Assembly: GCA_002105175.1 (NCBI GenBank)
Contig: MCGE01000015.1
Coordinates: forward strand, 124,001-188,000
Reading direction: 5' to 3'
DNA from: Absidia repens
Taxonomy: Eukaryota > Mucoromycota > Mucoromycetes > Mucorales > Cunninghamellaceae
Length of the DNA: 64,000 bases
The notes under the pieces were generated by a model, which made no database searches, was not told the origin of the DNA, and worked only from the letters and a program-made list of their open reading frames with translations. A program made the position numbers and the translations under genes. Position 1 is the stretch's first letter, and every line of letters starts with the position of its first letter. This document shows, one piece after another, positions 1 through 64,000 of the stretch.

Positions 1-902
1 GTTGATATTGTACCTGTTCCGTATAGTAGTCCAATAGTTCCATTATAACGTTGTCATGTTGCCAGTTTGACCATAATTCGGTATCTACCGTTGAATTATG
101 TGTGCTTCCTTCATCCATATTCGTATCATCGTCACTGTCGTCATCTTCTTCCTCGTCTTCGTCATCATCACCTCCCTCTTCGTCTGATTCAATATCCATT
201 TCCGAGTCAATTTCATCATCTTCGTCATCTTCATCAGTCTAATATAATAAGAAAGAAGGTCAAATCAATTATACTCCTTTCTCAATAAAGCAGTCGTTTT
301 CTTACATCACTTTCATGGAAAAAGTCTCTTGACATTTGTTCTTGTAATAATTGATCATCATCTATAAGAGTAATAATAATAAATAAATAAACAGCTTGAA
401 GCATGTCTCAACAGACTGTACCTTTGTCATCTTGATCCTTGGTTTCCAGTATTGGAGCAGATTGAATTAGTAATGCCACAATTTTCCATGTTTGTGACGT
501 TCGATAGCAGCCCATCTTCCAAGCCAACTGAATCATAAGTAAAAAAACAACAAAATCAGTGAGTACCGTTAAACACATACTTTAGAAATTTTTACTCTAC
601 GATGCCTATATATATTCAAAACATACCTGACTATTCTTTTCACATGTCTCAGCTACGTCTAGACTAGATATACTGTAGTTTTCAGCGAAGACGGAGAAGG
701 TTTCAAAGTCAAAGAGAGGTAAATGGGCAATACCACAGCTTTGCATGGGTACATATTGAACCACCTGAAAAGAATACAAATAACAATTTGTCAAATAGGA
801 TCATCATGATAATACACTCTCTAATTACCTCTTCAATACCAGGCGCCTTGATGTTCCCACGTTTGTTTTTCTTTATTGGTGTCGTTGTTGACCTTGTGGT
901 CC

Positions 903-933
<31 letters not shown>

Positions 934-2816
934 TGAAAACTGTTAATGTGAAATCAAATATCCACTCCGTTCTCTATTTTCTTACTTTGCGCTGACAAAA
1001 TCGTCGCCAATACTTTTATCAACAGCAAACGAGATATCTCCATGAGCGTTCCAGCTAACAGCATTTCGTCGTAGTAGTTGATCAGGGGCATACGATCCTT
1101 CGATTTCTTGGCGAATAAAATATTTGTCCTTGGCCACCGAATATAAAACATCAGAATTGTACCACAAAAATCCTAAATAGAAACAAAGTACCCCGTCATT
1201 TGATTGCTTCCATGCATCTTTTCCCCTCATAATTTCATTGTACTGCTCTTTTGTTACCTGTTGGTGTGGTTTCATGTTCATCAAAAGCATATTTGGCTAA
1301 ATTGGGTCGTCGGATATCCCAAACATGGATACGTTGATCAGTCAGCAGAGCACAAGAAGCCAGTTCATCGTCATAACCTGGGCGCCACTGAACCCGGGAT
1401 ACAGAGGCCATTGTTCGCATGGTATAAAGAGGTCGCCGGTTGTCTGCACTCATATCCCACACCTTTATTGTTTTGTCCCGTCCTCCGCTTGCCACCATTC
1501 TTCCTGTAGGGTGCCAATCCACTGTTAGACAAGGACCATTATGAGCACTGACTTTCCGATCGTAAAGAGCTTTTGGATTTCGCATATCCCATTTCTAAAT
1601 AAATATTCCAGATATTAAACAAGATAAGGGGCATATATATATATATATATATTATAAGACTTACCTGTATAGTACCAGTTTCAAACGCAGCAGCAAATTC
1701 ATGACTGACAATAGGGTTGAATTGGACGTCTCTAACAGACTCAGATTTGCCTTCAAACCGGAATTTCGCCCCACCACGTGCATCACGGAAATCCTGTCAT
1801 TCATCAAATTAAAATAAAAAAAATCAGTTCACCAGATAAATTTACCACTGTCATCGATCTCCTATTGTAGAAAATTACCCAGCATTTCATTGTTCCATCT
1901 TGGGAGGCACTTAGCAAGACATTTCCATTGTCAGGCTGGAAGCATATTCTGTTGACCGCACGTGAATGTTCATTGATCACCCGTTCTAAATGAAAAAAAA
2001 GAAAAAAAAAGTCAGTAATATGGTCTGTACACAATCAGTAAGCTTGCTCTTTCTTATTTATTTATTTTTTACCAGTTTTTCGACCCACTTTGTTTATATC
2101 CCACAATATGATAGCACCATTGGTCGCAGCAGTTGCCACTTTATATTTTGTTGCTAATTGAAATCCAACGTCAGGAAGGAAAATAAATGTCAAAAAAAAA
2201 AAAAAAAAAAGCGTATATGCACATATCAGTATAGCTATCAAAAATTGTTTCATTTTATCTGTATTCAATATAAACATATCTTACCATTGTTGCCCCACTT
2301 GACATCATTGCTGCTAGAGTTCAGTGTTAGATTACTTCCCGCACGTAAATTGAGAGTTTCACGGACTTCTTCTGGGGTGACAGTGATTATCTTGAGGACT
2401 AGAGTAGAATACAATGAAAAATAAAATATACGAGGAACGTTAGACCTATTATACTCTTGAATTCTGTACCATGACTTACTTTCACGGCCAGCGACAACTA
2501 CAGCTTCGCCGTCCGGTGCTAAAGATATTGCATTGATGGCGCCTGACATACGTGAACGCAAAGTGATAGGTTGGTGATCGAGAGGCGATTGTTGTATTCT
2601 ACGGTGCTGTTGATATTGTAGTTGCGATTGATCGAGGGACGTATTGTCGGACGCAAGCGCTGAAGCATAGTATCCGGCCTGAGACACAATACGTTGCATC
2701 CTGCCACCGCTTGAAGGAGTCATATTGCCGTTATTATTATAGTTGTTACTTGTATTGGTATTCAATGATCCCGTTATGTTAACGTTCATTTGTGATAGTT
2801 TTCCTTGTTTTCGCAT
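1..2816 (-). CDS. RTC1: WDR24/Rtc1 (Sea2) GATOR2 subunit, 3' end cut by window edge
   Basis: WD40 subunit of GATOR2/SEACAT, which activates TORC1 at the vacuole/lysosome by opposing GATOR1. Twelve exons can be traced: 2816-2480, 2398-2285, 2153-2073, 1985-1879, 1793-1665, 1594-1258, 1172-986, 901-829, 764-627, 527-422, 361-306 and 238 to the edge; phases agree at every junction. Signature stretches are VATAATNGAIILWD, HSRAVNRICFQPD, SQDGTMKCW, SESVRDVQFNP, GGRDKTIKVWD and a VWDIRRP blade, all in WDR24 order. A low-complexity Gln/Asn/Ser N-terminus precedes the propeller. After the propeller comes a very acidic run (about 240-120), then ELLDYYTEQ, which in the family lies before the C-terminal zinc/RING domain; that domain must be outside the window. 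The start at 2816 (MRKQGK) is the only ATG before conserved sequence. The family assignment is firm; the exact start is less so. Confidence 0.9.
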
Positions 2817-3329
2817 TATCAAGTCGTTTCGTATATATGGCCAAAAAAAAAAAGAGGGAAAAAAACTAGAAACGGGACTTTTGTTGTTGAGCAATGGCGG
2901 TGTTCTAAATGTCTTCGTCGCACAATCTACACGAAAACAAATCAAAATAATAAAATACAATAAAAAGTTAGCATTGACGGATTCAGCTGGGAACGATATG
3001 ATATACGGCAAAAATATAAATAAAATAAAAGATGTGTATGGCGCATTCTGTCGAAGGATGTTCGACATCTATTATGGTGCAGCACAATGTAAAGTCAAGT
3101 AGACTTTGATTGTTGCAATTTTTCAAAATACTCTCACACCTGCAAAACCTTGATGTTGTTGATGTACGGTTTTCACCTTGATGGATGCCCTTTGGGATCA
3201 ACTGGTCAGTTTAAACTTCATTTTTACACAAAAAATTAAAATTAAATGAACAAACCAAAAGCAAACAATACTATGCTGGATATATTTAGTACACTGTGTC
3301 CAGTCTAGTGGAGATTACCGCTCGCAGCA
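2817..3329. other. 5' flank of the WDR24-like gene
   Basis: Upstream, presumably promoter and 5'UTR, sequence of the minus-strand WDR24-like gene. Short open frames here have no conserved features. No other gene is seen. Confidence 0.4.
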
Positions 3330-4360
3330 AGGTCTATGTCTGTTGATATGAATATTAGAGTGAGAATCCTGCCACATTAAATTTAAAGAAGGTCAAAACT
3401 ATTCTAAAGGAACGCAAAGGAACGGGTGTAAAATGTGGTCTTGAATTTTGTACAACGGGTCTCTTTTTTTGTTTTCTTATTGAAACACAACAAACGACCA
3501 AAACGAACGAAACAATCAGGATTGATTGCTAGTAAAACAAAGAAACCTATTGTTCAAAACATAAGAGACACTAATGAGACATATTTCAGTGAAACAAGTA
3601 AAAAGAGACATATTTTATTTAGATATAGAAACAAAGTATGGACAAGCTAACACTAAATAAGCTAATGAAGGCTTTAAAAAGCCAACTAATAGTGTCTCCA
3701 GATCCTAGAATCAAAATGAAAGGGTTTCCCCATGCATCTTATAATTCCTGAGCTGAAACCCCTTCTAAACTAGTCCTGATACGATTCTAAGTCCAACATG
3801 GCCCCATAGAAGCTGAATGATGAAGAAAAAATAAAGGAAAGAAAAAACAATCAAAAAGAAAGAGATCCGAAAAAAATAAAAAAGGTGGGAGAGAGAAATA
3901 AATATTTCACGTGGACGGGATTTAAAATATTGATTTTTTGCTCCATGTGGCCCTTTGGTTTGAAATCATTTATTTTTTGGCGGATACAAAAAAGGAAATC
4001 AATACCTTTTATTTTGATTTTTTGATTTGCGACAATCAAAACAGTATGGCAACACCCACCATTTAACGAAGGCAACATGGTTGCTCTTTCTTTTTTGGTG
4101 ACTTTGTAGACAAGATGGAACAACCTTCGGTCAAGTTTAGAGAAGGGGTTCCATGTACGAACTGCACAATGCTGTTTAGTGTGTTTGGCAGTTATGGTAG
4201 AATGGCATATGATTAAAACCCCCCCATCCGCGTAAATTTGTTCCTTTTCATCTTTACTATCATGTTACATGGCCAAAAAGTTTTATTGTCAAGTAAAAAA
4301 AAAATCCCTAGGATTTTCCGTGAGACCCAAATTACAAATTACTTTACATTCTTGGTTATC
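3330..4360 (+). repeat. Dispersed repeat family, copy A
   Basis: Copy A of a family with at least seven copies in this window. The best conserved part is about 3565-3925: GAGACATATTTC, then a TTTTATT block, CTAACACTAA, AAAATGAAAGGGTTTCCC, CATGCATCTT, CTAAACTAGTCCTGA, an A-rich tract and CACGTGGACGGGATTT. Sequence beyond the core (to TTTTCCGTGAGACCC near 4318) is still recognisable in copy B, so the element is close to 1 kb. No open frame of coding quality is present. Confidence 0.75.
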
Positions 4361-5760
4361 TGCACCATAGCTTATCCTCTCTGACTAGACTAGCTACTTC
4401 ATCAAAATATTCCCACCTCAATGTGCACCTTCGGTCATCTCTCCTCACATACACAGACTGCACACACAACATATGCTCCAGACTCACTTTCTCCTGATAG
4501 CCGCACCTTGGAATAGTTGTCAATGATACCACCATTACAATATGTACACGGATTTAGTTATCATATGATAGCTTATATATACTTTTGAATAAAAATATCT
4601 TACCTTTTTCACTATTACTCTCTCATACTGTGCGTCTAGTTTGTCTTTTTTTTAAGATGATGTCCTGGCGCATAGAAATGTTTGATATAGAAAATAAATA
4701 AAAAAAAAAGACAAACTCCGCTTGACTATGTATGGTGTGTTTGCATTAAAATAAAAACCAAGCACCTACTGCACTTACAGCGCAGTAAACTTTGGCGGTT
4801 TTACTATCTCGAGAAATAACCAATCTTATGAGACGATATTGGTATCGTTGGAAAGCTATTGAAAAAGTGGATTATCAAAGTGTCAATATATTCCACTATC
4901 AAGCAACGACCGGTTTAAATACAAGGGTGGAAAGAATTCATTTCCATTTTTGGAACACATGCTCCTATAGCGATAGACGTGTGCTTGGTTTTAAGGTTTG
5001 CTCTAAGTGTTTGGAGTTTTCATATAAATCCCCAGGTATTTTTTTTTTCACTTTTTTTTCAATCTTTCTCAAGACAAAATCAAACAAAATATACAGTACA
5101 TACTGCTGCCAGTATGGGAAGCACCAAGGTCAGTTTAAAAAAGAAAAGTTTGTACAGCATGTTTAACTTCACTACTAACTAACCTTCTTCTTTATATTAT
5201 GATAGAAAACCACTTTTATCAAGGCGGACAGGAATTGGTGGAACAGCACTTGGCAGTCAAGATTTGGCATTGGTGGGACCACAACAGAGTTGGTCGTATG
5301 GGGAAGGGCAAATCTTTTTAGTTTTGCTTTTTTCTTGGCTTTCTCTGCTTCTTTGTGTGCTGTTAACTTCTCTAGCGGCATGCAAATTGGAAACCGTTAT
5401 TGTTAAGGTGGGGGGTTCGTTTGAATTCCTCTCCTTTGGTTATCGGAGCTATCAAAACCATAAAGGGCTTTAGTCTCGTGGGGATCTCTATACGGGTGAC
5501 CCATGACGCCTACGTAGTAAGATTACTGTGCTGATCTCTCAAAAGACTAATTGGACTCTGGTGGGACCATCTGCCTTCTTGCCTGCCATTTGTTATTGGA
5601 CCCTTTTTATTCTGGATGGAAGCAAGGTAAGAAAAAGAAAAAGACTCTCTTTTAAGAATGAATACCAAACTATCTTTCTTCTTCTACTACTACTTCTTTT
5701 TGTAGTGGTGGAAGCCAATCAGGATTAACAGTATCTCCTTGGTGGTCAAGTTTTACCACT
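4361..5760. other. Intergenic DNA, no recognised gene
   Basis: About 1.4 kb with short open frames (for example 4829-5036 and 5264-5473) that have no recognisable domain and no believable gene structure. Two TGGTGGGACCA words (around 5271 and 5559) hint at an old internal duplication. It may be a decayed insertion. Confidence 0.4.
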
Positions 5761-5955
5761 AAATGGCTCTTATTTCAAAACATTGCCTGAATCAAGCCGT
5801 ATTCTCTTGACTTTTTTGCAAACTAGGTGCATATGAATATGGCTTTTGTCTCAAGATATTATCTGAATCAAGCCGTCTTCTCCTGATTCCTCAAATCAAG
5901 TACCTATAAATATGGCATTCATCTCAAGACACTATTTGAATTAAGTCTAGGAACT
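5761..5955 (+). repeat. Short tandem array of a roughly 74-bp unit
   Basis: Two full units (5761-5835 and 5836-5908) and a partial third (5909 to about 5950) share the order: ATGGC at the start, TCTCAAGA or TTTCAAAA, then CTGAATCAAGCCGT, CTCCTGA or CTCTTGA, and a closing CAAG/CTA word. Units differ by substitutions, so the array is not recent. No coding role is evident. Confidence 0.65.
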
Positions 5956-6210
5956 ACTCCAACATTATTCCATTTGCCATCATACAGTACACTATATCCT
6001 TTAGACATAGAAAACAATTATTCGATACAAGAAAGAACAAATCACTTGCTTTTATTTGACATCATTATTCATTTTTTACATTCTTCCCAATAAAAACCTT
6101 TTTAAGATATGTCTCTCTCTGTTTTTGGTGTGTAAAGTACATGCGTGGATGTGGATGTGAATGAAAAATAAAAAATAGTTCCAATAGTAACATTGTTGAC
6201 TATTACGATG

Positions 6211-7230
6211 GGTCAGAGGATGGTTAATAAAAAGGCATACTTTATTGAAGAACATTGATAGATAGTAAATATAAAGACGAGAGGTTCATAGTAGCATGCT
6301 ATTTAATGGATGAGCCTATTGGTTGAAACATAAATAAGTCCAAAGAGTAACTTGAAGGATAGCCAACATTGATTTGAAGGCATACTTTTTTGAAGGATAT
6401 TATATATACTAAATCTAAAAATGACGGATTCATAAAAGAATCTATTGCACGAAGCATGCGGAAGTATAAAGTATAAATGGTAAACGCAAATCTAAAGGGA
6501 TGAATGTAAAATGGGAGCTAGTAACACTATACATGCCATGAGAAAGGCGAAAAGGATGTCTTTGACTGGAACGTAAAAAGGGTGATGGTAGTAAAAACTA
6601 TTGCGCAAATATGAGAGAGACTAATGAGACATATTTGATTGATGCAAGTAAAAAGATACATATTTTATTGAGATGCAGATACAAACTATGGACAAACTAA
6701 CACTAAATTAAGCGAATCAAGACTCCAAAGTCATCTACTGGTGGGTCTAAATCCTAGATCCAAAATGAAAGGGTTTACCCTTGCATCTTGCAGTCCCTTC
6801 GCTGAAAACACTTCTAAACTAGTCCTGACACTATTCTAAGTTCAACATAGCCCCATAGAAGTTGAATGGTGAAGAAAAAATGGAAGGAAAAAAAAAAAAA
6901 AAAAAAAAAAAGAAAGAGAGTCGAAAAAAAAGTAGGTGGGAGAGAAAAATAAATATTTCACGTGTGCGGAATTTGAATTGTTATTCTTTTGGAGCACTTG
7001 TGAGGATTTGATTTGCCCTTTTTGTTGGCGGATTATTATTATCATTATACCAGTTAGTTTAGTTGTCATAGTTTCAATTCATGCCTGAATCAAATATGTC
7101 TGGTTATTTTGCTTTGTTGTTCCTTTTCACTTTTACGATTATATATCGTTGTTAAACGTTTTGTCATCAATTGAACTAAATATCATTAGTATTTTCCGTG
7201 GGATCTAAAATTTTCTTTACGTTCTTGTTG
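6211..7230 (+). repeat. Dispersed repeat family, copy B
   Basis: One of the longest copies. It begins with GGGTCAGAGGAT, a word also found at the outer end of copies E and F, which suggests a true element boundary. Core is 6605-6975 with TATTTTATTGAGAT, CTAACACTAAATTAAG, ATCCAAAATGAAAGGG, CTAAACTAGTCCTGACAC, a long A-rich tract and TTTCACGTGTGCGG. The part downstream of the E-box-like CACGTG matches copy A. Non-coding. Confidence 0.75.
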
Positions 7231-7711
7231 AACTACACTATAATGTATTCGTTATTTTTGCGGGTAATGGAAGAGATAAAGCATGCTTTTCATGATTATA
7301 CTGGATGTGTCAACAGGAGACAGCTCCATCGTATTTATTATTGACCAGAAATCAAATTCTTACACAGCCAAAATAAGACCTGACTTTTCCGGCAGTCCAA
7401 CTTCTTCTCTTCCAGAACTCCTCCGTTTCACATATCAATATTTGCATCATGTTGACTTGGGCAATGCATTGTTAATAGCATTTTATATTATTCTATTGAC
7501 GTACTAAATAGTTCATTGGTAGCTCTGATTCATATCAAATTCATTCCCCGTAGCATAGTCTGTCATGTAAATCATCATTTCTCAGACAGTAACAGCAAGT
7601 GATAAGTGAGGTATAATATTTATTTATTTATTCAGATAAAAAACTACAAAACAACTACAATATACAAGAGAGAGAAAACAGCCTACTAATACCACTAATG
7701 TAAATACTAAT
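7231..7711. other. Repeat edge and 3' flank of NTAQ1
   Basis: Holds a 74-codon open frame at 7283-7507 with no recognisable domain. Next to the NTAQ1 stop it holds the 3'UTR: on the minus strand a TTAGATTAG word overlaps the stop codon, and an AATAAATAAATAAATA poly(A)-signal-like run lies about 80 bp on (around 7620-7635). Confidence 0.45.
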
Positions 7712-8578
7712 CTAAGACCGACCAAAAAAAGAGTCCTCCAAAACCACCTTGCCATACGTATCTGTTGAAGGTTGAGGTAAGACCATGTTGCGACATCGAG
7801 GTAGTGTCATAGTGTTACCATCAGGGGCTACAATAGCTGGGTAAGTTGGAGGAGGTGCATGATAATTACCATTTTCTGAAATCTATTATCAAGTCAATTT
7901 ATGATAAGTAAGCATCCTTTTTTTGACGGCCCTCTTACGTCTACTTACCATGTGAGATCGGTCAGAAGCAAATTTTTGGATATATAATTCAGCAGGAATC
8001 AATCGGAAGCGCCGTATAAACTGAGTCTTCAAAGGAATGCTTGGTTGAAAACTTTTGTCGATGTAGTCAGCCAATGGACAAGGGAAAGATAGCGTGGTAT
8101 CAAAATCATATACAACGGTTGCTGCAGCTGTATGTTCACTAGATTGTTGAAGGCATGTTAGATAGGCATATGTATTTTTTTTTCTAGTTCATAATACCTC
8201 CCAGTATGGCCAGCACCATCGCTAACCAATAGGATGACATGGTAATCCTAATCACATACAGTTATCAAAGTTAGTTTCCGGCAGTAGAGAGTGTGTGTTA
8301 ATATTACCCATACTACCAATTGATCTGATGATTTCGAAGCTCTTTGGCGCCACATTGGAAACTATTTCATGCCAATAAAACATGAATATGACGTCGTGTT
8401 CCGTCGTAAAATGTATATTTGCCCTTACCGTCTCGTTTTCATTGCTGATGAATACAACGGTACACTCGCCTAATCGATCAGGGTAGTGTTTCTGGATGTA
8501 TTGGCACAACAGATATATGTTTTCTTCACAATAGCTTGCTGTGTATGTCAAATGATCTTTTTCGAGTGGTAGTGCCAT
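7712..8578 (-). CDS. NTAQ1: Protein N-terminal glutamine amidohydrolase (NTAQ1)
   Basis: Deamidates N-terminal Gln to Glu, making tertiary destabilising residues for the Arg/N-degron pathway. Five exons (8578-8429, 8361-8308, 8247-8217, 8127-7949, 7882-7712) give 194 residues; animal homologs have about 205. The catalytic triad of the family is present: Cys in TASYCEENIY, His in WDYHV, and Asp in VYDFDT. Further family marks are VFISNENET, PMWRQRAS, FPCPLADY, KFASDRSHM and HAPPPTYPAI near the C-terminus. The intron between exons 2 and 3 splits WDYHV between W and D. The donor of the next intron (GTGCTGG at 8216) is weak but is the only one found that keeps phase. The start at 8578 (MALPLEKDHLTYTASYCEEN) fits the family. 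Confidence 0.93.
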
Positions 8579-9137
8579 AATAAAAAAAAAATAAAGAAAA
8601 AGGAGAAAAAAGTCCTTCAATTCAAAATTGACCCCCGCAAAGGTCACCCACACAATTACACTTTTGAAGTTTTAATGCGATTTTTTCTGGACGGCGGGGA
8701 TTGCAAATTGAGATTATATACTTGATCTCTTCAACTTTTGATTGTTGATTTTATATTGATTACAATACCAGTAAAACAAAGAACAGCGAAGAAAAGCTAA
8801 AACTAAGTAAGAAAACAATGAAAGGTGCCATAATATGTAAATAAAAAGGGGTAGCAAGGTCGTTCTAGACAGTTCGGGATCCAATACATAAAAAAAATTT
8901 TTTTTTATCAGATATAAAGCAGCGTATAAAAAGGACATATTTCTTCATTTCTTTGCTTCATCATTATTTCTCTATCGCATCAGATTCTATCTTTTTTATT
9001 TTCAAAAAACTCTCTATTCTTCTATCTTTCAAGTCCAAATATTCTTTATCAAGTCCAAGTCAATTTTACTTCTTACCATCCTAATTTATTTTACCCCCCC
9101 TCCCCAATTTTATTTTGTCACCATCTCAATTTATTTA
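8579..9137. other. NTAQ1 upstream intergenic DNA
   Basis: 5' flank of the minus-strand NTAQ1 gene followed by AT-rich intergenic DNA. No gene is recognised; a 74-codon minus-strand frame at 8714-8938 has no family features. Confidence 0.35.
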
Positions 9138-9327
9138 TACTCCGTCTCAATTGAAAGTGAATAAACTGTACCCACCTTCTCTCACACGAGCAGCATAAAT
9201 GCAATATCAACTCAGTATTGCTAGATATTTCCTCATAAACATATTAGTCCCATAAAATCTTGATCAACTAAAATTGATATAGAAAGAAAAATTCCTCACA
9301 CACAAAAATACTCAATTGGACGGAGTA
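9138..9327. mobile_element. Stowaway/Tc1-mariner-like MITE with TA target duplication
   Basis: A 186-bp element (9140-9325) bounded by near-perfect terminal inverted repeats: left CTCCGTCTCAATTGA and right, read inward on the minus strand, CTCCGTCCAATTGAG, differing by one indel. The repeats are flanked on both sides by TA (9138-9139 and 9326-9327), the target duplication of Tc1/mariner-type transposition. The interior is AT-rich and non-coding, so this is a non-autonomous element. Only one copy was found by eye. Confidence 0.75.
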
Positions 9328-9724
9328 CTAAGCATGACCAAGGTAGAGGGTTGAGCATGACGTTTGGACCCTAGAGAACTGATCATGAAATGCACGATGG
9401 CGTAAACGTTTCATAACCCTCCTATTTTGTTTCCCACACATGCAAAATTACTGTGTTTGACAGATCACTAAGCTTGTAGATGACCCCCATGAGGCCACCT
9501 ACACCAAGTGCATAATGACGAGGCGACAACAAATGCTATATTTTTTTACCCCTACTCAAACTTGCCCCTGTTCTTCCCTACACACATACAGTATATATCC
9601 ATTACTCAAAACGCTGCGCATGACAGTTTCGCGAATTCGTTTTATTACTAAGCTTTTTTTTTTTTGATCGCACACATATGTGGCTTTTTTTTTACAAGCA
9701 TGTAAACTCATTCGACGAGACAAC
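9328..9724. other. Intergenic DNA, no recognised gene
   Basis: AT-rich spacer between the MITE and repeat copy C. No open frame of note and no RNA gene recognised. Confidence 0.35.
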
Positions 9725-10090
9725 TGAACAAATGAGAGAGGCTAATGATAACAAGACAATAGATATTTTATTCAGATGTAGGTATAATATATGGTATCTA
9801 ATACTAAGCTAAGCTAATAAAAGATTTCAGAGCACTGATCCCAAGATAAACGCTAATCTAAATGGTGGGTTCAAAACACGAATCCAAAATGAAAGAGTTT
9901 TCCCATGATGTTTGTATTGCATTTTTCAAATGCCCCTAAATCAAGTTCTAGCACTAATCCAAGATCACAATCACTTCATTAAAACCAGTAATGAAGAAAA
10001 AACGAAGAAAAGAAGAAAAGAAGAGGGGAAAAGAGAAAAAATAAATGAAAAATACAAAACCATGTGAGTCGGAGTCTGGATCCCACAGCC
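9725..10090 (+). repeat. Dispersed repeat family, copy C (diverged)
   Basis: An older copy: GAGAGAGGCTAATGA, ATATTTTATTCAGATGT, AATACTAAGCTAAGCTAAT, ATCCAAAATGAAAGAGTTTTCCC, CACTAATCCAAGATC, then a purine-rich GAAGAAAAAA tract, in the family order. The CACGTG word and outer ends are not recognisable. Confidence 0.65.
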
Positions 10091-10363
10091 GCGTTTTTTT
10101 TCCATGCCTAAAAAAATAATCAATGACTGTGCGCTGAGCAGACACATCCCACCCGTGTCGAAACGACAAGATGTCTAACCTCACCCCATCAAAGTCCACA
10201 CTTTAATAACCCCCCCCTGACATCCAGTAAATCTATGATTTCACAAAGCTTCAGTGAAGCACCAGATCATTTTAATTTTAAAACAAAGAGACAAAGGAAA
10301 ATCATAACAAGGTAATATAATCTACATACACTACAGTAATCTATAATATAATAATTCATTATC

Positions 10364-11142
10364 CTAAAATTGATCCTTCATGTAGTCGATGGTTCCTTTT
10401 CTGACACCACGCGAATAAACAATCGTAGATCAGGACGACCCAATCCCATCAATAATCATACTTGAGCCATTTTTCATCAGTAGCTTACTTTCGCACAATA
10501 TCAGAGATCAGAATCGGAAACATTTCTTGTAAAAAAACGTCATCTACTGTTGTTTATCTAGCAAAGGTATCATCCTATTAAGCATAAAAAGTAAAAGAAA
10601 ACATTAATACAGTACGTATACCATATACTTACATCATCGCTGTCGTCCCACCTACCCACATTGTTTTAGTGTTTTGCTAAGCACGCAATTGGATGATGCG
10701 AAGTAGCCCATGTTATTCGATCAAACGCGACACACGTGTGCAGCAGTCGGTGTAAGGCAGAAAGCGTAAGTTGAATAAAAACGGTGGTACCATCGTCGAT
10801 CCCATTCGCCACGTAGTTCCGATTACTACCCAATATAAACTATAAATCCTACAGATTGATCAAGCAATAAAAGATCAATGATAAATTTCAAAATGTACAG
10901 CAACACTGAGGGAAAATTACCTTTCCATCTAGCCCACCACCCAACTACATGTTCACCAAAGACGGACTAGTCATTTTTCAGTTAGAATGGAGAAGTTTGT
11001 ATTATTCCTAAAATGCTGAAGCGTCGTCAGTGGCAAAAAAAAAAAAAAAATGCTTTTGAGTCAATATATATAAATAAGGAAACCAGTACAGAGAAAAACA
11101 AAAAGGAATAAAGAAAAAAGTATCTTACCTCTGCATATGCCA
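10364..11142 (-). pseudogene. Possible decayed WD40-like gene remnant
   Basis: On the minus strand an ATG (MAYAE) is followed at once by a GTAAGA donor. Further on are coding-looking pieces in shifting frames: VFGEHVVGWWARWKG; then after a GTAATT donor and a TTATAG acceptor LGSNRNYVANGIDDGTT and RITWATSHHPIACLAKH; then GATGAT with a GTAAGT donor; and finally VYSRGVRKGTIDYMKDQF with a stop at 10364-10366. The spacing of GxW, GIDDGT and ITWATSHHP resembles WD40 blades, but no single family is recognised, and in-frame stops and frame changes interrupt it. It may be a decayed gene or a real gene whose splicing was misread. Confidence 0.35.
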
Positions 11143-11795
11143 TGTTGCTAGCGTATAAAACTATTCAAATAAGTATGCCAGTATCGTTTAACTGAGAAAG
11201 GTAGGTCATTGCTTTAGTGGATTAATCAATTCAAGATGACAAATCGTTTAATTGAATCCTGAGTAAATCCTACATTGTGTGAGAAACTTGTCCTTGTGTT
11301 TTGTAAGTTGATTGCGTAGCTATAATAGTGGTTTCAGGTAGAAGGTAGGGATGGTAATGATTTTTTTATGTATTACCTTCAAGTAGTCAGCTGTAGCAAG
11401 TGAATAGGAGTTCAACGATAATAGCCAAAGAAGGCGAAGTTTCTATTAAAAGAAAAAGGTTGAAAAAAAAAATTAGCGTTCTGACAAAAAGGTGGCGAAG
11501 AGCCGAAAAAAGGTAACCGTAGCATCAATATTTTCGACCCCCGCTGGGCGGAGACAAACAAGAGCCACACCACATTTTATTTTCTATTTTCAATATTCGC
11601 GCCACCGTCAAAAATAAATATAAATGGGGGGAAGGAGGACAATGTATCCAATAATAGATCATAATCCTCCTTCTTTCTTGTTTAACAAAGAAAAAAAAAA
11701 AAAAAAAAACTATATAAAGGCTTCATTCCTATTTATTTTCTTTTTTTTCCAATATATCACATATCCCATTTCTTACATATTTACACTGCACCACT
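11143..11795. other. Upstream region of the C2H2 factor gene
   Basis: No gene is seen. It ends in a likely core promoter and 5'UTR: a TATATAAAGG box at about 11711-11720 and a pyrimidine-rich stretch before the ATG at 11796. Confidence 0.45.
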
Positions 11796-13213
11796 ATGTC
11801 TAATACAGCTGATACCTTGAACGACAAGGCAATGATGACGCATTCAATATCATCATTACTTAATGAAGACGATTCCATTTTACATACACCCACTACACCT
11901 ACTCCCTCAATGTCAACCTCCTCCTCATCGTCATCATCTAGTTTATCATCACCATCATCATCGCCAAGAATCAAGAAAAAACAGCCAAGCGATGCAACAC
12001 AAACACAAACACAAAAAGGTGCAGGTGGCCGTACTTTGTCATCTGCTCACTACGGATCGTTTGCTGTGCGCTCGACGGACATTCGCCAATCATCTTCAGG
12101 AACTCCGCCAAAAGGTTTATCAAAATCTTCAACCAGCCGCATCCAATTAACAAAATCATTTCGCTGTGACCAATGCTTTCAAACATTTAGTCGATTAAAC
12201 AATTTAAAATCACATCGTACAACGCATACTTCTGAACGACCTTATCAAGTAAGTTAGACAATTAAAAGAGTGGGATGATGATTCTAATTCCTTTTCCTTT
12301 TTTTTTTTTTCTTTTTTTTTTTATTAGTGTGATCAATGCCATCAGGATTTTCGTCGACAACATGATTTAAAACGACATCAAAAATTACATACCGGGGAAC
12401 GTCCTTTCAAATGCACAAATTGTCATCGCTCTTTTGCTAGACTGGATGCATTGAATCGTCATCAACGGGTTGAAGGTGGAACAGCTTGTCATAATAACGG
12501 CCAATACCCTTCCATGACTGCAGCCTCTAAAATTGAAACGCCGCCCGTTACAAATCATAGACCACATATTCCAGAAATCAATATCCCTCACCCTGCGACC
12601 AAATCACCTATCAGTTTTATACCATCAGCATTATCGTCAGAAAATAATAACCTTCTGGTTTTACCTTGGTCTCCTTTTTCCCGCACTTTGCCCTTACCAT
12701 CGTCGTCACCACCTCAAAAAAACAAAACAAATTCTTTACTGCCATCACCATCATCACCCCCTTCCTCGTCATCACCTTATGCTTCTCCGCCTTTACCACC
12801 ATCATCATCATCTTTTATTTTGCTGCCTTCTCCTTCATCCTCATTATCTCCTGCAACTACTCCATCATCCATTGACAATCATCCCCCTAATTTTATGCCA
12901 AGATCAGCAACACCTTCTTCCGTCGATTTTTCTTCAGGCACCGAAGACGCCTCATTTTGGAAGTCCGAATACGATCAAATTAAGAAATCCATGCTGGCTT
13001 TACAGGAACGAACTGAATTTCAAGAAAAAGAAATCAAGTCGCTGAAAACCACTGTTCATGATTTGAAAGTCGAGGTAAGCAAAAAAAAAAAAAAAAATAG
13101 TATTCATGGACCAAAAATAAATACTAAAGCGCCTTTCTTTTTTTTTCTAGAATAATGTCCTGACTTCATTAATTTTAACAAAAAAGCAATCATCACCACA
13201 ACAAAATATGTAG
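11796..13213 (+). CDS. C2H2 zinc-finger transcription factor with C-terminal coiled coil
   Basis: Probable DNA-binding regulator; target unknown. Three exons (11796-12248, 12328-13074, 13151-13213) encode 420 residues. A Ser/Thr-rich N-terminus (about 1-120) leads to three tandem fingers at about 125-210: FRCDQCFQTFSRLNNLKSH..., CDQCHQDFRRQHDLKRH... with the TGERPFK linker, and CTNCHRSFARLDALNRH. The third finger ends in Cys (GGTAC) rather than the second His, a C2HC form common in fungal AZF1-like factors. A long Ser/Pro-rich linker follows. The last 50 residues form a probable coiled coil (SEYDQIKKSMLALQERTEF, then LKTTVHDLKVENNVL). Intron 1 falls between fingers 1 and 2. An AATAAA lies about 55 bp after the stop. 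Ortholog identity is unknown. Confidence 0.85.
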
Positions 13214-14424
13214 AATAGAATCTTAGTATAGTATGTACTGTTAAACTTTATTGTTTTCACCATACGAAATAAAAAAAAATTATCACATATAATTATTCTC
13301 TCCCCCCCCCATTTTTTTTTAAGTTTAACCAAATGAATGCCATGATATGATAATAGTAGAAATAAATTGGATCAAGTGATCGGTCGTTGCCGAATGCAAC
13401 ACAAAGAATAATAGGAATGAAAGAAACAGGCTGGAATGAGTAAATGTCAATGCCAAAACAAGTAATTAACTTGATTCTCCTAAAGGAAGGCTTGGCATTT
13501 TTTTTTTCTCTTGTCTCTATGTATGATATGCATAATATGTGAGCGAAGACGTGGCTGACATGATTGTATAAAATTTTACACAATTGGGATAAACTCTAAA
13601 AATAGTAACATTTATAGGAGTGAAGCGTAAAAAAACAAAACAAGGAGATGAGAAAATAAACAAACAAAACAAACAAAAAAAAAAAAACGATATATATGTC
13701 CCTTATTTTCCCGCGCGCGAAACGATATGTACCCTCCTTCCATGCCATTGCCTATATATTGATATGGAAGATGTAACAAACTGTACCAGTCACCTATCCC
13801 TTAAATCTTTTTTTGGGTAAACCCTGATCCTTCGCAGTGGTCAGCCATAGAACAATAATAACGGAGTATTTATCATCCGATGGTTACTCAAACTCAGCCG
13901 AAGTTTACCATAATTGTTCTTCTTCATCACATTCATCCGGATCCGATTTGTATCGAATACACCGAGCCTAGAGGAAACAATCCAGAAATGACAAAGGAAT
14001 CATAACGGTGTATTTATAGATCAGAAAAAAAAAAAAAAAAAAAAAGAAAGAAAGAAAGAGAGACAAAGGCAGAGGACCGTGCACAAACCCACTAACCACT
14101 ATATTTAGTTTGAGTATATGATAAGGCAAAAGTTATTTTTTATTTGGGTTTTGTATGAATAGAAAGGAATCAAAAGAATGATAAATAGAATATAATAAAC
14201 AAAAAGAGTGTTTGATTGTTGTAACGAAGGAAAGTAAAGTTATGGGGTTGGGGTAAAAGAAAAATAAATAAAAGGAGTGAATATCAAATAATAATAAAAG
14301 AATTAAACTATGTATATGAGGGAGGGGAGGGACAGACTAATGAAGTGATAAAATAAAAAGTCTAAATGCTAAATAAGAAAAAGAGAGGAAGTGATGCATC
14401 CTGTCCTTGATGAGACTGATCCAA
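13214..14424. other. Convergent intergenic region
   Basis: Lies between the 3' ends of the C2H2 gene (+) and the NUM1-like gene (-). It holds 3'UTR-like AT-rich DNA with AATAAA-type words on both strands, a CGCGCGCG run at about 13712-13718, and an A-run followed by AAAG repeats near 14025-14060. No gene is recognised; the 96-codon minus-strand frame at 13293-13583 looks like chance. Confidence 0.4.
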
Positions 14425-14857
14425 CTATTGTTTTCGTTGATGGTACGCCGGTCTATGGTTGTGATCCTTTACTAAACGTCCTACATCATGCTTACCACCA
14501 CAACACAGCCTAACATTTTCCAATGCTTCGTCATCGTCATCGTCATCGTCGTGGTCGTGATGGTGATGATGATGATGATGTTGCTGTTGAAGTTGCTGAT
14601 TGTCTTGACTATGAGATGACGTTGATACAGTTCGGTGGTAGACATCATTAATACGTTGAATGCTTGGTTTGCGTAAAATTGAGGCTGATATCGATCGCTG
14701 CGGTAAAATTGATGGTGTGGGTTCGAAAGTCGATTGTCCAGTACGTGTCAATAGGTACGTCAAGGACTATTATAAGTTTTTTTATAAAGAAAAAAAAAAA
14801 AAAAAAACGGTGTGAGATACAAAAGACATACGATTTCCCTTCTCTCACTTTTTTCTT

Positions 14858-14914
<57 letters not shown>

Positions 14915-17900
14915 TCAAACCATAAGTCATGTCTTTCCTTAGTAGGAGCCTTGATCTTGAGTTGTCGAGTGGCAGTTTGAATCAACAAACAAGGGACACC
15001 GCTACCTTCAGGGGAATCACTATCAGGTCGGCCCACCATAACATTTTCCACAAACGCACTTTTTGCTTTCAATTCACCGCCATCAGCACCAGGAGCCCGG
15101 GTACACCAATACAATGTGCGCGTGTAAGGATGGATCCAGAAGTACCGTTCATGTCGACGTTCAGAAAATCCTTGACCCATGGGCTTGCGTGTATATTTAA
15201 CCAACCAATCCCCAATCATAGTCTGCGTAATGGATGATATCGTTGGATCTGCTGTTTTCGGAAGAGCACGAACCATGGTGGAATGTTCATCGTGAATAGA
15301 AGATGTGATCGAAGGTGCTGTCATGCCTGCTGATGATGCTGATGAAGACGCGCCATGATTCACGGTGTTGGAGGGATGGTAGGTCGCTTGGTTGCTTTCC
15401 GTGGCCATACTTGATACACTGAGAGATACTTGCCGCTTCAGTCCAGATGATGATGAGCTATCGTCTAAATAATCGGTTGTTGCCGTTGATGCAGCCATGA
15501 TACCACTGCCGTTCCTAGTCGCCTTGTCAAGTAAAGAGGAAGGAGGGCGTTGTGTAGGTCGAGCAGGAAGGGCTTTGTTGCGATCGTCACTGTCATTTCG
15601 ACTTTTGTCCACAGTTGCTAATAAAGAAGTCGTATTGTTGATGGTGTGTTGATCATGCTGCACGGTATTTGCGTCCACTACTGCTTTCGATACTGTGGCA
15701 TCGGATTCCTTTTGACTTTGAGTACTTGCCAAGTTCAAAGATCGATCAAGTGTGTTTGGACCGCTATCATTGAGACTACCTAACCAAGCATTGCTGTTGT
15801 CAGAGGAGATGCCAGTGCTACCATTTTCTTGTCTTGTGTAAGCATCCTTAGTAGAGTGTGCCATTGTTACCCGTTCTCCCCGCAAACCGCAGTCAGAAAG
15901 TTCACCAACCGGGGTATCTACCTGGATCGCCATATCGGTACCAACACCACCCACGTCAACAGTCATCGGAGCCTCGGCTGATTCTACCGTTGTGTTTTCG
16001 TATTGTGTTGATACGTCCTTGGTAGTAGTGACAGGTTCGTGCTGAGTGGCGCTATCCGAAGTTGGAATGACAGTATCATGCTGAGTGTGTTGATCAACCG
16101 CTGAATATTCATGTTGCACTGCGGAATCCATCGTCGTATATTCGTGTTGCACCGCCGAGTCAATGGTTGTGTATTCATGTTGCACGCTGGCATCTACAGG
16201 TATGTAATCATGCTGAGCCGCTGAATCAACCATTGTATATTCATGCTGCACGCTGGCATCCATTGCTGAGATCGGATCGACTTGTGTTGCTGCTTCCACG
16301 CCATCGTTAGTAGGGATATCATCACACTGAGTACCTTGGTCGACCGTAGCCACGTTAGCTTGTTCGATCGCTAATTCTTCCTTGGTTTTCGCTATAGCTG
16401 CCAATACCGCCGTAGAGAGTGCTGCTGCCGATTTTGCTTCCACATCACTTCTTGCCGCCGCCACCGCTGCTTCCGTTGTTGACTTGGCATCATCTGCTGC
16501 TTCCTGTTTCGCTTTTGCTGTTGCCTCGGCCACCGCTGCTGCTAAAGATGCTGCTGCTTTCGCTTCAATTTGCTTTGTCGCTACGTCAACTGCTTCATTC
16601 ATGGCTAATGTCGCTTTCGCTTCGGCATCGGCTACTGCATGTATTGATTGGGCATCCGCGTCGTTTTTCGTTTGAGCTACCGCCGCTGCTACTGCTGTTG
16701 CTACTGCTGCCGCTGCTTTGACATCGGATTCGTTTTTGGCCGCTTCCACTGCTGCTGCGAGTGCTGTTGCTGCTTTGGCGTTGGCTTCATCTAATGCTTT
16801 TGTTGATGCGGCATCGGCCATGGTTGTTGCTTCGGCTACGGCTGCTTCGATCGCTATGGTTGCTTTTGCTTCGGCTTCGACCTTTGCTGCTTCCACTGCT
16901 GCTGCGAGAGTTGCTGCTGCTTTGACGTCTGATTCTTCTGCTGCTTTTGTTGATTCCGCGTGAGCTTCTGCCTTTGCCTTTGCTGTTGCTTCGGCCACAG
17001 CTGCTTCGATTGCCGCTGATGCTTTGGTTTCGGCTTCGACCTTTGCTGCTTCCACTGCTGCTGCGAGAGTTGCTGCTGCTTTGACGTCTGATTCTTCTGC
17101 TGCTTTTGCTGATTCCGCGTGAGCTTCTGCCTTTGCCTTTGCTGTTGCTTCAGCCACAACTGCTTCGATTGCTGCTGATGCTTTGGTTTCGGCTTCGACC
17201 TTTGCTGCTTCCACTGCTGCTGCGAGATTTGCTGCTGCTTTGACGTCTGATTCTTCTGCTGCTTTTGTTGATTCCGCGTGAGCTTCTGCCTTTGCCTTTG
17301 CTGTTGCTTCGGCCACGGCTGCTTCGATTGCTGCTGATGTTTGGGTTTCGGCTTCGCTTCTTGCTGCTTCTACGGCTGCTGTGAGAGCTGCTGACGCTTT
17401 GTTTTCGGCTTCGCTTCTTGCTGCTTCCACGGCTGCTGTAAGAATTGCTGCTGCTTTGACGTCTGATTCTTCTGCTGCTTTCGTCGACTTTGCGAGAGCT
17501 TCCTCCTTTGCCTTTGCTGTCGCTTCGGCCACGGCTGCTTCGGTTGCTGCTGATGCTTTGGTTTCGGCTTCGACCTTTGCTGCTTCCACTGCCGCTGCGA
17601 GATTTGCTGCTGCTTTGGAATTAGCTTCATCTGCTGCTTTCGTTGATTCCGCATGAGCTTCTGCCATAGTTTTAGCTGTTGCTTCGGCCACGGCTGCTTC
17701 GATTGCTGCTGATGCTTTAATTTCGGCTTCGACCTTTGCTGCTTCCACTGCTGCTGCGAGATTTGCTGCTGCTTTGGAGTTAGCTTCATCTGCTGCTTTC
17801 GATGATTCCGCATGAGCTTCTGCTACAGTTTTCGCTGTTGCTTCGGCCACGGCTGCTTCGATCGCTTTGGCTGCGTTTGCTTCGGCTTCGGTCTTTGCTG

Positions 17901-20404
17901 CAATCACTGCTGCTTCAGTCGCTTCTGCTTCCGCTTTTGTTGATTCCGCATGAGCTTTTGCTGTTGCTGCTGCCACTGCCGCCGAGAGAGCGATTGCTGC
18001 TGCTGCTTTGGCTTCATTTGCTGCTTTTGCTGATTTCGCTTCCGCTTCCTCGGTTGCTTCTTGCTTCGCCTTTGCGATCGCCAGGGCTTCGGCTGCTTCA
18101 TCACGAGGTTCGATCAAGTCACATTGACATTCTTGATGCACAGACGCAGGTGCAGATGATTGTAATGCCGCCGCATCCAATGGAGAGGTCGCATCATTCG
18201 TTTGAGTAGGTGTTTCAGATAATACTACAGGTGCCTGATCCATGCAAGGTTGTTGCGTCACCATAGTCCATTGCTTCGCCTTATCCAAAGATGCCTGATG
18301 CCATTGTTCCAATTGATGTAATTTCGCCAATTGCTGTTCATAATGGTGTCGGTCATGGATGATAAGGATGTCGTCGGTCATAACGCCCATTTCCATTGAG
18401 GTATTGTTCAGCTTGGCATTGCTTTGAGATAATTCAAGAGAGAGAGAAGTAAATCCCGCAGGAGGTGGTGTATTCGTCCCTTCATGAACATCGTCATTGT
18501 CATCGGATACAGAGGAGTAGGAGTAGGCATCATCATCATCGTCGTCGTCGTCATCCAAACTATCGTTGTCACCATCACCGCCTTGACGTTTTGATCCAGA
18601 TCTTGATGAAGACAACGGAGGCGTACTGGTACCGCCACCCATACCATTGCTGTTGCCGGCCCCACCAGCACCGCCACCCCGGTGTAATTTCCTTGTTGCA
18701 CGTCGATGTTGCTTGACCTTGCGTTTTTTGGGATCATCGAGTACGCCGCCACTAGAGCCACCTTGGTGAGAAGAGGAGCGGGGAGCATCCACCCATAGCT
18801 GAGGATCATTTTGCAACTGTTCGATCGTTTCTTGAGATTCCGCCAGCAGTTTCTTGAATTCAAATTTTTCGGTTTTTTCCTTGTGTAAATGAGACCGAAG
18901 GTTCGACACCATACGATGAGCGTGGGCAAGAGATGTTTTCAGTGTTTCGACTTCCATGGCTTGAACTGCGCGCCCACCCCCGGCCACAGGTTGTTGTTTG
19001 GGAGATGAAGGAGGAGAGTTAGAAGAGGAGCCACCACTACGGTATTGAGGATGAACAGAATCTTGCATCACAGAAGGATCAGAGGGGTCAGAATCATCAG
19101 AAGAGAGTTGGCCAGCAGTGTTGTTGGAGCCCGGTGCAGCAGATTGATGCTTTCCAAGTCGAGATTGAGCCTTCGCAATAGCAAGTTCAGACGTCAAGGT
19201 GTCAATGTGTTTGGTATGCTGTTGAGCTTCCCGTTGTAATCCAGCACAATGGCGACGTAGACTTGTCATATCTTGTTCATGACGCTGTTTCGAAGTTTCC
19301 AATAGTGCTGTCAATTTTTCTTCCCGGTCACGTAACTGTTCGATATCGCTCCGAAGATCATTCGTTTGCTTGGCCAATTTGGTTTGTTCACTGGTGGCTT
19401 TATGAAGATGTTGCTGGAGTTCGGTCACGCTGAGTGTCAATTCTTGCTTTGTCAATTCCAGGTTCCAGGTTTCTTCCTTGAGTTTTTCTATTGAAACACA
19501 AACCATTAGTCAGCTGATGATCTTCCATTATCTTTTGATGTTTTACCTTCATTTTCTTCACGCTGGCGAAGTTGTTTGGCCATTGCTTCAGCAGAGCGTT
19601 CCAAATCGGCCTTTTGAATTTCCAAAGCACGCAACTGTTCTTCCTTTTCTTGTAAGATGGCTTGCATTTTTCTGACTTCGATCAATAGACCTTGACCAAT
19701 TTCAGTAGCAAATTCGATATCCGTGTTGCGACGGTCATTGTTGGGGATTTTAGATCGACGTTTTGTGGGAGTGGATCCAGAAGGAGGAGGAGGTAGTGGC
19801 AACAGAGAAGAGGGGACAGCATTTGGCATCAAAGTGGAGGTTGAAGGGCTAGGTAAGATATCCAGACCCCTTTGAGGTAGCAACTATAGAGTTCAAATAG
19901 GAGTGAATCAAGGAGACACCCAGCAAAGAGGAGAGAATGATGTTAGTGAGATACAATCACGCCCTGTTTGACTTGATATATTACCTTGTCCTTGCGTTGT
20001 TGACCTCTATAGGTTGCTAAATCACGTTCCAAGTGACGAATCTTGTCCACAGTTGCAGGCGGTAAACCATCGTCCTGTCTGTCCTGTTGTTGAAGTTGGA
20101 TTTGTTGTTCAAGTTCACCAAGTTTATCACGTAATTGACTGATCTGCCGGGTCAACACATTCTTTTGGATTCCACTTCCACAATCCTGACACTGCTGTTC
20201 TCTTTCCATGAGCTGCTGTTCAAAATCCAGTTTCAATTGTCGAAGCTGTTCTTGCGTCAAGGTTGAAGATCGGGAAGACGAAGGTGTTGGCAGCATTGGA
20301 GTGGTGGAAGGACGAGTAAAAGGAGATTGATGAAGGGGAGTGGACCGTGTCGGTTGAGGTGTTTGCTGTTGTTGTTGTTGTTGTTGTTGTTGAGAATTCA
20401 TCAT
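14425..20404 (-). CDS. NUM1: NUM1/ApsA/Mcp5-like cortical anchor: coiled coils, Ala-rich repeats, C-terminal PH domain
   Basis: Probable cell-cortex protein that anchors dynein and/or mitochondria for nuclear migration. Four exons (20404-19985, 19883-19547, 19487-14914, 14766-14425) give 1890 residues. Order: poly-Gln N-terminus; coiled coil (RQISQLRDKLGELEQQ, VRKMQAILQEKEEQLRALE and on); Ser/Gly/Asp-rich linker; about 580 residues of Ala/Glu/Lys repeats with a 53-residue period; a tract of QHEY-type motifs; then the PH domain TQTMIGDWLVKYTRK, FSERRHERYFWIHPYTRTL, KAPTKERHDLWFE, which is the Num1/Mcp5 type that binds PI(4,5)P2. The last exon adds a His/Asp-rich tail. Placement as NUM1 rests mainly on the PH domain; the repeats are unlike the 64-residue repeat of yeast Num1. 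The final intron starts with an AAT microsatellite. Confidence 0.88.
14862..14912. repeat. (TTA)17 microsatellite at a splice donor
   Basis: Fifty-one bases of TTA repeat. On the minus (coding) strand this is (TAA)n starting with the donor itself: the exon ends in GAG and the intron runs GTAATAATAATAA. Confidence 0.9.
16360..18105 (-). repeat. Coding minisatellite, 159-bp unit (53 residues), inside the NUM1-like gene
   Basis: Tandem Ala/Glu/Lys-rich units. The word GACGTCTGATTCTTCTGCTG recurs at about 16923, 17082 and 17241 (159-bp steps) and again near 17457; a TTAGCTTCATCTGCTGC variant recurs at about 17623 and 17782, also 159 bp apart. The protein unit runs KAAEESDVKAAATLAAAV then EAAKVEAETKASAAIEAAV then AEATAKAKAEAHAEST. 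Central units are nearly identical and outer ones degenerate. The composition predicts a long helix or coiled coil. Confidence 0.9.
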
Positions 20405-21276
20405 ATAATATAAAAAGAGGGAAGGAAGGGAAGGGAGATAATGTTAATAAAAGATAGTAATGAGTGTGAAGTCTATATAGGAAAGGAGTGACAGAGGATG
20501 TGTGTGTGTTCAAAAATTTAAAAAAAAGGTATATAAATTCAAAACTCTGCAATTTGTGTGTTTTGCAGGACAAAAGAATAAACAGGTCAAAAAAAAAGAA
20601 GAAGAGTGTAGTCCGATTCTTGCTCTTCGTCTCTGGTATCTTGTCTGTCTACGCAAAATTGAAGAGCAGGAATAAGAAATAAAAATAAAAAAGGGAAGAA
20701 GAAGAAGAGAAAAAAAAATTGAAGAGGAGGAAGAAAAAAAAAAAAAACGGGGGAGAGACTCCAAAATTAAAGGCAGAATGAAAAAAATTGGCTGTCACAT
20801 GGTCGGGACCCACCAGTGGAAAGAAAAAGAACGATGAGGATAACTTTGGTCAACAGTGCCCATATCACCATTATGATTCAGCTACGCATTTGATGGTCTC
20901 TCCCTTTTTTTCCATCATTTCAACGATCCACTTTTGTTCCATACACTATATCATGCCCTCCCCTTTTGCACAATGACAAATGAAATCACAAATAAAGTAC
21001 AACTCCTCCCTTTCGAAACACAGGAGCCACATCCTTTTTAGAAGTCGGAAATACAAAACAATAAATGATATGATATTATAAAAAGGCTTTTATTTCATTT
21101 TCAAATATGCGTTAAGTGAGTGAGTGTGTATGATGAAGAATATAATGTACAAGAGTAGTCTATAATAGATAATGAATGGGATGGATGGAAGAGAATGATA
21201 TCAAACAAATATATAAATAAGATAAAAAAATTATAAATATATATAAATATATGAGGGAGACTGTAACTATCTATAA
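20405..21276. other. Upstream region of the NUM1-like gene and 3' flank of the PPR gene
   Basis: No gene seen. Pyrimidine-rich on the minus strand just upstream of the NUM1-like ATG. Further right it holds poly-A runs and the AT-rich 3' flank of the minus-strand PPR gene, including TTTTATTTCATTTTC at about 21087-21101, which on the minus strand gives an AATAAA-like signal. Confidence 0.4.
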
Positions 21277-23622
21277 CTAGCATCCATGGAGGCACCTAAA
21301 TTGATGTTTCAGCTTAATGTCCACTCGTAGTCGATTGCCCTGAGATTTATCTGATTTGGATTGCACCAAGTAATCATACAAGAGAAGGTCCACTTGCTCT
21401 TTTTGGTTTGCGTACCTTAAGACATCCAACATGGCACAGTAAGTCACTGTCGTCGGCTGTTGTCGATCGGATTGTTGCATTAAATCGAATATTTGTCGAG
21501 CTGTATCCAAATAACCATGCTTTCCACAAAGGTCTATAAGTGCAGTATAGGTATATACATTAGGTTCAACACATTTTGCAAGCATTTCCCGTTGAGATTG
21601 TAAAGCAAATGCTAAATCGGTGTTTTCCTCCATTGTGTTTGGTACTGGTGATGATGATGATGTTGATGATGATGAAGAAGAAGATGAAGATGATAATAAT
21701 GATGATGACGATGATGATAATGATGGTAATGCTGTTGTTGATGCTTTTGTTGATAATGAAGATGATGTGGTGGAGGTGGAAGTTGAAATAGATGGTGACG
21801 CTGATGAAGTCGATATCGTCGCTGTTGTTGATGATGATAATGGTGATAACATGGACGATCTTATTCGGGGTGTCGGTGTTGCATCAGCTTGCAATGTCAA
21901 TAATAAGGTATATAGTGTGGTGTCCGCCTTGATCCCTGCCGACATACATTGTTTCGCAATCCGCTTCACCGCCTCCATCATATTCGTTTGCTGATGATGC
22001 TTGCCAAGCGCCTTGAGTACGTTCGCCATGATCACTTCATTGGGTTCCAAGCCTTGCCGTAATAAATTCTGGAACCATCGCAATACCCCACGAACATCGT
22101 TCCGTTTTCCATATGCTTCAATCAAAGTGCTGTAGGTATATAAGTTGGGTGATGTCACTGATTTTGCTGAGGAGTGTTGCTGTTGTTCGATTAGCTGGTA
22201 GTAATGAAGACAGTTCTTGAGTTGCCCAACACGACCAAAACACCGAATCATTTCACTATAGGTAGCCGCATCAGGCACAAGATCCAACGCATGTAAAGTG
22301 TCCCACATGTAAACCGCACGATCCGTCAGTCCTTGGTCCGCAAAGATGTGTATCACCGCATTAAAAGTAGGCACAGTAGGAACAATACCGACCGTCAGCA
22401 TCTGTTCAAACACCCCAAGCGCACGTTCATATTGCTTGTCCCCAGTATATGCCTTGATAAGGTTGTTGTAAGTCGATTCATTCTGTGGTAAACCCCGCTG
22501 GTGCATAGTATTCAAGATTTTGTGAGCTGTTTTGACATCGTAGGGAATGATCCGCCACACTAGTTCACCAACTGTATCTGCCGTGGGATGTTGATTGCTG
22601 CAGTCCTGCAAAAACTCGTGTACAAGTCGTCTACCTCGTTTGGGCTGTTGGTGGTCGTACTGACTGTAAATCAAGGCAATCCATTCAATAGCGTCTGCCG
22701 TCAATACCCGTCCGTGTTTACATGGAATTCCCTCATGTGCCATCGTCACCAGTTGTATCATGTCCTGTTTCTGTTGATCGTTCAAATACCGTTTTTCTGT
22801 CCGCATAACCAAGGAGAGGAGTTTGAGATAATGGTTCCGAGTGATAATACTAGGTGCACCCACAGGATCTTCTGACAAAATTTGTGTATAGTATTTCCAT
22901 GCTGATTGCTGATGTTTGTTTTGTAAGGATTGCTGGAGTCGCTTGTAAGTTGGAACGGGCAGTCGTGAGACCGAGTCGATAAACATGCTTTTGGATTGTC
23001 CCAGTTCTTCTTCTACATATGTCGCCACCTTGTCTAGTTGTTGCTGTCGCATTGCTATGACGTTTGGGTGTACTGATAAGTCTTGAGCAAATAGAAGTAG
23101 TGCATAAAGATCAATACAGTGATGATAAGGAACTGTCAACAGAATCATTGGCAAGTCGTCAACGCCTTGTCCATTTTCAGTATCCATTGACGAATTTTCA
23201 TCGCTCGTCGTATGTTGTTGCCCTCCATATGATTCCATAAGATTGCTGGTGTTTTTATCGCTATCGCTGCACTTATTGGTCAATGTACAAAATAGTTGCC
23301 ATGCCTTTTCAGCCTGTTTTCGTCGTAGAGCTTCTTCCAGATTGGACAGTGTAATGTGATCGGTAAAATTGAAGATCGCAAGCGCACCATAGAGTTGAAT
23401 AGAAGAGGGTATGTCGCTCGATGGAGATACATCGCTAGTATTTGCCAAGGTAGTAGAAGTTGGTGAAGACGATGAGTGAGTGGGAATGGCAGCACAAGAC
23501 GTGGTGGAGTAAAACCGTGATCGCTGATGATGGTATTGTCGTGTTCTGTAAAGACGAGATCGTGGTAAAAAGAATCGCCAAAACAATAGAGTAGATCGCG
23601 TATGTGGGATTGCCAGCAGCAT
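21277..23622 (-). CDS. Pentatricopeptide-repeat protein, mitochondrial
   Basis: Probable mitochondrial RNA-binding protein. It is a single-exon gene of 781 residues. The first 40 residues are rich in Arg, Ser, Leu and Phe with few acids (FFLPRSRLYRTRQYHHQRS), as in a mitochondrial presequence. PPR motifs occupy roughly residues 360-560 and again 690-750: NESTYNNLIKAYTGDKQYE, VPTFNAVIHIFADQG, DAATYSEMIRCFGRVGQL, NLYTYSTLIEAYGKRND, NEVIMANVLKALGK, and NVYTYTALIDLCGKHGYLD. A Ser/Thr-only insert of about 80 residues (DNA about 21640-21880) separates the last repeats. Its RNA target cannot be told; it resembles the fungal Aep/Ppr/Dmr class in layout only. The absence of introns contrasts with most neighbours. 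Confidence 0.85.
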   Translation of the reverse strand: MLLAIPHTRSTLLFWRFFLPRSRLYRTRQYHHQRSRFYSTTSCAAIPTHSSSSPTSTTLANTSDVSPSSDIPSSIQLYGALAIFNFTDHITLSNLEEALRRKQAEKAWQLFCTLTNKCSDSDKNTSNLMESYGGQQHTTSDENSSMDTENGQGVDDLPMILLTVPYHHCIDLYALLLFAQDLSVHPNVIAMRQQQLDKVATYVEEELGQSKSMFIDSVSRLPVPTYKRLQQSLQNKHQQSAWKYYTQILSEDPVGAPSIITRNHYLKLLSLVMRTEKRYLNDQQKQDMIQLVTMAHEGIPCKHGRVLTADAIEWIALIYSQYDHQQPKRGRRLVHEFLQDCSNQHPTADTVGELVWRIIPYDVKTAHKILNTMHQRGLPQNESTYNNLIKAYTGDKQYERALGVFEQMLTVGIVPTVPTFNAVIHIFADQGLTDRAVYMWDTLHALDLVPDAATYSEMIRCFGRVGQLKNCLHYYQLIEQQQHSSAKSVTSPNLYTYSTLIEAYGKRNDVRGVLRWFQNLLRQGLEPNEVIMANVLKALGKHHQQTNMMEAVKRIAKQCMSAGIKADTTLYTLLLTLQADATPTPRIRSSMLSPLSSSTTATISTSSASPSISTSTSTTSSSLSTKASTTALPSLSSSSSSLLSSSSSSSSSSTSSSSPVPNTMEENTDLAFALQSQREMLAKCVEPNVYTYTALIDLCGKHGYLDTARQIFDLMQQSDRQQPTTVTYCAMLDVLRYANQKEQVDLLLYDYLVQSKSDKSQGNRLRVDIKLKHQFRCLHGC

Positions 23623-24282
23623 GTAGATATAGTTGTCAAAGGTCGTTCAAGTCGTCGTCGAGACAGAAGTGGAGACGCATCTATGAGATGAGTCATTGAC
23701 TTGCGCATGGAATAGAGAGGAGGGACGAAATGGTGCAAGAATGAAAAAAGTGGCTTAGTATCAAGCGGATGCTTTTTTCAATCAATAAAACCAATAGTGA
23801 ATTGTAGCAAAAGGGGAGAAAGGGGTATGAGTGTAAAAACAAAAAAGATAGAGAAAAATAAAAGACGAGAAAATAAAATATTCCCCTCCCCTTAATCAAA
23901 GCCAAAGGAATAAAAAATAGCTTTAGGCAGTGACTGCTCAGTTTTCGTCTGACGCCACCTACAGTGCCTTGGTGGAGGTTTAAATATTGACCTGTCAAAA
24001 TTCAAAACTCAATGATAATTTTGGACCAGAAAGATAGGTTTTTAATGGTAATAATGGTAATACGTATTAATTCAATATTCATGTGTTGTTTCACCCCATG
24101 ACCCCTATAAAAGAATAGTTTAGCTGGATTGACATTGTCATATTTTCTTGTTGAAAACAATGCCTTCAAAATATATTCAATCTCAGTTAACCATTTTTTC
24201 ATTGAACGGGACCTGAATTACCAAATACGGAATACCATTCCTTTTATTTACAACTACAAAAGACATAACAGCAATATGCGAA
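23623..24282. promoter_or_regulatory. Divergent promoter region, PPR gene / membrane protein gene
   Basis: About 660 bp between two divergent ATGs. AT-rich, with long pyrimidine tracts on the minus strand near 23815-23895. No gene recognised; the motifs responsible for transcription cannot be named. Confidence 0.4.
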
Positions 24283-25355
24283 ATGATACAGGACGAAGAA
24301 AAACAAGGCATTCTTTCTTTCCTATTTTTTCCTCTTCTTTTAATTGTTTTAGTAAAGAGTCACCATCAGAATAATATCATGCTGGAAAAAATAGTATCAA
24401 TGAATCATCAACGACAGGCCACTTGCCAGTTGACACTATCGCAGCTGAAGCAAGGTCTTGTAGCCCTTACTTGTTTTCAAGTGGTATGATAAAAAGGCTC
24501 TTTTAAAAATAATAATTGAAATTGTATTGAACCTTTTTTTATATTTTATGTTTTCTGATATATATGTAATAGATTCGAGCATTATGGCAAGTCTGGGGAT
24601 CGATTGATAGTCACTGGCCAGGTAAGGCTGACCATTTTTTTTTATTGGTCTAACTTTTTTTTTTAAAAAAAAAACAGTATCTATCCATGGATTGACGCAG
24701 CCGATGACATATATTTCGTGTAGCCTTGTTATAGCGCTGATGTTGATCAGTGCGAGTACCACTTACAGTGTCTATAAAGTATTTTAATGAAAGAAACGCG
24801 CACGTAGACAGCATAAAAATGATTTGCTTACCGATATTTTTATTATAAAGGTACAAATCTGGCCACTAGCAGTTGGATGGTGGTGTTACTATATATTGAC
24901 TGTGTTTTGTGCTATTAGCAATTTTATTTTTCTGTCATTATTATATATGAACAAGAAAAAATTCGTCACCGGTTGTTATATGGATAAAGAGGAAAATTTG
25001 AATGATACGCTGGGTGTCGAATATTCAGTGATGTGCTCTCGTATTTGGCAAGAAACAGTGATCTGGGCTATTTTGGACACAATGGTCAATTTGACGGTGA
25101 ATGCAAGTGAAAAGATACCTACATAGTGCCTACAGTGAATTATTATGTAATGAGCTTACCTTTTTTTTTTATTACATGCAGATCATGTTTACTTATGTTT
25201 TATATAGATGTCGTATAGATCAAAGCCAACATACTTGTATCAATTATGATTCGTCATCCACTTTTCATCGACTTCAACCAATACATTCAACCACCACGAC
25301 CCTTGCCGACATTGAGGATAATGGTGAATTTCATGTAATAGATCTAAATAAATGA
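24283..25355 (+). CDS. Unknown multi-pass membrane protein
   Basis: Five exons that keep phase (24283-24483, 24573-24621, 24678-24778, 24851-25096, 25182-25355) encode about 256 residues. Hydrophobic segments: ILSFLFFPLLLIVLV near the N-terminus (a signal anchor, or outside the gene if a later Met is used), MTYISCSLVIALMLISA, WWCYYILTVFCAISNFIFL, and WAILDTMVNLTIMFTYVLY. The soluble tail is Ser/Thr-rich and ends VIDLNK. The layout resembles small fungal four-helix membrane proteins, but no family is recognised. The intron 4 donor (GTGAAT at 25097) was chosen because it alone keeps phase with exon 5. The start could instead be the Met of MLEKIVSMNH. Confidence 0.65.
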
Positions 25356-26140
25356 TTATTCTTTTTGGATGATGAAAAACGCGATTGCCCTGATTTCATT
25401 GTCCCCACACCGCCAAAATTTACATGGCCCAAAAGGCTACTCTCAATCTTTTCAAACACCGCTTTTTTTTTTTTGGTGCTGACCGTTTATCCCCCCATCA
25501 CCCAAAAATGTTGTATTTTCCAGTTATATTCACAATCAATTAATGGATGTACAATATATTAGTATTTTGCCATCGATAAAATATTTGAACAAGTTTTTTA
25601 TTCGGCTTGTTACCCTAGGCATGGAGCCTATTGAGATGGTTTTCGAAATGTTTACTTCCATGTTGTTTGTTTTTTTTCATATGCATTCACGTTCTCATGC
25701 TGACGAGAGTTACCGGTTTGACTGGATCTCAATTTGGTAATGGGAACACAAGCTACTGAGGAACGCCAGGTTTTTTTTCTGGTTCTTTTTTGTTTTTCTT
25801 TGAGAGAGGGGTGGGGTGGGACATGGTTGAAGAAACACCTTTGGTGTTGAATAATATGGCAGATACATTCAAAAGAAATGGTTATATCATGGGGATGAAA
25901 GCAAGTGTTGGGTAGGCTGGGGAAAAAGTGTAGGCTGATCTTTCCCTTTGTCAAAGCGTCCCCCCATTCAACGACCGACAGCTTGACTGTGTGTCAAGTC
26001 ACAAATAAAAAAAGTTGGGGATTTATTTAAAACGCAGATTCCAACAGGTCCTTCTTTTTCACCCTCTTCCAATTTTTTTTTCCACTTTCTTCCTTCACTC
26101 CATTGATCTTTTTTAGTCATCTTTATTTATATCGATTCAC
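25356..26140. other. Intergenic region upstream of BIO2
   Basis: 3' flank of the membrane protein gene and promoter of BIO2. A 65-codon frame at 25365-25562 has no recognisable features. A pyrimidine-rich stretch (about 26050-26125) precedes the BIO2 ATG. No gene seen. Confidence 0.4.
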
Positions 26141-26485
26141 ATGTCTGCTTTCCGTCTTGCTATTCGTCCTCTTCAATCTACACGTCTCTACAGTACTGCT
26201 ACTCCTACCCGTTTAGCGTCTGTAGCTGCTTCTGCCACCTCTACTCTTCCTCAAGCTACCTCTGCCGCTGCTTTGCATGCTAGTGGCCCTCTACGAAATG
26301 ACTGGACTCGTGAAGAAATTCAATCTATCTATGATTCTCCTTTTTTGGAATTGATGTATTACGGTGTAAGTTAGAAAAAATACTGGGAACTGTGGTGGGT
26401 GGGCGAGGGTGTCCCTGCCCCTATGTGCATGTATAGTGATGTTTCTATATGAATGTACATCTGTGCGTGTTTGTGCATGTATATA

Positions 26486-26518
<33 letters not shown>

Positions 26519-27816
26519 CTATGCACGGACGAGCGTGAGTGATAGTGATTTGGTATAGCTGCTAGCTGTGATGGTGGTGAAGCGTGCATTAGCGATAAAC
26601 TGGATCACTCATGATATCACATTTTTTTTTATCAATAGGCCAAAACGCACCGTGAGAATTTTAATCCTCGTGAAGTTCAACAAGCGACATTGTTATCCAT
26701 CAAGACTGGCGGGTGTACTGAAGATTGTAAATATTGTCCACAATCATCACGATACAAGACTAGCGTGGAAGCTCAAAAGATGCTGGATGAAAATGTGATC
26801 ATTGAAGCTGCTCAACGTGCCAAGGCTGCTGGAAGTACTAGGTATGATGGGTATCATCGTGGAAACACAGTAACCAAGAAATGGATGGACTGATTGACTG
26901 ACTTTTTTTTGGGGGGATGTGCGGAATTTAGATTTTGTATGGGTGCTGCTTGGAGAGATTTGGCTGGTCGCAAGTCCAACTTCAAGAAAATTGTGGGTCA
27001 CGTCAAAGCTATTCGGTAAGTAAAAAAAGAAAATTTCCAAATTTCCAAATTTCCAATTCTGATGACTATAATGTATTGTTTTACATAGCGGTATGGGAAT
27101 GGAAGTTTGCTGTACTCTTGGTATGCTCAATGAACAACAAGCTAAGGACCTCAAGGAAGCTGGACTGACTGCTTACAACCATAATTTGGATACATCTCGT
27201 GAATTTTATCCCAAGATCATTACTACACGTACATATGATGAACGATTAGAAACTATCAACAATGCACAAGAAGCTGGTATCTCTGTATGTTCAGGTGGTA
27301 TTATTGGATTGGGTGAAGAAGAAGAAGATCGCGTTGGTTTGTTACACACTTTATCTACTTTGGGCAAGCATCCAGAAAGTGTTCCTGTGAATGCACTTTT
27401 GGCGGTCAAGGGAACTCCATTGGAAGATCAAAAACCTGTGTCTGTTTTTGAAATGGTACGTATGATTGCCACTGCTCGTATTGTTATGCCTCAATCTATG
27501 GTTCGTCTCTCTGCTGGCCGTGTACGCTTCTCAGTCGCCGAACAAAGTATGTGCTTCATGGCAGGCGCCAATTCTATCTTCACTGGTGATAAATTATTGA
27601 CTACTCCCAACAATGAATTCAATGATGACAAGAAGATGTTTGATATTCTCGGTAAGTGTAGTTTATTTTCTGTGTAAGGATATGATATATCTGATTTAAT
27701 AACCTTCTTTTGTATAATATATAGGACTTGTACCCAAACCCGCCAACTTTGAACAAGGCAGTGATAAAGCCAGTCAGCCTGTTTATCAAACCAGCCAACC
27801 ATCCCCTTCTGCATAG
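26141..27816 (+). CDS. BIO2: Biotin synthase (radical SAM), mitochondrial
   Basis: Inserts sulfur into dethiobiotin, the last step of biotin synthesis. Five exons (26141-26365, 26639-26841, 26932-27015, 27089-27651, 27725-27816) encode 388 residues. The first 45 residues ([19 protein letters not shown] and on) look like a mitochondrial presequence. The radical-SAM cluster motif is CTEDCKYC. Ligands of the auxiliary [2Fe-2S] cluster are present in [28 protein letters not shown] and RLSAGR. Other family marks are YNHNLDTS and [11 protein letters not shown]. Intron 1 carries a (GT)14 microsatellite. An AATAAA cluster follows the stop at about 27832-27850. The assignment is unambiguous. Confidence 0.97.
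26491..26518. repeat. (GT)14 microsatellite in BIO2 intron 1
   Basis: Twenty-eight bases of pure GT in the first, unusually long (273 bp) BIO2 intron, preceded by an AT-rich TATATATACATG stretch. Confidence 0.9.
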
Positions 27817-28350
27817 TTTAGATTCTTTTGAATAAAAAATAAATAAATAAAAAAATTATTGTTATTGTCTTCCATCATTTGAATATGATTGTCTTATAGA
27901 ACTGCGACCAGAAACGAAAAACCTTGGTACATGTTACACCAACCAAAAAAGTTTTTTCGCTCTCCTTTTTTCATTCTTTCCTTTTTTTTCCTTTTGTCAC
28001 CTCTTTTCCCTTTTCTTTTTTATATATATATATATATCTCAATACATCTGTTTTTTGCAGGCCTCATTTTCCCCCCATTTCTACTTCCATTTCATCTTTT
28101 TGTAGTAAAAAAACGAGCCCTCCAATACCCCTTCCCTCTCCTTTCTCTACCATTACTGCTACTTTCTTTTTCCACCATCTATCCCGTAACCCTACTTATC
28201 ATCACATAGCCTGTATTGTTTTTTCTATATTCGAACGAAACTACACCCTCAACTTCAATACATCATATATCCACTTGGAAGAATAGGTAATATACTTCTT
28301 TTTTGACATTTTCTATCAATACTAACTCGAAGGTTTCTTTTTTTAATAGT
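27817..28350. promoter_or_regulatory. BIO2 3'UTR and CYRI promoter/5'UTR with a probable leader intron
   Basis: The first 60 bp hold the BIO2 poly(A) signals. Then come long T/C-rich tracts and a TATATATATATATATC stretch near 28021-28038. A donor-like GAATAG|GTAATATAC at about 28287 and an acceptor TTTTTTTAATAG at 28349, one base before the CYRI ATG, suggest a 63-bp intron in the 5'UTR. Confidence 0.45.
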
Positions 28351-29779
28351 ATGGGACAAATTTTGACTAGTTTGAACAATATTCGTAGTAACGAAGTAAT
28401 GGTGCCTGAACTTGGGTTTGATATTGAAAGTAAGTTTTATTTTATTTATAGCAGTAGATTCAAGGAAACACAAACTAATTATTTATTTATTTATATTTCT
28501 AAACTATAGATGCATCACCAAGTTCAGCCGAATTGACGCTATACCGTCAACTATCTTCTCAACTGGTAGAACCTAGTCAACCTCTTCTCAAAGCTTTGGA
28601 GCGATATCAACCTTCATCGGACGTTATTCGAAATGCTATTGCGATGCCTAGTCCTGAAAACGAGAATTTAGCATGGGAAGCGGTCTTACCTACTGTAGAT
28701 ATGTTACGTGAAATGTATGACTATGCTGATCATTTGCGTAAGTGATGGTACAATATACAAAAGGGTAATGAAAGAACTAACTTTTTGTCCCTTTGTCTAT
28801 GTCTCTCTATATATGATTTATTACTATGGATTTAGAACAAGGCATTCCTCAGTTATTGGATATACTTTGTCAAGGCGATGTTAACAAAAACTTACAAACG
28901 CATCAAGGTCTCACCAAACTCTTTGCTGATGTGCTTGATTTTGTATTTGAATTTGATCATTTAAAGGTAAAGGAAAAATGTTATGTATTACTGTTTGCAA
29001 TAGTGGAATATGGGATATAGATCATATGAATTTATCTTTTTTTTTTTTTGAAAATTAGATGCGGAATCCTACACTTCAAAACGACTTCAGTTATTATCGA
29101 CGAATGTTACAACGGGGACGGTATAGCACAAACAACAACAATGACGATGAAGTATCGGATCTACGAAACGCCATGGTGGAAGACGACCAAGCCAACAAGA
29201 TCTCTTTATTCATTGCTTATCCCACTCCCATGTTAAAATGTGTAATCGATACAACAACCGATTATGTCAAAAAAAATCGTTTACAAAAAGGAGTGGGGGA
29301 ATGTTTGGCAGCTGTTTGGGCAACATGTTTTTATACCGTTCACAAGAAAAAGTAAGTAATAAGGGAAACTGCACGTATTCAAGTGTCAAAAGATAGAATG
29401 AATTACATCGCATGACTCACCCGATTTTTTATAAAAGGACGCAACGACCTGAAGTATCTGCTTTTTGTCTCAAGGTGATGGTGGTGACAATCATTCTTTA
29501 TGATCACATTGACCCTAATGGTGTTTTTACGAAACAATCTCCTATCAATGCAAGTATATACTTTTATAGAATATTATATGGCAATAAGCAACAACGCTAA
29601 CCACAAGCTTTTTTATATAGATCAAAAACTCGGTCAAGATGATACAAACCATCAATACGTTGGATATACCGACGGACTCAAGTGCTTCTAATCTTATGTC
29701 TGCCTTACGGTACAATTCAAAACATCTGAATGATGACAAGACTCCAAAAGGTGTCCGAAATATGGTCCTGGCTGCTTGA
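28351..29779 (+). CDS. CYRI (FAM49) family Rac1-binding regulator of Scar/WAVE
   Basis: CYRI proteins bind active Rac1 and restrain Scar/WAVE-Arp2/3 actin assembly at the membrane. Six exons (28351-28429, 28510-28737, 28836-28966, 29059-29351, 29438-29549, 29621-29779) give 333 residues; animal CYRI-B has 324. It starts MGQ, so N-terminal Gly myristoylation is plausible as in the family. Matching blocks: LFADVLDFVFEFDHLKMRN, NDFSYYRRML, ISLFIAYPTPMLKCVIDTT, MVVTIILYDHIDPNGVF, and SALRYNSKHLNDDKTP. The central helix region normally holding the two Rac-contacting basic residues is present (SYYRRMLQRGR). The last intron needs a GC donor (GCAAGT at 29550); any GT choice breaks the frame. AATAAAATC at about 30108 may end the transcript. 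Confidence 0.93.
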
Positions 29780-31325
29780 TTCGTTCCCTATCTCCTCTCT
29801 CTTACAACTCACAACTTTCACATATACACTTTATTACTATTATTATTTCCTCCATTGTTTTTCCCCACCCCCCAAGATCAACCCTCATTCTACTCTACTA
29901 TACACTCTACTTTATTTCCTAGTACATCTATTGTTATTATCGTCCCTATTTTTTATTATTATTATTACCCAACCTCTGCCATTGAAAAATTAGTCTCTCT
30001 TACGCCCTTAGTTTAGTTTCCATATTATTATTATACTTCTACTCTTGCTCCTCTCTCTCTTTCTCTTTTTTTTTTTTTTTTTTTTTTGTGCTTATATTTG
30101 TCTCAAATAAAATCAATCATTCGAAACCAGACATACTGCGATTTTTTTATGATCTTCTCTTTTTGACATTATATTATATAGAAAAGTTTCTTTTCTACTC
30201 TCCTCCCCCCCCAAAAAAAATTAGGTTGCACCAAGATCATTAATTAGGCTGAGTATGAACAGCCGAAAAGAGGGGTTGCTAGGTGTTAAGAGCCAAAAGT
30301 GGTAATCTGGCATTCCTTTTTATTTTCCAGTCATTCCCAATAAAGTAAAGAGAGAATGTTGAAAAGTTTATTAGAAGGAGGGAAGGGTAAGGATGAACGC
30401 AATAGAAAATTACCATATTGAGGGGAAGAACAAGGAGACAGGATCATCCTTTTGCATATGCTTTTTCCTTTGACAACAACAACATTATCATCATCATCAA
30501 TATCAGCTGAAGTGGATCATGATGATAATAATGTCTTTCTTTTCTAGTTAAATCAGTCTCAGTATAGACATGTGCTTTTGACCGCTTTCATCGAAAATCA
30601 TCGGGGGTTCAAAATTCTAGCTATTACCACTTTTTTTGATGTTCAGGGAAAAACGTGTCGAGGTGTAATTTTTTTTTATTTTTATCAACGCTGCTCAAGT
30701 TTTTCCTTTTTTCACGACTCTCCACTCTTTTCTTCTTTCTTCTTTTCTCTCTCTCTCTCTTTTTCAACATACCCTTCCACACCGGGACTTGATTCACCTT
30801 TATTTCACTTCACACTCAAAAAGATATATCCTTTGGACATCGTTCAATTTATCTTGCAGTCAATTGATATCGAATTCATCTACTACTTCTACTCGTCCAT
30901 TCAGGTAATTCTATCTCATCACTGTTATCGTTCTTTTTACTGATCTTCGTTTTCTACTTTATATATATATTCTCTATATCACATAAATCGATATACAATT
31001 AATATCAACAATTCATATGTTCTATATTGATGATACCCTCGACAACGACCTTGTACTCATTATCTTCTTCTGGATAAACGGTTTGAACGTTATGACCTGA
31101 CGTTTTATTATATGGTGCTGACTTTTTTTTTTTTTTATACACCCACCACCCGCGCACACACACACATGCACACACACTTATTATTATACTTTTTATATAA
31201 TATTTCATGGTATCTGTTACACGACTCTATTGGATTTGATTGGGGTTGATTGAAATGCTCTTACTCTTGGCTCTCCATTCCTTCCTTTTATAGCTGTAAC
31301 CACAGGAAAATTCAAATCAGCAAAG
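29780..31325. other. CYRI 3' flank and Ras promoter
   Basis: About 1.5 kb without a gene. Notable content: a T/C-rich 3' flank, a T21 run at about 30067-30087, AATAAA near 30108, a pyrimidine-rich stretch (30690-30770), and a CA-rich stretch (31140-31180). Short frames (30572-30943) look like chance. Confidence 0.4.
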
Positions 31326-32274
31326 ATGATGCTCTACAAATTAGTCGTACTGGGTGATGGTGGTGTAGGCAAAGTAAGTCAAAGGAAGATATACCTCAAT
31401 ATCTATGCTGAATTTTGCATATACACTCATCACTCATTTACTTTTTTGATTTTCCATAGACAGCATTGACCATTCAGGTATAGTGAAATAGATGGGCGTA
31501 TCTCTTATTTGTTGGCATAAATACGAAATTTTGTTTACTAATGATGCCTTTTTATTTCATTTTTAATAAAAATGACAGCTCTGTTTGAATCATTTCGTCG
31601 GTATGTACAACCTCATCTTTTCTGACTCTTCACACAGCAACACTCATATCTTCTCAATTCATCGTCTTTAGAAACATACGATCCTACTATTGAAGATTCT
31701 TACCGAAAGCAAGTAGTGATTGACGATCAGCCATGTGTATTAGAGGTCCTGGATACTGCTGGTCAAGGTAAGAAATCCCACTCAATATAACATATTCTTC
31801 AATGGTTATTCATGATATCCATTTTATAGAGGAATACACGGCACTTCGTGATCAATGGATTAGGTAAGAAATAATCAACCAATGAAATGAAACAAAATTG
31901 ACTGATATACTTTCTATAGAGATGGTGAAGGATTTTTATTAGTATACTCGATTACTTCTCGCTCGACATTTGAACGTATTGAACGCTTCCGTGACCAAAT
32001 CTTCCGTGTCAAGGATGTGGACAATGTGCCTTTAATGTTGGTGGGAAACAAATGTGACAAGGTGACTGAACGGGATGTGCACCGTGAAGAAGGTTATGCT
32101 ATGGCCAAACGTCTTGCTTGTGACTTTATTGAAACCTCGGCGAAAACATGTGTCAATGTGGAACGATCCTTCTATCAAGTAGTCAAGACAATCCGGGCTC
32201 AACGAGAAGGCTTGCGTGCTGGTACAAAATCAAAACCCAAGAAGGACAAGAAAAGCAAATGTTTGATTCTTTAG
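31326..32274 (+). CDS. Ras-family small GTPase
   Basis: Membrane-bound signalling GTPase controlling growth and morphology. Six exons (31326-31373, 31460-31477, 31579-31600, 31672-31767, 31830-31863, 31920-32274) give 190 residues. G1 is GDGGVGKT, switch I is [10 protein letters not shown]3 is [16 protein letters not shown]4 is NKCD, G5 is ETSAK. Gly at the oncogenic positions 12/13 and Gln in DTAGQ are intact. A Lys-rich tail leads to the CAAX box CLIL; a final Leu usually favours geranylgeranylation. The sequence ([17 protein letters not shown]) is closer to fungal RasB/Ras2 types than to RasA. Exons 2 and 3 are only 18 and 22 nt. AATAAAATG at about 32443 is a likely poly(A) signal. It lies in tandem with, and 400 bp before, NCS-1. 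Confidence 0.95.
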
Positions 32275-32677
32275 ATTTACTATTATGCCCATTATTAACT
32301 CTCCTCTCTTATTTACTTTACTACATATTTAGCACATCCCCCCTTTTTTTTACACATACCATTACATTGATTCTATTTTATTGTTTTATTCGTAATATTC
32401 TACTTTGCTTTTTTTTATTTTTATTTTTTTATTCATATGATTCAATAAAATGAATGATGTATTGCCCCCTTCCTTCTTTTCATGAATTCGGGCGGGGACT
32501 CAAAAAAATTCTGGCAGGTTATTTTTTTGTGCGAGATCAGGTTGTCTTGTCTTTTTTCTTTCTTTCACCTTATTAAATTTTTAGTTTTGTCTTACATCCT
32601 CCAGTCAACATTTTATAGCTATAGCAACTCATTTTTACTTATCTGCATACCCAAACCAATATACACATCTTTATACC
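32275..32677. other. Spacer between Ras and NCS-1 genes
   Basis: 403 bp holding the Ras 3'UTR (poly(A)-signal-like AATAAAATG about 32443) and the NCS-1 promoter. No gene. Confidence 0.5.
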
Positions 32678-33697
32678 ATGGGAAAAGCACAAAGCAAACT
32701 CAATCCGGATCAACTCGGCGAACTACAAAAGTGCACCAAATGTAAGTAGAAGCAAATGGTATTCCTTCCCCCCAAAAGCTCATCTTATTAACGATAACTT
32801 ATATTTTCGTTGCCACCTGTTAATACATAGTTGACAAGAAGGAACTTCAACAATGGTAAAATATATGTCCTCATTCGAAAACTATCGAACCGAAGAAACT
32901 TATCACTTTATAACTTGTTTCTTGTTTGTTTAGGTACAAAGGGTTTTTGAAGGACTGTCCATCAGGATTATTAGACAAGACTGAATTTCAAAAAATATAC
33001 AAACAATTTTTCCCTTTTGGTGATCCTTCTCGGTTTGCTGACTATGTGTTTAATGTCTTTGACGGCGACAAAAATGGGACGATTGACTTCAAGGAATTCA
33101 TTGTGGCCCTATCTGTGACCAGTCGTGGACGGATTGATGAAAAACTATTATGTAAGTACGGATTAAAAAAAAAAAATGAACTTAGCTTGGTTGATTAATC
33201 TGTACTCCATTTTTTTAAAGGGGCTTTCCAGGTAAAAAAAAAAAAAAAAACATGACATGAAGATGACTAATTTAGCATAATTTTAATCTGATTACGGTAT
33301 ATGGCGTGCATTTACTCATCTATTATGTTTCATTATTATTATTATTATTATTGATAGCTATATGATATTGACAATGATGGGTATATCAGTAGGGATGAAA
33401 TGTTCCATATTGTGGACGCTATTTACAAAATGGTTGGAAGTATGGTGAAATTACCACCTGATGAAGACACTCCTGAAAAACGTGTGAACAAGATCTTCAA
33501 TTTAATGGATACGGTAAGACAACAATCGATTGGTGCATGTAGGGAGAGCAAGAAGTTGACAGACAATTCCATTATTTCTTTTCTTCTTTTTACAATAGGA
33601 CAATGACGGACGATTAAGCATGGAAGAATTCAAGGAAGGCTCGAAAAAGGATCCAACAATAGTGCAAGCTCTTAGTTTATACGATGGTTTAGTTTAG
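32678..33697 (+). CDS. FRQ1: Neuronal calcium sensor 1 / frequenin homolog
   Basis: N-myristoylated EF-hand Ca2+ sensor; in yeast it activates the PI4-kinase Pik1. Six exons (32678-32741, 32831-32855, 32934-33151, 33221-33231, 33358-33513, 33599-33697) encode 190 residues, the usual NCS-1 length. It starts MGKAQSKL (myristoylation and basic patch). EF1 is degenerate ([14 protein letters not shown]). EF2 is [15 protein letters not shown]3 [12 protein letters not shown], and EF4 [11 protein letters not shown], all with intact ligand spacing. It ends SLYDGLV. Exon 2 is 25 nt and exon 4 is 11 nt (GG GCT TTC CAG); without exon 4 the WAFQ residues before EF3 would be lost and the frame broken. AATAAACG lies near 33880. 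Confidence 0.96.
33221..33231 (+). other. 11-nt microexon of the NCS-1 gene
   Basis: GGGCTTTCCAG, bounded by TTTTTTTAAAG upstream and GTAAAAAA downstream. Together with the last T of exon 3 it encodes Trp-Ala-Phe-Gln, the conserved residues preceding EF3 in NCS-1 (W-AF-LYDID), so inclusion is needed for frame and conservation. Confidence 0.85.
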
Positions 33698-34059
33698 TTC
33701 ACTTTTAGTGTACCAATATTCCCTATCCCTCTCTTTTGCCGTTTGTATACAAGTATCCTATCCATACCTTCTCCCCAAATCTCCTCTCTTACACTCATTC
33801 CCTACACTTTTTTTCAATATACATATTTATATATTATTATTTCCTTTTGATGATGTTGATGATGATATTGATTTTATGAAATAAACGAATGTGACAATTT
33901 TTTATTTATATATGATACAGCAGGCTCATGTACTACCTTTTATATTCCTTATATAAAACCATCTCACTGTATTTCTTTTTTTCAAAATGTATGACTGCAA
34001 TGAATATGATGCGTGGACCGAATGGGCCATCCCACCAAAAATCACCACAAGAAACGATG
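33698..34059. other. NCS-1 3' flank
   Basis: 3'UTR with a TTTAGTTTAG word at the stop and ATGAAATAAACG (about 33876) as a likely poly(A) signal; then AT-rich DNA up to repeat copy D. No gene. Confidence 0.5.
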
Positions 34060-34600
34060 AATAAAAACCATTTCAATCCCCGCCCACATGATTTGTTATG
34101 TTCACCCATATTTTTTTCTCGCTCTTCCTTTTCTTGTCTTTCATTTTCTTCTATTTTTCTCTTCAAATTGGAACTTCTTTGAGGTTATGTTGGACTTAGA
34201 TTAGTGTCAGTACTAGTTTAGAACGGTTTTCAGAACAGGGATTACAAGATGCATGGGAAAACCCTTTCATTTGGATTCAAGATTTCAGACGACCATTAGT
34301 TGGCTTTTTGGAGCCTTCATTAGCTCAGTTTAGTTTTAGCTCGTCCATAGTTTTTATCTATATATGAATAAAATATGTTTCTTTTTTAATTGTTTCAATG
34401 AAAGATTGTACCATTAGTCTTCCTCATGTTTTGCACAATAAATTCCTGTTTTATATTGGCAACCCATCCCGTTTAATTAGTGTTTAACGTTCGTTGTGTT
34501 TCAATAAAATATATCCGTTATCATCCTTCATGTTTTCTACAGTATATTATATCCTTTTTTACACCTGTTCTTTTAAACTTGTGTTGACCATTCTTCAAAT
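34060..34600 (-). repeat. Dispersed repeat family, copy D (reverse orientation)
   Basis: Read on the plus strand this copy begins TTTCAATCCCCGCCCACATG, then a T/C-rich tract, GGACTTAGATTAGTGTCAG, CTAGTTTAGAACGG, GGGATTACAAGATGCATGGG, AACCCTTTCATTTGG, AGTTTAGTTTTAG and GAATAAAATATGTTTC. A second module follows with TTAGTGTTTAACG, GTTTCAATAAAATATATCC and TACAGTATATTATATCC. The two AATAAAA words are about 140 bp apart. Confidence 0.75.
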
Positions 34601-35818
34601 ATCACTCTAGTCCAACTGATTCTATCCCCATTAGATTAATTGTAATATGAACCCCGTACCTTCAGTATAGTATTGATCATATTGACGTTTACATTTTTAT
34701 TGAAAAAAGTCTGTTTTTATTTGGGGACGTGTTTTAGCTTTACCTCTATAATAAATCACACATCGTTCTTCTTCCGTTAATATCAAATAGAGCAAGTATT
34801 GGCAAACCATATGATTGGTATCATAGCGTACATTATTAAAAGAAAATAAGCACTACCATATTCAATACCAATCGCTTAGACCGCATCAACTTCTCTCCGC
34901 CCCTAACCCCCCTCTTTTCCATACCGAAACTGGTACTATAAAACTATCTACCATAATCAGCGCGCAGTCCCCTTCACAAATAACTGTTCTATACTATGTT
35001 CCTCAGTTGGTCACAATTCTCAGTCAAATTAAGTCGCTATATCTACACAATTGACCCATGATTTGAGTAAGAGACTTTTTTTTTTAAAAAAAAAGCAGAG
35101 AAATGAATACAAGGTGAAGTTATAGCAAATGGCACGGTTTTTATTGATAATAGTAAGAATATAATAACAACAATACTGAAAATAATAAGAATTATAGCTA
35201 AGTTTGACGCAAATGGGCAGTAATATCGCCGACACTAGTGATCACCAGAAATGGACAACATTTCCTGTTCCTGCTTGTATTGAAAATTTTGACTATACCA
35301 ATACCAGAATTCAAATGCGCGCACCACGAGAATTTGATGATAACACAACACCAGCAATACAAATATTATCTCGATATCATATCGTCGTCTCGACGATCGA
35401 TAGTTGCATTTCCTTTTCGAATTGTCGTTAAATATGACCGTGGATCTATGATGATAGAAAATAGAAGGGAATGATCGGTCTATCTTCTCAATTGTTTTTA
35501 CTTGGGGAGGTGTTGATACATTTACCTTTTCAAAAAAACAAACAAGCATGTAACAGCACTTGGTTTTATGGTTTTTGAAGTTGACTTGAACCCAAAACTA
35601 AGGAAAGAGAGCAAAAGCGAGAGATAGAGGGAAGGATTTTACCGTATTTGAATAAAAAGATTGCTATGTTAGGTATTGTAGTTAACTCGTTATTATTAGT
35701 CACTCGCTGGGGAGAAGGGTGGAGAAGGGGAAGTACTCGCAGAGGGTATATTAGAAAGTGGTGCTTGATAGGACAATAACAAAGCCGCCACAATAACGAC
35801 TTTGTCCACTATACAATA
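34601..35818. other. Intergenic DNA, weak open frames only
   Basis: No recognised gene. Overlapping frames on both strands at 35204-35549 are somewhat less AT-rich than the surroundings, and a donor-like AAAAGGTAAAT lies at about 35520-35530 on the minus strand, but no family or consistent exon structure is visible. A T9/A9 inverted run sits at about 35078-35095. Confidence 0.35.
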
Positions 35819-36440
35819 GGTCAGAGGACATATAATATATAAACTTCGAATGTGCGATTCAGTGTGATAAGAGATCTATTGGAGGTTACATGAGGAGGAT
35901 TAAATGGCGGTATGGAGATTGGTAAAAGAGATCTAATACCTTGTATAAAGCATGCGAATTATTGTCTAAAGGGATACGTTTTATTGAAGTACTATATAGT
36001 AATACATCTAAATGATAATGATAAAAAACGATCTATTGCACATGACATGAGAGAGACTTATTGGACTTTTTCATTGAAGCAAGTAAAAAGAAACATATTT
36101 TATTCAGATACGGATAAAAATTATGCACAAACTAACACTAAACTAAGTTAATGATGACTACAAAAAGCAAACTAATGATGGTCTAAAATCCTGGAACTAA
36201 GGTATGAAGGCTCCAAAAAGCAAACTAAAGGTGCTCCAATATCCTGAATCCAAAATGAAAGAGTTTCCCCATGCATCTTGTTATCCCTGTTTCTGAAAAC
36301 CGTTCTAAACTAGTCCTGACACTATTCTAAGTCCAGCATCGCCTCAAAAAAGTTCCAATTTGAAGAGAAAAAGAAAGAAAAAGAAATGAAACGGAGTAAA
36401 TAAAAATCCACGTGTGCGGGATTTGAAATGGTTTCTCCAG
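35819..36440 (+). repeat. Dispersed repeat family, copy E
   Basis: Begins GGTCAGAGGACAT, like copy B, giving a shared left end. It contains GATACGTTTTATTGAAG, ACATGAGAGAGACTTATTGGAC, AAAGAAACATATTTTATTCAG, CTAACACTAAACTAAG, a partly repeated GGCTCCAAAAAGCAAACTA (two near-copies at about 36150 and 36209), AAAATGAAAGAGTTTCCCC, TAAACTAGTCCTGACAC, and CCACGTGTGCGGGATTTGAA. Confidence 0.75.
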
Positions 36441-37036
36441 ATCGCTCAATGGATACAAAAGAAAAATTATCAGTCCGGCTTTTTTTTTTACTGTAGAATA
36501 CTTTGCTACCTGTCATAGAATTTTTTCCTCCATTAGTTTATATTATGTTATGGTTAATTCACAATAAAAAAAAAACATTTATACACCGTCAATGAAATCT
36601 CCAATAGTTTATATGTGTCGTAAAATATTTTCAAGTGATATAAAAGATACATTAGATGCGCCTCCAAAATACCAGCACGCCTATTCCACCTCTTCCCTCT
36701 AGATTCCCAGCATCTGGTCGGCGGTCATAGGTCATTTAATATGAATTGTTGCCCTACTTCTGCGCTACTATTTATATTGATCATCCTAGCCCATACTATC
36801 AATGTAAACGTCCTATACAACATTATAGCCTCCACTAGACAAGACATACGCTATTTAGTCATTTCACTATTTTATTGTATGTAATAATAATAAAGACCGT
36901 AAAAGCTAAATTGGATCCTAAAGTACTGCTCACCAAGTTTACACCCCCCGGCCCATTAAAATCTACATTTCAAAACAAATACTTTGACACCCAGTAATAA
37001 AAAAAAATGTTGATACTTTATTTCTACTTGTGTGAT
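36441..37036. other. 3' flank of the nitronate monooxygenase gene and spacer
   Basis: No gene. The minus-strand 3'UTR lies at its right end (TTTATTTCT/ATACTTTATTTC near 37012-37024 gives an AATAAAGTAT signal on the minus strand). Confidence 0.4.
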
Positions 37037-38444
<1,408 letters not shown>

Positions 38445-39000
38445 GGAGTAAAAAAAAACTTTATAAGTCACAAAAAAAAAAGGGGGGAAAGGGAATAAAG
38501 ATAAGGAAGAAGAAAAAGATAACTGTTGGAACTGCCGTTTTTATTCAGTCAGTTTGCTCGGAAAGTAGGAAAAAAGCTGACAAAATGGATCAAAAACATA
38601 CAAGTCCGTCATCATACAGTCTGTAACAATCCCTTCCCCGCTCCCCCAGTCTTTTTTTTTTTTTTTTTTTTGTAACTAGAATGATTTTCGAATCCCGTCG
38701 AATGCACCGAGTATTTCACTTATACATGTCGCCTGGCAGGTTCTTGCAATCTACATTTCCTACCATATATCACATTATGGTTGACTAAAAATTACAGAAG
38801 TATCTGGTCCATTCACTATCAACGGTAACAGCAATATTAACACCAGCAATAAAAAATCTACCCTTGGTAAATCACATACGCATGCAAAAAATTCCAAAAT
38901 AAAAAAAAAGAAACTGATATGATATGATAAATTAAGATAAATCTTTATTCAATATATCAAAAACCATCAAGTAGAGTACACTAAGCTAGATGAAACTAAA
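38445..39000. other. Spacer between the nitronate monooxygenase and NPR3 genes
   Basis: Promoter side of the nitronate monooxygenase gene on the left and the NPR3 3' flank on the right (minus-strand AATAAAGATT at about 38941-38951). Contains T20 at about 38652-38671. A tRNA-like TTCGAATCCC word at 38687 lacks any surrounding cloverleaf. Confidence 0.45.
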
Positions 39001-41789
39001 CTAACGATACATAGTCACTGTATACTGTCTATAATACTTCAGTACCAATCCCAGTTGTTTTCTCGACACCGCTTCACGGTACATAATTTCTTCAATGGGA
39101 TGTTTACCATCCATGTAAGGAACCAGACGGACCAAAAGATCAGCGACTTCCTTCGGTGCTTTTTCATGTGCCCATTTTCCACCTTCTTCATCATTTGGCC
39201 AAGGTTCCATTAGAACCAAAAACATGTGTAATTGAATAATCCAGTCCTTGCGCACGAGGTAGGTGATGGCTTCCAAATACTGATTGCGATATTCTTTTGA
39301 TGGGGTGATGCGGTACAATGGTTTGCCATAGGAGAGTTGTGATAAGAAAACCGGAAGGTTTAAGCTGGGGACATGGAGCTTAAAATCTTGTTCTATCAGG
39401 GCCAAACTAGACAAAACGATGAATGGTTTAGTAGTTTGTTCGTAGTTCCTTAGAGGAGGGGGATGCAATTTTTGTCACACTTACTCCTTGAATTTCGCCT
39501 TCGGGGACAACACGTAGTTGTTGCGTGCATGAATTGGATGTATCAGTTTCGCCTTTCGCCAATAAATCAAATGGGCTGCCAAACGATAAATTTGGGCCAG
39601 AGAACAATCCAATATCAAATGCAGTTCCTGTAGGCTAATAAAATAAATAGTGAGGATTTTCTGGTTTCAAACATTGATGTCTTCTTCTTTTTTTTTTTTT
39701 TGTCTTACGTTTGTGTTGGAGTAAGAATTTGAATCAGCTGAACCAAAGTGGGACTTGCATCCAAGGGCATGTTTTTCAAGACTTCTTCAGGATCTTCCAG
39801 CAATAACAAAGTATGATAGGGACACAGGACAGGATAATGGTCATATTCGTACCCAGACATGCCGTAAATATCCAGCAAGGAAGCAGATTGTGAATCATAG
39901 CCGAGTAAAGGTCCCGATGTTGAGTTGGAGGTTGGGGCAATCACTCCCTTGATATTCTTTTTCTGGTGCTCCTGCTGCTCTTTCTGCTGTTTTTGTTGCT
40001 GTTGTTGGTGTTGCTGCTGTTTCTTCTTCTGATCATCCGTTTGAGCCAGCTTTTGTTGCTGATGTCGCTGAGAATGTTGTGTCATGGCCGCTCCAAAGGT
40101 CGATCGTCGAGACTGCTGTGTAAAGAGAGGGATTTGGAGAGAGACATCGATAAAATCGTTGATGATTACGTGCGCCGTCGTTCGAGTGGTCAATGCTGTG
40201 TATATATGCCGGATATCACGGGCCAGACTGGATTGTTGAAGGATCGTTTGCATCACCATCGAGTAGTCCAAGGTGGCATTGTCGTCATCATCACGGATCG
40301 CAAGCACCTTCTCCACCTCGTCCTGCACATAACCGCACCGAAGTTGTTCGTATCGTAAAGCCGCCGTGTATCGCATCACTACGTGCCGGTAAATAGCATT
40401 GACCTGGGTATTGACTTCCAAATCCGCAGGACTGAGCACAAATACAACATGGAATTGAGTCATGGTGGTGGATCGGTCGAATTTCGTGCCATCGCCTCCT
40501 CGATTTGACTTTTTCCTTTTCCCGTGAGATCGGCTAGGTCCATTGTTATTTCCACTGTCGTGTCCATTTGTATTACTGTTGTTATTGTTGCTGTGGTTGT
40601 TGTCGGTGTTATTGTTATTGTCGTTGCCATTGTTGCTGCTGGTATAGTCATCGACAGAATGGCTGTTCGGATCCCCATTTTGATTGCTATTTTTTGTGTT
40701 GTTGTTGTTGTTGTTGTCATTGCTGTTGTTTGCCTGTACATGATGATCACCGTTGTCGCTTTCACTGCTATTGCTGCTACTACTGGAAGTGCTTCCTTGA
40801 TCGTTGCTATCATTAGTGCTATTTTCATCATAGGTCGAGGTGCCGTCTGAGGAAGAGGAAGACGAAGAGCTGATTGTTGATTTATTGGATGTGCCCGATA
40901 TTGATGGTGAGAGAGTGGCTGTTGGCATATTAGTGGAAGATGACATATGAAGTGGGTTTCGCTGTATTGCAGGCGATGAGGAAGATGAAGATGCTGTGAT
41001 GACTGGTGAACGAGATAAGTGATTCGAATCTTGTTGTTGAAATCCTTTAGGTGATAATGGTGTGGAAGTATCGTTGGTGCGATTCATTGCCGGCTGTTGT
41101 GTAGATTGCGGTGATGAAGAGGATGCATGAATTGAGGAATAATCATTGGTATCGGTGATCGGTTTGCTTTGGCTTTGAACTTGATGTTGATGTTGATGGT
41201 GACTACTGTGATGATGATGGTGGTGGTGACTATGATGGTGATGGTGATGATGGCTATGATGATGATGGCCATGACGATGATATTCTGTTGTTGCATTTGG
41301 TGTTGTGAGTCCTACAGGATGACCTACAAAAGTCAAATCGTCCAAGCCTAGCTGGAATTTCCTATCGCACAGCGCAGGTTTCGGTGAAAGAGTATCCGCT
41401 AGTAGTGAAACATCGATGTCAAAGATAGTGTCGCGACCACCATCACCTTGAGCTTGTTCCGAAGTGTCTTGTGTTTGTTGTTCATCTTCTTTTCCACTAG
41501 TTCCACTGTTGCTGTTGTTGTTGCTGTTTCCATTAGTACTACTAGTACCATTTGTGCTACTACTGTTGTTGTTGCTGTTGATTTTGTTGGTATCAGTGTG
41601 GCTAGAGGCGGCGTTGGGTGGCAGACGTTCATGACTAGTATTAGCTTTGCTGGTTGAATTAGCTACATTGTATTTGTCGGCGGTCACTGTAGTTTTACTA
41701 GGTCGTTGCGGATCAGCAGGGTAACTAAAAACATAATGGTGACCTCGAGTAGAATTGATGACAAGCAAGATAGCAAGGAGTGAGTTCAT
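39001..41789 (-). CDS. NPR3: NPR3/NPRL3 GATOR1 (SEACIT) subunit
   Basis: GATOR1 acts as GAP toward the Rag GTPase Gtr1 and shuts TORC1 off when amino acids are scarce. Three exons (41789-39709, 39634-39485, 39448-39001) give 892 residues. N-terminal longin-like part: LLAILLVINSTRGHHYVFSY, then after a spacer QLGLDDLTFVGHPVGL, FHVVFVLSPADLEVN and YRHVVMRYTAALRYEQLR. C-terminal part: LQELHLILDCSLAQIYRLA, AHLIYWRKAKLIHPIHARN, VLIQLHMFLVL-like and EEIMYREAVSRKQL. Large low-complexity inserts (His-rich about 41180-41280; Ser and Asn about 40540-41100) inflate the middle. The ATG faces the SUR7-like gene 210 bp away. A GATOR2 subunit (WDR24) lies at the left edge of this window. Confidence 0.93.
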
Positions 41790-41999
41790 CCAAAATTAGA
41801 ACTATGGAGAGGAGAGTGAAGAGGAAAAAAGGAAAGAAAAAAAAACGAAATATAAAAAATACAATATTTTTCAAATCCCGCCTGATCATAGCATCCAGCT
41901 TTTTCTTTTCTTTCTTTTTTCTTTTTACTCTTTTCTATTTTTCGTTTTAAACTAGTATCAAAATACGTCCTTCAATATTTAGAACACTACACTGTTATC
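41790..41999. promoter_or_regulatory. 210-bp divergent promoter, NPR3 / SUR7-like gene
   Basis: The two start codons are 210 bp apart on opposite strands, so the interval must hold both promoters and both leaders. It has an A-rich half toward NPR3 and a T/C-rich half (41899-41945) toward the SUR7-like ATG, that is, a pyrimidine-rich leader on each coding strand. No named factor site recognised. Confidence 0.6.
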
Positions 42000-42833
42000 A
42001 TGGATTCCCCCATGGCAGAAGAAAAAGGACGCAAGTTTAGAATCCGAGTGCGACCTACTCGATGGAACTATATTGGTGTCTTCCTATCGATGGTTGGTTT
42101 TATCCTGATCCTATTATGTTTGGTGGGCGGCTTTACTTCCAGTAGCCAAGGCCTTCATTTTGCAAAAATTCAAGGCTCCAATGTTACCGCAACCTTTGGA
42201 TTATTGGGCTATTGTACTGAACAAGCTTCTCATATCACTTGTCAACGGGATGATGCTGTCAAGTTGATGCCTTTTAGTAAGTCCAACCCTATCTATTCTG
42301 TGTGCGTGTGTGGGAAGAGACTCTGCTACTTTATACTAATCATTCATTCTCTCTTTCTTTCTTTTATTGCAATAGTGGAAACAGTGCCTAATATTTTGAA
42401 CGATACTTACCCCAATCTATTCACTGATTCTGAAACACCTGATGCTGATGTTTATCCCGAAAGTGTAGCTCAGCCTAATCACGATCCTCGAATTATGGCT
42501 GCCTGCATCTTGTGTCTAATCTGTGGTGGTGCGGCGATGGCTATTGGCATTTGCAAAATTGTTTTCTATACTCGTGTACAAGACGAAAGTTATACCCGGG
42601 GCTTCTGTGCTTTGGGTGCGGCGGTGGTGGCATTATTATTGGTGGCGGAGACTACGGTGATGTACAGTAATGGCATCGATTTTTTGAACATGATGTACCC
42701 GAACTTACAAGCTACAGCGGGCCCTGGTATGATTTTGGTTGGTATTGCTTTTATGGTCTTCTTCTTGTCAAGCATGGCTTATCTGCAAGGCTGCTTCTCC
42801 AACAACGATGACGAAGGCTACGAAATGCTTTGA
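42000..42833 (+). CDS. SUR7/PalI (Rim9)-family four-TM cortical protein
   Basis: Claudin-like plasma membrane protein of the SUR7/PalI group (eisosomes, cell-wall stress, pH signalling). Two exons (42000-42276, 42376-42833) give 244 residues. TM1 is IGVFLSMVGFILILLCLVGGF. The extracellular loop has the family GLLGYCTEQ motif with a following Cys pair (TCQRDD), and NDTYPN and NVTATF glycosylation sequons. TM2 is MAACILCLICGGAAMAIGI, TM3 GAAVVALLLVAETTVMY, and TM4 GMILVGIAFMVFFLSSMAY. It has a short acidic tail. The 99-bp intron is a multiple of three and has no in-frame stop. The 3'UTR has TAGTTTAGTTTAGG and then AATAAAATCC at about 42967. Confidence 0.85.
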   Translation: MDSPMAEEKGRKFRIRVRPTRWNYIGVFLSMVGFILILLCLVGGFTSSSQGLHFAKIQGSNVTATFGLLGYCTEQASHITCQRDDAVKLMPFSKSNPIYSVCVCGKRLCYFILIIHSLFLSFIAIVETVPNILNDTYPNLFTDSETPDADVYPESVAQPNHDPRIMAACILCLICGGAAMAIGICKIVFYTRVQDESYTRGFCALGAAVVALLLVAETTVMYSNGIDFLNMMYPNLQATAGPGMILVGIAFMVFFLSSMAYLQGCFSNNDDEGYEML

Positions 42834-43255
42834 ATAACCCTCGAATGGATAGATTGTACGGATATTTCATTATAGATAGTAGATAGTAGTTTAGTTTAGG
42901 TTTTATTTATATTTGCTGTATATCTTTGTTTAGTTTACTTCCCTTTCCCTCCTCTTTTATCATCACAATAAAATCCATGTCTCATGTTTTCACTACCATA
43001 CAATGAAAAATAAATGCCTCAGTTTTTATTGATCTGGCGATCTGTCTCTTGGCATAGTTTTTCTTTTTTTTTAGACTTTCCATTTATAGATGCATCTTTA
43101 GATAAAAGACGCTAAACCAATCCATGCCTTTCTCATGCCACAGACCATGCTCCTATTATATTTACATATTCTGGGTCTACCTCATCAGTGACTATTTTTG
43201 ATCACATACTGTGCTGTATTGCACTGTGCATACTTGAAAACTTTTGTGTGACTAG
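42834..43255. other. SUR7-like 3' flank
   Basis: 3'UTR and spacer: TAGTTTAGTTTAGG soon after the stop, poly(A)-signal-like AATAAAATCC (about 42967) and AAATAAATGCC (about 43008). No gene. Confidence 0.5.
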
Positions 43256-44495
<1,240 letters not shown>

Positions 44496-45116
44496 ATGTC
44501 CACGTCTTTTTTTCCATCTGGAACTAAAAAATATGAACAGTTTATACCATCTTATACCAACAGTCCCGTCAAAACGTCACCGTCTATTCGAAAAAGAAAA
44601 CGACAAATCAGTAGTAATAATGGTGATCCACCTTATGACACGTCTCTTCATGCGCCACCGTCACCTACCTCAACAACATCTACTTCGTCTTTATGTTCAT
44701 CATCTACAATGAACTCTTCGTCTTCTTCGTCATCATCATCATCATCATCGTACTCGCAACGAAAACCACCTTCTCAGCGGAAATCACATTGCTCTCACCG
44801 ACGTCAGCATTCAATGGATGACAAAGCGTTAATGACATTGGAAGATGAACTAGATTATACACAGGACTCTTTGGCGACGTTGAATGTGATGTTTGGTAGT
44901 CTTCGACAAGCTTATGTGACCGGTGAACCTCAATTGACACACCATCCGACACGGTTAGGCGCCATGGAAAAGGAATTATTATCAGCATACGATGATCTCG
45001 AGCTACAAGTCATTCATTTGGACCGACATATACAAAAATTGGAATCATCCTGGCGTTATTGGAAATCATCAAATCAGACTTATTTACCCTCTCCTCCTCC
45101 CCTCCCTCCTTTTTGA
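44496..45116 (+). CDS. Hypothetical Ser-rich protein with C-terminal helix
   Basis: A single-exon open frame of 206 residues from ATG 44496 (MSTSFFPSGTKKYEQFIPS). The N-terminal half is Ser/Pro/Thr-rich with a basic RKRKRQ patch (possible nuclear localisation signal) and a run of 12 Ser. The C-terminal half is helical with heptad-like hydrophobics: KALMTLEDELDYTQDSLA, TLNVMFGSLRQAY, AMEKELLSAYDDLELQVI, HLDRHIQKLESSWRYWK, closing with a Pro-rich end. No family is recognised. The codon-rich, well-balanced C-terminal half and the pyrimidine-rich leader support a real gene. Confidence 0.6.
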   Translation: MSTSFFPSGTKKYEQFIPSYTNSPVKTSPSIRKRKRQISSNNGDPPYDTSLHAPPSPTSTTSTSSLCSSSTMNSSSSSSSSSSSSYSQRKPPSQRKSHCSHRRQHSMDDKALMTLEDELDYTQDSLATLNVMFGSLRQAYVTGEPQLTHHPTRLGAMEKELLSAYDDLELQVIHLDRHIQKLESSWRYWKSSNQTYLPSPPPLPPF

Positions 45117-46150
45117 CTTGTTCGGTCATTGGAAACCACATAGTGATTAGCTGTCTTATTTTACATCCCCTTGTACTTATATTGTCATCCCTACCTACTT
45201 GCCCCCCTTTGTCTTTCAAACCTTTTTTTTTACCGTTTATTCGGATTTTTATATAGTTTGTTGGTCATGAAATCATGCAGAAGGCTAAATGATCTTCGCT
45301 TTAGTCTTTTTTTATCATTATTGCTACCTAGACCCCATCCCCCTTTTACCCTTATTCATTCCTTTCAAGTTTCTCATTTGGTTTAGCTTATTCTGATTCT
45401 TCTCCCCTCATGCCCCCCATTCATACTCCCACCTTTTTTTAGTTAGTGAAACTACTCTATTTATGATATGCTCTCTATTTGTTATTTCTTATTACATATG
45501 CTATTTTTTATGATGCCTATTTGTTCCCTTTCCACCTACTCGCATATTATGTATTGATGTCACACAGTGCTTCGATGCTCTTAATCAAGACACATTCTTC
45601 TATTTGCTCACAATAAACCCCGCTTTTGTATACCGTCGTTCTATGTTTTGATCCATGAGGTCGTTTATGGTGAAGCACCATACACCGCGCATCTCTACTC
45701 AACCTCCCACCCCGTTTCCCATTTTATTTTATTTTTAGATATACTTTTACCATACATTGTTATATTACTCAATAAAAAAACAAACTTTATCATTGCATAT
45801 ATGGTCTTCATTGTCTCTTTTTTTTTTTTTTTGTCTTCATAGACCGATGATTCCGGAGTTATTCCCTTGAGTTTCATTGTAGTACGATCTTAATATTGAT
45901 CAACATGTATCGAATTTGGTATCTAAAAATGGAGCTATTTCCTTCCACCAGAATAAAACGCACAAACACACACACAAGTATGATGCCATCAATCCATTCC
46001 CAGTAACAAGTCTCCATCTGATCACATTTGTAGAATACTTTTATTTTTAAAATATATAATAAAAATTTATTTATAATCACAAATTCAATGAATAATAGTA
46101 CTGACTAAATCTCACAGCAAATAAGGGAGGGGATTCTAATCTAAAGAGAT
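45117..46150. other. Convergent intergenic region
   Basis: 3' flanks of the unknown gene (+) and the SAMHD1-like gene (-). CAATAAACCCC (about 45612) could end the former. On the minus strand TTTAGATTAGAATCC (about 46131-46145) follows the SAMHD1-like stop at once, with AATAAATTTTTAT (about 46062-46074) downstream. Short frames look like chance. Confidence 0.45.
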
Positions 46151-48463
46151 CTACATATTAACGGACCAGTTCTTGACAACGCCACCATCAGAGCTATCTT
46201 GACTGCTAGAGAGACCCGTGCGTTTGCGCTTGTTCGCTTGCATGATATGATCAAAATCGTTGGGTAAGGTCAAAGCATCATTGGGTTCAATTCGACCATC
46301 AACACCATCATCTACACCAACATCGCCTGGGCAAATGGTACGCAGAGTCTTTCGGAATGCTTTTTGAATCGCTTGTACCTTGGCTGGGTTTCTTGTAAAG
46401 ATACGAATCACCACTTCTTGGAATTGTGCAGGGATCATATAAGACACATGATGCTTGGGAATCGTGAAAGAGCCTATATAGGGACAAGGAGGGTGGTAAA
46501 GGGAAGGATGGACATTGAGAGTGAATAAGTGGTGCCTTTATCAAACATCGCGTATGTTCCCTTTTTTTTTTTTCCCTAGCAATCCTCTATCTTACCATGA
46601 TCATTGAATTTGGAGAAAAAGCGGATTGAGTCCACGGGATTTTGATCTTGCATCGCATAATTGATCTTGCCTTTTGAAACAATCACATCGTTGATATCCA
46701 AACCATCGTTATCCCCTTGATGAGATACAATTTCCTGTGCTGTAATAACGTCCGTAGTGACTTTGTCAACCAAGCTGGGTGGCACCAAAAATTCATCCAC
46801 AAATTTATAAAGCTGTCGCGTTCGTAATCGTTTCATGATCGCCCGAGCTTCTGCCAATTCACTGGATTTGGATCGTTCTATGCTACGAAGAATATCATCT
46901 GTCAAATTCAAATAGTCTTCAGGGTTATGAACTGCCGATGAGATATTCAGATGAGGATCTATTTTCCAAACAAGATATAAAAAATATTAAAATCAGTCAT
47001 GCAGAACGTCATCCGAAAAAAAAAAAAAATACTATCTAATTCTTGTTCCATCCCTCCCCCCACCCGGATCCTTCTTACCAGCTGCCAACAATGCATCCGT
47101 AATCATCAATTCAATGGCTTTTCCAACACGATGTGTATAGATTCGTTTAAACAAACTATAGCGGGAATGGAACAATTCATAAAGATTGTAGACTTCCTAT
47201 ATAATACGATAACATAAAAAAGAACAAATTGTGAGTCAGTGTAACGTATAGGGAGGAAAATAATCTTACTTTGTGATGGTAGCAAATTTCGTTATCCACC
47301 ACTCGGCTATAAAGTAGTAGTCGTTTGGTGTCAAAGGAAGATCGAAGGCCCAAGTTCAGAGCATCCCGTTCAATATAATCAAATTTGTCCACATCTACAC
47401 TGTTTTTCTTGTTGGCAACAATGTCGAATAAGAATCCACGATCATCATATTGGCTGATAAAAATTAAAAACAAAAAGGTCACTTCCCTATCCTAATTTCA
47501 TCTTTATCTTGTCCCTTCCTTTATTTTTTCCTGCAGCTTTCTTACCTTTGAGAACGGGGTGTACCAGCAATTAAATCCTTGATCAAATTGGTTTGTTGTG
47601 AGTCAATGTCAATATTGTTGTCGTCGATCAAGTATTCCAACATCATTTCAGAAGCCTGTTCATGTGACCAGTTTAATCCATTCCTAAAAAAAGATCACCA
47701 CCAAGGTATAATCAATATACAAAGTCCAAATAAAACCTTTTTTTTCTCCTTACTTGGCTCTGGGCATAAACTCATTGTCAAAAATATGGCTGTATGGACC
47801 GTGACCCAGGTCATGACACAAACTAACGAGATAGAAGAATATACCTAGTTAATCATCATCACCATTCTCTTCCATTGACCTTTTTTTTTTATTATTATTA
47901 CCCGGCCAATTTTATACAACGCACTTCTTCTTCAGTGATATCCAATTCAGGTTGTTCTTTTTCAAAGCGTTCAATCAAGGTTCCTGCCAAATGAGAGACA
48001 CCTATAGAAAAATAAAATCGAGGTTCAGGACACTATCGTTTCAAGTCATGTTTTCTTACCAATAGAATGCTCAAATCGGTTATGACTTCCACCTGGAAAA
48101 ACAAAATACGCAGAGCCCAACTATTGTTGATAAAGACAGGTGAGCTAGTTTTTCAGCACAGGTCAACTGATCGTGTAAAAAGTCGCTTTTTTGGTTTTTA
48201 CCTGTTTTAAATCACGGAGTCGTTGGAATTGCACAGTATCAATAAAGGAAACGGTTGATTCGTCCAAACGTATATGACCCTATTCATTTTTAGTAAGAGT
48301 AAATAGAATGTGAGTATATGTAGCGTCAACGATGAGATATGTGACGGCTTACATGGATAGGATCATTGATCACTTTGTAGCCATCGTGGAAGGCCTGGCT
48401 ATTCATTTGTGATTTTCTAGCAGTAGACGAAGATTCATAAGAAGTCACTATATTGTTGTCCAT
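46151..48463 (-). CDS. SAMHD1-like HD-domain dNTP triphosphohydrolase
   Basis: Predicted to cleave dNTPs to nucleoside and triphosphate, limiting the dNTP pool. Ten exons (48463-48353, 48279-48202, 48120-48060, 48001-47902, 47822-47754, 47683-47546, 47453-47270, 47196-47079, 46958-46596, 46473-46151) give 514 residues, phases consistent. Metal-site residues: His in [10 protein letters not shown], His-Asp in [11 protein letters not shown], Asp in [11 protein letters not shown]. Other SAMHD1 blocks: [76 protein letters not shown], and [12 protein letters not shown]. No SAM domain is present, and the N-terminus is only about 30 residues before the conserved start. The tail has a basic KRKR motif (possible nuclear signal). 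It may act with the dUTPase encoded at the right edge. Confidence 0.95.
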
Positions 48464-48692
48464 TGGTCGCAGTAAAGGTTGGGTCGAGAAGCGCACAATG
48501 AGGAAAAAAGGGCAGGAATTTTGAAAGAGAAGAAAGGGGGTACAAAAAAATAAAAGAGCATTATCCTTAAAAAAATTCGGAGCGGGGTTGGAATATATTT
48601 TGGGGAAGAGATGAGTTGAAAAAGCATCAGTTTTTTATTGTGGATTGAATAAAACTAGAATAAATCAACTAAAAAAGGAGAGGGAGGGTCCT

Positions 48693-50659
48693 TTATTGGT
48701 TCAAAGGCTCATTTTTCAACCAACGACCAAAGAAATCCAAAGCATTTTCTGGTTGATCATAAGGTACCTATTAAAAAAAAAAAAAAAAAAAAAAGATGGA
48801 CAAAATGAATAAATAAAAGGAAGAGGAAATCGTTAATGCCACTTTTCGAGGATGATATATTTTCGTTACCATATGACCGGCATCGTATACACGTAAGAAG
48901 GACAGGTTCTTGTAAGTACGCACTTCACCAGCTTGTTCTTTTGTGGCACTATTGATCCAAGGTTCGTCTTTGGCGGCGTTGAAGCCTTCCTGTCCGGGCC
49001 AGTCAGCCTTCAAAATCCAAGCTTTATTACCCATCCTAAAATGAAAAAAAAAAATTAAACTCTGTCCATATTTTGCTACATGAAATACCAAGTTACGTAC
49101 CAATTACAAATATAATCCTTGTCACCGACGTAAAGCAATACACGGACGCCCTCATTCAAAGTTTTCACCACTTGAGGTTCAAAGTTTCTAGCACCATCAC
49201 CAGTCAGGACAAAACGATAGCCAACAGAGTCACTGCATCCACTATATTTGCCAACAGCGGGGTCCACACCAAGAGTTGTGCGCACTTCATCCAAATTAGC
49301 ATACTTGTCAATCGCCGCAATCAAGTCGTAGCAGAGTCCACTATCACCTTCACATTTTCTTCGGATATCATAAGGATTCAAACCAGTCTTTTCAAATTGA
49401 TCACCACCTTGGTATTTTTCGCAGTAAAGAGAGGCAGGAACGCATGTCAGAGAGCTGGGATAACGATAACAGGCATTTGTCAAAGTATGACAGCGAGGAT
49501 ACGTTCGCTCCATTTCGTGACAGGTGTTGTCATCAAAGATAGGTTGATCTAGAATTAACAAACATAAATATATATATGTCAGTAAATAATACAATAAAAA
49601 GCACTTAATGATATATTTATCTTACATTTGCTATCATCTTTTGCACAGCCAAAGTTTTGATAATACTTGAATTGAGTTTGAGATTCAGTAAATCCATTAC
49701 CAATAGCCATGGAATCCAAATGAATACGTAATCGACCTTCTTGTTCAGCAAATTTGTTCTTGGCAATGATTTCAGTAGCCAACCCAGGCAAGTAATGACC
49801 AGCATAAGATTCACCGGTGATATGGAAGGGATTCTTAGCATATTGGTTGAATTCCGTCAAAAAGATTTGCAAAAACGCATAGACATCACGAGCAGCGCCA
49901 ACCGTGCTCATCACCTTGGTTTTGCCATAAGAATAGCCCACATTAACAGGCTACAAAAAAAAAAAAAAAAAAAAAAAGATCCGGCCATGCACCCCGCCAT
50001 ATGGAAAATGAGTGATTGATCTATTTGTTTCATATAGTAGAAGTAAGTACCTGGTCCAAAAAGATGACGTTGGCTACAGAATTCCAGCTATGCGGGTTGG
50101 ACGTCGTGTCGTTACCGTCAGCATTAACAAGACATGACCCAAGCTCCATCCATTGACCCATCATAGAGCTACACCCAGGTCCTATTTTTTTTTTTTTTAA
50201 CAAAATAGTAAATACAATGATAGACTATTTTTTTGTTCGAGACTTACCTCCATTCAACCAGAGAACAGTGGGGTCGTCTTTAGGAGACGAGCGAGATTCA
50301 AAGAACCAAAAGAAGAAGTGGTCATCATGTTCAAGATTGTCAATATAACCGGAGTACTACAAAAGGGTAAAAGAAACAAGGTGAGTTTACTGTGGTATTT
50401 TATGTATTTTTTTTTTGAAAAGGGAAGCGTGAGGGTTAGTTATCTTTACCTGTACACCTTCTTCACAAGTTTTGGGTTCTTTGATACGAAGTTGATAACC
50501 TCCCACGTTGTCGTTGGTCAATACACGGAAGTCGTCAGTGGTCACCATAGGTTCCGCACCGTTGTTGTTGCTATTATGAATGATATGTTGATAATCAAAA
50601 GCTTGCACGCTGGCAAATAAGCCAAGCGCGCTAATGAGGGATAGTTTCGAAAAAAGCAT
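48693..50659 (-). CDS. Serine carboxypeptidase, carboxypeptidase Y type
   Basis: Vacuolar or secreted S10 peptidase. Seven exons (50659-50450, 50356-50248, 50181-50051, 49950-49626, 49548-49101, 49035-48870, 48767-48693) encode 487 residues. Signal peptide [20 protein letters not shown]. Mature motifs: [30 protein letters not shown] (oxyanion side), nucleophile Ser in [10 protein letters not shown], Asp in [11 protein letters not shown], His in [23 protein letters not shown] is typical of CPY. Two NDT/NLS-type glycosylation sequons. The propeptide is short, unlike the roughly 90-residue one of yeast CPY. Exon 7 begins right after a long T tract and AATAG acceptor. On the minus strand AATAAAAC (about 48645-48652) may end the mRNA. 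It is tandem with, and 230 bp upstream of, the SAMHD1-like gene. Confidence 0.96.
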
Positions 50660-51900
50660 TTGAAACGTGAAGAAAAAAAAAGCAAGACACCAAGGTGCCC
50701 AGAGATATAAGTTAAAATCGCCGGATTGCCGGTATTCGGGTTTTTTAATTTCCGCTTCCACCATCATCCTTCTAAGGTATTTTTTTCCCTTTCAAGTGGC
50801 ATAGTATATCTAGACACAACTCTATACATAAAAAAAAAAAAAAAAAAAATTAGCGCTTTGAGAAAAGACTATTGGTTGCTGCGTATATTATAAATTTGCT
50901 CAATTTCCTGACTTGGTAAACCAGCCATTATTTAAATTGAAACCATCTTCACTACAAATTCGTGTCAATGTCAGTCAGACCCCAAGGTGCTTATTTATGA
51001 AGTCATCAGTTACTACTTCGATGGACAAATTTAATGATTGACATTTTATTCAGGGGTGCATAATTTTTTTCCGCCTCAAATCATTTTGTAATGAACTCGA
51101 TAGGGAGCCCCTTTTTTCAGGTTAACATACTTTTTGTTTCCTTAGGCTGCAGTTCAGCAAGAAATTGAAAAATAAAATGGGGTCTTATGGTGCTTGGTAA
51201 AAATAATGTTTTTATCGCATAATATGATAGTAAAGGTGAGGAGGAGCAAAATTACGGGACTAGGGGTTAGGGAGGTAATAAATAAACGGTCTTTGTCACT
51301 TGAAGTTGGCTGATTTCGGCTGAGGAGGTCGAGAAAGTGCAACACCAAGACAGTTATCAGGAAAAAAGATACTGTGTAAGTAAACAAGTACTTTCCAGTA
51401 TGCCACAATTATTATATTTTTATGCGCTCATCACTGTATTTTTTTCATGCATCCACCACGCCCAGTTAACCTCATTGACGAGATTTCTTCCAGAAGCCCA
51501 CTTACAGTAAACAGAGCACTGATCACAGCTGCTGATCGGTATTGCCTGATACCTGATATATTTTGATTTATACACACACACACACACACATAAATCAGTA
51601 CTGTACCTTACAGTCTAGGTATGCCCATTCGACAAGACAAACTAAACGTGTTGGAGACGTTGTAAAATTAAAGGACAAAACATATTTTATTCAAATGTAA
51701 ATGTAAGCTACGACAATTAAGTTAAACTTGTTAGATGATAATACCATGATGCATTTTTAAGTGTAGAGCAAGTAGGGTTGTGTATGGGTCAGTGAGCGAC
51801 AAACTATTCTACAGTAAACGGGTCAACTAAACTAGGACGAATTGCTTCATCTTCTCTCTTAAGGCATCAAAAGAGAGACCAGCCATGTACATTATGTTGT
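50660..51900. other. Intergenic DNA upstream of the carboxypeptidase gene
   Basis: No gene. Contains A20 (about 50830-50849), a (CA)n stretch at about 51574-51590, and AGGACAAAACATATTTTATTCAAATG at about 51671-51697, which resembles the internal TTTTATT block of the dispersed repeat but lacks the rest. Confidence 0.4.
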
Positions 51901-52703
51901 ATGGTATTTATTTACTGAATGTTGTAAAGAAAAAAAAAACGAAAAACTTCCTTCTCGTATCCACGAAAAAAAAAAATTATCGCAAACCAAATCCTCATGA
52001 GAAACAAAAAAAAAACAATTGAATTCCCGCCCACGTGGAATTTTATTTACTCTGTTTTTTTGGCGCTCTTTCTTTTTATTTCTTTTTTATTTTCCTTCTT
52101 TTTTTTTTTTTTCTTCACCAGTCAACTCCTTTGAGGCTATGGTAATCATAGATTAGCGTCAGGTCTAGTTTCGAAGGGTTTCAGCTCAGGGATTACGAGA
52201 TGCATGGAGAAGCCTTTCATTTTGGATCTAGGATTTAGACCCACCATCAGTTGGCTTTTTAAAATAATCATTAGCTTAGTTTAGTGTTAGTTTAACCATA
52301 GTTTGAATATACATTGAATAAAAGGTGACTTTTTTTACTTTCCTCAATGAATTTTTTTCCATTTGCCTCTCTCATGCTTTGTATTGCACAATACAAAGAA
52401 ACCTTTTAACCATCACCCTTCTATATTAGTGTTGACCGTGGTTATGTTTCAATAAAAGATATCCATTTCTAGTTTTTCTCATGTCTTTGCCTTCCTTGTA
52501 CAGTATATTTTATACCGCTTACAATAGTCTCTCTACAGTACTATAGATTAGTGTTTACCATTCTTCAGATCTTACTTGGTCTCCCACATGCTTCCTTCTA
52601 TAGATCTCTCTAGGTACAATGGCCTCCATTCACTTGGTTTATTATCTACCATATTCATGCAAATAAAATGCGTCATTTCTATCAATTATTAATTAATCAT
52701 CCT
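51901..52703 (-). repeat. Dispersed repeat family, copy F (reverse orientation)
   Basis: Read on the plus strand: AAATCCTCATGAG (matching copy B beyond CACGTG), GAATTCCCGCCCACGTGG, T/C tract, ATAGATTAGCGTCAGG, GGGATTACGAGATGCATGG, CCTTTCATTTTGGATCTAGG, AGTTTAGTGTTAG, TGAATAAAAGG; then the second module TTAGTGTTGACCG, GTTTCAATAAAAGATATCC, GTACAGTATATT, TTAGTGTTTACCATTC; and the outer end ATCCTCTGACCC, the reverse complement of the copy B/E start. It spans both presumed ends, about 0.8 kb. Confidence 0.8.
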
Positions 52704-53727
52704 CTGACCCATTAAAGAATAAGCTAAGCTGTTATTGTAGTAGTTTTGTCAGTGTCGTCAATACCCCCTCCCGTTTTCTAGCTTGTCCGCTGCTCTACAA
52801 TACCTGCACAGAGCCCCTGGTGAGTTGTCAACAGCCCGCAGTCACTTAAACTTATTCCTAATTGCTCAATTATATTGATGAACTTATGTTATTGCCAGCG
52901 TGAGCCACCCGCTATACTATAGAGTAAAGCGATTTCCTCCGCTTTGATTATCACGCCGCCGTAGTAAAAAGCGGACTGATAATTTTTACGAAAAAAAAAA
53001 AGGCTGCTTCTTCTTGCATGCTAATGTACAAACAGTCTTTCCACGGCCATAAAGTATTCTTCACCTCGGGAGACTGATTAGAAATGCTAAATTATATAAT
53101 ATGATAGGTGGCAGCATTCCTGTTCTACCAGTTCTACCATTTGTCTCAATTAATCAAGGTCATGCTGAAAGCGTAGCCTCTGTATCCTGCTTGTCTTTTT
53201 TTTAATTATGGCATAATAAAAAAAATGTGTCAAAGGGGTAGTATACTAATACGCAAAGTGCGTATTGCCTAATTGGATCAAAATTCTACTTCAATAATGT
53301 CTCCCCTGTCACCCAGTATATCAAAAAAAAAAAAAAAAAAAGGAAGTGGAGGAGTGTTTGATTCCGGCGCAAAAACCGTTTTTTAAAATTAGGATGATGC
53401 AAAGCGAGAGTGTCCTGAGTCATACACAATGTTGAAATTATCTTATGTTCTTACCATGAATTTTTTTAACCATCAATGGCACAGCATCTAATTCAAGCGA
53501 TTTAGCTTGATGACAAATACATCCCATTACATTATGCAGCAGTGATGCAATTGATCGTCATTGAGCGTCGGGGGTTTAAATTATAGACAAAAAAATTGAA
53601 AAGGGAGATTTATAATACATGCCTTCTTTTTAATATTTGCTGTTGAAATTTTTTTATATCATTTATTTTTCTTGGACTGTCAATCTTTCTCGTTGCTCGC
53701 TCCATATTTCTTTATCAAACTAATTTA
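52704..53727. other. Intergenic DNA upstream of the carrier gene
   Basis: About 1 kb with no gene. Contains a hairpin-like AATACGCAAAGTGCGTATT (53248-53266) and A19 (about 53323-53341). The T/C-rich stretch at 53625-53720 is probably promoter/leader of the carrier gene. Confidence 0.4.
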
Positions 53728-55093
53728 ATGAATACTGTTTCCACATCCAACCAGCAAATGTCCACTGTCTATGGAGCTGGTCAGTCGCCGAAAACAACAT
53801 CGTCTATTGAACGGATACTATCTGCCTGTGCCGGTGCGGTTGTCACAACGCTATTTGGTATGTGTATATAAATATAGTGGAAGTCATAGATATTGGTTGG
53901 GAATGGTGTTGTTAAGCTCTTCCTTAGCTTACTAATTGTTTTTTCTATCTTTCTTTCTTTCTATATTTGTCTATCTTTAAATAGTGAATCCCTTCGATCT
54001 TGTGAAAACGAGGCTACAGGAGGTATCCAAAATGCCAAAACACGAAGGCAAATATATCGGTACAATGGTAAGAATTATTCATGCTTTACTTTGTGCAAAC
54101 GATGATTTCTGACTCTTCCCTTTTTTTTTGGCATCGCAAAGGACGGACTGACGAAAATTGTGCGAAATGAAGGACCATTTGCATTATTCAAAGGCTTATC
54201 TCCAGGATTGGCTATGGCCATTCCAGCAACGTCGATATATTATGTAGGGTATGATTATATACGTGATCATACTAAGGTGCGATTCCAAGGGACAGCGATG
54301 GATACGTTGGCGCCGTTGTGGATAGGTGGTTTGGCAAGAAGTGTAACAGCTTTTGTTGTGTCACCTTTGGAACTCTTTCGTACTCGATTACAATCTGCCG
54401 AAGGTATTGGAGGATTCAAAGGTAAACACATGAAGATACAAGAATACATAAAAGATTCTAAAATATAATGGAACAAACAAACTATATAGATGCATTTGGT
54501 GGTGTGAAATCGATGGTTAAAACGGAAGGCTTGTCTTCATTGTGGCGAGGTCTGCTACCAACCATGTTGCGTGATGTCCCCCATTCGGCAATTTACTGGA
54601 TGATGTATGAAGAATTTAAACGAAGGCTTAAAATCAATGATCAACGAACCCATTTACAACAGTTTCAATATTCATTCATTGCCGGCGCTTCCTCGGGTAC
54701 TGTAAGTTGGCAAATGAAAGATATCCATACAATGTCTAACTTTTATTTTTTATTTTTTATTTTTTTAGATAGCTGCGGTAATCACTACGCCATTTGATGT
54801 TATCAAGACGAGGCGACAAGTTAGCTCGAACAATGAAAAGCATCTACTACGATTGACTCGAAGCATTTTGATTAATGACGGTGTTAAAGGTCTCTTTAAA
54901 GGTAAATCAGCCACACCCAACTTTATCTGCTAAAAGAAAATTCTGAACGCCCTCTCACCTGTTTTTTTCTATTGTTATGATAGGTGTTGTTCCTAGGGTT
55001 ATGAAAGTCTCCATAGCCAGTGGCATCATGATTTCTAGCTACGAAGTAGGCAAGCACATCTTTGCGACTCGTGACCAAGGCACATTGCAGTGA
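53728..55093 (+). CDS. MTM1: Mitochondrial carrier, MTM1/SLC25A39-SLC25A40 type
   Basis: Inner-membrane carrier; the animal SLC25A39/40 proteins import glutathione and yeast Mtm1 is linked to Mn-SOD and Fe-S/heme metabolism. Six exons (53728-53857, 53985-54067, 54142-54421, 54490-54701, 54769-54901, 54984-55093) encode 315 residues. Three carrier repeats with PX(D/E)XX(K/R)X(K/R/Q): NPFDLVKTRLQ, SPLELFRTRLQ, TPFDVIKTRRQ. Other marks: LSACAGAVVTTLFVNPF, FKGLSPGLAMAIPATSIYY, LWRGLLPTMLRDVPHSAIYW, KGLFKGVVPRVMKVSIASG. The SPLEL form in repeat 2 and PATSIYY are typical of the A39/A40 branch. The downstream 3' flank is duplicated in tandem. It is convergent with QCR2. Confidence 0.92.
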
Positions 55094-55139
55094 ATCAAGT
55101 TCATTAGATTAGAATCCATTTTAGATTAGCACTGTAAAT

Positions 55140-55400
55140 CCACATCAAATCACTTTTACTGCATTCCCCTCCCCCCATAGCTGTATGTACATAGTTTAGA
55201 CTGTATTATTATTAATCTAGAAATAATCAAATAAAAGCCCATAGAAGTTATTTCCATTCAATATATGACCCCACATCAAATCGTTTACACTGAGCTCCCC
55301 CCTACTGTATGTACATAGTTTAGACTGTATTAGCATTACTTTAACAAAATAATCAAATAATGCCAATAAATTTTTTATATCCAACATTCAACATATGACC
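55140..55400 (+). repeat. Tandem duplication of the carrier gene 3' flank (about 130 bp x 2)
   Basis: Unit 1 is 55140-55270 and unit 2 is 55271-55400. Both start CCACATCAAATC, contain CTGTATGTACATAGTTTAGA followed by CTGTATTA and AATAATCAAATAA, and end in ATATGACC. Unit 1 has AATAAAAGCCC (about 55229); unit 2 has AATAATGCC and AATAAATTT. The copies differ by substitutions and small indels. Confidence 0.9.
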
Positions 55401-55772
55401 TTCATAATCATGTCATTGCATGCTATCATCATCATCATTGTCACAATTGTCACAATTGAACAGTAATTTCTCCTGTAATCACCATCATGAATTCAATAAT
55501 ACCCCTTCACTCCAATCATTATAGCCATAAAAACTACAGTCCAGAATAACATGATCATTTTCACAAAATGCCTCTTCATTGTTATGACCAAACAATACAC
55601 CCTTCACTACAGTTATAATAATCACCATCCTACAAGACTAATTCATCAACACATTTTTTTGTAAAGGAGTTTTTTATTTCTAGGTAAATAAACTAATAGA
55701 TGCTATTTTGTAAAAAAAAAGAGGGGTACGGCAGGGGGTTCGGTTGTGTGTGTTCTTCCAAAATCAGAATAT
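55401..55772. other. Convergent spacer between the carrier and QCR2 genes
   Basis: 3' flank sequence rich in CATCATCA, CACAATTGTCACAATTG and CACCATCA words; no gene. On the minus strand GAAATAAAAAAC (about 55670-55681) is the likely QCR2 poly(A) signal. Confidence 0.5.
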
Positions 55773-57606
55773 TTAAAGGGAGATAGAATCAGCGAAAGGA
55801 AGGTTGTAGACATCACCAACGGCAACAGCAGTAGCCTTGCTCTTCAACACTTGTTGAGCGACCTGAAAAAAACACAAAGAAATATTGATAAATGAGTGAT
55901 CGTTCCTTTTGATAATATCGGCATCTCTTATTTTCTTACCTTGGCAACATCAGCAACGGAGAGGTTGTCCAAAGAAGCAGCGAAGTCAGAGGCAGAGGTA
56001 TACTTTCCAGAGTGGAGAGTCTATAATAGCGATAAAAAAAAAAGGTATCAATTAATAACAAGACAGTATATAAAGGGGTATATATGGACCTAGCACAAGC
56101 CATCGCCCTTTTTTATTTTCTGCAATCAACTTACTTGAGCACCAATAGTTTCAAGACGATCAAGACGGGTGGCAAAAGAAGTAGCGGCGGCAAACTTGGC
56201 TTGAGCAACAGCACGTTGGAAGTCTTCGGCAGTCAAACCGTTGGCGACAGCCTTCAATTGTTCGGCGGTGGCGGCGACGGCAGAGGAAGTAGATTCAGTG
56301 GAGGCACCAGAGATATAGACACCAAAGAGACCGGCATCGGAGTAGCCGAAGTTGAAAGCCTTGATTTCAGTACCTTCAGCAAGCTTAGCAGCGGTTTGAC
56401 CGAGGAGACCAGAGGCAGGGGCGAACTTGACTTGTTGAGCACCGCCCAAAGCATATTGGAGGACTTGGGTAGCAGCGAATTCGGCAGATGTGGCAGCAGC
56501 ACCTTCGAAAGCCAACACGTAGTGGCCAGCACCGGTACCTTGATCCAAACGGGATTCACCACCGAAGTACTTGGAGGCTGTGGAGGGGGCTTGACCAGTA
56601 GGGACTTGAATGTAAGAGGCGAGACGTTCAACAGTGGCGAGGTCGAGACCGCTACCAACGAGAGCAATGTTACCGGAAGTGAAGGATTCAGCAGCGAAAG
56701 ACTTGACAGCAGCATTGTTGACCTTGCTGGAAGGACGAGCAAAGATGGAGTTGCCCAAACCGGAACGGAAAGCAACTTGGTGAGCAGCTTCAATAGCGAC
56801 AATTTCAGGGGTGGCCCAGGCATTGGTGGAGTCGGCAGCGGTTTGTTTGGCAACATCGATGAATTCGTGATCTTGGAACTTTTGGTTGCTAACAACATCG
56901 CCCAAGAGTTCAGCACAGTGTTCACTAGAGAATATAAATAATAACAAGTAGGGAATGATTAGAATACCCCGGCAGATCACACACACGACGCACGAATATA
57001 TATAGTCAGTATATATATATATATCCCTGCTCAACCCCAGAAAATGATTTGAAGATATCTATCTGTTTGTACTTACGCATCACCAGTCAAGAATTCAGCA
57101 GAGTACACAATAGATTCATGGGTCAAGTTGGAAGACAAGACAGCACCAGAGAGTTCAGCTTCACGGGCAACACGGAAAGCAGTGCGGTTAGCGTTGTTCT
57201 AATAAATAATAATAATAATTATAAATGAAATCAATCAATATGTATTCATTCTACGATCTATATGTTCTGTTGTTATATAGAGATATCGTTGTGTGTTGTT
57301 GTGTTTTTGCGTTGTCAAAGATCCTCGTATTTCGATTCCTTCACCAAATAATTTCAGCTTTGTTTTTACCTTGAATCCATAGTTCTTCAAGAAGTGAGCA
57401 GCACCAGCATTGGAGCCGTTTTCCAAACGAGCACCACCGTTCACCACAATGGACAAACCAGCAGTTTCACCAGCATCTTCAATAGCAGCAACCTTGATGC
57501 CATTTTGTGCAGTGCTGATTTGGACAGCTTGAGAAGCAGTAGCGTAGGTGGCCTTAGAGGCGACGTTGGGAATGGTCGTGAATGCTTTGCGAGTGGCGGC
57601 CAACAT
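55773..57606 (-). CDS. QCR2: Cytochrome bc1 complex core subunit 2
   Basis: Core II subunit of respiratory complex III; an M16 peptidase fold without a catalytic zinc site. Five exons (57606-57370, 57198-57077, 56924-56135, 56020-55940, 55862-55773) give 439 residues. The N-terminal part MLAATRKAFTTIPNVASKA looks like a mitochondrial presequence. Core blocks: GLSIVVNGGARLENGSNAG, HFLKNYGFKNNANRTAF, VLSSNLTHESIVYSAEF, SGNIALVGSGLDLATVE, SRLDQGTGAGHYVLAFEG, and AVGDVYNLPFADSISL at the end. The HxxEH zinc motif of active M16 enzymes is absent, as expected. Strong codon bias (GCC/GTC/TTG) compared with neighbours suggests high expression. Confidence 0.95.
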
Positions 57607-59224
57607 GATTGTTGCTTATGAATAAATAAGGTGGAAAAAGAGTAGGGAGAAGAAAAGTGAAGAAAAGTGGAAGGGAAAAAAAAAAGAGTCGGTGTAAAAA
57701 AAAAAAAAACAATTCAACCCTTCACAAAACAAAAAAAAATGAAGAGGGGAATTGGTTTGAAAAAAGACTTTTTAATGTCCGCTTTGCCCGGGGCAAAGCA
57801 GCCTGTTCAAAAATCACGTCACTTTGAAATCCTGAAAAAATGTTCATGACTGGATATGTCAACCACTTCTAGTAAGTTGCACAATATAGCGATTCAGTAG
57901 TACAGTAATATGCTATTTTCCCTTTTTCCTGTCTCTTTTATGCTTTCATTTTTATATCTCCTTTGCTATGCTTCGTCAATCATTTTAGTTGCCATATGAA
58001 AAAAAACAGTCCTGTGTTTGAACACTCCCGCGAGGTGACCGGATTTATTTATTTTCTGGCTCGACACTAAAGAACTATATTTTTCCACATTAGGCGACGT
58101 TGGATGGGTGTTTTTCTTTTCTTTTTTTTTAACACTACTTACTATTCATACCTGATAGTCTTGCCTGTTACCTTCAGACAATACGTTCCTCTCATGTGGC
58201 TTGACGCTTCGTTATTACCCATAAATTATACTCAGTATTTGTTATTTTATGCTTACAACGTTACTTAATAATTGTCAGTTGACCACAGGGCGTTTACTAC
58301 GGACTATTAAAAATACAGTGCGTATTTTTAACGAGATTAGATCACTGAAATGGGCCCTCCCCAGAGTTTTCGCTTGAAATAGGTTATGAAGACATGTATC
58401 CTCGCTCACTATTTTTTTTATCACTAGTCACACTGTCGCATTCTAGACGTGCTGCCCCTCAGGGCGTCACCTACATTTAGTGTGTCGTCCCCTAAGAGAG
58501 CGGTTGCAACTAAAATCACTCAGAATGATTTAAAAAGGCTTTTGCTATATTTTGTATGATATATACTTCCACCAATTTCATTCTTGTTGTTGTTTTTGAA
58601 TAAAAATCATTGCACTTCATCATACATTTGCTTAGCCTATGTTTTTCTTTGTCATTGTTATCTTCGATTTTGCCTATATGATACAGTAGGTATCCACACT
58701 AACTGTACCCGGAATAACAGCACTTTTCTTGAAATCACTGGTGGTTGGATGTGCAATACCGTAATCCAATAACCCTTTTTTTTTTTGACCTCCTTGGTAT
58801 CATCCATTTTGGATGATGTTGGATGCAAATTTGGCGGATTTTCCCTTTATATAGGTGAGAAATAGTCATTTGAGTTATTCATATAGAATAAGTAAACCCG
58901 GATTGGTATATAGAGTGATAAGGCTAACCTCAAACAAGGAAATTCGACCTTTTAATGACCTTTCAAGGGGTGAATACCAATTCCATATGCTACAACATCA
59001 GCAATATATCCTAGCCCACTCACAAACAACTGTTTTTAGTGTAATGCCGAACAAGTCTTGCTCCTCGCCCAACATATAAAATTGTACACTAACAAATTCC
59101 ATTTCCCAAATATAGCGATCAAGGAAGTCTTGAGTACTTGCAAAACACCGTAAAAACAATAAAATAGCCTAGTTAAATACCATCCCATACCCCCTGTCGT
59201 AACCCATGCCAGCAACACATCAAA
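57607..59224. other. QCR2 upstream DNA and intergenic spacer
   Basis: About 1.6 kb with no recognised gene. Contains A/T runs near 57690-57740, a perfect 10-bp inverted repeat TTAAAAATAC/GTATTTTTAA with a 5-nt loop (58307-58331), and short chance frames (58584-58772, 58855-59079). Confidence 0.4.
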
Positions 59225-59815
59225 AACACACTAAGAGGGATCTATTGGAAATAGCATGGGGAGACTATTGGAGATCTGAAGAGTAGTCAATACTAAGCTA
59301 AAGTTACAGTGGAAGTAAGGGTCTAATATAGTGTACAGGGCAGACAAGACATGAGAGCAACTATATATGGATATCTTTATTGAAACATAAAAACTGCTAA
59401 CATTGATCTAAAGGGGCGCTGGTAGAAAGGGATCAATTGTAAAAGGCAAGAGAAACTAATAAGACATTTTCATTGAAGCATATAAAAAGAGACATATTTT
59501 ATTCAGATATAGATACAAGCTACGATAAGCTAACACTAAAGTAAGCTAATGAAGGCTCCGAAAAGCCAACTACTGGGATTGGGTTATCCAAATTCCTGAT
59601 TCCAAAATGAAAGGGTTTCCCCATGCATCTTGTAATCCCTGTTCTGAAAACCCTTCTAAACTAGTCCTGACACTAATCTAAGACCACCAGAATTTCAAAG
59701 ATGTTGAATGGTGAAAAAAAAAGTGAACGAAAAAAATAAAATGGGAGAGAGAGGGCGAAAAAAAATAAAATATGTGCGATATAAAAATTCACGTGTGCGG
59801 GATTTGAAATACTTC
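59225..59815 (+). repeat. Dispersed repeat family, copy G
   Basis: Begins near GGGATCTATTGG (compare AGATCTATTGG in copy E). It contains ACATGAGAGCAACTA, TGGATATCTTTATTGAAACAT, GCTAACATTGATCTAAAGG, AGAGAAACTAATAAGACATT, AGAGACATATTTTATTCAG, GCTAACACTAAAGTAAGC, ATTCCAAAATGAAAGGGTTT, GCATCTTGTAATCCCTG, CTAGTCCTGACACTAATC, and TTCACGTGTGCGGGATTTG. Both internal modules are clear. Confidence 0.8.
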
Positions 59816-60200
59816 ATGAGACTCATCTGAATTCCAGTTCTGATTATATTTCCAAATAATATATATATAGCATGGCTACACACATCCGAATAATGATATT
59901 ACCCATAATGACGGTGTAATTTTTTTTTTTATTGTTTTTTATTTCAATGGCACGTTGTAACAATTACATTCGGACCCCATATACATTATCTATGTCTGGT
60001 AATTTTGAATAATATATCAATTATCATATTAAAATAAACGGTTTCTCGGTGATTTCCTAATAATTACTGCTTTTCATATCAACTGGTTAGATATACTATG
60101 GGAAAGGAAAGATATTTATTTTCGACGATTGAATCTCAAATACCATGGTATAAAAGCCTTCGTATTCTTTTCACTATTTTTTTTCTTTCTCCAAATAAAA
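59816..60200. other. Chitinase promoter region
   Basis: AT-rich upstream sequence with no gene. A T-rich tract and CAAATAAAA directly precede the chitinase ATG at 60201. Confidence 0.4.
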
Positions 60201-63200
60201 ATGAAACTTGTTTTTCCGGCATTGATTATCACCACCTTTACCGTTGCCGTTCATGGTTTCGAAGTAAATTGCCCTTTCTTTCCTTTTTTTTTTTGTTCAC
60301 TACTCACTATTTATCTTCATAGAATGACTGTAACAATAACTTAGCGGTTTGTAAGATTATAATTTTCAAATTTTTGTATCTCTAGAAATGATCGGCAGGA
60401 TCTGAGGTTAAAATCGATTTCCTTTTTATTATTATTATTTTGATTATTACTGGCTTCTTGTATTGTAGATTGGGGACAAAACTCATACGGCGCTGCACAC
60501 TTGAAAGAGCCCTCCAAATGGCAACAAGGTATCCGCCAGTATTGCCAAGATTCGACCATTGATATCATTCCTATGGGTTTTGTTACTCACTTTTTTGGTA
60601 CTGGTGATCTTCCTGTCATCAATCTTAGCAATGTAAGGAACCTTCGAAAAAATCATTCAGTGATTTAACCCCCGATTAAAGCTGCCAATCCTCTTTTTTT
60701 TTTTTTTTTTTTTTTTTTGTTGTTCGTCTCATAGATTTGCAATATTGTGGATAACAGTACTTTTCCCGGTACTTCTTTGGCTGACTGCTCGGCGATTGTA
60801 GAAGACATCCAGTTTTGTCAAAGTAAAGGCAAGGCAATCACCCTTTCTTTAGGAGGGGCGACTGGTGGTGCTGGATTCCAGTCCGATAGTCAAGCTTCTG
60901 GTTTTGCTGATACTATTTGGAACTTATTTCTTGGTGGAATTTCTTCAACAAGACCTTTTGGTGACGCTGTTTTGGATGGTGTTGATCTTGATATTGAAGG
61001 AGGTGGATATAATTGTAAGTACCCTGCTAATCCCTCTTCCTCCCGTTCTCCAATCTCATTATGAAAACTCAATTACTTTTTGGTTTAGATTACGATACCT
61101 TCCTGACTCAGTTAAGAAATCATTTTACTGGTTCTGATAAACGATACTATGTCACTGCTGCTCCTCAATGTGTTTACCCCGATTCAAATCTTGGTGCTTC
61201 TATCAGTCAAAACTCTATCGATGCGCTATATGTCCAATTCTGTAAGTTAAAAAGACCACTGAAGAACCCTCAGGGGCTCTATGTAATAGCACAGAAATCT
61301 TTCTTACTTCGTCTGTTCCTTTTTTTAATAGATAATAACCCTTGTGGTCTTCAAACGTGGGGTACAAGCGGCTGGAATTATGGTGTATGGGACTATTGGG
61401 CAAGAAACATATCTCCTAACAAAAATATAAAAATCTATATTGGTGCTCCCGCAAGTCCTAGCGCAGCTGGTGGTGGTTATGTGCCTCTTAGCACTCTTTC
61501 CAACATTGCTTTGTCTACTCGCAAATCATTTCCCAGTTTTGGTGGAGTGATGTTTTGGGGTAAGACTATTTCTGCTGTGATTTTTTTTGATCAACCATAT
61601 GAGTAGATTATTTTATTTACCTTTTTTTTTTTTTGCTCACTTTAGATGCCTCACAAGCCGTTGCAAATGGTAACATCGATGCTGGTATTAAACAAGCCTT
61701 ATCCAATGGTGGATCATGTGGCAAAACATTTGACTATCCTGCTTGCTCTGCTCCTTCGTATCAAACTGGTGTAGGTTATCCTGGTGGTTCCAAGGTATCG
61801 CATGAGTAAGTGCAGCACATACAACATAGTAACCATATTCAGGCATTTATAAATTATTGTGCATTATCTTCTCTTTTCTCATTGATTATAGTGGTTATAT
61901 CTGGCAGGCCATGTGGTATGCTTCTGGTCCACCTGATGGCTCTTTCCAAACATGGATCCCAGGTAAATGTGTAGAACTTTATTCTTGGACTATATATATT
62001 CGGCAACTTACTTTGATGATTGTTATATAATAGTTAGCGCATGCGCTGGAGCACACGGTGAATCTGAATCAATAGCGAGTAACGTGGTACCGTCACCTTC
62101 GGCTTCAACAACGCCATCCAATGGCCCATCATCCGAAGAATCAAATACATCAGCGGCACCTTCTCCGTCCAGCACAGAATCTAGCGACTTATCCTGTGGA
62201 TCGGTGTCAGCATGGTCCGACACGGCTGTGTACAAATCTGGCGATCAGGTAGCATACAATCATCAAATCTTTAAAGCTGGGTGGTGGACTTTAAATGATA
62301 TTCCTGGTGGTGCTGTTGGTGTCTGGACTGCTGTTGAGTCTTGCACTTCCCAATCAAAACTGTTGACGCTCGACTCTGTGGATATGCAGAAAGGTAAATA
62401 AAATAAAACACGTAACTTGAAAGGGGAAGGGGTGGTTTAAATATGACATAGTCAACTCAAACTGAAAACAATAGATACAACACTCGGCTCTCACTCTACA
62501 CCGTCTTGCAAGGATGCTGCTCAATGGAGACCATCTGCTGAGTATAAAGAAGGGACCAAAGTGATTCACGGGTAATTATTCAACTGTTGTCTATTGTGAA
62601 CATACTACTGACTTATTTTATGCGCGTATACTTTTGTTAGTGGTAATATCTATGTATCGACTTGGTGGAATACGGTAAGATCGCTCGACTCTCAATTTAT
62701 AAAGCAAATACATAACGCCTGTTTATTTAACTTATATTTTAGAATGAAGAACCTGAAGCCCCGGATACCGTGTCGTGGAAAATGGATATTGTCTGCAGCT
62801 CGGCCATTGTCAAACGGGAAAACAAGATATCCTACTCTCGTGAGTTCTACCCCTTTGATATCATTATCAGCACATGTCATGGATCATTTATCTATTTTTA
62901 TTCTACATAATTATGTAGGTGCTTGTAAACGTAACTGGATGGCCGACGAATATTATTATGAACAGAATTTGGTGGCTCAAAGTAAACTGGAAAATTAAAA
63001 AGCCACTTTTAGTCACTAACCCTTCGATTTTGATACTATTGAATTAGATGGAAAAGTATATCAAGCAAAAGTTGGATCAATTGGTCAGGCACCTCAAGAC
63101 AATACTTCGTAAGTAGACCTCACTTTTTTTTTTTTTTGACTGCCCCACTAACAGGTTTATTCTCTTTCTATTTCCAATGTCACAGTATTTGGTCATTAGT

Positions 63201-63216
63201 ATCTACGTGTATTTAG
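60201..63216 (+). CDS. Secreted GH18 class III chitinase with three C-terminal chitin-binding-like modules
   Basis: Hydrolyses chitin, likely in wall remodelling or nutrition. Fifteen exons (60201-60263, 60323-60350, 60469-60632, 60735-61014, 61089-61241, 61332-61559, 61646-61805, 61892-61962, 62034-62393, 62475-62571, 62641-62674, 62743-62839, 62919-62981, 63048-63108, 63186-63216) give 629 residues with consistent phase. Signal peptide [19 protein letters not shown]. The GH18 domain starts [24 protein letters not shown] and the catalytic [11 protein letters not shown] (acid Glu) follow; then [35 protein letters not shown] and FGGVMFWDAS. A Ser/Thr/Pro linker leads to three Cys-bounded modules of CBM5/12-like pattern: [54 protein letters not shown]. 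Intron-exon structure is finer in the tail. AATAAAATAC follows at about 63332. Confidence 0.94.
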
Positions 63217-63484
63217 ACCATAGTTATATTTGAATTACTATATCAGTTTATTGTATCCCCTTGATATACTTTTTGTTTTATTCTCGTGATTTTTAATGCA
63301 GTATATTGTCTCTTCGTTTCGAATTGTACCTAATAAAATACTTCACCTTTCCCCGCCCCTTCCTTTTTATTTCTAACCCAGCAGAGTCGCGAAAAAAAAA
63401 GAGAAAAAAAACCAGGCGTGTCAGCTGGGTGTGATTTATTTTCTCTTTTCTTTACTTTTGAAAACACACCATATCATTTTAAAC
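63217..63484. other. Spacer, chitinase 3' flank and dUTPase promoter
   Basis: Holds the chitinase poly(A) signal (CTAATAAAATAC about 63330) and a T/C-rich dUTPase leader (63431-63458). No gene. Confidence 0.5.
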
Positions 63485-64000
63485 ATGTCCCCTCTTCCCC
63501 GTCTTCTTGTCAAAAAGCTTTCCGACAAAGGAAGAGCTCCTACTCGTGGATCTGCTCAAGCCGCTGGTTATGATCTTTACAGGTAAGTAACAAAACGACA
63601 TGATCATAAAATACAGAGCTTGATTTATTGTATTATACAATATTATACGATAAAGCTACTGACACTTATTAACTTTTTATCTATTATATTAGTGCTGCCA
63701 ATATTGTAATTCCTGCTGAAGGTAAAGTGATCGTTCCTACCGACATTTCCATTGCGGTACCTGAAGGATGCTATGGTCGTGTGGCCCCTCGATCAGGCTT
63801 GGCTGCTAAACATTTCATTGATACCGGTGCTGGTGTGATTGATGCTGACTACCGTGGACCTGTTGGTGTTGTTTTATTCAACTTCTCCAAGGTTGACTAC
63901 CAAGGTAACGAACCAAAGCAATGTCAGTATAAAGGCCATAGTTGTTAACGATATACCTATCCTTTTTTTTGTTTATACAGTGTCTGAAGGTGACCGTATC
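63485..64000 (+). CDS. DUT1: dUTPase (trimeric type), 3' end cut by window edge
   Basis: Hydrolyses dUTP to dUMP and PPi, keeping uracil out of DNA and feeding dTMP synthesis. Exons 63485-63582, 63693-63904 and 63981 to the edge, phases consistent. Motif 1 is [11 protein letters not shown], motif 2 PRSGLAAKH, motif 3 with the catalytic Asp/Tyr is [16 protein letters not shown], and motif 4 starts VSEGDRI at the edge. Motif 5 (Gly-rich P-loop-like tail) must lie outside. Start ATG 63485 ([19 protein letters not shown]) gives the short N-terminus of cytosolic/nuclear forms; no mitochondrial presequence is seen. Confidence 0.96.

Follow-up and report, generated by a model that had tools for sequence, protein, structure and literature searches.

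An array of LC8-like motifs, conserved among Mucoromycota, in the predicted disordered middle of a NUM1-like cortical anchor from Absidia repens

Among the closest described systems are the yeast nucleoporin Nup159 and ASCIZ/ATMIN. On Nup159, LC8 forms a rigid row of stacked dimers, as described in PMC5963919 and PMC12017986. According to passages of PMC6607443 and PMC3078936, an LC8 site has Gln at its centre, Thr, Val or Ile at -1 and Thr or Val at +1, is flanked by Asp or a polar residue at -4 and by Asp, Glu or Pro at +2, and lies in a disordered region. Gln usually serves as the central anchor, and Asn, Met, Ser or Gly can take its place (PMC12057147). Both Thr residues of TQT are fully buried and constrained in the account given in part of PMC5963919. 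In PMC6607443, a large or basic residue at -3 is a preference rather than a strict rule, and multivalency is reported to aid weak motifs. The literature searched, which left most subscription journals outside, yielded no paper whose title or abstract joined LC8 to Num1, ApsA or Mcp5. To our knowledge, arrays of LC8-like sites across the cortical dynein anchor family, with a drifting +1 residue, were not known before, although long LC8 arrays as such are known. No link of LC8 to Num1, ApsA or Mcp5 appears in the relevant passages of PMC7373426, PMC1885245, PMC10511499 and PMC8824474.

The window (the whole 64,000-nucleotide stretch analysed) carries on its minus strand the gene BCR42DRAFT_59446 of Absidia repens, whose 1890-residue product (protein label P0002) is encoded by four exons found verbatim in the window. 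Exon 1 (19985..20404, matched as a piece of P0002 in the window translation) is followed by exon 2 (19547..19883, its last base read from the DNA), which encodes the box EFATEIGQGLLIEVRKMQ in the N-terminal coiled-coil part. Exon 3 (14914..19487) corresponds to a single open frame (14845-19509) and encodes further coiled-coil sequence, an acidic stretch, all 15 LC8-like motifs, an Ala-rich stretch and most of the PH domain. Exon 4 (14425..14766, placed by the match of its P0002 piece) supplies the end of this domain and a tail, stop codon included. The portion of the Mcp5_PH domain lying in exon 3 (14914..15240, minus strand) matches PF12814 at 5.7e-32 on the exon 3 frame, where the last matched residues run past the splice site. 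A profile search with the whole of P0002 gives 5.4e-34 (117.5 bits, cut-off 25), confirming a C-terminal PH domain of Mcp5 type. From N- to C-terminus the order is box, coiled-coil-like stretches, acidic stretch, three motifs, Ala-rich stretch, twelve motifs and PH domain. The box form EFATxIxxxLLxxVRxxQ is present in 124 of 240 relatives (best 120 of 322 plus best 120 of 246 matches) as well as in P0002 and in Aspergillus nidulans ApsA (P0277), and judged from its letters the N-terminal coiled-coil region appears common to the latter two. The gene product belongs to the NUM1/ApsA/Mcp5 type of cortical anchors, with an N-terminal coiled-coil part, a middle predicted to be disordered and a C-terminal PH domain; it would be expected to sit at the cortex and anchor dynein in A. 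repens.

The Ala-rich stretch (16375..18096, minus strand) separates motifs 3 and 4 and is built of 159-base (53-residue) DNA repeats. It comprises about 575 residues, 246 of them Ala, and a periodicity check gave no clear heptad signal within it. It also contains an extra TQT copy, SEAETQTSA (17332-17358), absent from the list of motifs drawn up earlier. A six-frame search of the 47.4 Mb A. repens genome identified seven Mcp5_PH loci. A close paralog (L011, on C18) carries the motifs and lacks the Ala-rich stretch, and another (L016, on C6) carries a longer motif row, in which nine GVQS[DE] units recur every 12 residues.

The 15 motifs named by the sequence-only reading were all recovered as exact matches on the minus strand, within 15649-18396. 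Upstream of the Ala-rich stretch lie site 1, the Met-centred MEMGVMTDD (18370..18396), which would be the conserved founding site discussed below, site 2, SETPTQTND (18193..18219), and site 3, VHQECQCDL (18115..18141). Downstream, the row begins with site 4, VDQGTQCDD (16318..16344), comparable to the LC8 site of gephyrin, EDKGVQCE, and site 5, VEAATQVDP (16273..16299). It continues with the His-containing copies MDASVQHEY (site 6, 16237..16263), VDSAAQHDY (site 7, 16204..16230), VDASVQHEY (site 8, 16171..16197), IDSAVQHEY (site 9, 16138..16164), MDSAVQHEY (site 10, 16105..16131), VDQHTQHDT (site 11, 16072..16098) and SDSATQHEP (site 12, 16033..16059). Site 13, KDVSTQYEN (15994..16020), and site 14, TDMAIQVDT (15913..15939), follow, and DANTVQHDQ (site 15, 15649..15675) stands isolated and has no Asp or Glu at -4. 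The central residue is Gln in 14 sites and Met in one. Position -1 is Thr, Val or Ile in 13 of the 15 (Cys at site 3, Ala at site 7), while Asp or Glu occupies -4 in 13 and +2 in 14. At +1, His occurs eight times, Thr, Val and Cys twice each and Tyr once. Sites 4 to 13 are spaced by 11 to 15 residues, and a 33-base tandem repeat covers 16105-16185; repeats at the same 11-residue spacing are carried by Absidia cylindrospora and Halteromyces.

The full motif [DE]xx[TVI]Q[THSYCFVIM][DE] occurs 10 times in P0002, whereas 5000 shuffles of the whole protein average 0.15 and never exceed 3; the array segment alone gives 10 against 0.08 (maximum 2). In a census of 179 ORFs (33,563 residues, NUM1-like frames included) from the window and six paralogous loci, more than one copy was found in three NUM1-like ORFs and a single copy in one further ORF. 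The array is predicted to be disordered: pLDDT values lie at 29-42 in ten-residue blocks against 68-88 for most of the PH domain (model on 22 sequences), and the charge-hydropathy relation places it on the disordered side.

Relatives were collected with the PH domains of P0002 (best 120 of 322 matches) and of the C6 paralog (best 120 of 246) as seeds, and both lists are biased toward these domains. They were grouped by source name, or by position in the list for unnamed records, into 46 (later 50) Mucoromycota proteins, 74 others (mostly basidiomycetes with some ascomycetes) and 116 of ascomycete type. Near-copies were removed from one set only, leaving 33 of the 50 Mucoromycota proteins (hereafter the reduced set). 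Conservation among orthologs, on which the sequence-only reading had staked its proposal, was checked and the motifs are conserved. The 46 Mucoromycota proteins (best 120 of 322) contain 334 full motifs against 6.0 after shuffling; individual proteins carry 0 to 18, with at least five in 29 and none in 5. In the same 46 proteins (best 120 of 322), altered patterns gave far fewer matches: 9 against 4.8 expected for the reversed motif, 9 and 14 (5.8 expected for each) with the Gln moved to -1 or +1, and 13 against 11.2 with Glu or Lys in place of Gln; Asn in place of Gln was itself raised (21 against 3.9). Shuffles and altered patterns together rule out chance or composition as the source of the motifs. 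The 74 others (best 120 of 322) show 145 full motifs against 6.3, a count that is less clean because the reversed (36 against 5.5) and the Glu/Lys (106 against 16.4) controls are raised too. Of these 74 (best 120 of 322), 22 lack a full motif; sites in this group generally lie at wide intervals, the closest neighbours being one pair at 12 residues. Among the 116 proteins of ascomycete type the Gln pattern shows a modest excess (59 against 10.1, among the matches listed). These proteins contain repeats of the form [STVIA]Q[TVAIHSMF][TS][ED]P (123 against 3.3 in the 116, among the matches listed), which may be a further form of the motif.

Several features that played no part in selecting the sites also resemble LC8 clients. 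In the reduced set (among the matches listed), Asp or Glu stands at -4 in 217 of 269 sites against 39.8 expected, and Val or Ile at -5 in 95 of 217 against 20.4. Val at -5 lifts LC8 affinity (0.07 uM for VDKSTQTD, 0.56 uM for GDKSTQTD); this gain came from phage selection, and known natural sites are said not to use it generally (PMC3078936). The spacing of neighbouring sites, measured with a pattern somewhat looser than the full motif, has a floor: none of the 279 pairs of the reduced set (among the matches listed) is closer than 11 residues, 16 are at 11 and 64 at 12, the mode. In the full 46 Mucoromycota proteins (best 120 of 322), 2 of 425 pairs fall below 11. Part of this regularity stems from tandem duplication. 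By our own sum, the 3-residue linker that is the shortest studied in ASCIZ (PMC10046861) plus an 8-residue motif also gives 11, matching the floor. When only sites with Thr at +1 are counted, the central residue in the 46 Mucoromycota proteins (best 120 of 322) is Gln 88, Asn 20, Met 13 and another residue 4 times, so that 121 of 125 are Gln, Asn or Met. The same pattern additionally picks up Ala (69) and Glu (44) centres in the 116 ascomycete-type proteins (among the matches listed) and Glu (41) in the 74 others (best 120 of 322); Ala and Glu are not reported as LC8 anchors. An alignment of the array over five relatives and ten sites places the highest mean column identity on the Gln (1.0), followed by -2 (0.85), -4 (0.79), -1 (0.76), +1 (0.67), +2 (0.55), -3 (0.53) and -5 (0.41), with the linkers at 0.36. 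Recent slippage alone does not account for the array and was rejected, since relatives share site order and spacing.

Site 1 has the widest distribution. [VI]Dxx[VI]MT[DE] is found in 64 of the 116 ascomycete-type relatives (among the matches listed), as VDSGVMTE 35 times and as VDSGVMTD 17 times. The looser form [VIMCT][DE]xx[VI][MN]T[DE] is found in 29 of the 50 Mucoromycota proteins (among the matches listed), and 0.4 of the 116 and 0.05 of the 50 would be expected to carry it. In a like place, Mucorales proteins read VDAQVNTD, VDAEVNTD, MEMGVMTD and similar, and basidiomycete proteins VEFGVQTD or AEFGCQTE; a wider pattern of the site occurs in 48 of the 74 others against 1.6 expected (best 120 of 322). 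A. nidulans ApsA has VDSGVMTD together with three EQGT[SN]TD copies. From motif letters and rough position, site 1 would be one old site common to ascomycetes, Mucorales and basidiomycetes. Together with the residues at -4 (Asp/Glu), -5 (Val/Ile) and +2 (Asp/Glu), the spacing floor of 11 and the predicted disorder, this putative founding site strengthens the likeness to LC8 sites first proposed from the window alone.

P0002 sites agree with LC8 clients at -1, -4 and +2, in predicted disorder and in spacing, and depart from them at +1 (Thr or Val) and at -3 (large or basic residue). Of the 15 window sites, 4 have Thr or Val at +1, as do 2 of the 10 window sites with the full motif. Across the 46 Mucoromycota proteins (best 120 of 322), these two residues account for +1 in 130 of 474 sites of the form [TVI]Qx[DE]. 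The residues at +1 in these 474 sites (best 120 of 322) are Thr 122, Ser 106, Cys 63, Tyr 54, His 49, Arg 13, Phe 12, Val 8, Ile 8, Met 7 and others 32. At -3, Ala is the commonest (90 of 474) and Lys or Arg is found in 11 (46 proteins, best 120 of 322). The favoured +1 residue differs between lineages (among the matches listed): His in Absidia, Ser in Zychaea and in the C6-type protein P0242, Tyr in P0013 and Thr in Mycotypha and Rhizopus microsporus. Some relatives have Thr or Val in most of their sites (11 of 15 in P0036, 6 of 7 in P0016).

A crude matrix of our own, built from 20 published binders, passes one of the 15 window sites (VDQGTQCD), but it also passes 8 of 31 published non-binders. 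As binders we took gephyrin, Bmf and 18 of the 19 strong binders tabulated, omitting a tagged duplicate; four weak binders were left aside. The non-binders were 31 of 43 from two tables, the omitted ones being BSN-shift, CRYBG1, one DAZL peptide, Asp-tagged SCRN2, MUC5B-1, CUL3, SAV1, MSTL1, DMRTA2, OTOG, ZNF469 and ILK. The omitted CUL3 peptide (LTLQHHMG) has His at +1, but its -1 and +2 residues are also poor. LDTSIQTE, VDRSIQTV and EAKSIQTS, given as non-binders in PMC6607443 and tested as single peptides, resemble motifs of the relatives such as VDASIQTE of P0016. The sequence-only reading had called the His-containing copies atypical for LC8, and rightly: His at +1 lies outside the published consensus and these copies score poorly.

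A PF01221 search of the A. repens genome identified one LC8 gene, whose product shares 80% identity with human LC8; the genome also has matches to dynein heavy chain. Of the five Mucorales LC8 sequences compared, four carry Tyr65Phe, that of Absidia among them. Co-evolution of the LC8 pocket with the odd +1 residues was considered and rejected for want of a clean link, as the Zychaea LC8 retains the human Tyr65 and yet most NUM1-like sites of Zychaea read VQSE. A search for dynein intermediate chain with PF11540 gave no match here nor in 14 control genomes and is uninformative as a control for LC8 sites.

In the NUM1 family, the coiled coil pairs two chains. We give about even chances to an explanation in which the middle of the NUM1-like protein carries a conserved LC8-type array that duplexes such chains. 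Two parallel chains, paired in this way, would each insert one motif after another into the two grooves of LC8 dimers, which by analogy with Nup159 and ASCIZ would bind in register along the array. On 8-residue motifs separated by linkers of 3 to 5 residues, LC8 dimers would stack closely, and the result might be a zipped, stiffened duplex resembling the LC8-bound stretch of Nup159. Such a stiff duplex could stabilise the dimer and maintain a distance between the head that binds dynein and the PH domain that binds the membrane. Site 1, with Met, Asn or Gln at its centre and Thr at +1, would be the old common site and the Mucorales arrays its expansion, in which +1 would have drifted to His, Ser, Tyr or Cys. 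Single sites of the Mucorales arrays are probably weak and rely on avidity, and the best reading of the His copies in the window array is that they are weak or diverged.

Four other explanations were weighed. The array may dock a partner other than LC8 through an LC8-like motif that accepts several residues at +1, a possibility we regard as rather unlikely. The codons of His, Tyr, Cys, Ser and Phe are linked by single base changes; those of Asn, Asp, Pro and Leu are linked likewise, yet these residues are rare at +1. Because equally reachable residues are rare, +1 looks selected, mostly for Thr, Ser, Cys, Tyr or His and rarely for Leu, Pro, Asn, Ala, Lys or Glu, but not in LC8's known way. The Gln, invariant in the aligned array of five relatives, would suit such a partner. 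However, the same proteins carry Thr-+1 sites with Asn or Met centres, as LC8 takes, the spacing floor fits LC8, and we know of no partner with such an LC8-like motif. Somewhat less probable is that LC8 binds the canonical sites only (1, 4 and perhaps 5 and 14), the VQHE copies being a tandem expansion that has lost binding. The 33-base tandem repeat and the low scores of the VQHE copies in the crude matrix agree with this. Against it, the repeats are not recent slippage, A. cylindrospora and Halteromyces sharing the 11-residue spacing, and the Gln is identical in 5 of 5 aligned relatives.

LC8 within dynein is occupied by the intermediate chain, which counts against direct recruitment of dynein by the array through dynein-borne LC8, an arrangement that we hold to be very improbable. 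It would draw on the facts that LC8 is a dynein subunit and that the family anchors dynein, as stated in PMC7373426, and bridging by LC8 is listed for Bim/Bmf, 53BP1 and LCA5 in PMC12017986. Fission yeast Mcp5 without the repeat unit that follows its coiled coil fails, probably in its interaction with dynein, according to PMC1885245. This shows that repeats of a family member matter and does not indicate the partner. Of the multivalent LC8 platform proposed from sequence, the likeness of the motifs to LC8 sites is thus upheld, whereas the gathering of dynein through LC8 is judged less likely than duplexing because in PMC12057147 LC8 is said to bind a pair of copies of a single client rather than to bridge different clients. 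Least probable of all appears a repeated disordered spacer with no partner, maintained by repeat dynamics: predicted disorder, tandem units and a copy number varying from 0 to 18 full motifs in 46 proteins (best 120 of 322) are compatible with it, but conservation peaks at motif positions while the linkers reach 0.36, and the single site 1 is common to ascomycetes and Mucorales.

Returning to the duplexed anchor, a broader proposal can be made tentatively, at somewhat less than even confidence. NUM1/ApsA/Mcp5 anchors may be LC8 clients descended from an old single site VDxGV[M/Q]TD, from which Mucorales would have made the longest LC8 arrays known (more than the 11 sites of human ASCIZ), using Val at -5 and tolerating His, Ser, Tyr or Cys at +1, and LC8 would zip the anchor up as a long rod spanning from membrane to motor. 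Were this so, LC8 would contribute to cortical force generation via the anchor, separately from its place inside dynein. The relatives would also provide long natural arrays, varying systematically at +1, on which to test how LC8 reads its motif and how far avidity makes up for weak sites. Aspergillus ApsA, with its single Met-centred site, makes the question approachable in a standard laboratory fungus.

Compared with known systems, Nup159 resembles the NUM1-like protein in having a disordered stretch by a coiled coil, with five LC8 sites (PMC5963919 and PMC12017986). The likeness rests on architecture rather than on motif letters, the NUM1 sites being predicted ones. Nup159 differs in being a nuclear pore protein with five sites, where a NUM1 relative has up to 18 full motifs (best 120 of 322) with a drifting +1. 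ASCIZ/ATMIN is likewise multivalent, with 7 sites in Drosophila and 11 in human, and has a TMT-centred site resembling site 1, as PMC5963919 and PMC10046861 describe it; unlike NUM1 it is an animal transcription factor regulating LC8, with a wide range of linkers and mostly TQT sites. Single sites in unrelated proteins also offer parallels: the gephyrin site has the centre and +1 residue of site 4, and DDKNTMTD of myosin Va those of site 1. Within its own family, P0002 has the Mcp5_PH domain and the N-terminal box in common with the NUM1/ApsA/Mcp5 anchors, while its long array and Ala-rich stretch are expansions.

The NUM1-like protein carries its LC8-like motif array in a middle part that is predicted to be disordered. 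L016, a paralog in the same Absidia repens genome (G000:C6:41500-51400), represents a third paralog type, whose array comprises nine GVQS[DE] units at a spacing of 12 residues together with several xQT sites; the array of the Absidia cylindrospora relative P0242 resembles it, GVQS[DE] occurring there eight times. Met-centred [TVIA]MT[DE] sites are found in the Hesseltinella relative P0011 (7 compared with 0.15 in shuffled sequences), where the final five are spaced by 41 residues, and in P0008 from Gongronella (4 compared with 0.05). Among the matches listed, the 116 ascomycete-type relatives (P0246-P0361) repeat [STVIA]Q[TVAIHSMF][TS][ED]P units, 123 being counted for 3.3 expected; the same pattern count gives zero units in Aspergillus nidulans ApsA itself (P0277). 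These units are perhaps a degenerate relative of the LC8-like array. In LC8 itself (gene L017 in A. repens), Phe replaces Tyr at residue 65 in four of the five Mucorales sequences compared, and the position is flanked by invariant residues in the alignment.

The Ala-rich stretch of the window protein (16825-17914) consists of tandem units 159 bases long, which reach 92% matches in their best block; the C18 paralog lacks this stretch. The PH domain is split by an intron, and a (TTA)17 microsatellite (14862-14912; TAA on the coding strand) begins immediately after the 5' splice site of this intron. Read through unspliced, it gives a run of Ile.

The N-terminal box EFATEIGQGLLIEVRKMQ is encoded in exon 2 (19547-19883), and a similar form occurs in 124 of 240 relatives (the best 120 of 322 and the best 120 of 246 matches). 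Literature searches for the CC1 box together with Num1 brought up nothing beyond a single review, on NuMA. The box of the NUM1-like protein resembles the CC1 box, the element that dynein adaptors use for binding to the light intermediate chain.
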